NCBI GenBank assembly: GCA_946405625.1
Contig: CAMJHQ010000015.1
Coordinates: 1-64,000, forward strand
Length of the DNA: 64,000 bases
From: an uncultured Lachnospiraceae bacterium
Lineage (GTDB): Bacteria; Bacillota; Clostridia; Lachnospirales; Lachnospiraceae
Direction of reading: 5' to 3'
Shown here: positions 1-64,000 of the stretch, piece after piece
Position numbering within the stretch: the stretch's first letter is position 1
Layout of the letters: each line of letters opens with the position of its first letter
Notes under the pieces: generated by a model
What the model was told of the DNA's origin: nothing
The model's input: only the letters and a program-made list of their open reading frames with translations
The model's database searches: none
Translations under genes and position numbers: made by a program

Positions 1-106
1 CTTGTTCATAATACTACTTTAGTTTTGTAATGTCAACAACTTTTTTGAAATTTTTTCAAAAAATTTTTTCGACCCCTTTTTAAGAGCTTTTTTACAGTAA
101 AAATCA

Positions 107-128
107 GCGCCGTCATTACCGACGGCGC
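107..128 (-). terminator. Rho-independent terminator of the cvpA-like operon
   Basis: An 8-bp GC-rich stem (GCGCCGTC / GACGGCGC) with a 6-nt loop lies just past the stop codon at 147. On the minus strand it is followed by TGATTTTTAC. It closes the DUF5711 to CvpA transcript. Confidence 0.85.
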
Positions 129-146
129 CGTACATTTTTAATGATT

Positions 147-914
147 TTATTTTATATTCATCAGCAGTTTAATGAATATATTATTTTCATCAAGTAATTT
201 CAGAACAGGATTATCGCCTACCATTTCAGAATAGTTCTCTCTGATCACAACGAAGGCAATAGCCATAAATGCCATAACTATCGCAAGGCCTACAACCGCC
301 CCGAGAATTATTCCTCCCAGTTTATCTATACCGGAAAGGATCGGAACTTCTTTAACTGCCGCTCCCAGGATCAGACATATAATGAGGAGTATCAATTGAA
401 TTACAATAAATGTACCCGCAGATCCGACTATATTCATGATTATCTTTGTCAGATAAGCAGACATATATCTGTAAAATCCGGAAACATTCAGTTTATTATA
501 CATTTCCTCGTTATTATTCTCTATAATCTTGTTCTTCAAGGCAGTCGGAAGCTTCATATAACGTATCATTTCCATCTGAGTCGCCTTATCCGTGCCGTCT
601 TCCATGATACTTCTGGTTTCCTTTTCCGCAACCTCTGCAATGTCTTCGGGTTTCACGCCGCTGTCCTTCAGTACATCCACTACCTGCGAATGAATGCCTG
701 ATTCTATCTTTGTATAGATCTGCTGTTCTATCTGCTCATCCCAATCCGTATTTTCATACAGAAGATTCACTACCATAGGGGACAGCAGAAACGAAGCAAC
801 CACGGCTATTATAATAGCTATAACGCGAAGAAGGCTCTTTAAGAGCCCTCTTCTGAAGCCTATTATCACCGAAAGGAGCATTATGGCTCCGCAGCAAAAT
901 AACATGTAATACAT
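147..914 (-). CDS. CvpA family membrane protein
   Basis: 255 residues. Two membrane segments lie near residues 5-20 and 29-47, a charged helical soluble part at about 55-150, then two more membrane segments at about 160-185 and 200-225. This is the CvpA/colicin V production layout, in which a soluble stretch splits the helices; the family has no settled biochemical role in Firmicutes. The start ATG directly follows the stop codon of the upstream DUF5711 gene, whose last codons supply a GAGGATG ribosome site, so translation is probably coupled. The family call is from topology and the RRGLLKSL-type N-terminus, not a search. Confidence 0.75.
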   Translation of the reverse strand: MYYMLFCCGAIMLLSVIIGFRRGLLKSLLRVIAIIIAVVASFLLSPMVVNLLYENTDWDEQIEQQIYTKIESGIHSQVVDVLKDSGVKPEDIAEVAEKETRSIMEDGTDKATQMEMIRYMKLPTALKNKIIENNNEEMYNKLNVSGFYRYMSAYLTKIIMNIVGSAGTFIVIQLILLIICLILGAAVKEVPILSGIDKLGGIILGAVVGLAIVMAFMAIAFVVIRENYSEMVGDNPVLKLLDENNIFIKLLMNIK

Positions 915-2141
915 TTAATCATCCTCGGCTTTTAGTTTGATAGTTTCCGTCTTTCCTTCAAACGTAACTATATATTCGTTAGATCCCGATGACGGAATCA
1001 TGGATTTGATCATATTGGGAAATGCGTACGAAAACTTAGTCCTTCCCTTCTTTGATATGATCAGACACTGGTTGCCGCCGGTTATGATAATCTCACTATC
1101 TGCGGCATAAATATTGTCATATTCAATATCGAAAGGATAGCTGAACATTTCTTTTCCCGAAAGGTCATAGCATTTCAGAACATATCCGGCATTATCCGAT
1201 TCGCCTTCATTTTTCTTTATAAAACCGACATAGTTCTTATTGTAGAAAATACTATATATCTCGGAACCGTATTCTACTCTTGCTCTCTGGGATGGCTTCT
1301 CCTTAAAGTCATAGAGTGTAAATCCAAGGTCGGAAAATGCAACCACTATATCATTAGTGACAAATCTGACTCTGGTTACCATCTCGTCTTCGAAGGTATA
1401 TCCTCCCACGATTCTGTCAGCACCGGAGTTCTGTCCGACTTCACCGAAGTTATACGCAGCAAGATTGTTCCTGAAGTTAACTCCGTCCAGCTTAAAGTAA
1501 CTTGTAAAAAGCTTTACTCCATCCTCTGATATGGTTATATCAAGAGGGTATCCGCTCTTATCTATAGATGTCCTGAAGGCATAAACCTCTTCACCGTTCG
1601 CATCATACATATTGATATAGTTGGTGTCCTCACCTTCAAGTATAACCGTAAAGGCTCCCTGTATACCGACATCTATACTGCATATACTGTAAGGCATGGT
1701 ATTCTCACTCACCATACCTTCAAGATTAAATACACATACCTTATTTCCGCCTCTGTCGGCAACTACCGCATAGTCGCCCCTGCTGGCTGCAATAGGTACG
1801 CTAAAATCAACGCCTGCTGTCCAGACAACATTTCCACTCTTATCTATATAGGAAACTCCGTCCGGAGTATACTTGAGCAGATTTCCACCGAATTCCAGAT
1901 AGTCAGCATTCGCTTCAAATACGGTTTCTGCAGAATAAAGGACCTTATATCCCTTGAATTCTTCCATGCTGAAATGCACATAGAGCATTACTCCCGCTAC
2001 TACGATTGCCAGAAAGATCAGTACTATAAATCCCGTTCTGACCTGACTGTATCTGGCGCGGCTCTCTTCATTTGCCGCCTCAAGTTCGGCAGATCCACCC
2101 ATTTCTATAACATTGTCTTCAGTTACTCTTTTTTTTGCCAT
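915..2141 (-). CDS. DUF5711 family membrane-anchored propeller-like protein
   Basis: About 408 residues. A charged cytoplasmic N-terminus is followed by one membrane anchor near residues 35-55. The outer part is about 340 residues of short beta-strand repeats with many aromatic, Gly and Asp residues, suggesting a beta-propeller. This resembles the DUF5711 family of Lachnospiraceae, which usually sits beside a CvpA-like gene as here; its function is unknown. I place the start at the second ATG (2141), which has AAGGGATGAAA in front of it; an ATG two codons earlier is possible. It abuts the next gene with no spacer. Confidence 0.6.
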   Translation of the reverse strand: MAKKRVTEDNVIEMGGSAELEAANEESRARYSQVRTGFIVLIFLAIVVAGVMLYVHFSMEEFKGYKVLYSAETVFEANADYLEFGGNLLKYTPDGVSYIDKSGNVVWTAGVDFSVPIAASRGDYAVVADRGGNKVCVFNLEGMVSENTMPYSICSIDVGIQGAFTVILEGEDTNYINMYDANGEEVYAFRTSIDKSGYPLDITISEDGVKLFTSYFKLDGVNFRNNLAAYNFGEVGQNSGADRIVGGYTFEDEMVTRVRFVTNDIVVAFSDLGFTLYDFKEKPSQRARVEYGSEIYSIFYNKNYVGFIKKNEGESDNAGYVLKCYDLSGKEMFSYPFDIEYDNIYAADSEIIITGGNQCLIISKKGRTKFSYAFPNMIKSMIPSSGSNEYIVTFEGKTETIKLKAEDD

Positions 2142-2294
2142 TTTCATCCCTTGCCGGGCAGATCCCGGTCAATTTTTTATTGAACTGCATCTGAACTCTT
2201 TCCGAGTATGTGCTCATCATAAGATTCAAGCGTCAAACGCAGACCAACTTTTATTGTACTATTATTTCCGCTGATTGGCAATATTGAGGATATT

Positions 2295-5200
2295 CTACCT
2301 TCTTTTCTTTACAATATATATCTTAACAGCCGCTGCAAATGACATAAGCATAAGGATCGTAATGATCAGTATATATGATTCATCGCCCGTATTAGCCGAT
2401 CTGTCACTCTTCTTTCCATCTGTTACAACTGCCTTACCTTCAGTTTTTCCATCTGTTAATTCAGTAGAAGCTTCCGTTTGCTTTTCAGTTGTTACTTCAG
2501 TCTTCTCCTCAGTCTTTTCTTCAGTCTTTTCTTCAGTCTTTTCTTCAGTTTCACCACTGAGCACATTAAATGTACTTTCAGCTTTCCCATCATCAAAGAT
2601 AAGTGCCAGTTCATGCAAACCGGAAGATAAAGTTTCCAGATACTCCGGTTTAAGTGTCAGCTTAACACTTCCCTCTTCGGCCAGATAGTTATTTGCCGCT
2701 ACAGCTTTTCTATCAACCTCGACGCCCTTGAAATGGCTGAAAGTGGATGCATTATCACCCTCAAGCTGAACTACTGCCTCAAGTCCTTCCTTGCTTCCCG
2801 GTTTCCAGGATGCACCCGCTCCTTTTATAAACTTATATTCAGGAGCTTTTGCTTCAGAGCCGTCAGTAACGATCACCTTACAATCGGTTTCCTCACCTGT
2901 ATTCCTACATTTAGCATGCAGATGCGTCTCGCCCGGCTTAATTCCCGTAACTACTCCATAGAAATTCACCGTGGCTATACTATCGTCATCAATCCAGTAG
3001 TTATAGGTTGCATCGCTGAATTCCGGTTCGGTATCCGGAACAGCCTGCTTATGTTTTCCTACACCGACCACAACTTCTTCCGAATAATAAATCTTTTCCG
3101 GATCCAGACTTGTATCAGAACCACTGACAACCTCAATTTCACACGAACTGCTGTTTCCGGTGCTCAAACTCGCTGTTACTGTAACTTTTCCGGGTGCTAT
3201 AAAATATATATATCCCGGTAAGCCCGCCACAGCAACCGACTCGTCAGAAGATGTCCATGTAATATTGCCATATTCATATTCTTCGGGATAAACTACATAA
3301 GCAAACTTCTTGAAAGTCGTTTTATCCAGATCGATTTTTAATTTTTTATCCCTTAAGAAGATTTCTTCAGCAGCTTTGACATTATCTCTCTTGACGTATT
3401 TAGCGTATAATTTCATATCCGAGAGAACGCAGTCACTATAAACATCAAACTTAGAACCATCTTCCATATACCATCCGTCAAACACATATCCGGTCTTCGT
3501 TTTTTCCTTCGGTACATTTGCGATGGAATCTCCGCTATTCACGTCTCTTTCCGAGTACAGCTCATCATCTATATAAAATGAAACATGACAAACCAGATGA
3601 TCCAATTGATCTAAATTCTCATTGATCCACTGTCTTCTTTGATCTATCCATTTCCTGAGGAATTCAATCTCTTTTGAATAATCCCCAAGATTATCGAACA
3701 TATATCCCCATACTTCGAGATTGTAAATATCGGCAATCTTCTGTTCCTCATAGTATTGATCCAGAATTCCGCCCGATTTCGTCATCTCTTCAAGTTTCGC
3801 ATCAATAGCGGGCCATTCGGCTTTAAGTTCCTCGATAAACTCCGGATCGGTTTTCATCCTGTCAAGCCAGCTCGGATTCCCAATCCCGAAGCCTTCCACA
3901 TCCATCACTATATATCTGAGATTTCCCCATGCGACAGCATCAAAATCCCAGAGCGGCCCCCAGTAAAGCTTATCATTTCTCGGCTTATAAAGAAATGTAC
4001 TGCTGGTACGATAAGCATCTCTGTTCATCGTAAATTCCTGGATCCACCAGTACTTTGCCGCAGATTCGATATCAATATACTCTTTATAGCTTTTGCCATT
4101 CTCATCTTTAAAATCTTTACCGTAAATGGCATTTTCGGTCTTACTTACATAATCCCTTATATATTCCTTCTGACTTTCATTTCCCTCTTCGACAAAGTCA
4201 GGAGAATCATTCAGAAATTCAAATCCCTGATTCGTCATAAATTTAGATTCATCGGGATCGTCAGGATAAGGTGACATAGCTATAAGATATCCGCCCGTGA
4301 TGATCGGATCGTCATAATCTTCATCCGTCAGCTCATCAATATCAACTCGACTCTTTCCTATCCTAACCTGCTCGCAAAGAGAATACGTACCATAATATTT
4401 TCCGTTCATAACCACTTCAACCGGAATGATCTGAGGTGTATAATCCATTCCGATCTCAGCTCCAAGCCAATAAGTCAGGCGATTCTTCAAGTGCGTATTA
4501 TCATAACGATCCGCAAGAAGTACCCAATGCTTGTTTTTTCCCATTCCGAAAAGATCGGTACTCTTATCAAGTTTAAATTTATATGGTTTCTTATCCAGGT
4601 ACCAGGTAGAGTTTCCACGTCCTCTTATATATTCAAGCTTCAGATTGCTGTAATCACTTACTGTGCTTCCGGTATATTCGGATACATATTCTTCGGGAAC
4701 CTCAATATCGATCGAACCATAGCATCTTGCCGAATGATCCCGGCTTTCATTCATATCTTTAACAGTTCCCAAAGATTCATCAATATTTATATATAGAACA
4801 GGGACCGAGCTTTCCGCGAATTCCACATTTTGTATTGTGATAGAATAATTTTCTGTGTCCAAAGCATCATCAATCGTAAAACCGAGTGAAACCTTATGCT
4901 CCCCTGTAAGTTCTCTACCGGCGACACGACTTGATTCATCTACACCGTCTGCCGGAATACTGACGATCGGAATATCCTCATCATCTATATATACATCAAC
5001 ATATCCGGTAACATCCCCTTCAACGAGTGCATTTACGGATATTCTGTTGACCGGATTGCCGTCAAATTTAAATGTATCATCCAGAACAATTCTCGCTGAC
5101 CCGATATCAGCCCCGCTTCCTTTTACGGTTAATGATTCTTCAATCAAATCAGCTTTAAGTTTATCGGAAATTGAAAGTCTTCCGTTAGAATATAACTCTC

Positions 5201-5555
5201 CTATCAAAACCTTCCGATACGGTTCATATATATTGCCCGGAGCCTTAGGCTCCTCAACAACCGGCGCCTCATTATTCTTTACCGGACTTTCTACCGGACG
5301 AATATCTTCCTTTAATTCTTCGGCATCGGTTTTCGATGCAGTGTTCTCCGCATCATTCAAATTCTCAGAATCATTTGAGTTCTCAGAAACATTCGAGTTC
5401 TCAGAATTATTTGAATTCTCAGAATCATTTGAGTTTTCAGGATTCTCCGATGTTATTTCCGTTTGTTGTTCTTCATCAGCTCTGACCTTCGTAGTCGAAA
5501 GTCCGCAAAATGCCATAGACATCGCAAGTGCAAATGCCAAAAATCTTTTCTTCAT
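2295..5555 (-). CDS. Surface CotH-kinase protein with Ig-like repeats and a sorting-type tail
   Basis: About 1086 residues. Order: a signal peptide ending near ...TKVRA; an Asn/Ser/Glu-rich repeat linker; a beta-rich N-terminal part; a CotH kinase-like domain with RGRGNSTW, CEQVR and LWDFD motifs; a Listeria-Bacteroides (InlB B-type) repeat with GYVFDGWY; two Big_2-like bacterial Ig domains (TWTSSDESVA; SIATVNFYGVVTGI); a Thr/Glu/Lys repeat linker; then SANTGDE, a membrane segment and KKRR. CotH domains phosphorylate proteins in spore coats; in surface proteins of gut clostridia the target is unknown. The start chosen is ATG 5555 behind GAGGGTAGTTTTA, not the GTG five codons earlier. Both linkers are in-frame minisatellites and may vary in length between strains. 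Confidence 0.85.
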   Translation of the reverse strand: MKKRFLAFALAMSMAFCGLSTTKVRADEEQQTEITSENPENSNDSENSNNSENSNVSENSNDSENLNDAENTASKTDAEELKEDIRPVESPVKNNEAPVVEEPKAPGNIYEPYRKVLIGELYSNGRLSISDKLKADLIEESLTVKGSGADIGSARIVLDDTFKFDGNPVNRISVNALVEGDVTGYVDVYIDDEDIPIVSIPADGVDESSRVAGRELTGEHKVSLGFTIDDALDTENYSITIQNVEFAESSVPVLYINIDESLGTVKDMNESRDHSARCYGSIDIEVPEEYVSEYTGSTVSDYSNLKLEYIRGRGNSTWYLDKKPYKFKLDKSTDLFGMGKNKHWVLLADRYDNTHLKNRLTYWLGAEIGMDYTPQIIPVEVVMNGKYYGTYSLCEQVRIGKSRVDIDELTDEDYDDPIITGGYLIAMSPYPDDPDESKFMTNQGFEFLNDSPDFVEEGNESQKEYIRDYVSKTENAIYGKDFKDENGKSYKEYIDIESAAKYWWIQEFTMNRDAYRTSSTFLYKPRNDKLYWGPLWDFDAVAWGNLRYIVMDVEGFGIGNPSWLDRMKTDPEFIEELKAEWPAIDAKLEEMTKSGGILDQYYEEQKIADIYNLEVWGYMFDNLGDYSKEIEFLRKWIDQRRQWINENLDQLDHLVCHVSFYIDDELYSERDVNSGDSIANVPKEKTKTGYVFDGWYMEDGSKFDVYSDCVLSDMKLYAKYVKRDNVKAAEEIFLRDKKLKIDLDKTTFKKFAYVVYPEEYEYGNITWTSSDESVAVAGLPGYIYFIAPGKVTVTASLSTGNSSSCEIEVVSGSDTSLDPEKIYYSEEVVVGVGKHKQAVPDTEPEFSDATYNYWIDDDSIATVNFYGVVTGIKPGETHLHAKCRNTGEETDCKVIVTDGSEAKAPEYKFIKGAGASWKPGSKEGLEAVVQLEGDNASTFSHFKGVEVDRKAVAANNYLAEEGSVKLTLKPEYLETLSSGLHELALIFDDGKAESTFNVLSGETEEKTEEKTEEKTEEKTEVTTEKQTEASTELTDGKTEGKAVVTDGKKSDRSANTGDESYILIITILMLMSFAAAVKIYIVKKRR

Positions 5556-5750
5556 TAAAACTACCCTCACACATATAATATAGCCCCCGGTCCCTGAAAC
5601 CCGAGAATCGAAACTGCTCTTTAATATATTGTCACAATAGCACAGGACGGTTCATTTCTTCAACAATTATATTACAGAATTTTCATGTATGGTATCGGCA
5701 GATTTCCGATGCATACTCGTGACTTATTCATTCAAGGTTTCATATGGTGA

Positions 5751-5820
5751 GCATCATTGAATTAATATGTAGTCGTGCAAGACTTCACACAGCAAGAATC
5801 ATTGAACTAATATGAACAAT
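5751..5820. repeat. 45-bp imperfect duplication upstream of ung
   Basis: ATCATTGAATTAATATG at 5753 and ATCATTGAACTAATATG at 5798 are two copies at a 45-bp step, ending about 45 bp before the ung start. The rest of the 5556-5864 spacer shows nothing I can name. Confidence 0.6.
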
Positions 5821-5864
5821 AATGTAAAATGTTTTCATCATTTCATAATCCGGAGGAACAGACA

Positions 5865-6542
5865 ATGCCGGCAATATCCAACGACTGGGCAGCAAAGCTG
5901 AGTCCCGAATTCAGCAAGGAATATTATAAAAAACTTTTTGATTTTGTAGGGCGCGAATATTCAACAAATACGATATATCCGCCGGGAGATGATATCTTCA
6001 ATGCTTTCCATCTCACCCCCTACGAAAAGGTTAAGGTAGTTATAATCGGTCAGGATCCGTATCACGAACCGGGACAGGCTCACGGACTGTCATTTTCCGT
6101 AAAGCCGGGCGTGGATATACCTCCATCACTCCAGAATATATATAAAGAGCTTCAGGATGAACTGGGATGCTACATTCCGGACAACGGATACTTAGTAAAA
6201 TGGGCCGAGGAGGGAGTCCTTCTGCTGAACGCTGTTTTGACCGTACGCGCACATGCTGCAGCTTCACATCAGAATAAGGGCTGGGAGAATTTCACCGATG
6301 CGGTGATAAGAGAAGTAAATAAGAAAGATGCTCCGGTCGTCTTCATGCTCTGGGGTAGTTTTGCCAGAAGCAAGAAAGCTATGCTTGATAATCCTAAACA
6401 TCTTATACTCGAAGCACCTCATCCGAGTCCGCTCTCTGCATACAGAGGCTTCTTCGGCTGCGGTCACTTCAAGAAATGTAATGACTTCCTGTCAGCGAAC
6501 GGAGCAGAACCTATAGACTGGCAGATAGAGAATATAAAATAA
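5865..6542 (+). CDS. ung: Uracil-DNA glycosylase (family 1)
   Basis: 225 residues, the normal length for Ung. It removes uracil from DNA as the first step of base-excision repair. The water-activating motif GQDPYHEPGQAHGLSF is present with Asp64, as is the HPSPLSAYRGFFG loop carrying the second catalytic His near residue 187. The start is set at 5865 because CGGAGG lies 8 nt upstream; the longer frame from 5829 would place that ribosome site inside the gene and adds 12 residues not typical of the family. It is a stand-alone gene with its own terminator. Confidence 0.95.
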   Translation: MPAISNDWAAKLSPEFSKEYYKKLFDFVGREYSTNTIYPPGDDIFNAFHLTPYEKVKVVIIGQDPYHEPGQAHGLSFSVKPGVDIPPSLQNIYKELQDELGCYIPDNGYLVKWAEEGVLLLNAVLTVRAHAAASHQNKGWENFTDAVIREVNKKDAPVVFMLWGSFARSKKAMLDNPKHLILEAPHPSPLSAYRGFFGCGHFKKCNDFLSANGAEPIDWQIENIK

Positions 6543-6566
6543 GCATGTCTTTTCGACATGCTCTTT
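6542..6566 (+). terminator. Terminator of ung
   Basis: The stem AGCATGTC / GACATGCT with a 5-nt loop starts in the ung stop codon and is followed by CTTT. The U-tract is short, so termination may be partial. Confidence 0.6.
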
Positions 6567-6630
6567 ACCCTACGCGTGCTGCCACAGGCAGCTATCCGAT
6601 TAAATATATAATAAATCCCATAAATAAGAT

Positions 6631-6652
6631 TAAGCACCTTTTCAGGTGCTTA
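6631..6652. terminator. Bidirectional terminator-like hairpin
   Basis: A perfect 9-bp stem (TAAGCACCT / AGGTGCTTA) with a TTTC loop is followed by ATTCTTCTT. It lies between convergent ung and the symporter gene and can serve either strand. Confidence 0.65.
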
Positions 6653-6795
6653 ATTCTTCTTACACTATTAATCTATAAACCTTTGAGAGAAATATGTTAT
6701 CGCTTCTTCAATTGGCTTAACTGTATATTACTACAACCCTATATGTAAGTGTTTAAGAGTTTGAAAATAAATTGTAAACATACTGTTAACATAAA

Positions 6796-6824
6796 TCGAC
6801 AGGTTGAAAAGTCCAACCTGCCGA
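6796..6824 (-). terminator. Hairpin downstream of the symporter gene
   Basis: A stem of TCG + CAGGTTG against CAACCTG + CGA with one internal mismatch and a 7-nt loop. It sits 26 nt past the symporter stop codon. The tail is only weakly U-rich on the minus strand and better on the plus strand. Confidence 0.5.
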
Positions 6825-6849
6825 TCATTTTCTATTATTATTCTATTTC

Positions 6850-8403
6850 TTACATAGCCTTTACTTCATCAAATTCCTTAGTGATCTCCTCATCCGGAGC
6901 TTTTGTGATAAGGCTTACGATAACGATCATTATGAGTGCAACCGCAAATGCCGGAGCAAGCTCATAAAGATCCCATGCTCCTCCCATCGGGCGAACACAG
7001 TATTTCCAAACGAATACCATAACCGCTCCCGAGATCATTCCTGCAACGGTGCCTGCCGCATTGGCTCTCTTCCAGAAGAGTGACATTACCATTGCCGGTC
7101 CGAATACCGCACCGAAACCTGCCCAAGCGAAGGAAACGATATTGAATACCGAGCTTGACTGATCCCATGCAATAACCACTCCGAGAACAGCAACAACCAC
7201 AAGTGTTATACGTGCAGTAAGCATAGCCGCTTTCTCAGAAAACTTGATCTTGAAGAAGTCCTGGAATATATTTTCCGAAACAGCAGATGACGCAGCAATA
7301 AGCTGTGAATCTGCAGTTGACATTGTCGATGCAAGAATACCGGCAATTATAAGTCCTGCAATAAGCGCATAACCGAATCCGTTCCTGCTTATGTGATCTG
7401 CAAGTACGACGATAAGAGTCTCAGACTTTGATGTACTTGTCGGATCTTCTATAAGACTCTCAAGTGCTCCCGACTGTGTCATAGCACGTCCTACAACTCC
7501 GAGGAACGTTGCGATTCCGAGAGAGATAACAACCCATACAGATGCAACTCTTCTCGACAGCTTCAGCTTGTTCGGATCCTTGATTGCCATAAATCTGAGG
7601 AGAATGTGCGGCATACCAAAGTATCCCAATCCCCAGCAGAACATTGTAATCTTATTAAACAGTCCGTACGGATCGGCGCCTCCCGTTGAATTATTGAAAG
7701 TCGCATTTAAATCCAGATAACCCTTAAGACTGTTTGCATTGTCTATTACCGCTCCGAGTCCTCCCGCATTACCGATACCGTAACCCAGAACTATGAGCAG
7801 TGCTATCGACATTACTATAGACTGAATAAAGTCTGTATTCGATGCGGCAAGGAAACCTCCGGTGGTCGTATAACCTACAATGATTATAGCCGAAACTACC
7901 ATTGCAAGCTGATAATCTACCTCAAAAAGCTTAGCGAAGAGTTTTCCGCACGCAGAAAATCCCGATGCCGTATAAGGCACGAAGAATACTATGATCGTAA
8001 TAGCTCCGATAAGAAGAGTTACGTTACTCTTATCACGGAATCTCTTCTTGAAATACTCCGGAAGAGTGATCGCATCGATCTTCGCCGTATAATTACGAAG
8101 TCTCTTGGCTGTAAAAAGCCAGTTAAGATAAGTACCCACAGCAAGTCCGATTGCTGTCCAGCCCGCATCGGCAATACCCGAGAAATACGCAAGTCCCGGA
8201 ACTCCCATCAAAAGATATGAGCTCATATCCGATGCCTCGGCACTCATGGCTGTTACAAATGGTCCGAGTTTTCTTCCCCCCAGATAGAAATCTCCGACAT
8301 CGTTTGTGTTCTTAGATGCGATAAAACCGATCAGAAGCATGCACGCAAGGTACACAAAAATTGATACGATAATACCGATCTGAGCTACAGTTAGTCCTCC
8401 CAT
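6850..8403 (-). CDS. Sodium:solute symporter, PutP-like
   Basis: 517 residues and about 13 hydrophobic segments, matching the SSS family of Na+-coupled permeases. The stretch around YLGGRKLGPFVTAMSAEASDMS near the N-terminus matches the sodium/proline symporter PutP (the S/D-rich segment takes part in Na+ binding in this family). Substrate is most likely proline, but a related amino acid cannot be excluded. I start at ATG 8403 behind AGGAGG with 6-nt spacing and drop a 17-codon extension. It is monocistronic. Confidence 0.85.
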   Translation of the reverse strand: MGGLTVAQIGIIVSIFVYLACMLLIGFIASKNTNDVGDFYLGGRKLGPFVTAMSAEASDMSSYLLMGVPGLAYFSGIADAGWTAIGLAVGTYLNWLFTAKRLRNYTAKIDAITLPEYFKKRFRDKSNVTLLIGAITIIVFFVPYTASGFSACGKLFAKLFEVDYQLAMVVSAIIIVGYTTTGGFLAASNTDFIQSIVMSIALLIVLGYGIGNAGGLGAVIDNANSLKGYLDLNATFNNSTGGADPYGLFNKITMFCWGLGYFGMPHILLRFMAIKDPNKLKLSRRVASVWVVISLGIATFLGVVGRAMTQSGALESLIEDPTSTSKSETLIVVLADHISRNGFGYALIAGLIIAGILASTMSTADSQLIAASSAVSENIFQDFFKIKFSEKAAMLTARITLVVVAVLGVVIAWDQSSSVFNIVSFAWAGFGAVFGPAMVMSLFWKRANAAGTVAGMISGAVMVFVWKYCVRPMGGAWDLYELAPAFAVALIMIVIVSLITKAPDEEITKEFDEVKAM

Positions 8404-8541
8404 TTTATACCTCCTGATATTAAGTTGTATTGAAACTGTCCGAACTATAAACACCTACCAACAATATTCCGATCGAACAGCCGCAAACCGAATAAAATTT
8501 TACCATAACAGGCATTCTTTGTAAACAAATCCGAGGTTATG

Positions 8542-10689
8542 TCAGTCTGTGCGTACCACCTTCTTTGAAGCTCTTTTTACCGTTTTAAACATTTCCCTTG
8601 AGTTATGTATAACCTCAGGTTCCGCCTCATCTCCTCTATATCGTATCCTGATATATATATCGATCAGTTCTTTCAGCTTATCACGCATTTCTCCATCTTT
8701 TATCAGCTCCGGATATTCGAAGATAGACCGATTCTTCTTTTTTACATTTTTATTTCCGTCAATCAGATCAAAAATATGTACCATGTTGTTCTTTATCTTG
8801 CCTTCCGGAGAAAGTCTCAGATACTTTATATATCCTATCAGCTTTATAACCAGAATAAATATCACCAATGCTGCAGCCATAACGCCGATATATCCCAGGA
8901 ACCTTAGAACTGTTCCTGTTCTGAAATCCGCTTCTTTTCTGTCCTGCTCAATCTGCACGTCAATCGGAATCGGCTGATCATTTCCCTGTGGAACATACCG
9001 CTTCCAGTATTCATCATCATAAGGCATTGACCCTGACGTCGATGTATTTTTACTGCTGTCTTCTCCCAATCCCCATGTCGTATCGGCGGCAGTTTTAAAT
9101 ACTGCAGTCGGTTCAAAGGAAATCCAGCCAAAGCCGTCTATATATGCTTCCGGCCACGAATGTGCCTCTGAACTGTAAACAAGCGATGATTCAGTTTCAT
9201 AATGATTATATCCGACGGTATATTTTGCGGGCACTCCCGCTATCCTGAGCATCATCACCATCGCGCCGGCATAATGGACGCAGTATCCCCTTCCTTCATC
9301 AAAGAGAAATGTATCCAGATAATTATCATATCCCGTAAGATCAACATCTGTGCTGTATTCATAATGTCTGAGATAATCCTCTATAACAAGCGCCTTTTCA
9401 TAATCACTTCCGCAGTCCTTTGTCAGCTCATTTGTCAGCTCGATCATTCTGTCGGTTGCCATCGAGGTATCAAGATATGCAGTCATATCCTTCGGTGCAA
9501 CAGCCGCATTATACTGTTCCTCAGTCATGACTGTTCTGAAGTCGATGCTGTAGATTGACATTACATAGTCAATCATCTCCTTATAGCTGAGCGGTTCCGC
9601 TTCCTTATCAACACTGTTAAGCACTCTCACAAAGTAAGGACTTGCCGTATCCAGTGCAAGATATCTGACTCTGTAACCGAAGCCCTTCTTCTTTTTCTTC
9701 GGCACCTTATCCACGTAAGTAATATTAAGTACCGTCTGAGGTCTTATAACATCCTCCGTTCTCAGATATTTATATATGACATCCGCTATCATCATCTTGG
9801 AGAAATAAGTTGATTCCTTGTAATCCACTCCGGCATTATAAAGTGCATTCATATATACAGCAAACCAGTCGTTGAAATTCTCTTCAATCTCGGGATTCGT
9901 CAGCCCCTTATCCGTAAATGTTAAATAGCTGCGGCCTTTCAGATATACAGGAAGACTCTTACTGCTGAATTCAAACTTCAGTTCTTCCTTAACATTTCTT
10001 TCAATCCTTCCCGAAATCTTACCCGTTCCGGTATAACCCGTATAACCCAGATTTCCCGAACCGAAGCCATCAAAGAAGTAAATCGTCTCATCCATAAGTC
10101 TGCCGAATAATTTCCCCGTTCCGTCGATTGCCTTTCTCACAAAATCCCATTTGTAAGGTTCTTCGCTAACAGGTGCCAGGAAACCTACGATGCACATAAT
10201 GATCGGAATCGCAGAATAGTATCTGATGTCCTTCTTAAGAAGAATCGCAATACCGTAAAAAGTAAGAATAACTATGCATACAGCCGCATACTTAGGAAGC
10301 GTCGTATCAAATATAAGATGTGCTGCCGTAATCTCCGCAGCTGCAGCAACTGCCCATCCGAATCTTTTTATCTTCCGGATATTGAGTATCGCAATTATAG
10401 CCGATGCAACAAAGGCTGCTGCTATATTGATTGTCAGTATCATGTCTCTGAAAAGCAGCACGAAAATAACATCCGCTATAAATATATAGAGGATATCCCA
10501 TTTCTCTCTGCCTGCCGCATGTACGATCATTCCTATCATAAGATTGACCGTCAGATAGCATAGATAAAAAAGCACAACAACGCTCTTTATCACCAGGCCG
10601 TTAAGCATAATACCTATCGGCACTGAAAGTGCTATATACATCGGCAGTATCAGCAGATATTCAAATACTCGTCTGCTTCTCTCAGTCAC
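8542..10689 (-). CDS. Membrane transglutaminase-like protein (TgpA type)
   Basis: 715 residues. The N-terminal part (to about residue 190) is a block of roughly six membrane helices, then an outer region, a transglutaminase-like core, a C-terminal membrane helix near 600-620 and a cytoplasmic tail of the DUF4129 kind. The core has Cys470 in GRGYC, His510 in SEAHSW and Glu526 in SFEPT, where Asp is the more usual third residue. Third gene of a MoxR / DUF58 / transglutaminase operon; it starts 5 nt after the DUF58 gene. Such sets act at the cell envelope, but neither substrate nor reaction is established. Confidence 0.85.
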   Translation of the reverse strand: MTERSRRVFEYLLILPMYIALSVPIGIMLNGLVIKSVVVLFYLCYLTVNLMIGMIVHAAGREKWDILYIFIADVIFVLLFRDMILTINIAAAFVASAIIAILNIRKIKRFGWAVAAAAEITAAHLIFDTTLPKYAAVCIVILTFYGIAILLKKDIRYYSAIPIIMCIVGFLAPVSEEPYKWDFVRKAIDGTGKLFGRLMDETIYFFDGFGSGNLGYTGYTGTGKISGRIERNVKEELKFEFSSKSLPVYLKGRSYLTFTDKGLTNPEIEENFNDWFAVYMNALYNAGVDYKESTYFSKMMIADVIYKYLRTEDVIRPQTVLNITYVDKVPKKKKKGFGYRVRYLALDTASPYFVRVLNSVDKEAEPLSYKEMIDYVMSIYSIDFRTVMTEEQYNAAVAPKDMTAYLDTSMATDRMIELTNELTKDCGSDYEKALVIEDYLRHYEYSTDVDLTGYDNYLDTFLFDEGRGYCVHYAGAMVMMLRIAGVPAKYTVGYNHYETESSLVYSSEAHSWPEAYIDGFGWISFEPTAVFKTAADTTWGLGEDSSKNTSTSGSMPYDDEYWKRYVPQGNDQPIPIDVQIEQDRKEADFRTGTVLRFLGYIGVMAAALVIFILVIKLIGYIKYLRLSPEGKIKNNMVHIFDLIDGNKNVKKKNRSIFEYPELIKDGEMRDKLKELIDIYIRIRYRGDEAEPEVIHNSREMFKTVKRASKKVVRTD

Positions 10690-10694
10690 TTATC

Positions 10695-11762
10695 CTATGT
10701 GTCCTTTCTGAGGCTTATCTCGCCCTTCTTCTCACTGAATATCGCAGCTATTCCGCCGCTGTTTTCCAGTGATGCCATAAGTTTTTCTTCCGTATCCGGA
10801 AGCGTCTCTCTTCCTATCTCTCTAAGCTTTTCAAAGTAAAATGTATTGAAGCTGTCATAGCCGTCTATCAGGAAATCCTTAACTCCCGAACACCAGTACA
10901 TAAACTTGACCGGCTTCGACTGACCCGCAAACCAGTTGGCAGCGGATACAACATATTCCAGAAGATAATCCCTCTCCACAACCGTCGGCTCATGCTCGTT
11001 AACTACAACCAGCGTCATCATTTCCGAATCCTGTCTGTCAGGCATTCGCTCATACATTTCACCTGTTCTCGCATAATTCTTCCAATGAACATATTTCAGC
11101 GGATCGCCCGGCGTATACTTCTTCAGCTCATTGCCCGGGAAATCCTCCTTCCTGTCTATCTTATAAATGCTGCTGATATTCATATTCTCCTCATAGAGTC
11201 TGCCGATATCCGCCGCCGCTATATCCGTAACGGTCGGAAGCACGTGCAGTCTGAGGGGAGCCGGAATGTCGAAGGTTATCCTTGCGATTCCGAAAATATC
11301 AGTTACGGAAAGACTTGTTATTCCCACTGTGTAGCTTCCCGCATATCTGCATGAAATGTCCGTTTCAATCTCCCGGTTTTCTCCCGGAAGAAGCTTAAAT
11401 ACCTCTCCGGTGAAATCCTTTTTAAAATGTGTGAATTCTCTGTCTCTGATCAGCCTTAGGCCACCTATCGGGATAGGACCCGCATTTCCCAGCGTTACTG
11501 AATACGGAACTGCCGAATTCTTATAGACCAGACGCACATTTACCTCCTGATAAACTCTGATCATCGTAAAGGCATATGCTATCTGGATCACCGCAGCCGG
11601 GATATATGCCAGAGTCGCGAAAAAAAGGACATAAGAAAAAGCTCCCCCTTTAAAGCTTACCAATACTGCCGTGCCGACAAGTATCAAAAGGTAAACTAAG
11701 AGGGGTATTCTTTTCTTATATCCCTTTTCTTTAAAGAATTTCCTAATCTTGCTGAATTTCAT
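10695..11762 (-). CDS. DUF58 domain protein
   Basis: 355 residues. Two hydrophobic segments lie near residues 20-40 and 45-70, followed by a beta-rich middle and the DUF58 signature around GDPLKYVHWKNYARTGEMYER (about residues 218-238). DUF58 proteins have a von Willebrand-like fold and accompany MoxR ATPases. The gene lies 2 nt after moxR and 5 nt before the transglutaminase gene, so the three are one translational unit. A likely client or adaptor of the MoxR ATPase. Confidence 0.85.
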   Translation of the reverse strand: MKFSKIRKFFKEKGYKKRIPLLVYLLILVGTAVLVSFKGGAFSYVLFFATLAYIPAAVIQIAYAFTMIRVYQEVNVRLVYKNSAVPYSVTLGNAGPIPIGGLRLIRDREFTHFKKDFTGEVFKLLPGENREIETDISCRYAGSYTVGITSLSVTDIFGIARITFDIPAPLRLHVLPTVTDIAAADIGRLYEENMNISSIYKIDRKEDFPGNELKKYTPGDPLKYVHWKNYARTGEMYERMPDRQDSEMMTLVVVNEHEPTVVERDYLLEYVVSAANWFAGQSKPVKFMYWCSGVKDFLIDGYDSFNTFYFEKLREIGRETLPDTEEKLMASLENSGGIAAIFSEKKGEISLRKDT

Positions 11763-11764
11763 AT

Positions 11765-12691
11765 TTATCTCGGTCTGCTGATCTTATCTGTAACCCTTGT
11801 AAGAAGCTGTTCAGCTGTATATCTGTCCATACGTGCCTTAGCCGTAAGAACCAGTCTGTGCGGAAGCGTAACACCCGCCATCTCTATAACATCCTCAGGA
11901 ATGACATAGTCCCTGCCTCTGATATAGGCATCTGCCTTTGATGCCATAAGAAGATCGAGAGCCGCTCTAGGACTGAGTCCGTACTTAAGTTCCTCAAGTC
12001 CTCTGGTACCGTCCACTATCTCAAGTGCATATTCAAGCACCTCGTCACTGATCTTAACTTCACGGACTTCCTTCTTCATATTCACTACGTCTTCCGCCGA
12101 AAGTATCTTCTGCACCGCATCTTCCATAACACCGTCCAGATAATTCTTCGAAAGGCGGATCTGCATTTCCCTGTCGGGATAGCCGAGACTTATCTTCATC
12201 ATAAATCGGTCAAGCTCTGCCTCCGGAAGAGGATAAGTACCTATATTCTCCGACGGATTCTGCGTTGCAATGACCATAAAAAGCTCCGGAAGAACAAATG
12301 TGTTTCCGTCTATTGTGACCTGTCCTTCCTCCATAGCTTCAAGAAGTGCGGACTGGGTTCTCGGTGATGTACGGTTTATCTCATCAGCCAGAACGATCTG
12401 ATTATGGATAGGTCCCTTAACAACACGGAACTGTGTTTCCTTCGCATCGTATATAGATGTTCCCACAACATCTGTCGGAAGCGTATCCGGAGTAAACTGT
12501 ATTCTTGCAAAGCTTGAATCTATAGATCCTGCAAGAGCCTTGGCAAGAGTTGTCTTTCCAACACCCGGTACATCCTCGATAAGTATATGTCCGCCCGCAA
12601 GAAGAGCCGTGATCATATTGTGGATCACGGCATCCTTGCCTATAAACCTGCTGCCTATGTTATCCTTTAATTTGCTTATTAATTCCTGCAT
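11765..12691 (-). CDS. MoxR family AAA+ ATPase
   Basis: 308 residues. Walker A (EDVPGVGKTTLAKAL) near residues 38-52, Walker B (VLADEINRTSPRTQSALLEAMEE), sensor motif IATQNPSE and the C-terminal lid with YGLSPRAALDLL are all present. MoxR ATPases act as chaperones that assemble or activate protein complexes, typically with a DUF58/VWA partner encoded next door, as here. First gene of the three-gene operon. Confidence 0.92.
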   Translation of the reverse strand: MQELISKLKDNIGSRFIGKDAVIHNMITALLAGGHILIEDVPGVGKTTLAKALAGSIDSSFARIQFTPDTLPTDVVGTSIYDAKETQFRVVKGPIHNQIVLADEINRTSPRTQSALLEAMEEGQVTIDGNTFVLPELFMVIATQNPSENIGTYPLPEAELDRFMMKISLGYPDREMQIRLSKNYLDGVMEDAVQKILSAEDVVNMKKEVREVKISDEVLEYALEIVDGTRGLEELKYGLSPRAALDLLMASKADAYIRGRDYVIPEDVIEMAGVTLPHRLVLTAKARMDRYTAEQLLTRVTDKISRPR

Positions 12692-12742
12692 TATCTTCCC
12701 TGTAGTCCTAAATCTGTATATTTCGACTTAATCTGTCTAACA

Positions 12743-12778
12743 TTTACTCCTTGGCAGCATTTACTCCTTGGTAAACAT
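12743..12778. repeat. 18-bp duplication of the rubredoxin 3' end
   Basis: TTTACTCCTTGG occurs at about 12743 and 12760. The second copy holds the stop codon and last codons of the rubredoxin gene, the first lies in the spacer beyond it, so the end of the gene with its stop has been tandemly copied. Confidence 0.6.
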
Positions 12779-12916
12779 GTCTTTACCCACACCACAGATA
12801 GGGCATACCCAGTCATCAGGTATATCCTCAAATGCTGTTCCCGGAGCGATACCGCTGTCAGGATCTCCTACCTCAGGATCATACACATAACCACATACAC
12901 ATACATACTTGTCCAT
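12761..12916 (-). CDS. Rubredoxin with a C-x-C first iron knuckle
   Basis: 51 residues, a small one-iron electron carrier of the cytoplasm used in oxygen and redox stress in anaerobes. The sequence carries the rubredoxin core [19 protein letters not shown] and the second knuckle WVCPICG (Cys38 and Cys41). The first knuckle reads YVCVCGY, so Cys6 and Cys8 are one residue apart instead of the usual two; read twice from the bases, with no frame change needed. The start has GGAGGC on the upstream side. Stand-alone gene between moxR and the EAL gene. Confidence 0.92.
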
Positions 12917-12980
12917 AGAATAGCCTCCTTTAATACATTATATCCCCTTGAATCTTGTTCGATTCATTAACAACCCATTA

Positions 12981-13090
12981 TACTGTCGCAGTCTGCGTTG
13001 TTTCAGTCTCCGCATTATACTGTCACAGTTTGTGCATCTTCAGTCTCTTCAGTTTAGTTTGTCGCAGTCTGTGCTGCCGCACCTTCTGTT
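12981..13090. repeat. 37-39 bp tandem copies of the EAL gene 3' end
   Basis: GTCGCAGTCT-type segments occur at 12985, 13022 and 13061. The copy at 13061 is coding (last codons and stop of the EAL gene), the other two lie in the spacer and also carry a stop-like TTA or TAC at the same place. Confidence 0.75.
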
Positions 13091-15192
13091 TTGTTCTCTG
13101 CCTTTTTCTCCGCTATAGCCGCCTTCTCTGCTTCAACATCCTTAAAGCCGGCACGCATTCTTTCTTCATACTCTGCCGGCGGCATAGGTTTTGCATAATA
13201 ATATCCCTGTATCATATCGCAGTCATGCTCGGCGAGGAATTCAACCTGTTCTCTGTCCTCAACACCTTCCGCAACCGTACGCATGTTCAGCTGCTTCGCA
13301 AGTCTTATTGCTTCGGACACTACAATCTGGGCACGACCGCCCTCGTTTTCACCCCTGAAGAATTCGGCATCCAGCTTCAGAACATCCAGCGGCATATCCT
13401 TCAGCGAATTAAGTGATGAGTATCCCGCACCGAAATCGTCCATTGAAACCGAGAAACCATATTCTTTCAATTTATTTATAGTTGTGATCATTGCATTCTT
13501 ATCATCAAAGAATGCACTCTCTGTAAGTTCTATCTCCACGAGATCGTGCGGAGCACCTTCCCTGTCGACCATATCCCTGATCTGCTCTGCGAGATCATCT
13601 TCGACAAAATGTGCTCTGGATACATTTACCGATACGGGAACACATTTATATCCCTGATCCAGCCATCTTTTCTGATCACGTGCCACATGAGTTATCATAT
13701 AGTGATCGATTTCCGTAATGAATCCGTTCTTCTCGAAAATCGGTATAAACTTACCCGGCGACACAAAACCATATTCAGGTGATATCCATCTGATAAGAGC
13801 TTCCGCTCCCGCCAGCTTATTCGTCTTCGGATCATACTTCGGCTGATAATACACCTGAAACTCCTCATTTTTCACTGCGGCTTCCTGATTATCATTAACC
13901 GTATCGATCCACTTCTGCTGCTCAACAAGTAGTTCATCAAAATATGATATTCCCGAATCATCGCTTTCAGAAAGCTCCTCTGCCGCGGCACAGGCATTGA
14001 AATAATCCTGTTCAATATCCGCATCGATTCTTCGTATAGCCCTTCCTCTGTCGTCAAGCTTAACACCCTTCTTCGCAACTCCGACATGAAAAGCGAGTTT
14101 ATGCTCAACATAAAGCTTCTCCAGCTTTGAGAGAATCGACCTTATCTTTGAATCCAGATTTTCCTCATTCACATAGGAAAGAAGCACTGCGAAATGTGCA
14201 TTTGCCGAATGTGCACATATTTCTTTATCGGAAAGGTTCGCACTGATCACATCAAAGACATCCTTAAGTGCTCTTTCGCCCTCTTCTACCGAATGCGCTA
14301 TACAGAAGTTTCTGTATTTAACAAAATCAAAATCTGTAACTGCAAAATTATATGATGCGCCTTTTCTCGATGATATGAGCTGTTCGCCCTTTGCCTTGAA
14401 CCAGGTCCAGTTCGTATTTTTTGTGACCGGATCTGTAAAAAGCATCGTATTAACACGTCTGTGGTTGGCTATTCCTCTGACAAGATTAATGATCATGATA
14501 ACATATCCGCCCAGCAGGATAAGTGCGACACCACCTATAACTATAGCCATAAATATGACATCGCCTTCATCCATATCCACAGAGGATTTAACGAAGATCA
14601 TGTTGTCACTGTCCGGCACCTCGACGCCCATCCAGAAAGGAACGATCAGACGGTCCTCTTCCTCGATATATCTTTTCCCGCCGGCTGCCAAAGGCTTTTT
14701 ATCAAATAATCCCTTAAAATCAATATCAACCGAATTGTCATTATCTATTTTAAGAAACTGTCCATGAATATCCTGATATATAACAACACTACCGAGCTGC
14801 GATGTCGTATAGTTTAAGGTATTACTTCCGTTTCTTGTATCGGTTCCTTTGACTTCCAGCTGATTACCGTTCTTATCAAGTACGATATAATCTCTCTGAA
14901 GCTCCAGTGCATCAAGCATTCTGTCCATCTCATCTTTACCGGACATTTTATCCGAATATAACTGAGCGATCAGACGCGCATTTGATGATTCCTTTACAAG
15001 CTTACTCTCCACAACATATGTCAACATCCATGCAATAAGTACGACCAGTGTTATTGCAATGACCGATGAGAATAAGATAAATCCGATGAATCCGCCCCAC
15101 CAACGGTTCTTCTTCATTTTCCGAAGAGTCTTTTCGTTCTTTAATCTTTTCTTTTCATTCTTTTTCTTTTGTTTTTCAGTTAGTTCTGACAT
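13054..15192 (-). CDS. Membrane EAL phosphodiesterase with degenerate GGDEF
   Basis: 712 residues. A Lys-rich start, a membrane helix near 33-55, an outer sensor region to about 218, a second helix near 219-242, a GGDEF-type fold in which the active loop reads SANAHF (no GGDEF, so unlikely to make cyclic-di-GMP), then an EAL domain. The EAL domain is intact: E464 in GAEALIRW, NVSRAHF, ELTESAFF, DDFGAGYSS, LKLDAEFF, EGVEDREQ and QGYYYAKPM. It should break down cyclic-di-GMP at the membrane. The C-terminal tail is Ala/Lys/Glu-rich. Monocistronic. Confidence 0.9.
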   Translation of the reverse strand: MSELTEKQKKKNEKKRLKNEKTLRKMKKNRWWGGFIGFILFSSVIAITLVVLIAWMLTYVVESKLVKESSNARLIAQLYSDKMSGKDEMDRMLDALELQRDYIVLDKNGNQLEVKGTDTRNGSNTLNYTTSQLGSVVIYQDIHGQFLKIDNDNSVDIDFKGLFDKKPLAAGGKRYIEEEDRLIVPFWMGVEVPDSDNMIFVKSSVDMDEGDVIFMAIVIGGVALILLGGYVIMIINLVRGIANHRRVNTMLFTDPVTKNTNWTWFKAKGEQLISSRKGASYNFAVTDFDFVKYRNFCIAHSVEEGERALKDVFDVISANLSDKEICAHSANAHFAVLLSYVNEENLDSKIRSILSKLEKLYVEHKLAFHVGVAKKGVKLDDRGRAIRRIDADIEQDYFNACAAAEELSESDDSGISYFDELLVEQQKWIDTVNDNQEAAVKNEEFQVYYQPKYDPKTNKLAGAEALIRWISPEYGFVSPGKFIPIFEKNGFITEIDHYMITHVARDQKRWLDQGYKCVPVSVNVSRAHFVEDDLAEQIRDMVDREGAPHDLVEIELTESAFFDDKNAMITTINKLKEYGFSVSMDDFGAGYSSLNSLKDMPLDVLKLDAEFFRGENEGGRAQIVVSEAIRLAKQLNMRTVAEGVEDREQVEFLAEHDCDMIQGYYYAKPMPPAEYEERMRAGFKDVEAEKAAIAEKKAENKTEGAAAQTATN

Positions 15193-15267
15193 TTATACTA
15201 CCTTCCTGAATATGATTTACTTCCCACCAAAGATTAAAACCATATATTCGGACTGTAAAATATTTCT

Positions 15268-17514
15268 TCAGTCTTTGTAATCATACCTGAGTACCGTCAC
15301 CGAAAGCGGCGGTACATCAAGGACAATAGAATTCTCACATCTGTCACAAGGTATCTTTTCAGCCTTCAGATTAACAGGTTTTCCGTTCTTTCCGACATTA
15401 TTTCTTCCGAGTCCGCCGTACTTCTTATCATCCGACGATAAGATTTCTGTATAGTTTGTAAGACAAGGAACACCTACTCTGTAACCCTTCTTTTCAACAG
15501 GAACAAAATTACAGATGAACATTATCTGATCCTTTGCGGTCTTTCCTCTTCTTATAAATGCAACCACGCCGCTCTCTTCATCGTCTACCTTCGTCCATTC
15601 AAAGCCTATAGGCTCGTTGTCGTTGTAGTAGAGAGCATCATACTTTGTATATAAATGATTGAGATCCTTCACATAATCCTGCATACCCTTGTTGAGCGGA
15701 TTATCCAGCAGATACCAGTCAAGGCTTCGAGCCTCACTCCATTCCCTTGACTGTGCAAACTCCTGACCCATGAAAAGCAGCTTCTTACCCGGATGGCCAC
15801 ACATAAAGCCGTATGCGGTACGAAGGTTTGCGAACTTATCTCCCTCAAGTCCCGGCATCTTGTTGAACATCGAACATTTAAGATGAACTACTTCATCATG
15901 ACTGATAACAAGTATATAATTCTCTGCATATGCATAAGACAGACTGAAGGTCAGCCTGTTATGGTTAAACTGTCTGAAATACGGATCGAGCTTCATATAT
16001 TCGAGGAAGTCGTTCATCCATCCCATATTCCATTTGAAAAGGAATCCAAGTCCCTTCATATCTGCAGGTGCTGTAACTCCCGGCCATGCGGTAGACTCCT
16101 CAGCTATCAGATACGCTCCCGGATTTCTCTCCTCCATGACCGTATTTATAATCTGCAGAAGTTCGATAGCCTCGAGATTCTCCTTACCGCCGTTCTTGTT
16201 TGCAACCCACTGTCCATCCTGTTTTCCGTAATCCAGATACAGCATCGATGCAACCGCATCAACTCTGAGGCCGTCCACGTGATATTTTTCAACCCAGAAG
16301 AGTGCATTTGCAGTAAGGAAGTTCGCAACCTCATTTCTTCCGTAATTGAAAATGTATGTTCCCCAGTCAGGATGCTCACCCTTTCTCGGGTCCTCATGCT
16401 CATAAAGAGCCATTCCGTCAAAGCGTCCGAGTCCGTGTGCATCTCTCGGGAAATGTGCAGGCACCCAGTCAAGGATAACTCCTATTCCGAGTGAGTGCAT
16501 ATGATCTACGAAATATGCAAAATCATCCGGACTTCCGTATCTTGATGTAGGTGCATAATAATTCGTTACCTGATATCCCCATGAACCGTCAAAAGGATAT
16601 TCGGCAATTCCCATAAGCTCTATATGCGTATAACCCATTTCAACAAGATACTGTCCTATCTCATCCGCATATTCTCTATAGTTATAGAATCCGAAATCCG
16701 AATCCTCTATTTTCTTCTTCCATGATCCAAGATGACATTCATAAATGGACATAGGCTGCTTCATGCGTGCCAGTCTGTCCTGCTTCTTTCTGTTTGCCAT
16801 CCACGCAGAATCAGTCCATTTAAGATTTGAAATGTCTGCGACCACATTTGCATTATCCGGACGAACCTGATCCTGATTACCATACGGATCGGCCTTATAA
16901 AGGACATCCCCGTACCTTGTAAGTATCTGATATTTGTATACCGCACCCGGCTCAACATCAGGAATAAAGAGCTCATAAACACCCGATACATTATGAATCT
17001 GCATCGGATTCAGTGCTCCGTCCCACATGTTAAAATCACCGACTACCGAAACACGGCGTGCATCAGGTGCCCATACCGCAAAATATGTACCCTTTACGCC
17101 ATCGATTGTCATCGGATGAGCTCCGAGCTTATCATATATATCGTAATTCTTGCCTTCTGCAAAAAGATATGCATCATAATCCGTAAAAATGCCGTCAAAG
17201 CTGTAGCAGTCTGCAGTCTCCACGGTTGTTCCATCATAATACTGCGTAACAAAACGATAAGCGGTGCCGGTAAACTTCTTCTTCGGAAAATATATTCCAT
17301 AGAAGCCCTCATCACTTATCTTTTCAAGAGGTATTAAATTCTTGCCCTTAGGGGATTTAATTGAAACGCTGCTCGAATGAGGTTTATAGCAGGTGATGAC
17401 CTGTCCCTCACCGAAGTCATGATTACCTAGAAGATGCTTGGGGGCATTTATCTTGCCATCGATCAATTCATCATATAAGATCCAATTGATCCAGTTCTGT
17501 AATCTGTCATCCAT
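15268..17514 (-). CDS. glgB: 1,4-alpha-glucan branching enzyme (GH13)
   Basis: 748 residues. Makes the alpha-1,6 branches of glycogen by moving short alpha-1,4 chains. An N-terminal carbohydrate-binding module and a CBM48-like module (KGTYFAVWAPDARRVSVVGDFNMWDG) precede the GH13 barrel. Catalytic residues are visible: the nucleophile Asp in GLRVDAVASM, the acid Glu in IAEESTAWPGV and the Asp in ISHDEVVHLK. The C-terminal beta domain ends in LSVTVLRYD. The start ATG follows AGGAGGGTTACATAA. No other glycogen gene is nearby. An A/T palindrome (GTTTTTTCG/CGAAAAAAC, 17534-17553) lies just upstream of the ribosome site and may be regulatory. Confidence 0.95.
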   Translation of the reverse strand: MDDRLQNWINWILYDELIDGKINAPKHLLGNHDFGEGQVITCYKPHSSSVSIKSPKGKNLIPLEKISDEGFYGIYFPKKKFTGTAYRFVTQYYDGTTVETADCYSFDGIFTDYDAYLFAEGKNYDIYDKLGAHPMTIDGVKGTYFAVWAPDARRVSVVGDFNMWDGALNPMQIHNVSGVYELFIPDVEPGAVYKYQILTRYGDVLYKADPYGNQDQVRPDNANVVADISNLKWTDSAWMANRKKQDRLARMKQPMSIYECHLGSWKKKIEDSDFGFYNYREYADEIGQYLVEMGYTHIELMGIAEYPFDGSWGYQVTNYYAPTSRYGSPDDFAYFVDHMHSLGIGVILDWVPAHFPRDAHGLGRFDGMALYEHEDPRKGEHPDWGTYIFNYGRNEVANFLTANALFWVEKYHVDGLRVDAVASMLYLDYGKQDGQWVANKNGGKENLEAIELLQIINTVMEERNPGAYLIAEESTAWPGVTAPADMKGLGFLFKWNMGWMNDFLEYMKLDPYFRQFNHNRLTFSLSYAYAENYILVISHDEVVHLKCSMFNKMPGLEGDKFANLRTAYGFMCGHPGKKLLFMGQEFAQSREWSEARSLDWYLLDNPLNKGMQDYVKDLNHLYTKYDALYYNDNEPIGFEWTKVDDEESGVVAFIRRGKTAKDQIMFICNFVPVEKKGYRVGVPCLTNYTEILSSDDKKYGGLGRNNVGKNGKPVNLKAEKIPCDRCENSIVLDVPPLSVTVLRYDYKD

Positions 17515-17638
17515 TTATGTAACCCTCCTACATGTTTTTTCGCCCGAAAAAACGTATAACAAACGGACTGTTTTTTTACCCAATAATTAAATTCATGATA
17601 CCACAATTTACCATTGAATGAAACTGTTTAATTCAGTA

Positions 17639-17896
17639 TAATCATAGACGATTCGGCGGTTTCAAGGCCGTTCCGAAACCGGCGTCTGAATGAGATTATT
17701 TATACATTTCGGACAGTTCCGAATCATCGTCCGAATGAGTTTATTTTTTCATTCCGGACAGTTCAGAATCTATCGGCCGAATGAGTTTATTTTTTCATTC
17801 CGGACAGTTCAGAATCTATCGGCCGAATGAGTTTATTTTTTCATTCCGGACAGTTCAGAATCTATCGGCCGAAATAGTTTATTATTCACTTTGGAC
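17639..17896. repeat. 46-bp tandem array between glgB and holA
   Basis: CCGAATGAG starts at 17731, 17777 and 17823 and a partial copy at 17869, an exact 46-bp step. Two more diverged copies precede (from about 17639 and 17685). Each unit holds GAATGA...TCATTC as an inverted repeat around an A/T run, and a GGACAGTTC segment. The spacer between the divergent glgB and holA genes is 415 bp and holds nothing else I can name apart from the A/T palindrome at 17534-17553. Confidence 0.85.
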
Positions 17897-17929
17897 TGGT
17901 AATCCATGTAATTTTACGGGAGCATAATA

Positions 17930-18943
17930 ATGGCAGACAGCGAAAAAAATCAGAATCCCATAACAGTCGTAAACAGCCATATCGACTCGCACAGCTTCAG
18001 TCGTATATATCTGTTCTTCGGCGACGAACAGTATCTGATAAAGCAATATGTGAATAACCTTGTAAATGCAGTCATGCCGGACAGGAATTCAATGAGCTTT
18101 TCACATTACATTTCCGACAAATGCGATGTAAATTCCATCTGCTCGGATGCTGTTACCATGCCATTTTTCGACGAATTCAAGGTTGCTCTCATCGAAGACA
18201 GCGGATATTTCAATTCTTCAAACGATAAAATAAAGGATATGATACCTGAAATAGGTGAACAGAATATTCTGATCTTCAGTGAAATGAATGTAGATAAGAG
18301 AACTTCAACCTACAAGGCCGCCGCGAAATACGGCACTGTTCTCGAGTTTGCCACTCCGAGCGAGGATGATCTCATCAAATGGGTAATCGGACGTTTCACA
18401 AAGGATAATATAAGAATACAGAACGGTGTACCGGAAATGCTGGTCTCTGTTGCGGGAGAAAATATGCTGAACCTTTCCAACGAAGTGGAGAAGCTCTCCT
18501 GCTATGCCATGAATAAGGGAACGATAACGCTTGAAGATATCGGACTTCTCTGTAACAGCAAGATTGAAGATAAGATATTTGAAATGTGTGATGCGATCGG
18601 CCGCCACGACAGCCGTACAGCTATATCACGTTATAATGATCTGGTTGCTCTCAAGACTTCACCAATGATGATAATCAGCATGATATCGAGGCATTTCAGA
18701 ATACTTTCACAGCTCAGCTTCATCCAGTCCGGAAAGGATAAGAAAATGGCCGCAAAAGATAAAGCGGCACTTCTCGGAATAAAGTCCTTCGCGGTAAATA
18801 AATATCTGCCTCAGCTGAATAATCAGACTACCGCAGATCTGCTCAGAAAATCAGAATTATGTATGGCAGCCGATTTTGCCGTTAAAAGCGGTCAGATGTC
18901 GGACATCAACTCAGCCGAGAAGCTGATCCTCGACCTGCTGTGA
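17930..18943 (+). CDS. holA: DNA polymerase III subunit delta
   Basis: 337 residues, the normal length. The delta subunit opens the sliding clamp within the clamp loader. An N-terminal AAA+-like fold without a Walker A motif begins with RIYLFFGDEQYLIKQYV; the C-terminal collar region contains ALKTSPMMIISMISRHFRIL and AADFAVKSGQM, both typical of HolA. The start has GGGAG 9 nt upstream. It faces rpsT across a shared terminator, an order (holA near rpsT) common in Firmicutes. Confidence 0.93.
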   Translation: MADSEKNQNPITVVNSHIDSHSFSRIYLFFGDEQYLIKQYVNNLVNAVMPDRNSMSFSHYISDKCDVNSICSDAVTMPFFDEFKVALIEDSGYFNSSNDKIKDMIPEIGEQNILIFSEMNVDKRTSTYKAAAKYGTVLEFATPSEDDLIKWVIGRFTKDNIRIQNGVPEMLVSVAGENMLNLSNEVEKLSCYAMNKGTITLEDIGLLCNSKIEDKIFEMCDAIGRHDSRTAISRYNDLVALKTSPMMIISMISRHFRILSQLSFIQSGKDKKMAAKDKAALLGIKSFAVNKYLPQLNNQTTADLLRKSELCMAADFAVKSGQMSDINSAEKLILDLL

Positions 18944-19043
18944 TTCTTTGAAAGATCCGGCCCGACATCACAATTATTTTCTATATTTTACTTGATAACT
19001 ATGTATTAGATCTAACCTGATAAATACACATCAGACAAAAAAA

Positions 19044-19074
19044 TGTCGACGTATTAACCTGTAATACGTCGACA
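19044..19074. terminator. Bidirectional terminator of holA and rpsT
   Basis: A perfect 13-bp stem (TGTCGACGTATTA / TAATACGTCGACA) with a 5-nt loop, flanked by an A-run on the left and CTGTTTTT on the right, so it works on both strands for the convergent pair. Confidence 0.92.
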
Positions 19075-19106
19075 CTGTTTTTAATTCATAGAATTATAAA
19101 ATATAC

Positions 19107-19370
19107 TTACGCAATCTTATTTACAGCAAGTGTAAGTCTTGAAATCTTTCTTGCAGCTGTGTTCTTGTGGTAAATACCCTTTGAAGCTGCCTTGCTGATC
19201 TCAGAAGTTGCTACAAGGAGAGCTGCTTCAGCTTCTGCCTTGTTACCCTCAGCGATAGCTGCATCAACCTTCTTTACAAGAGTCTTAACCTTAGACTTGA
19301 TTGCCTTGTTTCTCATTTCCTTCTTCTTGCTTACAAGAATTCTCTTCTTAGCTGACTTAATATTAGCCAC
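19107..19370 (-). CDS. rpsT: 30S ribosomal protein S20
   Basis: 87 residues. Begins MANIKSAKKRILVSKKKEMRN and ends IARKISRLT-like (TAARKISRLTLAVNK), the S20 pattern; binds 16S rRNA early in small-subunit assembly. Monocistronic. It starts about 180 nt after a near-consensus promoter, leaving a long leader in which regulation could take place. Confidence 0.97.
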   Translation of the reverse strand: MANIKSAKKRILVSKKKEMRNKAIKSKVKTLVKKVDAAIAEGNKAEAEAALLVATSEISKAASKGIYHKNTAARKISRLTLAVNKIA

Positions 19371-19558
19371 TGTTCTTTACCTCCGGAATTTTACGAAATA
19401 ATCAATAATCTTCCCTTAACAAGGGATTCTGTTCTGTGATCTCACTTAGCCAAGACACGTTCGGATTTACAGGCAGTGACGGAATATATCTTCTGCCGAC
19501 CGGGCATATGAAATCGATATTGCATGGTATCCAGCCGCGAATACCAAGCGCAACAGAT

Positions 19559-19587
19559 ATAATATCAAAGTAATACCCGTGCGTCAA
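19559..19587 (-). promoter_or_regulatory. Sigma-A promoter of rpsT
   Basis: On the minus strand TTGACG (19587-19582), a 17-bp spacer and TATTAT (19564-19559). The transcript would start near 19552, giving a leader of about 180 nt before rpsT. A 61-codon frame that begins at this TTG is better explained by the -35 box. Confidence 0.8.
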
Positions 19588-19643
19588 GCGTTTTTTCTTT
19601 TATTTAAAGGACTTTTTCACGTATTTTCCCACGTAAGCATTTT

Positions 19644-20921
19644 TCATTTATTATATTTCGAATATATCCTGAGTGGAACCTCGGCTTCTATATATATTCC
19701 GTCTTCTCTGAAATCTTCCGTAATGACGCTTCCCGAGTTTCTGATTTCCGCAACATCCGACATCTCCGAATAACTGAAAAGCTTCTTCAGATATTTTCTG
19801 TCCTGTCCGATCATTTCAGACAAAGATTTAATGAGCTCTTCGATTCCTTCTCCGGTTTTAGCTGAAATCCGTACTGTCATATATGCGCGGGCATCCCTTA
19901 TATGTGTTTCAACCTCGTCTGAACTCTCTTGTTCATTGGTCTCCCATGCGTTACTCACCGGTTTCGAATTCAATTTATCAATTTTATTGAATACCGTGAG
20001 TATCTTCTTGCCTTCAATTCCGAGCATATCCAGAGTTTCATAAACAACTCGCATATCATCCTCAGCATTTTCGGATGAAGAATCCACCACATGAATTATA
20101 TAATCTGCATATTTAGCTTCTTCAAGTGTACTTCTAAACGCATCAACCAGATTATGCGGAAGCTTTCTTATAAATCCAACCGTATCGGTAAGAAGTGCCT
20201 GCTTTTTGCCTTCGAGCTTTATGCTTCTTGTAGTTGTATCAAGCGTTGCAAAGAGCTTATTCTCTGCAAGTACATCAGATCCGGTAAGCCTGTTAAGCAG
20301 CGTGGATTTTCCTACATTTGTATAACCCACTATTGCAAATACAGGTATTGGATTCTCGCCTCTCCTTTTTCTGGTAAGGTCACGATGATTCACAACCTCC
20401 GCAAGTTCCCTCTTCAACTGGGAAACTCTGGTCCTGATCACACGTCTGTCCTGCTCAAGCTTTTTCTCACCCGGTCCCCTGGTTCCGATACCTCCTCCGA
20501 GTCTGGACATCGAACGTCCTTTTCCCGTAAGTCTGGTAAGCCTGTATTGAAGCTGAGCCAGCTCAACCTGTATCTTTCCTTCCGAGGTAACAGCATGCTG
20601 AGCAAAAATATCAAGTATCAGCATGGTTCTGTCCATTACCTTGGTATCAAGTATTCTCTCAAGATTACTCATCTGGATCGGTGTCAGCTCATCATCGCAA
20701 ATAATTCCGGTAGCTTCGGTTGATTCTATAACCGCCGCCAGTTCCTCCAACTTTCCACTTCCGAGGTATGTCGAAACGCTTGGGGTATCTATATGCTGAA
20801 CCATCGTAGCAACCGTCTCGGCACCTGCAGTCTCTGCCAGCTCCCGCAGCTCATCCAGAGCCTCATAGCTGTCGGTTCCGACCAGAATAACCTTTTCTAT
20901 CGGTTCGTTTGTATATTCCAT
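19644..20921 (-). CDS. hflX: GTPase HflX
   Basis: 425 residues. Ribosome-associated GTPase that splits stalled or stress-paused 70S ribosomes. The N-terminal glycine-rich HflX domain has SRLGGGIGTRGPGEKKLE; the G domain has G1 GYTNVGKSTLLNRLTG, G3 DTVGFIRKLPH and G4 NKIDKL. Length and domain order are normal. The gene stands alone between rpsT and a small membrane protein gene. Confidence 0.94.
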   Translation of the reverse strand: MEYTNEPIEKVILVGTDSYEALDELRELAETAGAETVATMVQHIDTPSVSTYLGSGKLEELAAVIESTEATGIICDDELTPIQMSNLERILDTKVMDRTMLILDIFAQHAVTSEGKIQVELAQLQYRLTRLTGKGRSMSRLGGGIGTRGPGEKKLEQDRRVIRTRVSQLKRELAEVVNHRDLTRKRRGENPIPVFAIVGYTNVGKSTLLNRLTGSDVLAENKLFATLDTTTRSIKLEGKKQALLTDTVGFIRKLPHNLVDAFRSTLEEAKYADYIIHVVDSSSENAEDDMRVVYETLDMLGIEGKKILTVFNKIDKLNSKPVSNAWETNEQESSDEVETHIRDARAYMTVRISAKTGEGIEELIKSLSEMIGQDRKYLKKLFSYSEMSDVAEIRNSGSVITEDFREDGIYIEAEVPLRIYSKYNK

Positions 20922-21081
20922 CTATTTCCCATCTCCGTTATATATTCAATCTCATATGATAATATCAGTTCGCATCTTTATTATCATAACATAATCCGCA
21001 ACATCAAATGAATAATAACATTTTACATGTGATAATCATATATACTCAAAATATAATATCGAAGATTATTTACAAAATATA

Positions 21082-21405
21082 CTATACATAAAGTTCTTTT
21101 CTTCTGAAATCGCTTCTTCCGAAATCACTTCTTCTGAAGCTGTCTCTTCTTTCTCTGATCCTACGTCTTCTTGCAAGCTTTCTGCCTTCATCATAAACCT
21201 CTACGATTGCCCTCGCTTCAACAAATGGCCCGAAGATTCCCATGATCACCAGCAGCAGTGATTCCGTATATGCTCCCGTAACGAAGATAATACATAAACA
21301 GATTCCCAGTGCCAGAGCTGTTGCGCCATAAGAAGTAAAAGCGCCCATCATAAAGTAATAACTTGTCTTATGCATTCTGTAGAGAATATCATTTATTCTT
21401 TCCAT
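21082..21405 (-). CDS. Small membrane protein with Arg-rich tail
   Basis: About 107 residues, starting at the ATG behind GGGAGGGAACAGAA. Two hydrophobic segments at about residues 15-35 and 40-60 are followed by a strongly basic tail with RRRRIRERRDSFRRSDF and a repeated RSDF. I do not recognise the family. The tail could contact RNA, DNA or lipid head groups. It is transcribed away from the tetR promoter. Confidence 0.6.
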   Translation of the reverse strand: MERINDILYRMHKTSYYFMMGAFTSYGATALALGICLCIIFVTGAYTESLLLVIMGIFGPFVEARAIVEVYDEGRKLARRRRIRERRDSFRRSDFGRSDFRRKELYV

Positions 21406-21507
21406 TTCTGTTCCCTCCCGGTTCACATTTTTCTGATACTCTCAGAATACTCCAATAGGTGTCCAATAGAACTGACACCACTTTTATCCAGACTCCTACA
21501 TTTCTTG

Positions 21508-21536
21508 TTGACAAATCGGATATTTTGAATTAAAAT
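21508..21536 (+). promoter_or_regulatory. Promoter of the tetR-hydrolase operon
   Basis: TTGACA (21508-21513), 17-bp spacer, TAAAAT (21531-21536): a near-consensus sigma-A promoter about 60 bp before the tetR start. Confidence 0.85.
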
Positions 21537-21573
21537 GAACCGCAGTTCACTTTTATTAGTGAACCCGGGTTCA
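21536..21573. promoter_or_regulatory. Pair of TGAAC-N4-GTTCA operators
   Basis: TGAACCGCAGTTCA (21536-21549) and the perfect palindrome TGAACCCGGGTTCA (21560-21573) lie 24 bp apart centre to centre, starting at the -10 box of the tetR promoter. Position and symmetry indicate autorepression by the TetR protein encoded downstream. Confidence 0.8.
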
Positions 21574-21598
21574 TTTTTATTATAAAAGGAGAATAACT

Positions 21599-22258
21599 AT
21601 GCCAAAAGTTTCAGAAGAGTATTTCGAAGCAAAAAAGCTGGAGATAATAGATGCCGCTTATCGCGTTGCACTTCGTAAGTCTATAAGCAGCATGACTCTG
21701 ATGGATGTCAGAGAGGAAGCCGGAATGGCAAGAGGTGCCATTTACAGATACTATAATAGCCTCGATGATGTCCTGATATCACTTATCGAGAAGATCAACC
21801 ATGATAATTCATATCTCGAAGAGGTGCAGAAAATATTCAGCAGGCAGGATTCCCTATCTCCCGATAAGCTTCTAAAAAGGGTGTGTGATTTTCTGTACAG
21901 TTATCTCACATCCCGCGAAATGGATATACATTCGCTGAGTCTGCAGTTCGATATATTCTGCATCCATGAACCTGAAAGGGTTAAGGAAATGCTTGCAAAG
22001 GCCGAGATACCCAATAACAACTTCTCGTACCTCATGCAAAATATGTATGAATATATAAAGGATCAAACAAAATCAGGAAAGCTTCATCCAGTCATGCCCG
22101 CGAAAAAGCTTATAGATTATTTCTTCACTATTTATAAGGGAATTCAGCTCCAGTATACACTTGAAGAAAAAATGGGTACTGATTCCTATGATGCAAAAAC
22201 CACGATAAATGCAATGTATAAAACAATGCTCGCTCTTCTCGGAATTGATATTGGCTAA
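21599..22258 (+). CDS. TetR/AcrR family transcriptional regulator
   Basis: 219 residues. N-terminal helix-turn-helix (about residues 15-60: SISSMTLMDVREEAGMARGA followed by IYRYYNSLDDVL), then an all-helical ligand domain. Preceded by AAAGGAG with normal spacing. It heads a two-gene operon with an alpha/beta hydrolase 26 nt downstream, and two dyad operators overlap its promoter, so it probably represses itself and the hydrolase until a small ligand, perhaps the hydrolase substrate, binds. Confidence 0.9.
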   Translation: MPKVSEEYFEAKKLEIIDAAYRVALRKSISSMTLMDVREEAGMARGAIYRYYNSLDDVLISLIEKINHDNSYLEEVQKIFSRQDSLSPDKLLKRVCDFLYSYLTSREMDIHSLSLQFDIFCIHEPERVKEMLAKAEIPNNNFSYLMQNMYEYIKDQTKSGKLHPVMPAKKLIDYFFTIYKGIQLQYTLEEKMGTDSYDAKTTINAMYKTMLALLGIDIG

Positions 22259-22284
22259 ATATCATTTAAGAAAAGGGTATAACC

Positions 22285-23256
22285 ATGAAAAAAAGAATAC
22301 TGAAGATACTGAGAATAATACTTATTGCACTTGCACTTTTTATTACGGTGCTTTCAATAAGACACCACTTTAAGAGTAAATCCGACAGGGAACTCTTCGC
22401 CGATGCATATGGCGAGTACTATACCACACCGGAGGGTGAAAGAATTAACTACACCATATATGACAGCAGCTCTGACAAGGTTATGGTAATTCTCCCAGGT
22501 TTCGGCTGTTCATCAGCCCATTATGAATTTGATGCACTTGCCAAAGACCTGATTGACCTATATAAGGTTATAATAGTCGAACCTCTGGGTGTCGGTCTCA
22601 GTGACGAAACCGACAGAGACCGTTCCGTAGAAAATTACTGTTCTGAACTTCACGGACTCATGCAGTATCTGGGTTTTGACAGCTATACCATCCTTGGTCA
22701 CTCTATATCCGGTGTATACATTCTGGACTATGCAAACAGATATCCGAATGAAGTCGAGGCCTTCATAGGAATAGATGCTACTCTTCCTCGCCAGTGGGAA
22801 ATATGCCCCAAGGCTGCACTTCCCGAAAATCAGTATAAGCAGGATAAAATACTGAAATATCTGCTGGTCAACACAGGTATATACAGATTCTTTACCGAAC
22901 TGTCCTTCGATGAATATCTGAAGGGTATTCCTACTATTACTAATGATGAAAAGCCTATCGTTCTCGCTATGTATTGTACAGATCAGCTTCGCCCTACTCA
23001 GCTTCGTGAAATGAAATCGCTCAGAGCAAACTCCGAAGCCTGCCTGAACGAAAAATTCCCCGAATCGATTCCGGTCCTCTATCTTCTCTCCGAGGATAAC
23101 TGCAATCTGATGTCCGAATGGTATGATATTCATAAGGAAGTAATAGTTAATCCTTCAAGCCGTGTCACTATACTGAAGGGAGGACATTATTTACATCTGG
23201 ATAATCGTGAGGGAGTTGTGGAAGAGATCAGGAAATTTGCCAACCAATACAGATGA
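22285..23256 (+). CDS. Alpha/beta hydrolase, membrane-anchored
   Basis: 323 residues. An N-terminal signal anchor (residues about 5-25) precedes an alpha/beta-hydrolase fold. Nucleophile elbow GHSISG with Ser140, an oxyanion segment LPGFGCSS, and the C-terminal His in KGGHYLHLDN. It probably acts outside the membrane on an ester or related small molecule; the substrate is not visible from sequence. Second gene of the TetR-controlled operon. Confidence 0.85.
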   Translation: MKKRILKILRIILIALALFITVLSIRHHFKSKSDRELFADAYGEYYTTPEGERINYTIYDSSSDKVMVILPGFGCSSAHYEFDALAKDLIDLYKVIIVEPLGVGLSDETDRDRSVENYCSELHGLMQYLGFDSYTILGHSISGVYILDYANRYPNEVEAFIGIDATLPRQWEICPKAALPENQYKQDKILKYLLVNTGIYRFFTELSFDEYLKGIPTITNDEKPIVLAMYCTDQLRPTQLREMKSLRANSEACLNEKFPESIPVLYLLSEDNCNLMSEWYDIHKEVIVNPSSRVTILKGGHYLHLDNREGVVEEIRKFANQYR

Positions 23257-23277
23257 AGTTTCAACTAATCAGTTTAC

Positions 23278-23330
23278 AAAAAGCCATAGGCAGTTTTGCT
23301 TACGAGTAAGCATACCACCTATGGCTTTTT
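23278..23330 (+). terminator. Terminator of the tetR-hydrolase operon
   Basis: AAAAAGCCATAGG (23278-23290) pairs with CCTATGGCTTTTT (23318-23330), a 13-bp outer stem. An inner GCTTAC-type hairpin lies between the arms. The A-rich left side lets it also work on the other strand. Confidence 0.85.
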
Positions 23331-23460
23331 GTAACTGTGAATTGTAACTCCTGCAAATTGTTGAAAAATGATTTTTTAATTGAAAATTGAATTTATTAAT
23401 GCTAGTAATTCTAAACAAATACTGTTTCAATCTAGCAATTACTCTTTTTTTCTTTATTCC

Positions 23461-23867
23461 GGCTAACCGCTCTGGCTTTTCCGTCCTTCTGGTTAGCTTT
23501 TGATCTTCTTATTACTCTTCTTTTCTTCATTCCGGCTAACCGCTCTGGCTTTTCCGCCCTTCTGGTTAGCTTTTTGATCTTCTTATTACCCTTCTTTTCT
23601 TTATTTCGGCTAACCGCTCTGGCTTTCCCGCCCTTCCGGTTAGCTTTTTGATCTTGTTATTACCCTTCTTTTCTTTATTTCGGCTAACCACTCTGGCTTT
23701 TCCGTCCTTCCGGTTAGCTTTTTGATCTTGTTATTACCCTTCTTTTCTTTATTTCGGCTAACCACTCTGGCTTTTCTACACCTCCGGTTAGCCGGCTAAG
23801 CGTAAAGAATCCTGAAAATAGCTGAATTCAGCTAACCAATACATGAAATATAGAGGGATGGTTAGCT
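23461..23867. repeat. Palindrome array, first half: GCTAACC/GGTTAGC units
   Basis: Five units begin at 23461, 23534, 23608, 23682 and 23756 and a sixth, more diverged, hairpin at 23830, a step of 73-74 bp throughout. Each holds a 36-38 bp stem-loop. Stems: GCTAACC/GGTTAGC in the first four (8 bp with the inner G-C pair in the third), CGGCTAACC/GGTTAGCCG in the fifth, AGCTAACC/GGTTAGCT in the sixth. Units 2-4 continue with TTTTTGATCTT and so look like stacked intrinsic terminators on the plus strand. A weaker TGCTAG/CTAGCA hairpin of the same size at 23400-23437 may be a further copy. No coding frame is supported on either strand. Confidence 0.9.
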
Positions 23868-23913
23868 TGCCAGACGCGGTGAAGCCGAAGGCACGAGGAA
23901 CAGCGTTGATGTT

Positions 23914-24421
23914 TACTAACAATTTCGAAGAAACAGCATTATTGTTAGTACTTCTTCTGGAATTCTCAAGTTGAAGATCTGTTGTTTACTAATAATATTG
24001 AGAAAATCGCAAAATTATTAGTATTTCATCCGGATTTCTCGCGTCGAAGATCTGTTGTTTACTAATAATATTGAGAAAACGGCATTATTATTAGTACTTC
24101 AATCGAAAAGCCCGCGACAATGCATTGAAGTTTACTAACAGAAATAGAAGAACGGCATTATTATTAGTACTTCAATCGAAAAGCCCGCGACAATGCATTG
24201 AAGTTTACTAACAGAAATAGAAGAACGGCATTATTATTAGTACTTCAATCGAAAAGCCCGCGACAATGCATTGAAGTTTACTAACAGAAATAGAAGAACG
24301 GCATTATTATTAGTACTTCATCCAGAAATCTCAGGTTGAAGCGACCTTGAAGCGACCTTGAAGCGACCTTGAAGCGTTGATGTTTACTAACAATTCTGAG
24401 AGAACGGCATTATTGTTAGTA
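23914..24421. repeat. Palindrome array, second half: TACTAA/TTAGTA units
   Basis: Seven 37-bp stem-loops start at 23914, 23987, 24060, 24133, 24206, 24279 and 24385; the step is exactly 73 bp except the last (106). Stems: TACTAACAAT/ATTGTTAGTA in units 1 and 7, TACTAATAAT/ATTATTAGTA in units 2 and 3, and only TACTAA/TTAGTA in units 4-6, which are otherwise identical over the full period. The linkers carry a second inverted repeat, ACTTCAAT/ATTGAAGT in the identical units. The stretch 24422-24629 leads to the GH120 gene and holds no gene. Confidence 0.9.
24338..24376. repeat. 11-bp triplication inside the palindrome array
   Basis: GAAGCGACCTT occurs three times in a row (24338, 24349, 24360) followed by a partial fourth copy. 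Its 33 bp account exactly for the larger last step of the array (106 = 73 + 33). Confidence 0.9.
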
Positions 24422-24629
24422 CTTCATCCAGGAATCTCAAGTTGATGTTTTTCAAACTATGAATAACACCTATTGTGTCGCAAAAATTGATTAAAAGTGT
24501 GCAAATAATAACAAGTATTATCATTTTTCGTGTGATAGAATACCGACTATAAGGGGTCTGGGACAAGGGGGTCTGTTCTTCTCGGACAGTACAGTTTCGA
24601 CCTACAAAATTTTAAAAAGGAGAAGGAAA

Positions 24630-26645
24630 ATGTCAGACGTTAAGAAATCAGGAACAGTTTACTATGTTGACAGTGCTGCAGCTGCCGGAGGAGATGGTTC
24701 TAAAGAAAAGCCATTCGCAAAGATTAATGATGCAGCAGCTATAGCTCGTCCGGGAGATGAGGTGCTCGTTGCTCCGGGTATCTACCGCGAATGGGTATGT
24801 CCAAAGAATGCAGGTGAGGAAGACGCGCCTATATCTTATAGATCAGAGCAGCCTCTCGGAGCGATCATTACAGGTGCAGATCCTATAACAGGATGGACCA
24901 AGCACGAAGGAAATGTATGGACCGTTCGTGTAAACAATTCTATATTCGGAGAATATAATCCATATAAAGAATATGTATGCGGCGACTGGTACTTCGCACC
25001 TACCGTACGTCATACAGGTTCTGTATATCTCAACGATGTCATGATGTATGAGACTGTAACACTTGACGAATGTATCGCAGGTGAAGCAGATTCAAATGCA
25101 TGGAACCATGAAGAATCCAAGCTTAAGTGGTACACAGAGCAGGACGGTGACGAGACTGTTCTCTATGCTAATTTCGGAGGACTTGATCCTAATGAAGAGA
25201 AGGTTGAATTCAGTGTAAGAAGAAATGTATTCATGCCTTCAGAGAACGGAATCAACTTTATAACCGTAAGCGGTTTTGTAATTACAAAGGGTGCTCCTAC
25301 CTGGGCTCCTCCTGCTGCTTATCAGGACGGACTTATCGGCCCACACTGGAGCAAAGGCTGGATCATTGAAGACTGTGAGGTAAGCAACAGCAGATGCTGT
25401 GGTATTTCTCTCGGAAAATATCGTGATCTGGAAAATGATATGTATTTCTATACAAAGCAGGTTAAGAGTCCTACACAGATGGAGCGTGACGCAGTTTGCC
25501 GCGGTCAGTATCACGGATGGCTGAAGGAAAATATCGGAAGTCACATCATCAGAAGATGCCATGTTCATCACTGTGAGCAGACAGGTATTGTAGGAAGAAT
25601 GGGTGCAGTATTCTCAACTATCGAGGATTGCCACATTCATCATGTATGTAATTCACAGCAGCTTGGCGGTGCAGAAACCGCAGGAATCAAGCTTCATGCT
25701 GCAATAGATGTAACAATTCAGAGAAACCATATACATAACTGTATCATGGGAGTATGGCTTGACTGGGAAGCTCAGGGTGCACGAGTTACAAGAAATCTCA
25801 TGCACGACAATCAGCGTCCAAAGGATTCTACAGAAGCAAAGGGTGCTATGTTCAGCACCGATGTTTTCATCGAAGTAGGACATGGCCCAACACTTATAGA
25901 TAACAACATCCTTCTTTCAAAGGTTTCTATAACCATACCGAGCGAAGGAATAGCCGTTATAAACAATCTTATCGGAGGATCCTTCAGTCTTATCAATTCA
26001 GGCGTAGATTCAATCGTTAACAATCAGCGTGAACCTCGATACACACCTTATCATATAAGACATAGGACTGAAGTTGCCGGATTTATGACAATCCTTCATG
26101 GCGACGACAGATTTTATAACAATATATTCATCCAGAATCAGCCTGTTGAGAATGATTCTCTCACTGCAGCAGATGCCGCTTATGAAGTTGTCGGAACTGC
26201 ACCGTTTGATATCTTCCCAACATATGATGAATGGATTGCACAGTTTGATTTCTCTAAGGAACCTGATATGGGCGCACTTGCTACAGCACATTTCGGACAC
26301 CTTCCTGTATGGGTAGGCGGAAATGCATACTTTAACGGTGCTACCGTATGTAAGCATGAGAAAGACATGCTTGTTGATTCAGAGAATAAGGCTTATGCAA
26401 AAATAGTTGTTGACGGAGACAGCTACTCACTTGATACTAACCTTATCTCACTTCTGGGAGATTATAAAAATAAGATAATGTGCACCGAAGATCTCGGACG
26501 CGCATTTGAACCTGAGCAGCGTTTTGAAAGTCCTGACGGAAGCGATATCATCTTCGATACCGACTACTTCGGAAATAAGAGAGAATCTTCATCAATTCCG
26601 GGACCATTCGCTGCAGCTGATGCTGAAAGCATCAAACTTGTTTAG
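24630..26645 (+). CDS. GH120 beta-xylosidase (right-handed beta-helix)
   Basis: 671 residues, no signal peptide, so cytoplasmic. It resembles the GH120 beta-xylosidase XylC of Thermoanaerobacterium throughout as I recall that family: FGEYNPYKEYVCGDW, WAPPAAYQDGLIGPHWSKGWIIEDCE, ETAGIKLHAAIDVTI, WLDWEAQGARVTRN and DVFIEVGHGP. By that match Asp378 and Glu415 are the catalytic pair; the 37-residue gap between them is about 14 longer than in XylC because of an insert (QRPKDSTEAKGAMFST region). It would release xylose from imported xylo-oligosaccharides. Strong AAAAAGGAGAAGG ribosome site. Monocistronic, with two hairpins after it. Confidence 0.9.
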   Translation: MSDVKKSGTVYYVDSAAAAGGDGSKEKPFAKINDAAAIARPGDEVLVAPGIYREWVCPKNAGEEDAPISYRSEQPLGAIITGADPITGWTKHEGNVWTVRVNNSIFGEYNPYKEYVCGDWYFAPTVRHTGSVYLNDVMMYETVTLDECIAGEADSNAWNHEESKLKWYTEQDGDETVLYANFGGLDPNEEKVEFSVRRNVFMPSENGINFITVSGFVITKGAPTWAPPAAYQDGLIGPHWSKGWIIEDCEVSNSRCCGISLGKYRDLENDMYFYTKQVKSPTQMERDAVCRGQYHGWLKENIGSHIIRRCHVHHCEQTGIVGRMGAVFSTIEDCHIHHVCNSQQLGGAETAGIKLHAAIDVTIQRNHIHNCIMGVWLDWEAQGARVTRNLMHDNQRPKDSTEAKGAMFSTDVFIEVGHGPTLIDNNILLSKVSITIPSEGIAVINNLIGGSFSLINSGVDSIVNNQREPRYTPYHIRHRTEVAGFMTILHGDDRFYNNIFIQNQPVENDSLTAADAAYEVVGTAPFDIFPTYDEWIAQFDFSKEPDMGALATAHFGHLPVWVGGNAYFNGATVCKHEKDMLVDSENKAYAKIVVDGDSYSLDTNLISLLGDYKNKIMCTEDLGRAFEPEQRFESPDGSDIIFDTDYFGNKRESSSIPGPFAAADAESIKLV

Positions 26646-26653
26646 CCCTTTGG

Positions 26654-26683
26654 CTGTTCGGTAAATTCCATTGAGCCGAACAG
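26654..26683 (+). terminator. Hairpin 3' of the GH120 gene
   Basis: CTGTTCGG (26654-26661) pairs with CCGAACAG (26676-26683), 9 nt past the stop codon. No U-tract; it may protect the 3' end or aid the next terminator. Confidence 0.55.
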
Positions 26684-26700
26684 TTACCCAATCCCAACAA

Positions 26701-26738
26701 GAGCCGGGTATCGATCATTTAGATCAAATACCCGGCTC
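26701..26738 (+). terminator. Terminator of the GH120 gene
   Basis: An 11-bp stem GAGCCGGGTAT / ATACCCGGCTC with an inner GATC/GATC extension. It is followed by AAACACTTTTC. It faces the convergent small lipoprotein gene. Confidence 0.8.
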
Positions 26739-26803
26739 AAACACTTTTCATTAATTAAATTTGGAATAATAAAACACTTACATTGAATAAATCAAGCGTA
26801 TCT

Positions 26804-27013
26804 TTACTCTTCTCCTGAGATATCCAGTGAATCATCCATATTCTGGTTTGTCTCATTATTCTGATTTACCAGATCCTTTGCCTGGTTCTCAAGGTTGACA
26901 CCCATAGATATTTCATTATTTTCCTGAATATTTCTTGCAGTTTCACCGCCACATGCGGTAAGTCCTGCCATAAGCCCGAGCAGAAGCCCTGCTACGATAA
27001 TTTTCTTCTTCAT
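26804..27013 (-). CDS. Small lipoprotein
   Basis: 69 residues. Signal peptide with the lipobox LTAC, so Cys21 should be lipid-modified and the mature protein is about 49 residues, acidic and Asn/Gln-rich, with no domain I recognise. Good GGAGG ribosome site 8 nt before the ATG. It follows ridA on the same strand but 160 bp away, and may have its own promoter. Confidence 0.7.
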   Translation of the reverse strand: MKKKIIVAGLLLGLMAGLTACGGETARNIQENNEISMGVNLENQAKDLVNQNNETNQNMDDSLDISGEE

Positions 27014-27082
27014 TTTGATACCTCCATCATTTCTCTCAATAGATTATTTAGTGTAAATTCTTTAATTCGTCAACAAATATCA

Positions 27083-27185
27083 ATAATAATCTCCGGCTAT
27101 AGAACCAGCAATTATAAATAATAATCACCGGCTATAGAACCAGCTGTTATAAATAATAATCATCGACTATAGAACTAGTCATCAA
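27083..27185. repeat. 35-bp tandem copies of the ridA 3' end
   Basis: CCGGCTATAGAACCAG occurs at 27093 and 27128 and its diverged form TCGACTATAGAACTAG at 27163, a 35-bp step. The last copy contains the ridA stop codon (27175-27177); the other two lie in the spacer. Confidence 0.8.
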
Positions 27186-27558
27186 CCTCTGCGATAGCTT
27201 CCATCTCGATCAGAACATCCTTCGGAAGTCTTGCAACCTCTACGCAGCTTCTTGCAGGAAAATCCTTTGTGAAATACTTCGCATAAATCTCGTTTACCTT
27301 TGCAAAATCATTCATATCCTTGATAAATACTACTGTCTTTACCACCTTATCAAGTGATGAACCCGACTCCTCGAGAAGAGCCTTAACATTCATAAGAGCT
27401 CTTTCAGCCTGAACCTCAATGCCACCCTCAACAAGTGTATTTGTTGCAGGATCGATCGGAATCATTCCTGATGTAAAAAGAAGGTTTCCAACCTTAACAG
27501 CCTGTGAATATGGTCCGATAGCTGCTGGTGCCTTATCTGTTGCAATAATAGTCTTCAT
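27175..27558 (-). CDS. ridA: RidA family reactive-intermediate deaminase
   Basis: 127 residues. Hydrolyses reactive enamine/imine intermediates released by PLP enzymes. The chain starts [20 protein letters not shown] and has the RidA signature near the C-terminus, [21 protein letters not shown], with the conserved Arg that binds the substrate carboxylate. Cytoplasmic trimer in this family. A set of 18-bp repeats lies in its upstream region and a 35-bp repeat set at its 3' end. Confidence 0.93.
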
Positions 27559-27591
27559 TTATATATTTCCTCCATTGTAGTTACAAGTGTG

Positions 27592-27655
27592 ACCATATAT
27601 AGTTCAACTGCCATATATAGTTTATCCGCCATATATAGGTCATCTGCCATGCATT
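27592..27655. repeat. 18-bp repeats upstream of ridA
   Basis: CCATATATAG occurs at 27593, 27611 and 27629, an 18-bp step, with a degenerate fourth copy (CCATGCAT) at 27647. The core is partly palindromic. The position, 35-100 bp upstream of ridA, would suit an operator series but could equally be simple slippage. Confidence 0.7.
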
Positions 27656-27727
27656 TCTCAAGCCGTACATGGCTATCTATAAATGTATAACTGAAAAATA
27701 GCACATTCACAGCTACTGTTCAATAGC

Positions 27728-28555
27728 TTATTTATCATTTATAACTATACCAGTGTCGGTGATTTCTATCTTCTTCTCTTTATAGAGATGTCCCACCGCA
27801 CGTTTAAATGCATTCTTGCTGAGTCCGAACTCTTTCTTGATAAGTTCTGCCGAAGCCTTATCGTTGAACGGAAGCTTACCGCCGTAGCTCTTGATGATAT
27901 CAAATACCATCTCGGCATCCTCGATCATCTGTACAGGTATTTCCTGTCTCATCGCAAGATCAGTCTTTCCGTCCTCGCGAACTTTTACGACTCTGCAGTC
28001 AACCACATCACCAACATAGATTGAATCGAATATCTCACTCTCATGTATAAGTCCTGTCATCTCGTCATCAATCGCAACGAAGGCTCCGAAATCCTTCTTC
28101 ACCTGATAAACAGTACCCTTGACCATATCGCCTTTTTTATACTTATCGTTTGGACGAAGCTTGTCACTTATTTTCATTGTAACCGCAAGACGTCCGGTCT
28201 TATCAACATACATTGCGACAAGGTACGACTTCTCCTGCTTCACAGGTGTAGTCTGTTCCTTGAAAGGAAGAAGCACATCTCTTTCGAGTCCCGAATCCAT
28301 GAAGGCACCGATATTTCCGACGCTCTTACACTTAAGTCTCTTTATCTCACCTACAGTGATGAGCGGCTCTCTGGTAGTTGCTATAGGTCTGTCCTTTGAA
28401 TCCCTATATACAAATACTCTGATACTGTCACCAACCTCTATATCACGCGGAACCTGCTTTGTCGGAAGAAGAACATCCTCTCTTCCGTCAGTAAGATATG
28501 CTCCGACCTCTTTCACTCGATCCACACGAAGTGTGTTCCATTTACCTAAATCCAT
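27728..28555 (-). CDS. CvfB-like S1 RNA-binding protein
   Basis: 275 residues. Three S1-type OB folds in a row (around residues 8-65, 70-130 and 140-205; the third reads KGTVYQVKKDFGAFVAIDDEMTG) followed by a C-terminal winged-helix-like segment (GLSKNAFKRAVGHLYKEKKI). This is the layout of CvfB/YitL proteins, RNA binders that affect virulence gene expression in Staphylococcus; the role here is inferred only from the family. It begins LGKWNTLRV, as CvfB homologues do. Last gene of its strand before ridA. Confidence 0.85.
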   Translation of the reverse strand: MDLGKWNTLRVDRVKEVGAYLTDGREDVLLPTKQVPRDIEVGDSIRVFVYRDSKDRPIATTREPLITVGEIKRLKCKSVGNIGAFMDSGLERDVLLPFKEQTTPVKQEKSYLVAMYVDKTGRLAVTMKISDKLRPNDKYKKGDMVKGTVYQVKKDFGAFVAIDDEMTGLIHESEIFDSIYVGDVVDCRVVKVREDGKTDLAMRQEIPVQMIEDAEMVFDIIKSYGGKLPFNDKASAELIKKEFGLSKNAFKRAVGHLYKEKKIEITDTGIVINDK

Positions 28556-28596
28556 TACTATTCCTCATCTCTAAAAAAGTAAGTGTTCTACCCTGA

Positions 28597-29103
28597 CTAT
28601 TGAGCATCCTGCTGTGCATTTGGCTGTGCATCCATATCCGCCCTCAGTACCTCTGTCGGTGCTTCCGATCTGTGTAAGCCTTCGTCACGCCTTACCTTTG
28701 ATACAAGATTCAGCACATCTACAACCTGCTGCTTGCCATATACCAGGAATATCTGATCGCATATCCACTGATATACTTTCTCCTCTTCCTCATTAGGCTC
28801 GAAGCCTTCGTCAAGATAATATACAACTTCGATATCTCCACCCAGAGATACCTTATAATTGTATGCCCTTTCATTTCCCATCGGTCTTCCCGAATCATAG
28901 ATAACTCTTTCAATCGTCTGACCACCTCTCACATGCTCGCCTTCCGGAAATGTAATCCTGAGGATATTCTTTGCAAAATGCATATCCTTCGATAATTCGA
29001 CATAATCCTCCGGAAGAGGATAAGTAAGCGCACTGTCATGGGTATACTTATATATAAAATCACTGATGTCCTTATAAACCTTTTCTTTATCGAGTCTTTC
29101 CAT
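28597..29103 (-). CDS. Conserved-looking cytoplasmic protein, function unknown
   Basis: About 168 residues from the ATG at 29103 (AAAGGGG upstream); a longer frame from 29145 has no ribosome site. Mixed alpha/beta, no signal or membrane segment. An N-terminal helical part (KEKVYKDISDFIYKYTH) is followed by a beta-rich core with a conserved-looking ERVIYDSGRPMGNERAY, and the tail is AQPNAQQDAQ, low in complexity. I do not recognise a family. It lies 41 nt upstream of the CvfB-like gene and probably shares its transcript. Confidence 0.6.
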   Translation of the reverse strand: MERLDKEKVYKDISDFIYKYTHDSALTYPLPEDYVELSKDMHFAKNILRITFPEGEHVRGGQTIERVIYDSGRPMGNERAYNYKVSLGGDIEVVYYLDEGFEPNEEEEKVYQWICDQIFLVYGKQQVVDVLNLVSKVRRDEGLHRSEAPTEVLRADMDAQPNAQQDAQ

Positions 29104-29198
29104 AAGATTAAAGCCCCTTTCCCAAAAGTTTACGTATATCATCAAAAGCTATTGTAACAGACTGAATTTTTGAATGCAATTGTTGAAAAGTATATCAA

Positions 29199-31268
29199 TT
29201 ATTTGCATTTTATTAGTATACCATCTGATAATCTATATACTTCATCTCCTATTTCCTCAAATGTTTTTTTATGTGTTATCATAATACAAGTTACTTTGTT
29301 TGAAATATCAGCAATAAGATTTTTTATTATTTTTTCATTTTTCATATCCAAATTACTTGTCACTTCATCAAATATCAATACTTCTGGTTCACGTATCAAC
29401 GCTCTTGCTATCGCCAACCGTTGTTTTTCTCCTTCAGAGAATCCTTTACCATTCTCTCCAATTCTTGTATCCAATCCATTAGGCAGCTTATTTAGCATAT
29501 CATCTAGATTACACTTTTTTATAGCTTCAAAAATCACATCCGAAGAAATGTTATCATCCCACATAGTCAAGTTCTCATAAATAGACCCCTCAAAAAATGG
29601 AGGTGATTGTGTTACATATATTAAACTATTACGAGGAAAGCCTATCAATTTACCCTTATCTGGTAAATAGAATCCTGCCATTATTTTCGCTAGTGTACTT
29701 TTTCCACTGCCACTTTCCCCAATTAATACCACCGTATTTCCTTTTCTAATTTTTAAATTTACTCCCTTTAAAATATAATCTCCATTTCGATATTTAAACC
29801 AAAGATCATTTATACTAAGTTCATTATTCGAAACATCATCCATTGTTTTAGAACTGTCAGTATTATCATCATGAATCATAATATCATTTAATCTGTCTAC
29901 AGAAATCAATGACTTAGGTATATCTGCTACAATTGAAAAAACACCAATAAAAGCAGAAATAAAATATCCCATAACAAAATAAAAAGAAAAAAAATCCGAT
30001 AGTGCTATCTTATCGTGAAAACACATATCAATACCAACAAAAAACAGCACTATAATACCTATAGTCGAAATCAAATCAACTATAGCATCCCTAAATCCTC
30101 CATAAATAGACAATCTATAATTTGACTTTACATATTCCTTATAACCATCATATAGTTTTTTTCTTACTACATTTTCTGATTTATATGCTTTTATAGTTTC
30201 TATATATTCTATACATTCTTTTATGCGCGACGCAAAACTTGCTCTTTTAACTAATGTCATTTGCTCATACGATGCCATTCTATTTGAAGATAAGCAGATT
30301 ACCATCATCATAAACATAATCATAACTATAACAATAAAAGTTAATTGTATATTAAGCTTAATCAACAAAATCAGACAAAAAATAGATAGTATTAAATCAA
30401 CAATAAAAACATTCGCTAAGCTAACCAGCAATCCCCTTAAAACTTCAATATCATTACATCTTGAGACAAGCTCTCCATTCTTATAACCATTAAAAAAAAT
30501 GAGAGATTTATTAAACATATGAATTAAATATTTATCAATTATACCAACATCCATTTTATTTGATATTCTCATCAATAAAACATTTAAAACCTGTTGTATA
30601 ATCATTTTAAAAACTGTAATAATTCCTAATGCTACACAAATCTTCTTAAACAAGATCATTTGATAATAATCATTTATACTTTTTTCATTAAACATGCCTT
30701 GCAAAACTAAAATGCACGATAAACTAACAAGAATGATTATTATTGTTAATATAAATGAAGTTATCAACTTACCTTTTTGCGAGTATATAAAATTCAGATA
30801 GTATATATAGTCACCTTTTCTCTCATTCTTCTTTTCAAAAAGTGAACTTTTTTCAAATGTAATTATGTATCCCAAAAATATTTTATCAAAGTATTCTATT
30901 CTTTCTTTTCTAATCTTTTCTACTGCCGGATCAGCGAGGAATATATGCTTTTCCGTAATTTTATATACCACAACAAAATGAGTCAAATATGCCTCGTTTA
31001 GAATATTAGCTATTATAGGAAGTTTTATTTCATTATTTTTTACAGCATCAACCAATTCCTTTATATCACATCCATAGGCCTCTGCTTTCATGCCAACGGT
31101 TTTGGCAGCTTCGATTATACCGAAGGCACTTGTGCCTTGTATATCTACCCCAACTAAATCTCTGCATGAGGAGTACTTAAGTTTTAATCCATAATATTGA
31201 CATATAGTTGAAAAACATGCTGCACCACAATCCTTTTCATCATGCTGCATAACAAATGATTTCTTCAT
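29199..31268 (-). CDS. Peptidase-containing ABC exporter (C39, bacteriocin type)
   Basis: 689 residues. N-terminal C39 peptidase with catalytic Cys14 (DCGAAC), His97 (THFVVV) and Asp113 (ADPA); membrane domain of about six helices (about 160-440); ABC ATPase with Walker A GESGSGKSTLAK, signature FSEGEKQRLA and Walker B VLIFDEVTSNLD. The family cuts a leader after Gly-Gly and exports the peptide. A double-glycine peptide gene lies two genes upstream on the same strand, so this is its likely processor. Started at ATG 31268 with AAAAGGTG upstream; GTG 31280 is the alternative. Strongly AT-rich, unlike its neighbours, suggesting transfer. Confidence 0.93.
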   Translation of the reverse strand: MKKSFVMQHDEKDCGAACFSTICQYYGLKLKYSSCRDLVGVDIQGTSAFGIIEAAKTVGMKAEAYGCDIKELVDAVKNNEIKLPIIANILNEAYLTHFVVVYKITEKHIFLADPAVEKIRKERIEYFDKIFLGYIITFEKSSLFEKKNERKGDYIYYLNFIYSQKGKLITSFILTIIIILVSLSCILVLQGMFNEKSINDYYQMILFKKICVALGIITVFKMIIQQVLNVLLMRISNKMDVGIIDKYLIHMFNKSLIFFNGYKNGELVSRCNDIEVLRGLLVSLANVFIVDLILSIFCLILLIKLNIQLTFIVIVMIMFMMMVICLSSNRMASYEQMTLVKRASFASRIKECIEYIETIKAYKSENVVRKKLYDGYKEYVKSNYRLSIYGGFRDAIVDLISTIGIIVLFFVGIDMCFHDKIALSDFFSFYFVMGYFISAFIGVFSIVADIPKSLISVDRLNDIMIHDDNTDSSKTMDDVSNNELSINDLWFKYRNGDYILKGVNLKIRKGNTVVLIGESGSGKSTLAKIMAGFYLPDKGKLIGFPRNSLIYVTQSPPFFEGSIYENLTMWDDNISSDVIFEAIKKCNLDDMLNKLPNGLDTRIGENGKGFSEGEKQRLAIARALIREPEVLIFDEVTSNLDMKNEKIIKNLIADISNKVTCIMITHKKTFEEIGDEVYRLSDGILIKCK

Positions 31269-31283
31269 ATCGTATTTCACCTT

Positions 31284-33476
31284 TTAGTACGTTTCATCCA
31301 AATATACTGATGCTCTATTTTCTATATTGTTCATTGTTTGATTGATATCAGCATCACCATTAAAATACGATTCAGATTCATCTATAATAATATTGAGCAA
31401 TTCTGTATCACTGTCTTTTATCTTATTGATACTATCTACTAATTCAATATACTCTTTCTCCTCTTCATCTGTAATCGGTTTCAATTCTACCTCTACACCA
31501 AATGCATTATATTCATAATTTCTCGGTTCGATAGTATTCCCATATTTATCTTCATATGACGTTTCCGTTTTAAGTTCCATCATTTTCATATCAAAACAAT
31601 CCTGACGTGTTGGCATATTATATTCCATATGTTCATATTGAAAGTCTTCTGTCATAAATTCTCTGATTATTTGCCATGCTACTTCTTTATTCTTGGATGC
31701 TGCAGATATACCATACATATTTGAAAAAGAAAAATATGATCCACCATCTATATCCGGATATCCTATATAGTTTACATCTTCATATATTTTCTCATTAGCT
31801 TGAAACATATCAATATCCAATTCTTCGGTAGTCTGAAGTAATATTTTCCCTTTTCTGAAATCATCCACATCATCTAATAGCTGATCATACATTTCTTTTT
31901 CATCATTTAGATTTGCATAAAGCTTTTCATTTTTTTGTCCGTATGATTTACACATATCTATAAAATCCGAAAACTGAGTTGAAGTAATAAAACTCATACA
32001 TCTTTCTTTATCAGTGAAATCACTTAAAGAATACACTCCAATTTCCATCAATAAATCCATACTAGAATCTAATCCAGTCAATCTTTCTGGTTTTATATCC
32101 TTTACACATTCAATAAACTGATCAAAATCCCACTGATCATATGATTTCAGTTTTTTCGAACAAGTGTATGCGGTTATTATTGAATAATGAGATGCAACAT
32201 AATATATTTTTCCATCCTTTTCAATTGTATCTTTTACAGAACCAATTAAATCATCTGGATTAATTTCTGAGTCACTATAATAATATTCTGATAGATCTGC
32301 TAATAAGCCCTTATTAATATAATCATTTAGAAAATGTCCATATGATAAATCAAAAATATCCGGACAATTATCTGATGCAATATCAAGATTTATTTGTGTA
32401 TATGGATCACTAAATCTTCTGTAATCTTTGATTTCCACATAATAATCTCTATTTGATTTATTAAATTTATTAACCACTCCATAGAGTTCTACAGATGGAG
32501 AAAAGCTCCCTATAAGTATTTTGGTTTTGTTTTCATTAATTATATTTGGTGTGTTTTTTTCATCCGGATATATTTCTGTAAAGCCGGAAATATCTTTTCC
32601 ATACAAATTAATAAACTTCTTATCACTTAACGACTGAATATTTGTCACATCTTCTTTCGTCAATCCCAACGTGCTATAGTCAATTAGTTTTTCGACGCCT
32701 TTTTTATCCTCTGAATAGGAATATATACCATCCTCCATTTTCAAATAAAAGCACTCTTCATTTCCATCCAAAAGACAATTATCAACACTTATATCAGCAC
32801 TATATAATTCAGTGAATTCGTTATTCTCATATTTACATATTCGTATCGACTGTCTTGCGCCATTATCTTCAAATGCAACAATCAAATCTCCTTTATTTGT
32901 AATTGACGCATCTTTAAATGTGCCACCCTCAACATATTCCTTTTGATCTTTTACACTAAAATCGTAATCAACTATATAAATTTTCTTATCAGTAAAAACC
33001 ACATATCCATCTTTATAGTTTTTTATATATGGTTCTATTACAACTTCATCTTTTGAAACTATATCCTTTATATTTCCCGTTTTAGTCACTTGTCCCGTTT
33101 TATCGATTTTGTTTATCTCATTCTTTGAAAACAACACAATATCATTATCATTAACAATTATCTTATTGATATCATCTTCACACTCAACATCTATATTTTT
33201 TTCTTCTGCATTATCAATACAATATGTTTTTATAGTGTAATCTGAATCAATCTTTAATAATATATATATATTCCCTTCTTCAACTACGTAATCCTTTACC
33301 GTACCAGCACCATTTATATTTATGGGAACTTCAAAATAATTCTTCCCATGGTCAACTTCATCATGCTCGTTTTCGTCATAAAAAAAAGACAAATCTCCAG
33401 AGCTATCACCACCACAAGAAGTAAACGATATTAATATAGCAAACATAAATATTATAGCTAACAATCTTCGAGTCAT
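31284..33476 (-). CDS. Lipoprotein with propeller-like N-part and solute-binding C-part
   Basis: About 730 residues. Signal peptide with lipobox SFTSC, an acidic linker, about 300 residues of short repeated beta strands (propeller-like), then from about residue 320 (KTKILIGSFSPSVELYGVVNKFN) a family-1-type extracellular solute-binding fold with PDIFDLSYGHFLNDY and AASKNKEVAWQIIREFM. No sugar permease genes are near; instead it sits between a peptide precursor and a C39 exporter. It may bind the exported peptide, confer immunity or act as a receptor; all three are inference. Start is ATG 33476 behind AAAGGATTTATAAAT. AT-rich like its neighbours. Confidence 0.8.
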   Translation of the reverse strand: MTRRLLAIIFMFAILISFTSCGGDSSGDLSFFYDENEHDEVDHGKNYFEVPININGAGTVKDYVVEEGNIYILLKIDSDYTIKTYCIDNAEEKNIDVECEDDINKIIVNDNDIVLFSKNEINKIDKTGQVTKTGNIKDIVSKDEVVIEPYIKNYKDGYVVFTDKKIYIVDYDFSVKDQKEYVEGGTFKDASITNKGDLIVAFEDNGARQSIRICKYENNEFTELYSADISVDNCLLDGNEECFYLKMEDGIYSYSEDKKGVEKLIDYSTLGLTKEDVTNIQSLSDKKFINLYGKDISGFTEIYPDEKNTPNIINENKTKILIGSFSPSVELYGVVNKFNKSNRDYYVEIKDYRRFSDPYTQINLDIASDNCPDIFDLSYGHFLNDYINKGLLADLSEYYYSDSEINPDDLIGSVKDTIEKDGKIYYVASHYSIITAYTCSKKLKSYDQWDFDQFIECVKDIKPERLTGLDSSMDLLMEIGVYSLSDFTDKERCMSFITSTQFSDFIDMCKSYGQKNEKLYANLNDEKEMYDQLLDDVDDFRKGKILLQTTEELDIDMFQANEKIYEDVNYIGYPDIDGGSYFSFSNMYGISAASKNKEVAWQIIREFMTEDFQYEHMEYNMPTRQDCFDMKMMELKTETSYEDKYGNTIEPRNYEYNAFGVEVELKPITDEEEKEYIELVDSINKIKDSDTELLNIIIDESESYFNGDADINQTMNNIENRASVYLDETY

Positions 33477-33502
33477 ATTTATAAATCCTTTCAAAAAATC
33501 AA

Positions 33503-33540
33503 AGCATATCTGTTTTATAATATAATAAAACAGATATGCT
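33503..33540 (-). terminator. Attenuator between peptide precursor and lipoprotein gene
   Basis: A perfect 16-bp stem (AGCATATCTGTTTTAT / ATAAAACAGATATGCT) with a 6-nt loop lies 27 nt after the precursor stop codon, followed on the minus strand by TTGATTTTTTG. It would let the short precursor mRNA accumulate over the downstream lipoprotein-exporter message. Confidence 0.88.
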
Positions 33541-33567
33541 GCGTATTCTCATAACACTATAATTATT

Positions 33568-33762
33568 TTACAGCCATCTATATCTGTGTCCACCCTTCGA
33601 ACCACCATTAACTATATAGTGCATTTCTGCTTTAGCTTTTGTTAAGTCTCTGGATCGTCCTGAAAAGCATGTATCACATGCAACACATTCAGCAGCATAT
33701 GTATCCCAATAACCTGTTCCCCCGTTAACTTTTTTCTGTCTTTCTGCATCTAGTTTAGTCAT
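33568..33762 (-). CDS. Double-glycine leader peptide precursor (putative bacteriocin or signal)
   Basis: 64 residues, starting at the ATG behind GGAGGTG with 7-nt spacing. The 15-residue leader MTKLDAERQKKVNGG has the LxxE...VxGG pattern cut by C39 peptidases. The 49-residue core begins TGYWDTYAAECVACDTC, with Cys26, Cys29 and Cys32, and ends GGHRYRWL, basic and aromatic. A second VNGG lies at 51-54. No modification enzyme or dedicated immunity gene is next to it. The core does not match a bacteriocin family I can name. First gene of the AT-rich cluster, with its own near-consensus promoter and an attenuator behind it. Confidence 0.85.
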   Translation of the reverse strand: MTKLDAERQKKVNGGTGYWDTYAAECVACDTCFSGRSRDLTKAKAEMHYIVNGGSKGGHRYRWL

Positions 33763-33827
33763 GTAAGCACACCTCCAAAAATATTTTTTTGCCAATATAA
33801 TTCAAGTAAATATGAGAATAACAATCA

Positions 33828-33856
33828 ATTATAAATAAATCTTGTACAATTTTCAA
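33828..33856 (-). promoter_or_regulatory. Promoter of the peptide cluster
   Basis: On the minus strand TTGAAA (33856-33851), a 17-bp spacer and a perfect TATAAT (33833-33828), about 65 bp before the precursor start. The rest of the 315-bp spacer up to cysK holds only the cysK terminator and AT-rich DNA. Confidence 0.8.
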
Positions 33857-33993
33857 TAATTTCAGTTTCCCGATTCTTCGTATCTCATATGTATATTTAA
33901 CACATTAGAAATTGTCAGTTTCCGTTTAGTATGACAAAAAAACTTTTTTTAACAAATGATATACAATTATACATCAAATAATAAAACAAAAGA

Positions 33994-34021
33994 AAGACGG
34001 CTCTCAATTGAGAACCGCCTT
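33994..34021 (-). terminator. Terminator of cysK
   Basis: A 14-bp stem without loop mismatches (two G-U pairs), AAGGCGGTTCTCAA against TTGAGAGCCGTCTT on the minus strand, followed by TCTTTTGTTTTATT. Confidence 0.9.
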
Positions 34022-34077
34022 CCATCTGTCTTTTTGATTACCACTTAAATTAAATATAACAGGAGTAATACTATTGA

Positions 34078-35010
34078 TTACTCTGTAAAGAGTGCTGTTG
34101 AATAATATCTGTCGCCGCTGTCCGGAAGAAGAGCTACGATAGTCTTTCCCTTGTTCTCCGGCTTCTTTGCATACTCGATTGCAGCAAAGAGAGCTGCACC
34201 TGAAGAAATACCAACAGAGATACCTTCCTTCTTAGCAAGAAGCTTAGCTGTTGCAAAAGCATCCTCGTTTGAAGCTTTAAATACTTCATCAAATACTTCT
34301 GTATTAAGAACATCAGGAACGAAACCTGCTCCGATACCCTGGATCTTATGTGCACCTGCTCTGCCTTCTGAAAGTACAGGTGAATCAGCCGGCTCAAGAG
34401 CTACAACCTTAACATCAGCCTTCTGCTCCTTGAGATACTCGCCTGTTCCCGTTACAGTTCCGCCTGTACCAACACCGGCGATGAAGATATCTACATTTCC
34501 GTCTGTATCCTTCCAGATTTCTGGACCTGTTGTTGCCTTATGAATAGCTGGGTTTGCAGGATTAACGAACTGTCCCGGAATAAAGCTGTTGGCAATTTCC
34601 TTTGAAAGCTCCTCAGCCTTTGCGATAGCTCCCTTCATACCCTTAGCGCCATCTGTAAGAACGAGTTCAGCGCCGTATGCCTTGAGGATATTTCTTCTCT
34701 CAACACTCATTGTCTCAGGCATTGTAAGGATGATTCTGTATCCCTTTGCTGCTGCGATTGCTGCAAGACCGATACCTGTGTTTCCTGATGTAGGCTCAAT
34801 TATTACAGAACCTTCCTTAAGAAGTCCCTTTGCCTCAGCGTCCTCGATCATAGCCTTAGCGATACGATCCTTAACACTCCCAGCCGGATTAAAATACTCA
34901 AGCTTTACAAGAACTGTAGCCTCAAGGCCGAGTTCCTTCTCAATATTAACAACCTCAACAAGAGGTGTGTTGCCGATAAGTCCAAGTGTTCCCTTGTAGA
35001 TGTTTCCCAT
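34078..35010 (-). CDS. cysK: Cysteine synthase A (O-acetylserine sulfhydrylase)
   Basis: 310 residues. PLP enzyme making cysteine from O-acetylserine and sulfide. The PLP lysine is Lys47 in [11 protein letters not shown]; the substrate loop [11 protein letters not shown] and the glycine-rich [16 protein letters not shown] phosphate site are intact. I start at ATG 35010, 9 nt after GGAG; the ATG at 35019 overlaps the ribosome site itself. Its promoter lies in a dyad operator facing an Rrf2-type regulator gene, so cysteine or iron-sulfur status probably controls it. Confidence 0.95.
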
Positions 35011-35097
35011 AACTTTCATCTCCTTTTAGATTATTTATCCTATTATACAGCTCCTATAGAGACTTGCTATATAACGATTTTCTGAATTGATGATGAA

Positions 35098-35135
35098 ATG
35101 TTAACACCTTTTACCTACCGTGTCAATAGGTAAAA
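35098..35135 (-). promoter_or_regulatory. cysK promoter within a TACCTA/TAGGTA dyad
   Basis: Minus strand: TTGACA (35126-35121), 17-bp spacer, TAACAT (35103-35098). The palindrome TTTTACCTA-N9-TAGGTAAAA (35109-35135) covers the -35 box and much of the spacer, so a bound regulator would block the polymerase. Confidence 0.85.
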
Positions 35136-35141
35136 ATATCA

Positions 35142-35179
35142 ATTTACCTATTTACCTTTAGGACAAAAGGGTGTATTAT
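35142..35179 (+). promoter_or_regulatory. Candidate promoter and operator half-sites of the rrf2 gene
   Basis: Two further direct TTTACCT half-sites lie at about 35143-35157. TTTACC (35151-35156), a 17-bp spacer and TATTAT (35174-35179) make a plausible promoter whose -35 overlaps the second half-site, which would give autoregulation. Confidence 0.55.
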
Positions 35180-35229
35180 AGGAATTGACTAATTTATGTT
35201 ATAACCTCAGACTATAGGAGGATAAAAAT

Positions 35230-35625
35230 ATGATTTCAACAAAGGGACGTTATGCTCTTCGAGTTATGATCGATCTTGCACAACATGAGGGTGAGGGTTA
35301 TATTCCTCTTAAGGATATTGCAGAAAGACAAGGTATATCAAAGAAGTACCTTGAGATAATTGTAAAGGAGCTGGTTGCCGGCGATCTGATCAGCGGCGTA
35401 AGCGGCAAAGGCGGCGGCTATATGTTGAGCCGAAAGTCTTCACGTTATACTGCCGGCGAGATCATAGAACTGATGGAAGGTTCACTCGCACCGGTTGCCT
35501 GCCTTAAGGATAAGGAATATGATTGTCCTCGTAAACGCGGCTGCGAAACACTTCCGATGTGGAAGGAATACTATAAAATGACTCACAACTTCTTCTATAA
35601 GAAAAAATTATCCGAGCTGCTGTAA
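35230..35625 (+). CDS. Rrf2 family regulator (CymR/IscR type)
   Basis: 131 residues. N-terminal winged helix (MISTKGRYALRVMIDLA; recognition helix SKKYLEIIVKEL) and wing SGKGGGYMLSR. Three Cys at 91, 99 and 105 lie in the loop where IscR-type members bind a [2Fe-2S] cluster; CymR itself lacks this set. It is divergent from cysK with a TACCTA/TAGGTA dyad between them, so it probably controls cysK and itself, either as the cysteine regulator CymR or as an iron-sulfur sensor. Good AGGAGG site. Confidence 0.9.
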   Translation: MISTKGRYALRVMIDLAQHEGEGYIPLKDIAERQGISKKYLEIIVKELVAGDLISGVSGKGGGYMLSRKSSRYTAGEIIELMEGSLAPVACLKDKEYDCPRKRGCETLPMWKEYYKMTHNFFYKKKLSELL

Positions 35626-35640
35626 GCAGCCCGGTTTTTT
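35612..35640 (+). terminator. Terminator of the rrf2 gene
   Basis: GCTGCT/AGCAGC stem extended by CCG/CGG around one mismatch, then six T. The stop codon lies in the hairpin. Confidence 0.85.
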
Positions 35641-35670
35641 CATTGTAACCAAACATATTGAAGTTTTTGA

Positions 35671-37344
35671 TCAAAAGCTTTCCATCAATCCTTCAAGTCC
35701 CCGCTCTTTATAAATCTTTTTATAATATTCAACCTCATCTCTGATAAGTCCGTCAATCGCATTCATGCTGAGTAATTCAACAGGTGCCTTATCATCCGTA
35801 AGTATCAGGTTTCCCGCCTCATACTCATTAAGTCCTACCTTAACTTTCTCCATCATTGCTTTAAGATCTGCATCCTCCTCAGCTTCAATTCCGATACTGA
35901 GCCTTTTTACTATATCAGGATTCTGAGATGCAAAGAGTTCTCTGTTTGTATTATTCGAAACGTCAACCGTATATACCGAAGGAAATACCGTGGATATCGT
36001 ATCTGAAAGATACTCATTTATACCACCCTCCGTATCGGTCTTCATATTCATATTTACAACCATCACACCATCATCGGTAAGATGTTCCTTAACAAGAGTG
36101 AAGAATTCAACAGATGACATCTGGAAGGGAATCGTTATATCCTGATATGCATCTACCATGATCACATCAAACTTCTTCATCTCCCCATCCGACTTTGCAG
36201 CGGAACTCAGGCATTGCAGATATGCCCTTCCGTCATAGGTTGTGACCTTGACATCCTCAGGAAGCTCAAAGTATTCATGTGCAAGATCCGTTATCTTCTG
36301 ATCTATCTCAACCCCTTCGACAGTGGCATTATCGAAATATCTGCTGCACTGTGTTGCATAGGTTCCGGAACCCATTCCAAGGATCAGAATATCAACATTA
36401 TCCTTCTCCTTGATCCCTGCCATATAAGGAGCAGCCATTGCATAATCATAATACATTCCCGTGAGTGTCTTCTCTTTGCGATATACTGACTGAACTCCGA
36501 AGAGAACATTTGTGGAAAGAACAACCTTGGAATCATCCTCATAAACCTGAAGATAGTTATAGATTGATTCTCCTTCGTAAGTAAGATCCTTTTCCCAGAA
36601 CGCGAACGAATCACCATGTCCGAATATACATGACAGAAGGAATATCACTACTCCGACTATTGCCTTTACCGATTTCTTCTTTCCCGCTATAAAGTATATT
36701 ATGGCAAGAAGCATAAGTATTCCCGCGAAAATAAGAAATGTAATGCTTGTACCGACAGCAGGAATACTTATAAATGTCGGAACAAAGGTTCCTATAATAC
36801 TTCCGATAGTATTTGAAGCATTCAGATATCCGACTACCTTTCCGCTGTCATCAAGACTGTCAACCGTGTACTTAACAAGTGATGGTGTTACGGTTCCGAG
36901 CAGAAAAAGCGGAAATACAAAGATTATCATACATGCTGCAAATGCAGCGATAACAAGGAAATTCGTGCTGATCGTAAATACAAGAAGTGCAGATATACCT
37001 ATTACTATATACTTACCCGCAACCGGAATAAGCGCTATCCATATCGCCGCGATAATAATCCTTCCATATAATTTGTCGGGATTAGGGTTCTTATCAGCCC
37101 AACGTCCGCCCATGATATTTCCGAGTGCCATTGCTATCATAATTGTTCCGATTATGATCGTCCAGACAATCTGAGATGAACTGAAATATGGCGCCAGAAG
37201 CCTGCTTGCGCCAAGTTCTACCGCCATAACCGACATACCTGCAAAGAACTCCGTCAGATACAGGTACATTTTATTATTCAGAATAGGATTCTTTCTGATC
37301 TCCCCGGTGTTATTCTCACTATCCTTTGTTTTTAAATTACTCAT
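35671..37344 (-). CDS. Membrane-fused spermidine-synthase-like protein
   Basis: 557 residues. The N-terminal half has about eight to ten membrane helices (from YLTEFFAGMSVMAVELGASRLLAPYF to about residue 235), the C-terminal half a spermidine-synthase-like Rossmann domain with the nucleotide-binding stretch LILGMGSGTYATQC, EGVEIDQKITDLA and FDVIMVDAYQD. The usual polyamine-synthase active-site Asp pair is not clearly conserved, so the small-molecule product is uncertain. Such fusions are common and mostly uncharacterised. Monocistronic. Confidence 0.8.
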   Translation of the reverse strand: MSNLKTKDSENNTGEIRKNPILNNKMYLYLTEFFAGMSVMAVELGASRLLAPYFSSSQIVWTIIIGTIMIAMALGNIMGGRWADKNPNPDKLYGRIIIAAIWIALIPVAGKYIVIGISALLVFTISTNFLVIAAFAACMIIFVFPLFLLGTVTPSLVKYTVDSLDDSGKVVGYLNASNTIGSIIGTFVPTFISIPAVGTSITFLIFAGILMLLAIIYFIAGKKKSVKAIVGVVIFLLSCIFGHGDSFAFWEKDLTYEGESIYNYLQVYEDDSKVVLSTNVLFGVQSVYRKEKTLTGMYYDYAMAAPYMAGIKEKDNVDILILGMGSGTYATQCSRYFDNATVEGVEIDQKITDLAHEYFELPEDVKVTTYDGRAYLQCLSSAAKSDGEMKKFDVIMVDAYQDITIPFQMSSVEFFTLVKEHLTDDGVMVVNMNMKTDTEGGINEYLSDTISTVFPSVYTVDVSNNTNRELFASQNPDIVKRLSIGIEAEEDADLKAMMEKVKVGLNEYEAGNLILTDDKAPVELLSMNAIDGLIRDEVEYYKKIYKERGLEGLMESF

Positions 37345-37377
37345 TACATCTCTCCAAAATCAGTTGATAATATATGA

Positions 37378-37490
37378 CCTCGGCCATCTCTTCCTGATCA
37401 TTTCTTTCAGGCCATCTCTTTCTGGTCATTTATTCCAGATCATTTCATTCAGGTCATCTCTTCCGGATTATTTCTTCTCTGTCATCTTCT
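37378..37490. repeat. About 14-bp minisatellite at the 3' end of the AraC gene
   Basis: Eight or so imperfect copies of (G)GTCATTTCTTCCAG-like units run from about 37378 through the last codons of the AraC gene at 37468-37490. Copies drift by one or two bases each. Confidence 0.75.
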
Positions 37491-38220
37491 TATGATAATA
37501 TTTCTCTCTGTATGTTCTTGGTGACATATTTGCAACCTTCTTAAATACAGCAGAGAAAGCACTCTGTGAAGAAAATCCCAACGAAAGAGAGATATCCTGT
37601 ATAGATGACTCGGAATATAACAGCATGTTCTGTGCAGTCTTAACCTTGGCCTCATTGATGAACTGATTGACATTCATTCCGGTTTCCTTGACGAAAAGCC
37701 TTGAAAAATATCCCGGACTAAGATCCTCTCTTACCGCCAGCTCATTTACCGTTACAGCTCTGTGAAGATTATCGTAGATATAATCGATACTTCGCCTTAC
37801 GTGCAGAGATATCGCGTCAAGCTTGTTTAGTTCTCTCATGCGCGTCGCAAAATCAATCTGCATTTCCGCGGTGATATCAAGAACCTCCTCAACACTCTTC
37901 GCAACATCTGCTTTTCTTATATAAATATCAGAAAGCGTATAAGCCGTATCGAGTTCCATGCCTCCGTCAATGCAGACTCTGCTGATTACGGCAGCTGCAA
38001 CAACATGATGGTATTTCATATTTCTCAGAGGATCATCCGAGAGCACCCCACGTCCCTCAAGGAAATTCCTTCGAGCTATTTCAAAACGGGCTTTTGTTCC
38101 CTCAACATCGCCGTTCTTAATACGGTTATACTGCTTAAATTCCATATGATAATCCGCCCTGACAAACTCCTCCTGGCGCTGCAGGTACAGACGGTAATTA
38201 AGCATGCTGTTTGTATCCAT
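37468..38220 (-). CDS. AraC family transcriptional regulator
   Basis: 250 residues. C-terminal double helix-turn-helix (about residues 145-245) with DLSPGYFSRLFVKETGMNVN and the AraC signature SIQDISLSLGFSSQSAFSAVFKK. The N-terminal 140 residues are helical, not a cupin, and carry no ligand domain I recognise. Target genes are not evident; its downstream neighbour is the spermidine-synthase-like gene, 120 bp away. The final codons merge into a 14-bp minisatellite. Confidence 0.88.
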   Translation of the reverse strand: MDTNSMLNYRLYLQRQEEFVRADYHMEFKQYNRIKNGDVEGTKARFEIARRNFLEGRGVLSDDPLRNMKYHHVVAAAVISRVCIDGGMELDTAYTLSDIYIRKADVAKSVEEVLDITAEMQIDFATRMRELNKLDAISLHVRRSIDYIYDNLHRAVTVNELAVREDLSPGYFSRLFVKETGMNVNQFINEAKVKTAQNMLLYSESSIQDISLSLGFSSQSAFSAVFKKVANMSPRTYREKYYHKKMTEKK

Positions 38221-38342
38221 GGATTAAACTCCTTTACCCTTCTCCCTCTAAGTAGTTTTCTCTGATACATTTTCACGATTCATTATATCATTAAAATACT
38301 CTTAGAAAAATGATTTTATTTATCTCGTTCAAACAATATAAA

Positions 38343-38367
38343 ATGGATGACCAAATCGATCATCCAT
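38343..38367 (-). terminator. Terminator for the degenerate GGDEF gene
   Basis: An 8-bp stem ATGGATGA/TCATCCAT with a 9-nt loop, followed on the minus strand by TTTATATTG. Confidence 0.65.
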
Positions 38368-38402
38368 CACTTCATACACACTGATTATTATACTTCGCTT
38401 TA

Positions 38403-38482
38403 TTGAAGCCGTTCGGCCGCAGAGGTATCTACCATGAATCGTACAGCACACATTTTTCCGATTTGCGGCCGAATAACTTCAA
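38403..38482. repeat. Extended inverted repeat with symmetric internal loop
   Basis: TTGAAG-N3-TTCGGCCGCA (38403-38421) is matched by TGCGGCCGAA-N3-CTTCAA (38464-38482), 16 paired bases around a 42-nt interior. It lies in the 3' region of the degenerate GGDEF gene, before its terminator. It may be a structured 3' UTR, a small RNA or a mobile-element remnant. Confidence 0.75.
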
Positions 38483-38519
38483 CACATAATGAAAGTTATG
38501 AAAGGGAGTCTTCATTATG

Positions 38520-39401
38520 TCACACTGCTATATTAATACTTATTGTATTCTCCTGGTCAGGTCCTATCATTGTCGATGAAATGCTGATATCCATCATTTC
38601 TCCGAAGCCTACTGCCCGGAGCTTGTTCTTTAATCTGTTTAAAACACCCGGTATGAACTGACCGGACATTTCGGGAAGAAGCACGCATAACTGATTTCCG
38701 ATAAGTGTCATTGAATCACTTTCTCTGAGTGTATGACGTACTGCTTCAACATATCTGCATAGAATTTCCGTATAGATATCTATATCCAGCTCATCATCAT
38801 AAGGATAGAAAGTTATTTCCATTTCACATGCAGGTCTCTTATAAGTCTTGATGTATTTGTTCATATAATCATAAACGACGCGGAACTCATTTTCATCAAG
38901 CCACATTGCACCGCCCTCATCATCAGCATCATCCTTATCATAAAATGCAATATTATGTCCGCCTGATGAACTGACATAATCAAGTGCCTTGTCCGCCTTG
39001 GTAAAAAGCTCGAGATAATCATCTCCCTGCTCCGGAACTATGACCGCTCCGATCGATACTTCAACCGATGCAGAAACATCATCTCTTATACGATCCGATA
39101 TCGATTCATTGATCTTCTTGACCCCTTTGAAATATATTTCAGCCAGATCTTTCTTATTCTTTATATCATAGAAAAATATCACAAACTCAGAATCTCCGAG
39201 ACCCGCCTTTATATAATCAACCTCGGTGGCAGCATCAATGATACCGATCAGCTCTTCTCTGAGCTGTTTGATCAAGGCATCTCCTGCCACATCCTTTATG
39301 TGACTCAGTTCTTCATAATTATCAATCCTTACAATCGCCAGAATGCCACTGTCTTCTTTACATGCTTCTTTCAGTCTCTCGATCACTTTAGATTCACTCA
39401 T
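38520..39401 (-). CDS. Degenerate GGDEF-domain protein
   Basis: 293 residues, soluble. The N-terminal domain (about 15-165) has the diguanylate cyclase fold, but the active loop reads GLGDSEF rather than GGDEF and the chain ends the domain with SIGAVIVPEQGDDYLELFTKADKALDYV, the normal GGDEF C-terminal helix. The second half (about 175-293) looks like another much-eroded copy. Enzyme activity is unlikely; a cyclic-di-GMP or protein binding role is possible. Good GGAGGT ribosome site. Stand-alone gene. Confidence 0.75.
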   Translation of the reverse strand: MSESKVIERLKEACKEDSGILAIVRIDNYEELSHIKDVAGDALIKQLREELIGIIDAATEVDYIKAGLGDSEFVIFFYDIKNKKDLAEIYFKGVKKINESISDRIRDDVSASVEVSIGAVIVPEQGDDYLELFTKADKALDYVSSSGGHNIAFYDKDDADDEGGAMWLDENEFRVVYDYMNKYIKTYKRPACEMEITFYPYDDELDIDIYTEILCRYVEAVRHTLRESDSMTLIGNQLCVLLPEMSGQFIPGVLNRLKNKLRAVGFGEMMDISISSTMIGPDQENTISINIAV

Positions 39402-39681
39402 GACGCTACCTCCTCTTTTAATATTTTCTGACTTTTCTACTGCACCCCGTTTATTTTCGTCATCTTATGCTTTGGCTGTTAATCTATCATAAACAAAATT
39501 CTGTCTTTTATAATAATTTGCTGTTTTTTATAAAAATCACACCTGTCATTGTGAACAATTTATGACTATAATCAAATATGAACAAATATACACTGTCTTT
39601 TCACAGAATAGCCATAAATATTATGGTTTCAGACCTTCAACTCAAAATACAGATTGTGCGCATCCTATGATCATAAGATAA

Positions 39682-39709
39682 TTGACACGACCACCTGTTA
39701 TGTTATCAT
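39682..39709 (+). promoter_or_regulatory. Candidate promoter of the 5'-nucleotidase gene
   Basis: TTGACA (39682-39687), 16-bp spacer, TATCAT (39704-39709), about 150 bp before the gene. An interrupted inverted repeat (CACCT...ATGTT / AACAT AGGTG) overlaps it. The remaining 39402-39681 spacer shows no gene. Confidence 0.65.
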
Positions 39710-39733
39710 TGAACATAGGTGTCATAAGACGAC

Positions 39734-39785
39734 GCAGCCTGAGTCTACGGAGCGAAGATGACTCAGCCTGAATCTATGGAGCGAC
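39734..39785. repeat. 30-bp duplication in the 5'-nucleotidase leader
   Basis: CAGCCTGAGTCTACGGAGCG at 39734 is repeated as CAGCCTGAATCTATGGAGCG at 39764. Confidence 0.85.
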
Positions 39786-39856
39786 ACTGACGCACATCAG
39801 ATGCTCCGACAATTGAATTGCCAAGTAGTTCACACAATATTCTCGGAGGATTATAC

Positions 39857-41341
39857 ATGAAGAACATCAAAAAGCTTACCCTGCTCCACTCAAATGACCT
39901 GCACGGAGACTTTCTCGCAGAAGAGCTCGATGAGAAGCTTGTCGGCGGCGTATCTATGCTTTCCGGTTATATCAACAAAGTCAGACGTGAAGAGAAAAAT
40001 GTAATCTACGCTATTTCGGGAGATATGTTCCGCGGCTCTGTAATCGATTCGGAGTTTAAGGGAGTATCAACCATTCAGATAATGAATACACTCGGTCCCG
40101 ACATTGTCACCCTCGGAAACCATGAGGTTGACTATGGTCTCGCGCACCTTCTCTTTCTTGAAAAATGTGCGGAATTCCCGATCATAAATGCAAATATGTA
40201 TATCACTACAAACCATAAGAGACTCTTCTCTCCATGCAAGATAATCGAAATTGACGGAATGAAGATTCTCTTCATCGGAATACTCACCGAGATGACTCTT
40301 CTTGAATGCCGAAAGGACAATCTTATCGGAACCTTTGTAACACTCAAAGATGCCGCCGAAGAAGTCGGACGGATCTGCAATACATATAATTCTATTGATG
40401 TGGACTTTACTGTTCTTCTTACTCATATCGGATTTGAGGAAGATAAACATCTTGCGGAAATGCTCGATCCCGCTTGGGGAGTGGACATGATAATCGGCGG
40501 ACACTCTCATACATTCCTGACAGAGCCCGCCGAAGTAAATGGCATCCCGATTGTTCAGGCCGGAATCGGCACTGATCAGATAGGACGTTTTGATATTAAT
40601 ATTGATATCGACAATAACTGTATAGATAGCTATACATGGAAACCTGTTCCCATTAATTCGGATAATTGTCCGAAAGACACTTCCATAGAGCAGGTAATAA
40701 ATATATATAAGAATCAGACTGATCAAATCTACGGACGCATCATTACAAGCTTTATAAGAGAACTGACGCATCCGACCAGAACACGGGAAACAGAACTCGG
40801 AAACCTCTTTGCCGATACATTGAAGGAGGCTCTCGGGGTAGATATTTTCCTAATGGCATCCGGCTCCATACGTTCCGAAAAACTCGGTCCGATAGTTACT
40901 AAGGGAGACTTAAATGCCTGCTTCCCTTATGACGATACCGCACACCTCCTTTACTGGACAGGTGCACAGCTTAAGCATGCAATTGCTCATATGCTCCGTG
41001 ATGAAACACTCGACGGAGCCCACACCGAGTTTTATCAGCTTTCCAAAGGTCTTGAAGTCGAATATGATCAGAGCTCACATTCCTTTATAAAGTTTGATTT
41101 CGAAGGAGTGCCCGTGGAAGATGACAGAGTTTTCAGCATAGGACTTCAGCAATACCATTTTAACAACATGAAGGACTCCTTCAACCTTAATCTTGAGGAG
41201 GTTGAAAAGATCAAAAAGGCAAGGGTTGTTGCAAGCTCCTGCCGTGTTGTTATCGAAGAAATCCTATCAGCCGGTCAGCATCAGAATGCTGAAATCGAAG
41301 GAAGAATCGTTATTCATCTTTCAAACGGCAATACTATCTGA
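39857..41341 (+). CDS. 5'-nucleotidase / UshA-like metallophosphoesterase
   Basis: 494 residues. Two-metal phosphoesterase domain with HSNDLHGDF, SGDMFRGS, LGNHEVDYG and GGHSHTF, followed by the C-terminal 5'-nucleotidase substrate domain (SGSIRSEKLGPIVTKGDL, FPYDDT). No signal peptide, so it appears cytoplasmic, unlike classical UshA. Removes phosphate from nucleotides or related esters. Start ATG 39857 behind CGGAGG; the frame from 39818 is rejected. Convergent with the DUF4353 gene, 21 bp apart. Confidence 0.88.
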   Translation: MKNIKKLTLLHSNDLHGDFLAEELDEKLVGGVSMLSGYINKVRREEKNVIYAISGDMFRGSVIDSEFKGVSTIQIMNTLGPDIVTLGNHEVDYGLAHLLFLEKCAEFPIINANMYITTNHKRLFSPCKIIEIDGMKILFIGILTEMTLLECRKDNLIGTFVTLKDAAEEVGRICNTYNSIDVDFTVLLTHIGFEEDKHLAEMLDPAWGVDMIIGGHSHTFLTEPAEVNGIPIVQAGIGTDQIGRFDINIDIDNNCIDSYTWKPVPINSDNCPKDTSIEQVINIYKNQTDQIYGRIITSFIRELTHPTRTRETELGNLFADTLKEALGVDIFLMASGSIRSEKLGPIVTKGDLNACFPYDDTAHLLYWTGAQLKHAIAHMLRDETLDGAHTEFYQLSKGLEVEYDQSSHSFIKFDFEGVPVEDDRVFSIGLQQYHFNNMKDSFNLNLEEVEKIKKARVVASSCRVVIEEILSAGQHQNAEIEGRIVIHLSNGNTI

Positions 41342-41362
41342 ACATAACGCATATGCATTGTG

Positions 41363-42928
41363 TCAGATTGAATCATCTTCATCTGAATTCTTTTGATTTT
41401 TTCTATCACGGCGATTATTTTCGGGCAGCTGATCAAAATCGCCATCAGGAATATAACTATCATCCGGTCTGAAGCCGGCATCCGGATTGAAATTTCCATC
41501 CGGTCTAAAACTGTCATCCGGATTGAAATTATCATTATGCCTGAAGTTATCTCCCGAATTAAACCCGTCTTCAGGATTCATATTATCAAATTCCTGCATA
41601 CCGCCGCCCGGGCCTTTACCGCCCGGGCCGAATTGTTGATTGGATATGGAATTCGTCTCAACACCGTTCTCAATTATTGTTCCGCCGTTATATTCCGCTT
41701 TTCCATCATAATCAAAGGTAGACTGCCCCGATATATTTATCGTACCGCCGTTTATAACGATATTCCCGTTCGAATCTATTCCATCGGTATCTCCGACTCC
41801 CATTTTAATGGTAATCTCACCGCCGTTCATCTCAAACGTAGGTGTATACTGCCCTGACTTTGCTGCTGCATTTATACCGTCATCAGATGCTGTTATATCT
41901 ATCTTTCCGTCATCTATCCTTATATATGTTCCTTCTATACATTCGCCCCCTTCAAGCGTGAAGCTGCCGCCCTTGATATCAATCGTTGTGGTTGCGTGGA
42001 TTGCATCGTCTTCAGCCTTTATATTAAATGTACCGCCGCTGATATAGACAGCTCCGATAGAATCATCATCACTATCCTCTGCATGAAGTCCGTCATTGCA
42101 CTGCGTTACTGTTATCGTACCATCCGCAATCTCTATAGCATCATGAGCTTCAAAAGCATTACCCGAACAGTTTATATTCACCTTTCCTCCTGTAATCTTA
42201 AGTATATCCTTACTCGAAACCGCATTATCAGAAGATGATATACTAAGAGTTCCAAGTCCGTTCAGCACCAGATCATCTTTAGAAAAGATAACCGCATCGG
42301 TATTCGTATCTCCATCGGCTTCGAATTCTCCGGTGACCTCAAGTGTATTCTCGGACTCTGTGGTTGTAACGAATACCTTGTCTGCGCTTTTGACATATAT
42401 TACAGGTCTCTTGTCATTCGTTACGGAAACACCATCAAGAACTATCTGAATCTTATCCTCGTCTCCCGCATCAACCGTTACAGTAACATTTGACGCATCT
42501 CCGGAAAGTACATATACACCTTCCTTCGTAACAGAAATGTCCTGATCACTCGTAAGCGTGATCATCTCTGCTCCCTCAAGCTCCGCTGTCTGCTCGAGAT
42601 CTCTATCGGTGAATATCTCCTGATCTCCGTCTGCTGTTTTTGTCTCTTCTTCATCTGAACTTTCACTCTTTACATTATCATTTTCAGATCTCTTCTCCGA
42701 TTCTCCATTCTTTCCGCCGTCATTTTCCGACGCTTTATCATTTCTATCCTCGGATTTTGAGTTCTCTGTTGTACCGATCTCATTTCGTTCGGCTGCATCC
42801 GTGCTGCTTTCCGTCCTGACTGTTTCCGCATTGCTGATTCCCGCTGTTCCGGAACATGCAGTCATAAATCCCGCCATAACCATCGCCGCAAATGTAATAT
42901 ATAATCTTCTCATTTTTATATTTCTCAT
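41363..42928 (-). CDS. Carbohydrate-binding beta-helix lipoprotein (DUF4353)
   Basis: 521 residues. Lipobox FMTAC near residue 25 anchors it outside. A Glu/Lys/Ser-rich linker is followed by a run of short right-handed-helix-type strands (VLNGLGTLSISSSDNAVSSKD, ITGGKVNINCSGNAFEAHD and similar), the DUF4353 pattern. The tail has Gly/Pro (FGPGGKGPGGGM) and then FNPDDSFRPDGNFNPDAGF-type decapeptide repeats. Located 12 nt downstream of a DUF4956 gene that overlaps a VTC gene, so the three form an operon at the envelope. Confidence 0.8.
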   Translation of the reverse strand: MRNIKMRRLYITFAAMVMAGFMTACSGTAGISNAETVRTESSTDAAERNEIGTTENSKSEDRNDKASENDGGKNGESEKRSENDNVKSESSDEEETKTADGDQEIFTDRDLEQTAELEGAEMITLTSDQDISVTKEGVYVLSGDASNVTVTVDAGDEDKIQIVLDGVSVTNDKRPVIYVKSADKVFVTTTESENTLEVTGEFEADGDTNTDAVIFSKDDLVLNGLGTLSISSSDNAVSSKDILKITGGKVNINCSGNAFEAHDAIEIADGTITVTQCNDGLHAEDSDDDSIGAVYISGGTFNIKAEDDAIHATTTIDIKGGSFTLEGGECIEGTYIRIDDGKIDITASDDGINAAAKSGQYTPTFEMNGGEITIKMGVGDTDGIDSNGNIVINGGTINISGQSTFDYDGKAEYNGGTIIENGVETNSISNQQFGPGGKGPGGGMQEFDNMNPEDGFNSGDNFRHNDNFNPDDSFRPDGNFNPDAGFRPDDSYIPDGDFDQLPENNRRDRKNQKNSDEDDSI

Positions 42929-42940
42929 AATCCATCCTCC

Positions 42941-43621
42941 TTATAAACTATCCACGTTATCTATCTGTCTTCCAAGACTTATATCGAGATTACCGTTTCT
43001 TGTTCTTATCTCGTCTATCATCGACTTCGTTGAAACTCCGCTCTTAAGTGCTACACTGAGAGTCAGCTTATAGAGACTGCCCATATTTGCGGTCTTCACT
43101 TCTTCATATGTATAATTTGAAAGATATTTATCAAAGATATCCTCAAACCTTCCTTCATAATCCAGGTTTTCCGGAACTGTAATCTTCAGTATCCGATGAT
43201 GCTCCTCATTTCCTCCGATATTCATCATATTAAGCATAAGATTGACAGCCGATATAACCAGCGTAAAAAGAATTGCTACACCTATATACCCCATTCCTGT
43301 GGCAAGTCCGACTGCCATGGAAAGAAAAATGCCTGTTATCTCCTGACCTTTTCCCGGTGCAGATCTGAAACGAACCAGGCTGAAGGCTCCCGCGACTGCA
43401 ACACCGGCTCCGATATTTCCGTTAACCAGAATTATAACCAGCTCCACTATTGTCGGAAGCATTATAAGTGTAGTAGTGAAGCTTCTGGAACACTTATTTC
43501 TTATCGAATATGCCATCGAGATTATCAGTCCGCATATAAGCGATGTCACCGTCACAATTCCAAGCTGTGCAGCAGTAAAGCTTCCATTTGTTATTATTGA
43601 TGAAAAAATATTATTAAGCAT
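42941..43621 (-). CDS. DUF4956 membrane protein
   Basis: 226 residues. About four membrane helices in the first 130 residues, with FSLVRFRSAPGKGQEITGIFLSMAVGLATGMG as the conserved DUF4956 loop, then a soluble alpha/beta tail. The function is unknown, but it typically pairs with a VTC polyphosphate-polymerase-like protein. Here its ATG overlaps the end of the VTC gene by 8 nt, so translation is coupled. Confidence 0.85.
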   Translation of the reverse strand: MLNNIFSSIITNGSFTAAQLGIVTVTSLICGLIISMAYSIRNKCSRSFTTTLIMLPTIVELVIILVNGNIGAGVAVAGAFSLVRFRSAPGKGQEITGIFLSMAVGLATGMGYIGVAILFTLVISAVNLMLNMMNIGGNEEHHRILKITVPENLDYEGRFEDIFDKYLSNYTYEEVKTANMGSLYKLTLSVALKSGVSTKSMIDEIRTRNGNLDISLGRQIDNVDSL

Positions 43622-44441
43622 ATGCCATTACCTCTCTTTCCGAATTCTTATCTTTATTTATATCTGTATTTATCCTTACTCTGTCATTCGAAATTCCGTG
43701 AGAAGCATCATTTGCTTCGATTATTCCTGACATTTCATATATTCCCGTCATATCCATGTATGCTCTGCCATATTTGGAGAATGATACGGGGAAGATTTCC
43801 AGTTCGCTCAGCTTTCTTGCAAGAAATATAGGCATCGCATCAGCTACTTTTATCTCCATCAGATAATTCCCGTCCTTAACTATTATATTTCCATTATTAA
43901 CCCGTCTCAGATCTGTACTTTCCTTATCCCATCTGATATTTGTATCAAATGTTATCCTGAGGGCCGGGTCATATAACCCGATCATCGCTATCCTGTCATA
44001 ACATATTGTCATTGCCGGAATCATCTCTTCATACAATTGCTTAAGCCCTTCGATTTCTCTTGATATCTGTGAATCGTCAAGAGGTCTGCCTCCGTTTATC
44101 AGATAGTCATAAGCTCTTCTGTAAGGTCCGGCAACTCTTCGTTTATAAACTATTCCGTCATACTTCTTCTTTATTTCTATAAATGCATTTGTAAGATCAT
44201 TTGTTTCTCCGTAAGTACGAAGTCTGAGTTTTTCTTTATAAACAGGCTTATCAAGTGAAGTTCTGATCATTCTGTAGTCAGGTGTATCAAAATATATATT
44301 GTTGATCCGTGTCTTTCCGTAATCATCTACTCTTGCATACTCAGAAAGAAAATCCCGAAGCATCTTATACTTCTCACTTGTAAGGTAGTATTTTATTTCC
44401 GTTCTTTTAAAAACATCAATATATTCGCTCATTTTGTTCAC
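43614..44441 (-). CDS. VTC domain protein (polyphosphate polymerase-like)
   Basis: 275 residues, soluble. A VTC-type triphosphate tunnel fold with the basic and acidic residues of the tunnel: RTEIKYYL, NIYFDTPDYRMIRTSLDK, KEKLRLRTYG, EIKKKYDGIVYKRRV, and MEIKV. In yeast Vtc4 this domain makes polyphosphate from ATP; bacterial members are called polyphosphate-polymerase-like. First gene of a VTC / DUF4956 / DUF4353 operon, which probably modifies or builds an anionic polymer at the envelope. A CotH-kinase gene, often found with this set, lies far away at about 4 kb. Confidence 0.85.
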   Translation of the reverse strand: MNKMSEYIDVFKRTEIKYYLTSEKYKMLRDFLSEYARVDDYGKTRINNIYFDTPDYRMIRTSLDKPVYKEKLRLRTYGETNDLTNAFIEIKKKYDGIVYKRRVAGPYRRAYDYLINGGRPLDDSQISREIEGLKQLYEEMIPAMTICYDRIAMIGLYDPALRITFDTNIRWDKESTDLRRVNNGNIIVKDGNYLMEIKVADAMPIFLARKLSELEIFPVSFSKYGRAYMDMTGIYEMSGIIEANDASHGISNDRVRINTDINKDKNSEREVMAYA

Positions 44442-44503
44442 CTGCCTTAATTATGATTTTGTTATCCTGATGAAATAATATAGGGCGAATATTAAATGAA
44501 AAT

Positions 44504-44543
44504 TAAAAAAAGATGCATCAAAAATTTTTTTGACACATCTTTT
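44504..44543 (-). terminator. Terminator of the two-component operon
   Basis: AGATGTGTCA pairs with TGATGCATCT (two G-U pairs) around an A/T loop and is followed on the minus strand by a seven-T run. It separates the histidine kinase gene from the VTC operon. Confidence 0.8.
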
Positions 44544-44600
44544 CTTACATACATATTATTAATTCTTCAATACTTCGTACACTGATTCAACTCGAACATC

Positions 44601-44720
44601 AACCTCTCACTTCTACTCGACTCGTATAGTAATCCCTCACTACAGTTCTACTTATAAGGCAGTCCTGCACTACAGTTCGACTAATACGGTAATCCCTCAC
44701 TACAGTTCGACATGGAAGAC
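44601..44720. repeat. 30-bp tandem copies of the histidine kinase 3' end
   Basis: CTCACTACAGTTCGAC-type segments recur at a 30-bp step from about 44601, 44631, 44661 and 44691. The last copy contains the final three codons and the TAG stop of the kinase (GTCGAACTGTAG on the minus strand); the others repeat this stop-containing segment in the spacer. Confidence 0.85.
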
Positions 44721-45929
44721 AGTCTTTCCGTCTCTTGAATAAGCCCTTATCATACCATCATGATTTAAAACTATCCTTTTGGCAATCGCTAGTCCGAGCC
44801 CATATCGATTTTCATTTCGGTTACGGGATTTATCAGCTCTGTAGAACCTTTCAAATATCTTCTCCTCATCTCCCGGAGCTATCGGTTCTCCGGTATTTAC
44901 AACTTCAATGATAATATTTTTACCGCGATGCAGATTTACAAGAACCGAAGTGCCCTTCTCGCTATGCTTTACCGCATTATCTACAAGCGTTGAAATCAGT
45001 TTTTCAATCTCTTCTTTACTGCAGTTTCTTCTGATATCCGGTTCAATATCGGTTTCTATATCGATACCCTGATCATAGGCCACTCCCTCGAACACAAGGC
45101 AGGTCTTCTCTATGATCTTCGACAGATTCTCGTCCTTAAAGTTCTCCCGTGATACGCCATCTTCCAATTTCGAAAGATCAAGAAGTCCTGTTATCAGCTT
45201 ATTCATCCGGTCGGATTCATACTTGATATTATCTATATATCTCGCATTTTCCTCATTTCCCTTAAGTTCATCCGATGAAGCCATAATTACTGCCAGCGGT
45301 GTCTTAAGCTCATGTGAAGCATCTGCTATAAATTCTCTCTGTCTGTCAAAAGCTTCCTTTGCAGGCTTTGTAATCCAGCCTGTGACAAGCTTCGAAACAA
45401 GTGCTATCAATATATCAATAACGATGAATATGATTATAGATTCAATAAGAAGCCTTCTCAGTTTGATTGAAATAAGTTCATCGTTGATTATAACTATTGA
45501 TCTTCCGTAAATGTATTTATAGGAATACCCTCCTGAATAAAGGTTGCCGATTGTCACTGCATCAGTATCATTTTGGTTGATAATCGTTTCGGCCGCCCCG
45601 ATCGGATCAAAATCGGATTGTTCACCATTATCGAACATTTGAATTATCAGGCCGCTCTCGATGTCTACAGCATATACCTCACATTCACCGAACATCATGT
45701 TTTCATCATCCGGTCTGTTTTCATCCATAAAGTCATCTCTCGGTTCATCGAAAAATCTCCTTCCCGGACGTGCCCAGTTGCCCCGGTCATCAATAATATT
45801 CAGATTTTGGCGGACACTTTCAAGCTCTCTTCTGTAACTCATAACATTTATGAGCACCAGACTGACTATCAGAAAAAATGTCAGTATTCCGAAGATCGTT
45901 AGAAAGACCTTTCTTCCAAGTTTTTTCAT
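44700..45929 (-). CDS. Sensor histidine kinase
   Basis: 409 residues. Membrane helices at about 8-28 and 150-175 flank an outer sensor region rich in Asp, Arg and Asn. The phosphoacceptor His is in ASHELKTPLAVIM, with the ATPase N-box DNAVKHSEKG and GLGLAIAKR. No HAMP domain is evident; the coupling segment is short. It follows its response regulator gene at 46048-46728 across a 32-bp repeat array, so the pair is an operon. Confidence 0.9.
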   Translation of the reverse strand: MKKLGRKVFLTIFGILTFFLIVSLVLINVMSYRRELESVRQNLNIIDDRGNWARPGRRFFDEPRDDFMDENRPDDENMMFGECEVYAVDIESGLIIQMFDNGEQSDFDPIGAAETIINQNDTDAVTIGNLYSGGYSYKYIYGRSIVIINDELISIKLRRLLIESIIIFIVIDILIALVSKLVTGWITKPAKEAFDRQREFIADASHELKTPLAVIMASSDELKGNEENARYIDNIKYESDRMNKLITGLLDLSKLEDGVSRENFKDENLSKIIEKTCLVFEGVAYDQGIDIETDIEPDIRRNCSKEEIEKLISTLVDNAVKHSEKGTSVLVNLHRGKNIIIEVVNTGEPIAPGDEEKIFERFYRADKSRNRNENRYGLGLAIAKRIVLNHDGMIRAYSRDGKTVFHVEL

Positions 45930-45938
45930 ATCCGTTCC

Positions 45939-46060
45939 CGCTTATTTTTTCTTAAAACTCTACACGCTCTCGCTTAAATTTTCCTAAAACTCCACACACT
46001 CTCGCTTAAATTTTCCTAAAACTCCACACACTCTCGCTTAAATTCCCCTAAGACTCAACC
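45939..46060. repeat. 32-bp tandem copies of the response regulator 3' end
   Basis: CGCTTAAATTTTCC-type units start at 45939, 45971, 46003 and 46035, an exact 32-bp step. Each unit ends in a copy of the regulator's last codons and TAG stop. Confidence 0.88.
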
Positions 46061-46728
46061 TGCTCTATCTTATATCCCATATTTCTTACTGCTTTTACAG
46101 TCACATCAGCCTCCAGCAGCTTCAGTTTCTTTCTGACAAATGATATATATGCCTCAAGATTATTGGACATCGAATCATTGTCCATGCCCCAGATTCTGTC
46201 GAATATCCTTTCTTTTGAAAGAACCTGGTTCGGATTCATCATAAAGAGTTCAAGCAGCTGAAACTCCTTATTGTTTATTTTAATGCTCTCTCTCGTCTCC
46301 TTATTCACAAGTGCCGGGACCTTAAAATCCAGAAGCATGTTTCCTATTTCAAGAGAGTCTTTAACCGTCTTTTCGATTCTCAGCTGTGCACTTACTCGTG
46401 CAATCAGTTCATCAATATGGAAAGGTTTCGGTACATAGTCATTTGCACCCTCACTGAAACCCTTCAGCTTATCATCAAGCTCTCCTCTTGCAGTCAGCAT
46501 AATGACCTTGGATGTGATACCTTCCTGTCTGATTTCCGAAAGCACCTCAAAGCCATCCTTCTTCGGAAGCATAACATCCAGAAGAATAAGATCATATATA
46601 CCCGTCAGAGCATTATAGAGACCGTCCTCTCCGTCATAGGAGATATCGACCACATATCTTTCCTTCTTTAGTCTGTCCGCCACAAGTTCAGCGAGAGACC
46701 GTTCATCTTCAACGACCAGAATCCTCAT
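46048..46728 (-). CDS. OmpR family response regulator
   Basis: 226 residues. Receiver domain with the phospho-acceptor Asp in LILLDVMLPKKDGFEV and Lys in PKPFHIDEL; C-terminal winged helix with NNKEFQLLELFMMNPNQVLSKERIF and NLEAYISFVRKKL. Start set at ATG 46728 behind AAAGGAAGGG instead of the TTG five codons earlier. It is cotranscribed with the sensor kinase downstream; the neighbouring VTC operon is a plausible but unproven target. Confidence 0.92.
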   Translation of the reverse strand: MRILVVEDERSLAELVADRLKKERYVVDISYDGEDGLYNALTGIYDLILLDVMLPKKDGFEVLSEIRQEGITSKVIMLTARGELDDKLKGFSEGANDYVPKPFHIDELIARVSAQLRIEKTVKDSLEIGNMLLDFKVPALVNKETRESIKINNKEFQLLELFMMNPNQVLSKERIFDRIWGMDNDSMSNNLEAYISFVRKKLKLLEADVTVKAVRNMGYKIEQVES

Positions 46729-46869
46729 AGCCCTTCCTTTCAAAATGTGCCGGACCCGCCAAAACCATCTGTCAACACAGTATCCTCAGCAGTGCCCGGC
46801 ACCATACATTTATAATTTAATCTGTTTAATCTTACATACTGTTAATTCAACACGCCGATACAACTTCCT

Positions 46870-47760
46870 TTATCTTGCAAAATCCTTACCCAGTATATCG
46901 GACAGATTCTGCATTATGGTCTTTGCAACATCCGGCTTGTTCATCGAGTAAACATGAACATTTGTAATACCGTTTGCGTAAAGATCTATTATCTGATCTG
47001 TAGCATAGGCTATACCGGCCTGCTTCATAGCTTCGGGATCGTTTCCGAAATAATCCACAAGACTCTTAAAACGCTGCGGCATAAAAGAACCCGAAAGCTT
47101 TATTGCGCGTGCAACCTGATTTGCATTTGTGATCGGCATTATTCCCGGAATTATAGGAACCGTAACTCCTATCTCTCTGATCTTATACATGAAATTGAAG
47201 AAGAGATTATTATCAAATACCATCTGCGTTGTAAGGAACTCCGCACCTGCATCCACCTTATCCTTAAGATGAATCAGATCATCCTTCTGATTCACGCTGT
47301 CCGGATGAACTTCGGGATAGCAGGCTGCACCTATGCAGAAATCTCCGCCACTTTCCTTCAGGTCCCTTATAAGTTCGGTCGCATGCTTATAATCCCACGT
47401 AGACGGATCAGTCTTCTCAAGCTCCGGAGTCAGATCTCCTCGCAGTGCCATAACATTTTTAATCCCCATCTCTTCCATTTCAAGGATCTTCTCTTTTATA
47501 GTCGCCCTGCTTGAAGATACGCATGTAAGATGCGCAAGCGAAGGTACATTATATTTTTCCTTGATATTCTTTGCAATTTCAAGAGTATACTTACTGGTTC
47601 CGCCACCTGCTCCATATGTAACACTCATAAATGCCGGATGGCATGCCGCAATCTCTTCCGTTGCCTCTACCACACTTTCAAATGTACTCTCCTTCTTCGG
47701 AGGAAATACCTCAAACGATAAAGACATATTTCTCTTGTTCAAAATATCAATGATTTTCAT
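46870..47760 (-). CDS. metF: 5,10-methylenetetrahydrofolate reductase
   Basis: 296 residues. FAD enzyme reducing methylene-THF to methyl-THF for methionine synthesis and one-carbon flow. It begins with the MetF strand LSFEVFPPKKE, has SVTYGAGGGTSKYT, NVMALRGD and FLTTQMVFDNNLFFNF, and ends normally. Monocistronic; no riboswitch was recognised in the short upstream spacer (47761-47815). Confidence 0.94.
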   Translation of the reverse strand: MKIIDILNKRNMSLSFEVFPPKKESTFESVVEATEEIAACHPAFMSVTYGAGGGTSKYTLEIAKNIKEKYNVPSLAHLTCVSSSRATIKEKILEMEEMGIKNVMALRGDLTPELEKTDPSTWDYKHATELIRDLKESGGDFCIGAACYPEVHPDSVNQKDDLIHLKDKVDAGAEFLTTQMVFDNNLFFNFMYKIREIGVTVPIIPGIMPITNANQVARAIKLSGSFMPQRFKSLVDYFGNDPEAMKQAGIAYATDQIIDLYANGITNVHVYSMNKPDVAKTIMQNLSDILGKDFAR

Positions 47761-47815
47761 ATAACTTCCTGTAAACTCCTTATTTCATTTGATGAACGAA
47801 TGCTGTCTCACATTC

Positions 47816-50275
47816 CTACTCAGCTTCCTCTTTCTTTATCTCTCCCAGGAGCTTCGCCATCTTTACAACCCTTGTTGCACTTTGAAGCACCTTCTCTTCA
47901 CTGAGTTTTCCTTTTTTAATTGCATCATGAATATCATCATAATCTGCCTTTGAACCCGGCATAAAAAGATCTCCTCCGGCATCGATAACATCCGGTGCAT
48001 GAGCAATGTCATATTTACATGTATCATCGGCACCTGCGGCACGAACAACCCAGTCAGTCATGATAATTCCCTCATGACCGAATTCTGTACGAAGGACATC
48101 CTCTGTAAGTACACTGGAATGTGAAGTATGTACTCCGTTAACAAGATTATAAGAAGTCATGACTGCCTTTGGTGCAGCATCTCTGATACAGATTTCAAAG
48201 CCCTTCAGATATATATCTCTGAGAGTTCTCTCACTAAGTACACTGTTATTCTGGAATCTGTTATATTCCTGATTGTTTGCTGCGAAATGTTTGATAGTAA
48301 CTCCACAGCCCTTATGCTTCTGGACTCCTTTTGTAATAGCTGCTGACATAAGTCCGCTGATCAGAGGATCCTCCGAATAATATTCGAAGTTTCTTCCGCA
48401 TCTGATATCTCTATGAATATTAAGTGCAGGTGCAAGCCAGAGCTGAACACCGAACATTTCCATTTCTTCTCCTACTATGTCGCCGCACGCTTCTGCAAGC
48501 TCAACATTGAAGCTCTGCGCGATAGCCGTTCCGATCGGTATTGCAGTCGCATACTGATGATATATTTCCGCACCCTTTTTAGGTCTTGATGACATACTGA
48601 GAATCTTGGATACCGGCTTCGGCATCAATTCACGTACTGATTCAAGCAGCGCCGAATCACCGACTACGTGAACACCCTTATCGTCCTTTGTATAATGCTT
48701 GCTGATTCTGATACCTGCCGGTCCATCTGCCATACAAAGCGTAGGTATGCCCTTATCCTCAAAGCCCATTGCTGTCTGTCCTGCAGCACCCGCTACAGTG
48801 AAGCCTGCATTTCCTACAATAGCTGAAAGACCATTCTTGGAATTGTAATGACCAAGTGTCAGATTTATGACTTCCTTCATCGGAAGCTCTCGCAGGCTCT
48901 CATCAATTTCCGTACTTCTCTCATAATTGATTGAAACCTCGGAAATGCTTGCCGGACTGAGCGTTACGATCTTTAAGCCCTCCAGATTCCAGATATCATC
49001 ATCGTATCCTATCTTCTTCTCAGGCTTCCAGTCATTAAACTGAGGCTTATCAAAGAGATTCTTTACCTTCTTAACGACAAGCTCTTTCTCAACTTTTACC
49101 GCTCCCGCTTTCACGGTATTTATGCTGTCATTTCCGACTCTCAGGATATAATCACCCGGCTCAAGTATGTAAGCAGCATCCTCTGTACTGTAGGATGCAA
49201 TATCCTTCATTGAGAAGCTGACCGATACCTTCTCATTCTCACCCGGAAGAATCTCATCGGTCTTTCCGAAGCCTGCAAGAACCTGGTAAGGCTGATCAAG
49301 TTTTCCATCCGGAACCGATACATAAACCTGTACAACTTCTTTACCTGTAAAGGCTCCTGTATTCCGAACCACTGTATCAACAGTTACGACATCCTTTGCA
49401 ATAGATATTTCAGGCTTTTCAATCTCGAATGAACTGTACGAAAGTCCGAATCCGAACGGATAAAGCTGTTTTTCTCCAACCGTATCGAAATATCTGTATC
49501 CGACATAGATACCTTCTTTATATTCCGTATCATCCTTCTCGCCGAATGATCCGATCCTTGGATACTTATCCCATGCAGTCCATGTAGTAGCAAGCTTTCC
49601 TGAAGGATTTGATCTTCCCAGAACAATATCCGCAAAGGTATCACCTATCTTTACTCCGAGCTGTGAAAGGATCAATATATTCTTCACATAACCGAGCTCC
49701 GATATATCAACCACACCACCTGTGTTGAGCACGAGCATAAAGTTCTCATATTTCTCATTGCATATAGCAATATCTCTTTTTTCAGTATCAGTCAGAAGGA
49801 TATCGCCCTTGACTCCGCTTCTGTCACTGCCTTCCCCGGATATTCTCGAAAGAACATATATAGCAGTCTTACATTCAGCGTTGATCGGAATCTCATATTC
49901 CGGTTCAGTCATTATGCGTCCCATAGCAAAGTTAATAACATCCGCATGATTTTCTTTTGCTTCTTTCTTGATATTCTCAAGAAATTCCTCTTTCGCTGCA
50001 GCTGCTACCTCGTCGTATCTGTCAAGCCATTCACCGGTTATTACTCGGAAGCCCGCACGTTCGAGTCCCTTCTCAACGGTAACATAGAATCTGGAATTCA
50101 CCTCACCCGAACCGGTTCCTCCCTTTATAGTATTTCGTGCTCCGTTACCATATAATGCAATATCCGAAGATGCGGAAAGTGGAAAATGTCCGTCTTTCTT
50201 AAGAAGAACCGCACACTCAGCACCGAATCTTCTCATTATCCTGTTATGCTTACGCTCGTGATCCTCTAAACCCAT
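47816..50275 (-). CDS. GH3 beta-glucosidase with swapped domain order
   Basis: 819 residues, no signal peptide, so cytoplasmic. The order is reversed relative to most GH3 enzymes: the C-terminal alpha/beta domain first (about 1-280, with AVLLKKDGHFPL and LATTWTAWDKYPR), then a fibronectin-III-like part (about 310-390), then the TIM-barrel with KHYTKDD, NIHRDIRCGRNFEYYSEDP, KHFAANNQE and the nucleophile Asp741 in GIIMTDWVV. This permuted layout is known from Butyrivibrio and Ruminococcus beta-glucosidases. Its ATG lies two bases after the stop of the GGDEF-EAL gene, and its ribosome site is within that gene's last codons, so translation is coupled. Confidence 0.92.
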   Translation of the reverse strand: MGLEDHERKHNRIMRRFGAECAVLLKKDGHFPLSASSDIALYGNGARNTIKGGTGSGEVNSRFYVTVEKGLERAGFRVITGEWLDRYDEVAAAAKEEFLENIKKEAKENHADVINFAMGRIMTEPEYEIPINAECKTAIYVLSRISGEGSDRSGVKGDILLTDTEKRDIAICNEKYENFMLVLNTGGVVDISELGYVKNILILSQLGVKIGDTFADIVLGRSNPSGKLATTWTAWDKYPRIGSFGEKDDTEYKEGIYVGYRYFDTVGEKQLYPFGFGLSYSSFEIEKPEISIAKDVVTVDTVVRNTGAFTGKEVVQVYVSVPDGKLDQPYQVLAGFGKTDEILPGENEKVSVSFSMKDIASYSTEDAAYILEPGDYILRVGNDSINTVKAGAVKVEKELVVKKVKNLFDKPQFNDWKPEKKIGYDDDIWNLEGLKIVTLSPASISEVSINYERSTEIDESLRELPMKEVINLTLGHYNSKNGLSAIVGNAGFTVAGAAGQTAMGFEDKGIPTLCMADGPAGIRISKHYTKDDKGVHVVGDSALLESVRELMPKPVSKILSMSSRPKKGAEIYHQYATAIPIGTAIAQSFNVELAEACGDIVGEEMEMFGVQLWLAPALNIHRDIRCGRNFEYYSEDPLISGLMSAAITKGVQKHKGCGVTIKHFAANNQEYNRFQNNSVLSERTLRDIYLKGFEICIRDAAPKAVMTSYNLVNGVHTSHSSVLTEDVLRTEFGHEGIIMTDWVVRAAGADDTCKYDIAHAPDVIDAGGDLFMPGSKADYDDIHDAIKKGKLSEEKVLQSATRVVKMAKLLGEIKKEEAE

Positions 50276-50277
50276 TG

Positions 50278-52950
50278 CTACTCTCCTTTTATATTATAAT
50301 ATCTTCTCTCTATCCTCTTCTCAAACTCCCTCTTAGGAAGCGGTTTGTCGTACATAAACCCCTGTGCGTAATCACAATCGTTATCAAGCAGCATCTTCAG
50401 CTGCTGCTCGGTTTCGACACCCTCAACAATACATTCCATTCCGAGCTCCCTTGCCATTGCGACCACATATTTAAACATAGTATATCTTGAACTTACATCC
50501 TTATCTTCTCCTGTTGGAAGAAAACTTCTGTCAATCTTTATAACATTCCACGGAAGCTCTCTGAGCAGATTAAGTGATGAATAACCTACACCGAAATCAT
50601 CCACTGCCGTAAAAATGCCATAAGTCTGAAGTCCGTTTACAACTCTTCTCAGATCACTGAAGCCGACATCTGATGTTGTCTCCGTTAGTTCAATTTCAAT
50701 ACAGCTATGCGGTATCTCATGCCTGTCAACGATCTTCAGTATTGACTGAAGAAGATTTCTGTTGATCATATGCTTTCTGGAAAGGTTGATCGAAATCCTG
50801 ACTACATGTCTTCCTTCTTTCATCCATTTATGAATATCTCTGCAGACATGTTCTATCATATAGAAATCCAGTTTACAGATATCATCCGTTTCCTCCAGCA
50901 TCGGAATGAAATCAGCAGGAAAAACGACCTCCCCGCCATGATTCCATCTGCATAAAGCTTCCGCACCAACCAGTTCACCGGTTTTTATATTTACCTTAGG
51001 CTGATAATAAACTTCAAATTCTTCATTTCTCAGAGCCTCAGGGAACAACTGCTGAACCTTCATGTTCTTCTCTTTGTCCATAAGAAGCTCATTATCATAA
51101 AATACTATACGTTGATTACCGCCGTTCTGTGCCGTCTGATATGCGGTTATGATCTTACCCATAATATCACTCGGATGATGTATCACATAACCCTTCGGCA
51201 CCCTGAAAACACCTGCACTTGCAGATACACTCACACATTTTCCCTCTGAAGAATCATATACAATATTTGCTTCAGTTAAGAAATTGAGCACATTTCCTAT
51301 CTGTCTTTCTCCGCAGATACATACAAAGTTATCACCACCGAGTCTGCAGGCAATACCCTCATCTCCTATGATATCCGTCAAGGTATCAAAATGACTCTTC
51401 ATTACCTTATCTCCGAGAATCCTGCCGATTTCACTGTTTACAAGGGTAAAATGTCTGAGATTATATCTTATGGCAGCTTTTCCTGCCATATTGTTTCGAT
51501 TTTCCTCTGCCATGATATATTTATACAGGCTTCGGAGATTCATATATCCATTCTCATCATAGAAGGTCAGCTCTTCAACTCTACGGTTCAATCGATTACG
51601 ATTGATATAGCTTAATGTTGCCCTCATTATGAGATCGATTCTCCATCTTTCATCCTCTGTAAGAGGCTTCTCATCCGGTAACATATATATATGCATAGCT
51701 ACAACGGATTGAACGCTGCTGACGGATCTGAGAGTCATCACCTCTACCCCTTCTGCTCCTGAATCATAACAGCATATGGTTTCCCCTCCATCATCAGATT
51801 CTTCAACCGGATTTTTGAAAACACGCGTTACGGCTTTTGACACTCTGAACATTAAACACAGTTCTTTCAGAATACTCTCAATAAGCGTAACATCTGCTTC
51901 TTCCAGATCTGTCATGGCAGAAATCAGTCTTGAAAATAGTCGGTAGAATTCAACAACTTTGCCGTCGATCATTTCCGAATTTTCAGGATTATTCAGTGAA
52001 TCCTTCCTGATTTCTTCAGCCTTCTTTATAACATCCCTTTTGTTTGCGTACATTTCCTTATCTGCACGCTTAAAAACATCATTCAGACATTTATCCTTAT
52101 CCGGGTCAAATTCAGCCATTCCGTATGACACTGTAGATTTACCGTCTTTCAGATTGGCAGCCTGAATCCTGTCAAATTCATTTATCAGATTAATGCGGTT
52201 TTCGTATTCATCCTCTTCAAGGATTACAACAAATTCGTCTCCTCCGTATCTATAAACATCACTCCGGGTAAAAACGTCACTCAGCACCTTGCTGGCATTC
52301 TTTATAAATGCATCTCCCGCGCTGTGGCCATAACTGTCATTAACCTTTTTCAGCTCGTTGATATCGCATACGATAAGAGCAAATTCCTTCTGTGACTTAT
52401 CGGCAATCCGCTTATCAATTTCTTCTTCCTTCTGCGAGAAATATCTCTTATTTCCTGCACCGGTAAGCGAATCATGATTTGCAAGCGAGATAGCCTCATC
52501 TGCAACAGCCCTGAGGTCCGATTCCTTATGTTTCTCTGCATCTACATTGGTAACCGCAAATATCATATAGTCAGGATTATCTCCTGCACGAACAGCATTG
52601 AGAATAACATATTGCGGCCGGCCATCAAGCATGAGCCTGTAATTGAGGAAATACTTGCCCGTTTCCTCAACTCCCTTCAGAACAGCCTCCTTCTTCATAG
52701 CCTCAGCCATCATTGGATAATCCTCGGAATAAATGTCACGCTTCATATTTTCCTGCGCTTCCTTAAAGAAGTCCTTACCGATCGTGCTGATCTTCAGGCG
52801 CGCATATTCCATGCTTGCACTATATTCCTCATATTCGTTGGTTATCATATTTACGTAATAAATAACCTCATATTTATCCGCGAGTGCTCTGGCAATTTCG
52901 ATGTATTTACCGTCATTCAGATTTTCATTTGTGATATTCTCACCCAACAT
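50278..52950 (-). CDS. GGDEF-GGDEF'-EAL cyclic-di-GMP protein
   Basis: About 890 residues, no membrane segment. Order: an N-terminal PAS-like part (to about 145); an intact diguanylate cyclase domain with YGGDEF at about residues 235-240; a middle sensor-like region (about 330-460) with a Cys-containing TICCYDSGAEG; a second GGDEF fold with eroded loop LGGDNF; and an EAL domain (E664 in GAEALCRW, NLSRKHM, ELTETTS, DDFGVGYSS, IKIDRSFL, EGVETEQQ, QGFMYDKPLP) that looks active. Both synthesis and breakdown of cyclic-di-GMP are possible. Started at ATG 52950 behind GGAGGGG. Coupled to the GH3 gene downstream. Confidence 0.92.
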   Translation of the reverse strand: MLGENITNENLNDGKYIEIARALADKYEVIYYVNMITNEYEEYSASMEYARLKISTIGKDFFKEAQENMKRDIYSEDYPMMAEAMKKEAVLKGVEETGKYFLNYRLMLDGRPQYVILNAVRAGDNPDYMIFAVTNVDAEKHKESDLRAVADEAISLANHDSLTGAGNKRYFSQKEEEIDKRIADKSQKEFALIVCDINELKKVNDSYGHSAGDAFIKNASKVLSDVFTRSDVYRYGGDEFVVILEEDEYENRINLINEFDRIQAANLKDGKSTVSYGMAEFDPDKDKCLNDVFKRADKEMYANKRDVIKKAEEIRKDSLNNPENSEMIDGKVVEFYRLFSRLISAMTDLEEADVTLIESILKELCLMFRVSKAVTRVFKNPVEESDDGGETICCYDSGAEGVEVMTLRSVSSVQSVVAMHIYMLPDEKPLTEDERWRIDLIMRATLSYINRNRLNRRVEELTFYDENGYMNLRSLYKYIMAEENRNNMAGKAAIRYNLRHFTLVNSEIGRILGDKVMKSHFDTLTDIIGDEGIACRLGGDNFVCICGERQIGNVLNFLTEANIVYDSSEGKCVSVSASAGVFRVPKGYVIHHPSDIMGKIITAYQTAQNGGNQRIVFYDNELLMDKEKNMKVQQLFPEALRNEEFEVYYQPKVNIKTGELVGAEALCRWNHGGEVVFPADFIPMLEETDDICKLDFYMIEHVCRDIHKWMKEGRHVVRISINLSRKHMINRNLLQSILKIVDRHEIPHSCIEIELTETTSDVGFSDLRRVVNGLQTYGIFTAVDDFGVGYSSLNLLRELPWNVIKIDRSFLPTGEDKDVSSRYTMFKYVVAMARELGMECIVEGVETEQQLKMLLDNDCDYAQGFMYDKPLPKREFEKRIERRYYNIKGE

Positions 52951-53038
52951 AAGAACCCCTCCAAAGTGAAAATGCGTACACCTATTCATAATTATACAGA
53001 TAATATGTTCATCTTTCCACTAAAAATGCACGAATACA

Positions 53039-53932
53039 TCAGATAGAAGCCCATTTTTTCCTATATTCGGTCGGGGAGCTTTCAAAAAACTTTTTGAACA
53101 CCTCCGACATATAACTGACGCCGTTAAATCCGGTGATCATCGCGATATCTGAGAGTGACATATTTGATGACCTGAGATACTCCGCAACCTTCCGGCATCT
53201 GAAATGCATTACATAATTTATCGGGGACTCACCAACGAACTGATTAAAGAGATTATTGCAAAGTGATTTACTTATATGTGCACTATCGGCAATCTGAGAC
53301 AGTGTAATATTATCCTTGTATGACTCTGAAATAAAGAACATCATACTCTTGAAAAGATGCATCCTCGGATCCACTGTCTGTTCCTCTTCGATTATGTAAT
53401 AACGTGCAGCTCCTTTAAGAATATAATCCCATAGCATAAATAAATTCTTGGTTACCGCAAAAGCATCTCCTCTTATTTCCGGCAGTCCCATCATTATATT
53501 AAATACATCCTCAGCATATTCATTGTTTTTAAAAAAACGTATATAACCCAGATCCTTGTTTTCAATGATCGGTCTGATTGCCTGCATTTCAACCAATACA
53601 GAAGATTGAAGGATGCTTGGATGAACTACAAATATCACATATTTCGCAACTTCATCATCTACGCATATGCTGTAATGTATCTGATTGGAATTCACAAAGA
53701 TCGTATCACCCGGACGAAGATTTACCGTTCTTCCGTTTACCGAATAAGCCATATTCCCGGATTTCACCGCTACTATTTCCACATCCTCATGAAAATGGGG
53801 AACCCTTTCCCACGTTACATGCGGCGCAACCCATCCATCATATATATAAGATGGGAACGTCGGATTGTCATAATTTACTATTTCAGAACCGTCTTCACGT
53901 TTTACGATCAAGCCTCTTACTTCAGGATTCAT
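53039..53932 (-). CDS. AraC family regulator with cupin sensor
   Basis: 297 residues. N-terminal cupin-type sugar-sensing domain (about 20-115: HFHEDVEIVAVKSGNMAYSV, LRPGDTIFVNSNQIHY) and C-terminal double helix-turn-helix (about 195-297) with AHISKSLCNNLFNQFVGESP and the AraC signature LSDIAMITGFNGVSYMSEVFKKFF. Lying 88 bp upstream of the GGDEF-EAL and GH3 genes on the same strand, it is the obvious candidate to control them in response to a sugar. Divergent from the ABC-2 genes. Confidence 0.9.
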   Translation of the reverse strand: MNPEVRGLIVKREDGSEIVNYDNPTFPSYIYDGWVAPHVTWERVPHFHEDVEIVAVKSGNMAYSVNGRTVNLRPGDTIFVNSNQIHYSICVDDEVAKYVIFVVHPSILQSSVLVEMQAIRPIIENKDLGYIRFFKNNEYAEDVFNIMMGLPEIRGDAFAVTKNLFMLWDYILKGAARYYIIEEEQTVDPRMHLFKSMMFFISESYKDNITLSQIADSAHISKSLCNNLFNQFVGESPINYVMHFRCRKVAEYLRSSNMSLSDIAMITGFNGVSYMSEVFKKFFESSPTEYRKKWASI

Positions 53933-54019
53933 GTTGTACTCCTTTGTTTTATTTTTTTGAAAAAAAATGACTTCACTACCGTTTTGTCATAGAATCCGAC
54001 CTTCAACTATATTCCATCA

Positions 54020-54061
54020 TTTTATAACAATATTCCACACCTGTGTAATATTGTTATAAAA
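54020..54061. promoter_or_regulatory. 42-bp near-perfect palindrome between divergent genes
   Basis: TTTTATAACAATATT (54020-54034) pairs with AATATTGTTATAAAA (54047-54061) without mismatch, with an inner ACAC/GTGT extension. It lies between the AraC gene and the ABC-2 operon, which diverge, so it is not a terminator of either. It could be an operator dyad or a cruciform. The rest of the 296-bp spacer holds nothing else I can name. Confidence 0.8.
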
Positions 54062-54228
54062 GTCTGGGATTTCAAGGGTATTTTTTTCTATTTACGTACA
54101 ATATACTTATACCATCAAGATAAATCAAGTACAAATTCAGGACGTCCAAAAAATGATTTGTTACTTAATTATTTTCATAAATTCTGTCAAACAGACTGTG
54201 AGATGAAAATTATTCGGAGGAAAAATTT

Positions 54229-55176
54229 ATGGCTGAAAAAGCAATTATTATGAATAACATTTGCAAAGACTTTAAAGTCCTCAACCGACATGAAGGACTT
54301 AAAGGCAGTATACAGGATCTTTTCTCAAGAGATTATAAAACAGTATCTGCCGTAAAAAATGTATCCCTTTCCATAGACCGTGGCGAGATTATCGGTTATC
54401 TCGGACCTAATGGTGCAGGAAAGTCCACAACAATAAAGATAATGACCGGAGTACTGGAACCGACATCGGGCGAGATCCTTGTAAACGGAACAGTTCCATA
54501 TAAAAACCGTACTAAGAACGCTGAAAATATCGGGGTAGTTTTCGGGCAGCGAAGCCAGCTTTGGTGGTCACTTCCGCTGATTGAATCTTTTAAACTTCTC
54601 AGAGATATATACATGGTTCCCGAACAGGAATATAAAGATACTCTTGAGCTTTACAGTTCGCTGGTCGACATGTCACCGATCCTTCATAAGACGGTAAGAC
54701 AGATGTCTCTCGGCCAGAGAACCTTAAGTGATATACTCGCTGCATTTCTTCATAATCCATCGATCGTTTTCCTTGACGAACCAACCATCGGTCTCGATGT
54801 ATCCATGAAGGCTAAGATACGTTCTCTTATCAACGGACTCAATCACGAGAAGAACACAACCGTAATCCTTACAACTCATGATATGGGTGATGTAGATGCA
54901 CTTTGCAAGAGGATCGTTATCATTGATAAGGGACAGAAAATATATGACAATGATATCAGTCATCTGAAAAACTATTTCGGTTCATACAGGACACTGAGAC
55001 TCAAGACAAAGGGCGGTGTCTGGGAAGAGCAGCTTATAGATGAGAAGCACACAGACATCATGAAGATCATCATGAAAAGAAGTGCCGAAACGAAGGTTGA
55101 GGATATACAGCTTCTCGAAATCTCAACCGAAGAAGTTATCAAGAAAATATACGAAGGAGAAGAGAAAGCATCATGA
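54229..55176 (+). CDS. ABC-2 type exporter ATPase
   Basis: 315 residues. Walker A GPNGAGKSTTIK, Q-loop VFGQRSQLWWSLP, signature MSLGQRT, Walker B IVFLDEPTIGLD and the His switch LTTHDMGD. The C-terminal extension after about residue 225 is typical of the subfamily paired with two different ABC-2 permeases. It overlaps the first permease gene by 4 nt (ATGA). The exported substrate is unknown; such three-gene sets move drugs, lipids or polysaccharides. Confidence 0.93.
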   Translation: MAEKAIIMNNICKDFKVLNRHEGLKGSIQDLFSRDYKTVSAVKNVSLSIDRGEIIGYLGPNGAGKSTTIKIMTGVLEPTSGEILVNGTVPYKNRTKNAENIGVVFGQRSQLWWSLPLIESFKLLRDIYMVPEQEYKDTLELYSSLVDMSPILHKTVRQMSLGQRTLSDILAAFLHNPSIVFLDEPTIGLDVSMKAKIRSLINGLNHEKNTTVILTTHDMGDVDALCKRIVIIDKGQKIYDNDISHLKNYFGSYRTLRLKTKGGVWEEQLIDEKHTDIMKIIMKRSAETKVEDIQLLEISTEEVIKKIYEGEEKAS

Positions 55177-55982
55177 ACATAAAGAAAAGTCTTGCTCTGA
55201 CACGTGTCGGAATCATGGAGAGCCTGCATTTTCGTCTGGGAACCTTCGTCACGTTGTTCGGAAATCTGACATATCTTGTGCTCGTCTACCATCTGTGGAA
55301 AGCTATATATGCTTCATCAGGAACCAACATGGTAAACGGCATGACATTTACAGATACGATAATATATCTGATCCTTGCCACTGCACTTTTCAACTTTCTG
55401 GAAATGTTTATGGTATGGGATCTTAGCCGAAGCATCCAGTCAGGAAAAATCATACTGGATCTTCTTAAACCTATGAGCTTCCGCAAATTCATGTTCTGGA
55501 ATTATTCGGGATCGCATGTAATATCTTTTGTACTTACATTTACCCCAACCTTCCTGATCGTTATGTGGCTCACTCACGGTGCTATTCCGATAGGGCTGAA
55601 TCTTATATATTTTGCCGTATCGACTGTACTTGCACTGCTTGTAAACTTTAACATAGAAATGCTTGTTGCGACGATATGTCTATATACAGAGTCAACCTGG
55701 GGTATCAATATAGTGAAGGAGACTATTGTCCTGCTTCTCTCAGGAGCTACAATCCCACTCGCATTTTTCCCGGAAACTCTGAGGCACATAGTAGATATGC
55801 TGCCTTTCCGTGCAGTATATGATGTACCTCTCACGATTCTTCTAAGAAAGAACGGATCCGATACCTTTACCGGAATGCTCACACTTATAGCTTTTCAGAT
55901 GGGATGGGCAATAATACTCACCATCCTCAGCAATCTTTTCTGGAATCATTCCGTAAAGAAAATAACAGTTAACGGAGGTTGA
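55173..55982 (+). CDS. ABC-2 type permease, first subunit
   Basis: 269 residues, six predicted membrane helices starting at about residues 20-45. The stretch IILDLLKPMSFRKFMFWNYSG is the amphipathic coupling region of ABC-2 permeases. It starts inside the ATPase stop codon and is followed 3 nt later by the second permease, so the pair forms a heterodimer. Confidence 0.88.
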   Translation: MNIKKSLALTRVGIMESLHFRLGTFVTLFGNLTYLVLVYHLWKAIYASSGTNMVNGMTFTDTIIYLILATALFNFLEMFMVWDLSRSIQSGKIILDLLKPMSFRKFMFWNYSGSHVISFVLTFTPTFLIVMWLTHGAIPIGLNLIYFAVSTVLALLVNFNIEMLVATICLYTESTWGINIVKETIVLLLSGATIPLAFFPETLRHIVDMLPFRAVYDVPLTILLRKNGSDTFTGMLTLIAFQMGWAIILTILSNLFWNHSVKKITVNGG

Positions 55983-55985
55983 TCA

Positions 55986-56828
55986 ATGAACGCAGTTATA
56001 ACTAAGGAAATGCTTTCCGAACCGGTAAAGCACCGTGGTCTGCACTTCTACATCTCAATATATAAAAAGATCCTTGTCCAGGATCTGAAGAGTAAAATGA
56101 GCTATCGTGCAGACTTTATCATATCTACAATCGGTATGGTAATGACTAATGTCGCAGGTTTCATATCATTTATGATCCTATTTCATAACTTCCCGACTAT
56201 CAACGGCTGGGATTACTACCACATGCTGTTTCTGTACGGCTTCTCGCTTCTGGCGCTCACTCCTGTACAGTGTTTCTTCGATAACAACTGGAGCCTCAGA
56301 ATGGCCGTACAAAGCGGCGACTTTATCAAATACTGTTTCAGACCGATAAATATATTCTTCTATTTCATATCAGAAGTATTTGATGTCAAAGGTCTCGGAC
56401 AGTTTGCTTTCGGAGCAGGAACTTTGATATATGCATGGAGTCATATCGGACTTCCGGTTACTGTACCGATCATTCTGAAACTACTTTTATATCTTTTTAC
56501 GGCATCTCTTTTCATGATATCCATCATGAATTTTGCAGCCGCAACCTGCTTCTGGATTCAGGGATCGGGATATGTCATGGTAATTCTTTTCAGATTCAAG
56601 GATTTCGCAAAATATCCGGCAACCATATTTCACGGCTTCTTCAAGTTTGTATTTACCTTTATCATACCGGTTGCCTTCATAGCATACTACCCAAGTATGG
56701 CACTACTTGCGCCTGATGACATCCCGCTCCTGACTATACTTGCGCCATTTATAGGTATATTATTCTTCTATCTCAGCTATAAATTCTGGATGCTCGGCGT
56801 AAGAAGATATGACTTTACCGGATCATGA
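55986..56828 (+). CDS. ABC-2 type permease, second subunit
   Basis: 280 residues, six membrane helices. It has the same coupling pattern as its partner (FIKYCFRPINIFFYFISE) and the FKDFAKYPATIFHGFFKFVFTFIIP segment seen in paired ABC-2 permeases. Third gene of the operon, GGAGG 7 nt before the ATG. A PASTA-like gene follows 51 nt later. Confidence 0.88.
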   Translation: MNAVITKEMLSEPVKHRGLHFYISIYKKILVQDLKSKMSYRADFIISTIGMVMTNVAGFISFMILFHNFPTINGWDYYHMLFLYGFSLLALTPVQCFFDNNWSLRMAVQSGDFIKYCFRPINIFFYFISEVFDVKGLGQFAFGAGTLIYAWSHIGLPVTVPIILKLLLYLFTASLFMISIMNFAAATCFWIQGSGYVMVILFRFKDFAKYPATIFHGFFKFVFTFIIPVAFIAYYPSMALLAPDDIPLLTILAPFIGILFFYLSYKFWMLGVRRYDFTGS

Positions 56829-56879
56829 TGTGACCAATTTATAAATTTGTGGTATACTGACTCTCGGAGGGTCTGTACC

Positions 56880-57215
56880 ATGAGCCGGAAAAGAAAAATG
56901 ATTTTACTGACATTGATCCTGATAATAGCCTCCGGTGCTGTTATCTCAGGAATCATTGTCAATAATATAAAAGGAGAAAAGACTGAATCTACCGAAGCCC
57001 CCCACACAATATTATATGTGTATATGCCTGATTTAGTGGGACACATGGAAGATTCAGCCTTTTCCAAGCTAAATGATATTGGGTTTTATAATATCAAAAT
57101 CGAGTACGAAAAAACAGGTTCATCGGAAGCAGGAAGGGTAAACAGACAAAGTATCCCGCCAAACGCAACTGTTGGTACCGATTTTGAAATTATCCTATAC
57201 ATTGAGGAGCCGTGA
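56880..57215 (+). CDS. Membrane-anchored single PASTA-domain protein
   Basis: About 111 residues from ATG 56880, which has CGGAGGG upstream; a frame from 56847 is rejected. One membrane helix (about 8-29) then a short linker and one PASTA domain: VYMPDLVGHMEDSAFSKLND, a middle strand, and SIPPNATVGTDFEIILYI. PASTA domains bind muropeptides in Ser/Thr kinases and penicillin-binding proteins, but here there is only one and no kinase. It may sense wall material near the ABC-2 exporter, with which it is probably cotranscribed. Confidence 0.8.
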   Translation: MSRKRKMILLTLILIIASGAVISGIIVNNIKGEKTESTEAPHTILYVYMPDLVGHMEDSAFSKLNDIGFYNIKIEYEKTGSSEAGRVNRQSIPPNATVGTDFEIILYIEEP

Positions 57216-57220
57216 GGTTC

Positions 57221-57240
57221 TGCAGTTTTTCAACTGCAGG
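57221..57240 (+). terminator. Terminator-like hairpin after the PASTA gene
   Basis: CTGCAGTT/AACTGCAG with a 4-nt loop, 5 nt past the stop codon; a CTCCTCTTTTTTTT tract follows about 12 bp later. Confidence 0.6.
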
Positions 57241-57244
57241 CACT

Positions 57245-57400
57245 CTATACCTCCTCTTTTTTTTCGGTCTTTTCAGCACCTGACCTTGATGTAATCATAA
57301 TAAAACTGCTCGAAAAGAGGAATGCAAATACTATACCAAGACCGATGTTTTTAAAAACGATGCTCCATCAAGCAGATCTCTCAGCCTCTCTCAATCTAAA
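57245..57400 (-). pseudogene. Remnant of a membrane protein gene (C-terminal end)
   Basis: On the minus strand a frame of 40 codons with no start reads SIVFKNIGLGIVFAFLFSSS, a membrane helix, a basic-acidic tail and a stop at 57245. A shift of one base at the T/A-run near 57355 continues it with ERLRDLLDGASFL, then a stop. This looks like the decayed end of a permease gene. The rest of the 57216-57475 spacer holds nothing else. Confidence 0.4.
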
Positions 57401-57475
57401 ACGAATAATACATTATTCTGAATTTAAAAGATGTTTGCTGTTGTAAATGGCCGTTAAATTGTCGTGAGCGGTAAT

Positions 57476-58825
57476 TTATTTATCCCAGACTACGATCGGA
57501 TTCACCTCATAGAACAGGATCATTGCATCATACATTTCTGTCGGAGCAAATGTCAGCTGATAATACGGTTTCATATTTTCGAATCCGGCAGTGTAATATT
57601 CTCCAACCGAACCTGTAGGCATCTTTCCGTTAACTGCCTTTCCGAGATCTGTATTTTCATCGATCTTTCCGAAATCAATAAAGTACTTGTTCTCCGGCAT
57701 ATCCTTTACTGCCAATGCAAGCGGATCGTCTGAGCAAAGATCCAGATCGAATCTTCCGGAGTAATCTTCTTTCGGAAGATTAACTTTTGTATTATAGAAA
57801 TCTGTTCCGATAGTATAGTAACTGTCACCATATTCTTCATTCAGATATACTCCGAGAAATGTATTCATCGATGACTGATTTTCTGTCATATGTCCATTGT
57901 GGCATCCTATCATCACGGCACCGTTATGTTCTCTCTCTTCAACCTCAAGGATCCAGTCCACATTTTTCTTCATGTATGTATCTCTGGCCTTGTTTGTTTC
58001 ATTCTCCTTCACACAGTAGCTGATAAAATATTTAATATTCTCCGCAATATTCCTGATAATCTCAACCTCTGCAGCGCTTGTTTTTTCCGCATAGGCATCC
58101 TTATTACTATCAAGATCGGCCTGAATTTCATCCATCAAAGCATTTATATCGTCATACTTTGAAGCATCATATGCATCATAAGAATCTCCAAGATATTCAG
58201 CCATCTTCGAGCTGAACTTACTCTGTTTGTCCGGAGCAACCTTTCCGTAAAAACTGTTTATTGAAGCAATACTGTCCTCATCATACTGCATATCCATTCC
58301 GTAGAGACGGACCTTATCTTCTTCAGCAGCAGTCTGATTATGATCATGCATCCATTTTATGAGCTCACACATTTCATCTGTTCTGTATATTCCATATCCA
58401 AGATGTCGGGTAACTTCTTCCGGAGTTCCCTCTCCTCCCTGAATATATACATTTGCAATCTCGCATCCTCCGACGTCACCTTCAAGAATAAGAGCTCTGA
58501 CATTAGTCTTTTCAACAAGGATCTTAAATAATTCAAGCTTCAGATGCTGAAATTCCTTGTTTCCGTGAGTCGCTTCTCCAAGTGCAACTATTCTTGTTCC
58601 TTCAGGTATCTCGATATTATCAATTGTCACTACAGCATTTTCAAATTCACTCTGATCAAATGAAATACTCTCTGCAGCATTACTGCCTGCGGCTGTCTGA
58701 TTTTCCGAGCTGTTTTTTGAAGCTGTACTGTCTTCATTCTTATTATCAGATCCACATGCAGCAAGCCCGAAAACCATTGCAGCAGCTGCCATAACACTAA
58801 TGAACCTCTTAGTTATTCTTCTCAT
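57476..58825 (-). CDS. Erythromycin-esterase-like lipoprotein
   Basis: 449 residues. Lipobox GLAAC anchors it outside, followed by an Asn/Ser/Glu-rich linker. The catalytic domain has the EreA/EreB motif GEATHGNKEF, with the essential Glu and His, and LILEGDVGGCEIAN, YGIYRTDEMCELIKWM, LYGMDMQY and MIGCHNGHM. EreA/B hydrolyse macrolide lactones, but most extracellular homologues have no known substrate. Monocistronic with a duplicated 25-bp segment upstream. A resistance role cannot be claimed from sequence. Confidence 0.85.
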   Translation of the reverse strand: MRRITKRFISVMAAAAMVFGLAACGSDNKNEDSTASKNSSENQTAAGSNAAESISFDQSEFENAVVTIDNIEIPEGTRIVALGEATHGNKEFQHLKLELFKILVEKTNVRALILEGDVGGCEIANVYIQGGEGTPEEVTRHLGYGIYRTDEMCELIKWMHDHNQTAAEEDKVRLYGMDMQYDEDSIASINSFYGKVAPDKQSKFSSKMAEYLGDSYDAYDASKYDDINALMDEIQADLDSNKDAYAEKTSAAEVEIIRNIAENIKYFISYCVKENETNKARDTYMKKNVDWILEVEEREHNGAVMIGCHNGHMTENQSSMNTFLGVYLNEEYGDSYYTIGTDFYNTKVNLPKEDYSGRFDLDLCSDDPLALAVKDMPENKYFIDFGKIDENTDLGKAVNGKMPTGSVGEYYTAGFENMKPYYQLTFAPTEMYDAMILFYEVNPIVVWDK

Positions 58826-58902
58826 AATTATCCTCCATCATGTAAATTGTCTTAGGTCACGAGAAGGAAGTATATCATCATTCACGCAACCGTACAATCT
58901 CA

Positions 58903-58952
58903 GAATTTATAATACTATTATCAATCTGAATTCATAATATTATTATCCATTT
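58903..58952. repeat. 25-bp duplication upstream of the esterase-like gene
   Basis: GAATTTATAATACTATTATC at 58903 and GAATTCATAATATTATTATC at 58928 are two copies at a 25-bp step. They lie 80-130 bp upstream of the start. Confidence 0.75.
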
Positions 58953-59020
58953 AATGATCAGCCGAACACTTGCTTCTTCAGTCGTATGGGGCTTCTCTAT
59001 GGATAAATAATAAACTCAAA

Positions 59021-59088
59021 CAAAAAAACTGTCGTTTGAATAACATTACAAAACATTACAATTCTGTAATAATACTCAAACAACAGTT
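59021..59088 (-). terminator. Terminator of the AraC-kinase operon
   Basis: AACTGT-C-GTTTGA (59027-59039) pairs with TCAAAC-A-ACAGTT (59076-59088), with an inner ATTACA/TGTAAT hairpin. On the minus strand it is followed by a seven-T run. It lies 80 bp past the stop of the kinase gene. Confidence 0.8.
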
Positions 59089-59167
59089 CACTATCTTATC
59101 TGAAATATATCCTGTCTTTTATACTCTTTCAGCAATAAGACCCCTTCCTCTACGGTGAGTGAGAATG

Positions 59168-60109
59168 TCACTCCCACGAAACCGAAAGAAGCCTTTTGGC
59201 ATTGTCTATTCTGAACCCCGGATATTTTTCCTTAAATACTTTCTCTTTCGATAACGCATCCATATAATATCTGAGGCCAAGCTCGAAGCATATCTTATTA
59301 AATGCATCCGGAAGATTCTTCATTACCTCATCACCGACTTCCTCCGGTGCAGCATTTAAATATCCATCAACCAGAATCTCTGCCGCAGTCTTATCAAATG
59401 TCCGGTCTCTCAGGCTTGCAGACCTCACACAATCCGCAATATCCTCGAGCTTGGAACCCATCATGATAGTATCAAAATCTATAAATGCTACAACTTCTCC
59501 CTTATTGAGAATTATGTTTGCAAGCTTAGTATCTCCGTGAACAACCGCTGTACTTTCGGCTTTATAATATGGCATTTCATTAAATTTATTATCGATCACG
59601 GATTCCAGGAAGATATCCCTGTTCTCTTCACAGATATCATCACTGTTTTTCATTTTTAAATAAATATCATAATAATATTTTAAATCATGTAGATGTGGAT
59701 AGTTAGCCTTTGGTTCCTCGGTGAGTGTACTCAGTATCTTATGCATTTTCGCAAGTCCAACACCGCATGCATAGAGGTCATCTTTTTTGAATGGCGGATT
59801 AATGATCCCGCCTTCAATACATCTGTATGCTCTCCATTTATCTCCATCTTCATCCGTCACGAAATAATCCCCTTCAGCAGTTTTAAGCATTGCGGGATAA
59901 AGCCAGTCATATTCATCGCAGGCTTTGGAATACAGATTATAATTATATTCAAGTTTTACCGTGTCAATGCCTCTGCTTATACGCTGACATATATATCTTC
60001 CTCCTGCCGTATCGATAACATATGTATCATTGATATGTCCGCCGCCAAGAGAGTTGATCGATTTCACAGTATCACTTATATACTTTGAGTATATATCATC
60101 AATCTTCAT
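59168..60109 (-). CDS. APH-fold small-molecule kinase (NahK-like)
   Basis: 313 residues. Aminoglycoside-phosphotransferase fold with the nucleotide loop SLGGGHINDTYVI, the catalytic loop VHGDTKLANIILNKGE and the metal Asp in AFIDFDTIMMG. The start pattern resembles N-acetylhexosamine 1-kinase (NahK), which phosphorylates sugars of the host glycan salvage route, but other small substrates are possible. The ATG at 60109 lies 11 nt inside the end of the AraC gene, so translation is coupled. The gene ends the operon. Confidence 0.85.
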   Translation of the reverse strand: MKIDDIYSKYISDTVKSINSLGGGHINDTYVIDTAGGRYICQRISRGIDTVKLEYNYNLYSKACDEYDWLYPAMLKTAEGDYFVTDEDGDKWRAYRCIEGGIINPPFKKDDLYACGVGLAKMHKILSTLTEEPKANYPHLHDLKYYYDIYLKMKNSDDICEENRDIFLESVIDNKFNEMPYYKAESTAVVHGDTKLANIILNKGEVVAFIDFDTIMMGSKLEDIADCVRSASLRDRTFDKTAAEILVDGYLNAAPEEVGDEVMKNLPDAFNKICFELGLRYYMDALSKEKVFKEKYPGFRIDNAKRLLSVSWE

Positions 60110-61124
60110 CAAATGTTCTTTCCTTTGTTCTAAGATCATCCAGACTCTTCATCTGTTTCTGATACTCGGAAGGTGTCATTCCCGTATACTTTTTGAAGAC
60201 CTTTGTAAAATAGTTTGTCTCACGATATCCGCATCCGTCACTTATCTCACTGATAGTATGCGTTCCGAATCTAAGCTCATGCTTTGCAAGATTTATCCTC
60301 ATCTGCTCAAGGTAGGTCATGCATGACATGGAAACCTCTTTATTAAATGCATCATTCAAAGTATTTTTATTTATTGAAAACTCTTTCAGAACAGTATCCA
60401 TAGTAATATCCTCATAGATATTATCCCACAGATACCTTGTTACCCTGGCAACCAGCGGATCCTTATATATATCATCCTGTCTGTTGTTTCTGTAAAAATC
60501 CGCAGAAGTTGTAAAGAGTAATTGAAGAATAAAGTATCTTATTCTCATAATCCAGAAATTATCCGGCTGTTCTTTAACCTCATACTCTATACTAATGAAA
60601 ACCCTCATAAACCAGTTATATTCCTGAAGTGTCAGATTAAAATATCCGATATCCCTGTCCTTCATAAAAAATTGCTGCAGATAAAGCGCATCCTGATATA
60701 TCATTTCATTGGAAAAATCATCTTCAAACCGGATATCATCATTTATGAGCTTTTCCATTTTCTCATTCTGAGTCATGTCACTGTCATCTATCGCATTCAG
60801 AAACCTATCATATTTCCCCGAATTAAGTGCCTCTATAGTAAACTCATCACGGATTACAGTCGGACTGAAATATACCGTTCTTGTTTTTATATCATTTTCG
60901 GAAACGACTTTAAATTCCGCTTTATCATTTATGAATATTAATGCCGGTGTACCTATAGATATATATTTCCCTCTGTCTTCAACTATAAATGAACCTGATC
61001 TGAGCAGGATCATTTTATAAGTCGTTTTATCATTAAGATAATCAGAAAATCCATCCTTCTGTTCGTAGAATACATCTAACGAACAGTTCATTCCCGGACG
61101 TTTACTTTTGGTTGTAAGCTCCAT
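60099..61124 (-). CDS. AraC family transcriptional regulator
   Basis: 341 residues from ATG 61124 behind AGGGGGACAAG; an upstream frame adds 27 residues without a ribosome site. The N-terminal region (1-240) is beta-rich then helical and not a plain cupin. The C-terminal helix-turn-helix pair has FSINKNTLNDAFNKEVSMSC and SDGCGYRETNYFTKVFKK. It overlaps the kinase gene by 11 nt and lies 19 nt after the hybrid sensor kinase, so the three are one operon. It may control sugar-kinase expression under that sensor. Confidence 0.88.
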   Translation of the reverse strand: MELTTKSKRPGMNCSLDVFYEQKDGFSDYLNDKTTYKMILLRSGSFIVEDRGKYISIGTPALIFINDKAEFKVVSENDIKTRTVYFSPTVIRDEFTIEALNSGKYDRFLNAIDDSDMTQNEKMEKLINDDIRFEDDFSNEMIYQDALYLQQFFMKDRDIGYFNLTLQEYNWFMRVFISIEYEVKEQPDNFWIMRIRYFILQLLFTTSADFYRNNRQDDIYKDPLVARVTRYLWDNIYEDITMDTVLKEFSINKNTLNDAFNKEVSMSCMTYLEQMRINLAKHELRFGTHTISEISDGCGYRETNYFTKVFKKYTGMTPSEYQKQMKSLDDLRTKERTFDED

Positions 61125-61143
61125 CTTGTCCCCCTGTGAAAAC

Positions 61144-64000
61144 TTAAGATAATACACTTTTAATTTCCGATGCTGTCTGTAAATACTTATCAAGAAGCTT
61201 ATCAATACCCTTATTAATCACATCTGAATTATTGACTTTTGCCGCCATCTCCTGTTCAAGAGCCATCGCCGACAGTTCATCCAGCCCTATCATTTTAGCA
61301 GTACTCTTCAAAGCATGTACTCGAACCTGATAATCATTAATGTCATGTTCTGTATGATCCTGCCTGATCATATCAGCTTTATCTTTTGCAGCATCCGCAA
61401 AATCTCTTACAAGCTCCAGATAGAGATCCCTGTCTTCTGCCGAATAAGAAAGTCCACTTGCGGTATTAACTCCAATCTCCTTCAGCCCCTCTATGAAGTC
61501 CTTCGGGCCATCTGCCTTGGACACAGCCTTCTGCTGATCTTCTGCAGGAAATTCCATCGGTTCATCCGCGTCTGATCCTTCCGGAAGAAACTCTATCGGC
61601 TCATCTTCGTCCGATCCTTCCGGAAGAAACTCCATCGGCTCATCCGCGTCTACTTCGGCAATCGGAAAATCGATCGGTGCATTATTATATGGCTTTTCTA
61701 TATTGATAACCTCCGGACTCATTACCTCTTCAGATTGATTATCCGAATCAAAAAGTTCCTTCGGCAGATACTTTACGAGCATAGCCTCAAGCTTGGACAG
61801 ATCTATCGGTTTAGACAGATAATCATCAAAGCCTGCATTAAGATACATTTCTTTAGCACCCACAATAGCATTTGCCGTAAGTGCAACAACCGATGTTTCC
61901 TTCTTCAAAATATGATCTTCTCTAAGCTTATGAAGTACTTCGATTCCATCCATCTTAGGCATCATATGATCAAGGAAAACTATATGATAATCATTCACAC
62001 GTATTTTCTCTATAGCTTCCGGACCCGAGCTTGCCAGATCAGGAATGATTCCGCTAAGCTTGAGCAGGTTCTTTGCGACCTTAAGATTCATCTCATTATC
62101 ATCTACTACAAGAACCTTGGCTCCATCGATTTTGAGACGGGCCTTACGCTTTGTCTGATTTTCACTTTTCTTCAACCAATCAACATAGTTGCCTATCGGT
62201 GTACTGTCCACAATCTTCTGACGAAGTACAAATGAGAATTCGGAGCCTTTTCTGTATTTACTCTTAACAGTCAGCTCACTGCCCATCATCGGAAGAAGCT
62301 TATTAACTATAGCCATTCCAAGACCGGTACCTTCAATATTTCGATTACGTTTTTCTTCAAGTCTCTCAAATGATTCAAACAGTTTTCCGAGATCTTCTTC
62401 TTTAATTCCGATTCCTGTATCCTTTACGCAGATGAAGAGACTTATCATATTATCATCACGGCTTTGTTCCTTGATTATCAGCCTGACAGTTCCCTTCTCG
62501 GTATATTTTACAGCATTTGTCAACAGGTTCATTATAACCTGTGCGATTCTTATATCATCACCACAGAGTGTTGACGGAAGAGTCTCGCTTATATCTGCTA
62601 TGAAGTTGAGTCCCTTTGCCTTTGCACGCTCCAGTATAGATATAACAAGGTTATTGATCATAGATGAAGTACTGTAATTAGCAGTTATTATCTCCATCTT
62701 TCCGTCTTCTATCTTTGAAAAATCAAGTATCGTATTAACCAGTGACAGCAGTGTTTTTCCTGCCATCTGAATGTTTGAAGAATACTCCTGAATATCCTTT
62801 TCGGTTGACTCATGAAGAATCATTTCATTCATTCCGAGAATTGAATTGATAGGTGTTCTTATCTCATGAGACATATTTGCAAGGAAATCACTCTTTGCCC
62901 TGTTCGCCGAATCCGCTATCTTAATCTGTTTCTGAAGCGAGGATGACATCGTCTGTAAACTGCGGGACAGAATTCCTATCTCATCATTGCCCTTCACACT
63001 CATCTTTTCACTGAAATCACCGTTCGCATAATTCTCTGCAACATCTGTCATTCTTTTTATAGGTCTTGTAATAGTCCTTACCCAGATGAGAGTTATCAGA
63101 ACTGCAAGAAGCAGAATAACAACAGAGATCATCAACTGCTGTCCTGTCAGACTCTGCTGAGGTGCATTTATTTCCTGGATCGGAGCATAGAATCCGAGGA
63201 TCATTCCGTTCTTCAGTTCCTTCAGTACAAGCTTCTGCTGTGTACCTATACGCGAACGAAAAACAACCGGATTGTTCAGTTCCAGATCAAGTACATTTTT
63301 AAAGTACTGCTGATCACTTTCCGGAAGATTCTCAAAGCTTATACCATCCGGGTAGTCTTCATGATAGACAACATTTCCATTCTTATCTATAAGAAATGCA
63401 CGGCCCGTATCATATACCTTTACATTTGCAACAGATTCTTTTAAAAGATCCATGCTGATATCCATGCCGATTATTCCCACGGTATAGCCTTTATAATAAT
63501 ACGGAATTATATATGAGATCATATCAACACCGAGATTGGCGTTGTAGTAAGGATCCATCCACATCGGCTTACCTGTAGCAATCGGAGTATAGTACCAGCC
63601 TACATGTTCCAGATCGTCTTTATCATAAAGACTCATGTCAGTCGGCACAGAAGGCTGCCAGGAATTGTCATCTATGTTGATAGTATACCAGAAACCGCTT
63701 ATCGGTCCAAAATCATCGGGATTGTAGCGGAGATAAACAGCCATAGCGCCGCGTGTGTTCTCGGCGATACTCTTACCGAGCTCCGAGACATCATACGTAT
63801 ATTCATCGCGTTCTTTCTCATCCTCAAGAAACGCAGTGTAAGTTTCGGCTCTTTTATTTGCATAGTTGAATATAGTTCCCACTGACTGCTCGGTTGACCT
63901 GAAATTATCATCTATAACGTTTGCATAGTAATCAGCGGTCTTGGACAGAATGTCCTTTGAATCGTCATCAAGAATGGCATTGGTTCGCAAGGTTGAAGTA
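61144..64000 (-). CDS. Hybrid sensor histidine kinase (N-terminus outside the window)
   Basis: At least 950 residues; the frame runs open to the window edge, and the TTG at 63990 is not the start. Domains in order: an extracellular dCache-like sensor; a membrane helix; HAMP; HisKA with SHEIRTPINSILG; ATPase with NLLTNAVKYTEKG and GTGLGMAIV; a receiver domain with VLVVDDNEMN and the acceptor Asp in VFLDHMMPKMDG; a repeated Glu/Pro linker (EPMEFLPEGSDEDEPIEF type); and an HPt domain with the phospho-His in VHALKSTAKMIGL. A full phosphorelay is present in one chain. It leads the operon with the AraC regulator and the APH-type kinase. Confidence 0.92.
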   Translation of the reverse strand, partial: TSTLRTNAILDDDSKDILSKTADYYANVIDDNFRSTEQSVGTIFNYANKRAETYTAFLEDEKERDEYTYDVSELGKSIAENTRGAMAVYLRYNPDDFGPISGFWYTINIDDNSWQPSVPTDMSLYDKDDLEHVGWYYTPIATGKPMWMDPYYNANLGVDMISYIIPYYYKGYTVGIIGMDISMDLLKESVANVKVYDTGRAFLIDKNGNVVYHEDYPDGISFENLPESDQQYFKNVLDLELNNPVVFRSRIGTQQKLVLKELKNGMILGFYAPIQEINAPQQSLTGQQLMISVVILLLAVLITLIWVRTITRPIKRMTDVAENYANGDFSEKMSVKGNDEIGILSRSLQTMSSSLQKQIKIADSANRAKSDFLANMSHEIRTPINSILGMNEMILHESTEKDIQEYSSNIQMAGKTLLSLVNTILDFSKIEDGKMEIITANYSTSSMINNLVISILERAKAKGLNFIADISETLPSTLCGDDIRIAQVIMNLLTNAVKYTEKGTVRLIIKEQSRDDNMISLFICVKDTGIGIKEEDLGKLFESFERLEEKRNRNIEGTGLGMAIVNKLLPMMGSELTVKSKYRKGSEFSFVLRQKIVDSTPIGNYVDWLKKSENQTKRKARLKIDGAKVLVVDDNEMNLKVAKNLLKLSGIIPDLASSGPEAIEKIRVNDYHIVFLDHMMPKMDGIEVLHKLREDHILKKETSVVALTANAIVGAKEMYLNAGFDDYLSKPIDLSKLEAMLVKYLPKELFDSDNQSEEVMSPEVINIEKPYNNAPIDFPIAEVDADEPMEFLPEGSDEDEPIEFLPEGSDADEPMEFPAEDQQKAVSKADGPKDFIEGLKEIGVNTASGLSYSAEDRDLYLELVRDFADAAKDKADMIRQDHTEHDINDYQVRVHALKSTAKMIGLDELSAMALEQEMAAKVNNSDVINKGIDKLLDKYLQTASEIKSVLS

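Follow-up and report, generated by a model that had tools for sequence, protein, structure and literature searches.

The stretch of DNA analysed here (the window, 64,000 nucleotides from an uncultured Lachnospiraceae bacterium) carries at 23461..24421 an array of 13 dyads with two arm classes, six dyads of class A and seven of class B, and with somewhat better than even confidence we take these to be the DNA binding sites of a ~270-aa PD-(D/E)XK-like protein whose gene lies elsewhere in this genome; binding, cleavage and dispersal by this protein are what we infer from the evidence below. Evenly spaced mirror-image sites together with a nuclease-like gene, found in some gut and rumen bacteria, point to an undescribed two-part DNA-recognition system.

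Layout and helical phasing of the array

The features of the region are collected in Table 1. An earlier note on this DNA had listed hairpin starts at 13 positions and all 13 dyads lie within one base of these, while its step of 73–74 bp holds for ten of the 12 steps between dyads (73, 74, 74, 74, 74, 84, 73, 73, 73, 73, 73, 106) but omits the 84-bp step, where the two arm classes meet, and the 106-bp step, which contains an 11-bp repeat (106−73=33). The main period is 74 bp in class A and 73 bp in class B (arms TACTAAC/GTTAGTA). Units within one array are near copies, the whole 73/74-bp unit being repeated, and no reading frame of 60 aa or more was found inside 23461–24421. A pattern spanning two units (CTAAC-N23/24-GTTAG-N40-CTAAC-N23/24-GTTAG) has 10 matches in the window and none in 200 letter shuffles of it, and a chance origin of the array was rejected on this ground. 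A separate hairpin with a long perfect stem (ACAAAAAGCCATAGG...CCTATGGCTTTTTGT), seen by eye at 23276–23332 on the 3′ side of the hydrolase gene, is a probable terminator.

Table 1. Positions in the window of the dyad array, its parts and the genes on either side
Feature	Position	Strand
Class A array, six dyads GCTAACC-N22-GGTTAGC, period 73–74	23462..23866	
Class A dyad starts	23462, 23535, 23609, 23683, 23757, 23831	
Class B array, seven dyads TACTAA(C/T)-N23-(A/G)TTAGTA, period 73, last step 106	23914..24421	
Class B dyad starts	23914, 23987, 24060, 24133, 24206, 24279, 24385	
Junction of arm classes, outer gap 50 instead of 40 (from five-base cores)	23867..23913	
11-bp tandem repeat TTGAAGCGACC, 3.7 copies, lengthening the final class B step	24336..24376	
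Flanking alpha/beta hydrolase gene	22285..23256	+
Flanking gene with GH120 insertion domain and beta-helix	24630..26645	+

Comparison between arrays shows that only the arms and their spacing are kept (CTAAC-N23/24-GTTAG, then 40 bp). Across the array places of the window's own genome (G000) and two loci of relatives, the inner gap is 23 or 24 bp in 117 of 119 cases and the outer gap 40 bp in 87 of 94; in a wider set the latter figure is 194/210, a value partly built into the search pattern. A unit profile was made from 161 non-redundant units out of 379 (no more than 50% identity outside the arms; two further units with an inner gap of 22 were left out) and has no strongly conserved column away from the arms. 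The A/T content outside the arms of these 161 units oscillates with a period of 10.25–10.5 bp, above all 1,000 shuffles. With the arms masked, the power at 10.5 bp is 0.50 in units with an inner gap of 24 (n=122; maximum of 1,000 shuffles 0.017) and 0.30 in those with a gap of 23 (n=39; 0.052), for which the best period is 10.25. Units with a different arm, GCAACA (26 non-redundant of 92) show the same period, at a power of 0.82 against 0.098, and none of 1,000 shuffles was as high. When 12 arrays of distant paralogues were analysed singly, the harmonic of the helical turn came second in five of them and third in one, with a lower rank in the remaining six, and the phasing is unclear in most single arrays of 53, 64 and 86 bp. 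The 10.5-bp oscillation favours bent or wrapped DNA over RNA. The proposal of the earlier note that this is a protein-binding array on one helical face thus receives indirect support, from the rigid 23/24 + 40 bp geometry, from the phasing and from the fact that units of related arrays come close to 5, 6, 7 and 8 turns in length (86 bp being 2 bp off).

The note had also read the stem changes as compensatory, and this stands in part. Across the 161 non-redundant units symmetric arm pairing exceeds that of shuffles, but only at positions −3 to −1 and +1, +2 around the CTAAC core, and the unit interiors do not pair, a limit that fits half-sites of ~10 bp or short stems. Within the window, where the perfect stems are 6–11 bp long, three units (24133, 24206 and 24279) retain only a 6-bp stem, one arm having changed and its partner not, and two (23987 and 24060) have a C/T–A/G double change in the paired arms. 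The window alone is weak evidence for covariation because its changes consist mostly of the two arm classes plus these two double-change units.

A nuclease-like gene family beside the arrays

When 163 proteins encoded beside 97 arrays were clustered, the largest family comprised eight proteins of ~270 aa, and five of the eight genes have arrays on both sides (L183, L201, L213, L221 and L229). The member in the window's genome lies on contig C27 (G000:C27:2971-3786, that is L087:2971-3786, minus strand) with class A arms beside it (G000:C27:2351-2905); it is the one full-length copy found in this genome, in which no B-type gene was found to go with the class B arms. The arms beside the homologous gene of a relative (G001) are similar to those of class B. 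Neither Pfam nor NCBIfam gave a match above cut-off for the family, and such matches as its proteins have in Pfam and PDB are at chance level. In PADLOC the C-terminal part of all four proteins scanned hits the PDC-S68 profile at its C-terminus (E 7.6e-25 to 1.7e-26), and one of the four matches HEAT_CxxC_PDDEXK (8.2e-4). Seven residues (R162, S163, K164, E166, D196, E211 and H212) are invariant in 57/57 homologues and lie in the family motifs RSKSE, PDFT and WEH; set against the nuclease motifs E ... PD ... (D/E)xK, E166 and P195-D196 are conserved, and the position of the canonical PD-(D/E)XK lysine is occupied by F or another residue (E211-H212-F213). Motif and profile together suggest a PD-(D/E)XK-like nuclease in which the canonical lysine is absent. 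Both AlphaFold models of family proteins are too poor (pLDDT 57 and 54) for judging the restriction-endonuclease-like fold of such nucleases, and Foldseek matches to them count here only as a hint of a helix, hairpin, helix arrangement in the N-terminal part.

Association of gene and array was also found starting from the protein alone. Among 48 homologue loci found in this way (at most the best 30 matches per protein search, and not counting the nine proteins that arrays had led to), 38 have a tandem array of 51–86 bp within ~1.5 kb, two of the labels coming from a dyad-chain test (L281, L289) and three being doubtful (L238, L243, L286), compared with 2 of 29 control loci, all of which are flanks of a single hydrolase family within the same genus. 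Five of the ten loci that have no array label are cut by contig ends or N, and at another unlabelled locus (L235, in G001) a degenerate TACTAAC/TACTACC array can be seen by eye. Chains of at least three dyads with identical arms occur at 24/58 loci (a set including fragments and one array-found locus) against 0/29 controls and 0/58 shuffled loci. The arrays lie close to the gene, more often upstream. The second protein cluster beside arrays is ComEC, with six proteins (three with full domains, two end fragments with the lactamase part and one identified by tblastn). A ComEC match is present in the examined flank of 28/57 homologue loci, including two distant paralogues, and 26 of the 28 belong to a single clade of 35 members; this neighbourhood leaves room for a role in handling imported DNA as well as for mere synteny.

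The arms beside homologues (GGCTATAA, GCAACA, GGCTAAGA, GCAATGA, GGCTACC, TACTGTAA, GCAGCA, GCTAATC, GTCCGTGC and others) and the period (about 53, 64, 74 or 86 bp) differ between gene clades. In the 35-member clade (SH-aLRT 99) the period is 72–75 bp where labelled, apart from two doubtful labels of 51 and 56; a period of 53 bp is found in a group of four (SH-aLRT 92), one of 63–64 bp at six loci from more than one clade, and a single locus has 86 bp. Period is thus largely a clade property, not strictly clade-bound because 74 bp is also seen in distant homologues (73–74 bp at L251, L285 and L289; two other distant loci have 52–54 bp). If the arms are read by the protein, the arms of a clade should be found in genomes that have the clade, also away from the gene, and this prediction was tested for two arm types in 61 genomes of the genus. 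GCAACA arrays are present in nine, made up of all five with the matching gene clade (27 pattern matches in G076, 2 in G084, 24 in G026, 5 in G071 and 4 in G005) and four of the other 56, of which G027 and G020 have gene fragments only and G070 and G080 no gene that we could find. GCTATAA arrays are present in 4/4 genomes with one gene clade (SH-aLRT 98) and 0/57 others, and in G023 and G017 they lie on a different contig from the gene. Fisher tests give p values of 2e-5 and 2e-6, respectively, the genomes of one clade not being independent; two loci of the same clade as the GCTATAA genomes, L183 and L213, are outside the count and have GCTAAC arms. No gene was found in G068 (99% complete), which has class B arrays, or in G070 (99%), which has 21 GCAACA pattern matches, and gene fragments lie in three genomes that still have arrays (G027:C30:76908, G020:C5:17413 and G036:C7:100723). 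The agreement between arms and clades, as read from these sequences, concerns few clades and may be due to shared descent.

Distribution within and between genomes

Both classes recur in the window's genome. The class A pattern has 51 matches (control 0; being its own reverse complement, it counts the same on either strand). For class B there are 45 matches in forward and 21 in reverse orientation (two control matches for each). At least 22 places have two or more dyads in register, counted in the stretches around listed matches plus the window; L083, L091 and L094, among the stretches examined, have no in-register dyads. The two classes adjoin at four places (contigs C8, C15, C27 and C55). 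Nine of the 22 places are at contig ends (C3, C4, C13, C27, C28, C32, C37, C39 and C66), so that the true number of arrays is uncertain; the arrays may explain, and probably cause, these assembly breaks.

A scan of 84,980 species genomes with the two-unit pattern gave 66 stretches in 23 assemblies, titled only as Lachnospiraceae, Pseudobutyrivibrio, Eubacterium sp. or Clostridiales; in Lachnospiraceae bacterium G41 the array has seven units (L208). The pattern occurs in 3/397 sampled genomes of the family, with no control match among those listed. Stricter patterns match 3/61 genus genomes for class B and one of the 61 for class A, that one being the window's own genome; arrays of the three arm types searched for are present in 16/61, and other arms may exist beyond these. 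The profile of the protein family matches 25/61 genus genomes (fragments included) and 127/397 family genomes, with up to at least six matches per genome (the best six per genome were scored).

The positions of individual arrays were compared between relatives. In G001 a class B array with the same arms and period lies upstream of the counterpart of the GH120-domain gene, where the promoter region aligns with that of the window (score 178.5) and the array region scores 161.5, below the maximum of 202 from 30 shuffles. The close pair L221/L229 shares one nearly identical array, and in the array between the gene and comEC, of nine units in one and three in the other, the interior differs and the arms are kept. 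The gene cluster of L093/L335 carries its array at one end in one locus and at the other end in the other. Between the genome with classes A and B and those with GCAACA arrays, no two arrays with the same two neighbours were found, the gene's own locus excepted, a comparison that is uninformative where orthologues were missing from the stretches compared. The earlier note had regarded the array as a neutral satellite should relatives lack anything related or should the period vary freely; relatives do carry arrays, the period is fixed, and the arms persist while the rest diverges.

Mobile elements were considered as the source and rejected. For phages, the two-unit pattern had no match in viral contigs, none of 11 viral stretches with a peptide-pattern match encodes a relative of the protein, and in phage records a homologue turned up on one unannotated fecal scaffold of 4.2 kb, which has no tandem repeat. 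For plasmids, eight records gave partial matches, none over more than 80% of the query, and seven of these are annotated as AAA ATPase or RecD-like helicase, one being unannotated.

What the arrays may be

If the arrays are read by the nuclease-like protein, each dyad would consist of two inverted half-sites of ~10 bp, and the alternation of half-sites at fixed gaps of 23/24 and 40 bp would put the dyads on the same helix face. A/T-rich steps every 10.5 bp would let the DNA bend around the protein, which as a dimer or higher-order form would bind alternate half-sites on one face of the bent, perhaps wrapped, DNA. The arrays beside the gene, mostly upstream of it, probably serve autoregulation by the protein. 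Dispersed arrays with the same arms may have spread at least partly through its nuclease activity, by breakage and copying, the way RAYT is believed to spread REPs; the activity might also help homogenise the arrays, and these could be mobile.

Several other readings were weighed. One, which seems unlikely, is that the arrays mark the chromosome as self, or sequester and restrain a nuclease that attacks array-free DNA, for example DNA entering via ComEC or phage DNA, so that loss of the arrays would unleash the enzyme. Put as genome marking, and held to be just as unlikely, a PD-(D/E)XK-like nuclease near comEC would recognise arrays in helical phase as a dialect of self that is specific to the lineage. 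It would wrap DNA with arrays and cut or process DNA without the dialect, and arm words and unit length (5, 6, 7 or 8 turns) would diverge with the enzyme. The frequency of ComEC in the flanks (28/57, the distant paralogues among them), a C-terminal domain shared with the candidate defence protein PDC-S68 and arms that differ between lineages like dialects all suit such a role; however, 51 class A and 45 class B dyad matches are few for marking a genome such as G000, arrays are present where the gene was not found (G070, G068) or is a fragment (G027, G020), and the comEC neighbourhood may be plain synteny. The same arrays in G068 and G070 would be expected if these are chromosome-organising or regulatory sites (partition, condensin or nucleoid protein) of another protein, with the nuclease-like gene as a passenger, and dyads on one face with phased A/T would suit an architectural protein. 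We think this rather improbable since two arm types track the gene clade, as the period largely does, and since only 16/61 genus genomes have arrays of the three arm types searched for, others possibly having further arms.

A processed RNA array, guide or structured, with every unit forming a stem-loop for the neighbouring protein to bind as in TIGR-Tas, seems to us quite improbable, and the structured RNA suggested in the earlier note was rejected. The arms do pair and co-vary at −3 to +2, and the arrays are purine-skewed (97 arrays from named assemblies and from G000, G001 and G068, with a mean deviation of 0.163, compared with 0.065 for stretches drawn at random from these loci), the purine-rich strand being the coding strand in 39/51 co-directional arrays (p 0.0002), so that orientation relative to genes matters. 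On folding seven units as eight strands, one window unit clearly beat its shuffles on both strands (z −4.0 and −3.6); but the other six strands gave z values between −2.01 and 0.65, mostly like shuffles, three other units being beaten by 7, 11 and 14 of 200 shuffles. No Rfam family matches at the array (one sub-threshold match lies outside it), the interiors are unpaired, the A/T phasing continues through the spacer, which is needless for RNA, no Nop domain was found in the three proteins scanned, and an RNA array would yield one guide because the units are near copies. A terminator reading was rejected as well, since the 72 of the 97 arrays with both neighbours comprise 51 with co-directional, 11 with convergent and 10 with divergent genes. 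The near-copy units and the 9 versus 3 copies in close relatives also agree with a neutral satellite under gene conversion inside arrays, which we nevertheless rejected and regard as very improbable indeed, given that arms and spacing persist from array to array and from species to species, the remainder being lost, and given the restricted taxonomic spread and the gene linkage.

The reading as binding sites of the nuclease-like protein can be set beside several known systems. REP/RAYT (REPtron, TnpA-REP) combines dispersed extragenic palindromes with a linked endonuclease-type gene and enzyme-specific palindrome types (PMC8266576). The likeness with that account lies in dispersed palindromes, an endonuclease-type gene beside its own palindromes and enzyme-specific types; dispersal is found here too, at the 22 or more places in G000, and the gene is flanked by arrays on both sides in five loci. 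The suggestion in the earlier note of a REP/BIME-like element with a linked enzyme was therefore of the right kind, except that the gene linked here is no RAYT but a PD-(D/E)XK-like one. As that account has it, the REP/RAYT enzyme is of HUH (Y1) type, whereas a Pfam scan of three array-linked proteins at E up to 1 gave no match to a Y1 transposase, and a GTAG tag stands beside a compact hairpin, whereas the present arrays have no GTAG tag, leave 23–24 bp between the five-base arm cores CTAAC/GTTAG and repeat in strict tandem at about 53, 64, 74 or 86 bp. TIGR-Tas has tandem arrays upstream or downstream of one gene with locus-specific repeats, and palindromes are present in some of its arrays (PMC12045711). 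In these respects our arrays resemble it. However, TIGR-Tas as described there needs a Nop-domain protein, and no Nop match was found in Pfam at E up to 1 for the three proteins; it makes 36-nt guides with variable spacers, against which the near-copy units speak, and here there are DNA-level phasing and same-arm arrays scattered over the genome.

Other resemblances are narrower. CRISPR arrays have constant repeats with unique spacers, in tandem units next to a nuclease gene; the tandem units adjoining a nuclease-like gene are alike, whereas here the arrays have no long repeat in common and no unique spacers, the whole unit being repeated. Integron attC sites have gene cassettes between them, unlike this array with its lack of frames of 60 aa or more. 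PDC-S68 shares a C-terminal domain of ~110 residues, but its profile has ~1,200–1,270 positions and the present family matches only the C-terminal end. The DNA uptake sequences of Neisseria enhance uptake through recognition by a receptor and occur in far more copies than the arrays here. They are lineage-specific dispersed words (PMC3868556), which is a likeness, as is a possible link to DNA import through the comEC neighbour; here, by contrast, there are an array structure and no receptor candidate.

A keyword search of the open-licence literature, covering titles and the openings of abstracts, found no description of such arrays. Because the enzyme and tag of REP/RAYT and the Nop domain of TIGR-Tas were not found, the arrays and their gene may be a categorically new pairing of repeat and enzyme, which by analogy may work like REP/RAYT. 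An orphan repeat class would thereby be tied to an orphan nuclease-like family, giving what could be a second, independent case of dispersed palindromes co-evolving with their enzymes in bacteria. Since the arms, and for the most part the unit length too, change with the gene clade, the family would also offer a natural series of protein–site pairs from which to learn how half-sites set far apart on bent DNA may be read by a protein.

The window holds further features away from the array. A tandem repeat at 17688–17883 (46 bp × 4.3, 94% matches) lies just upstream of a gene that we take to be holA-like, and others are at 45939–46056 (32 bp), 61534–61651 (39 bp) and 27074–27175 (35 bp). By eye, 29199–33795 has the look of an export cluster for a bacteriocin or RiPP, with an ABC exporter gene of the peptidase type and a small peptide (75 aa) that carries a double-glycine motif.
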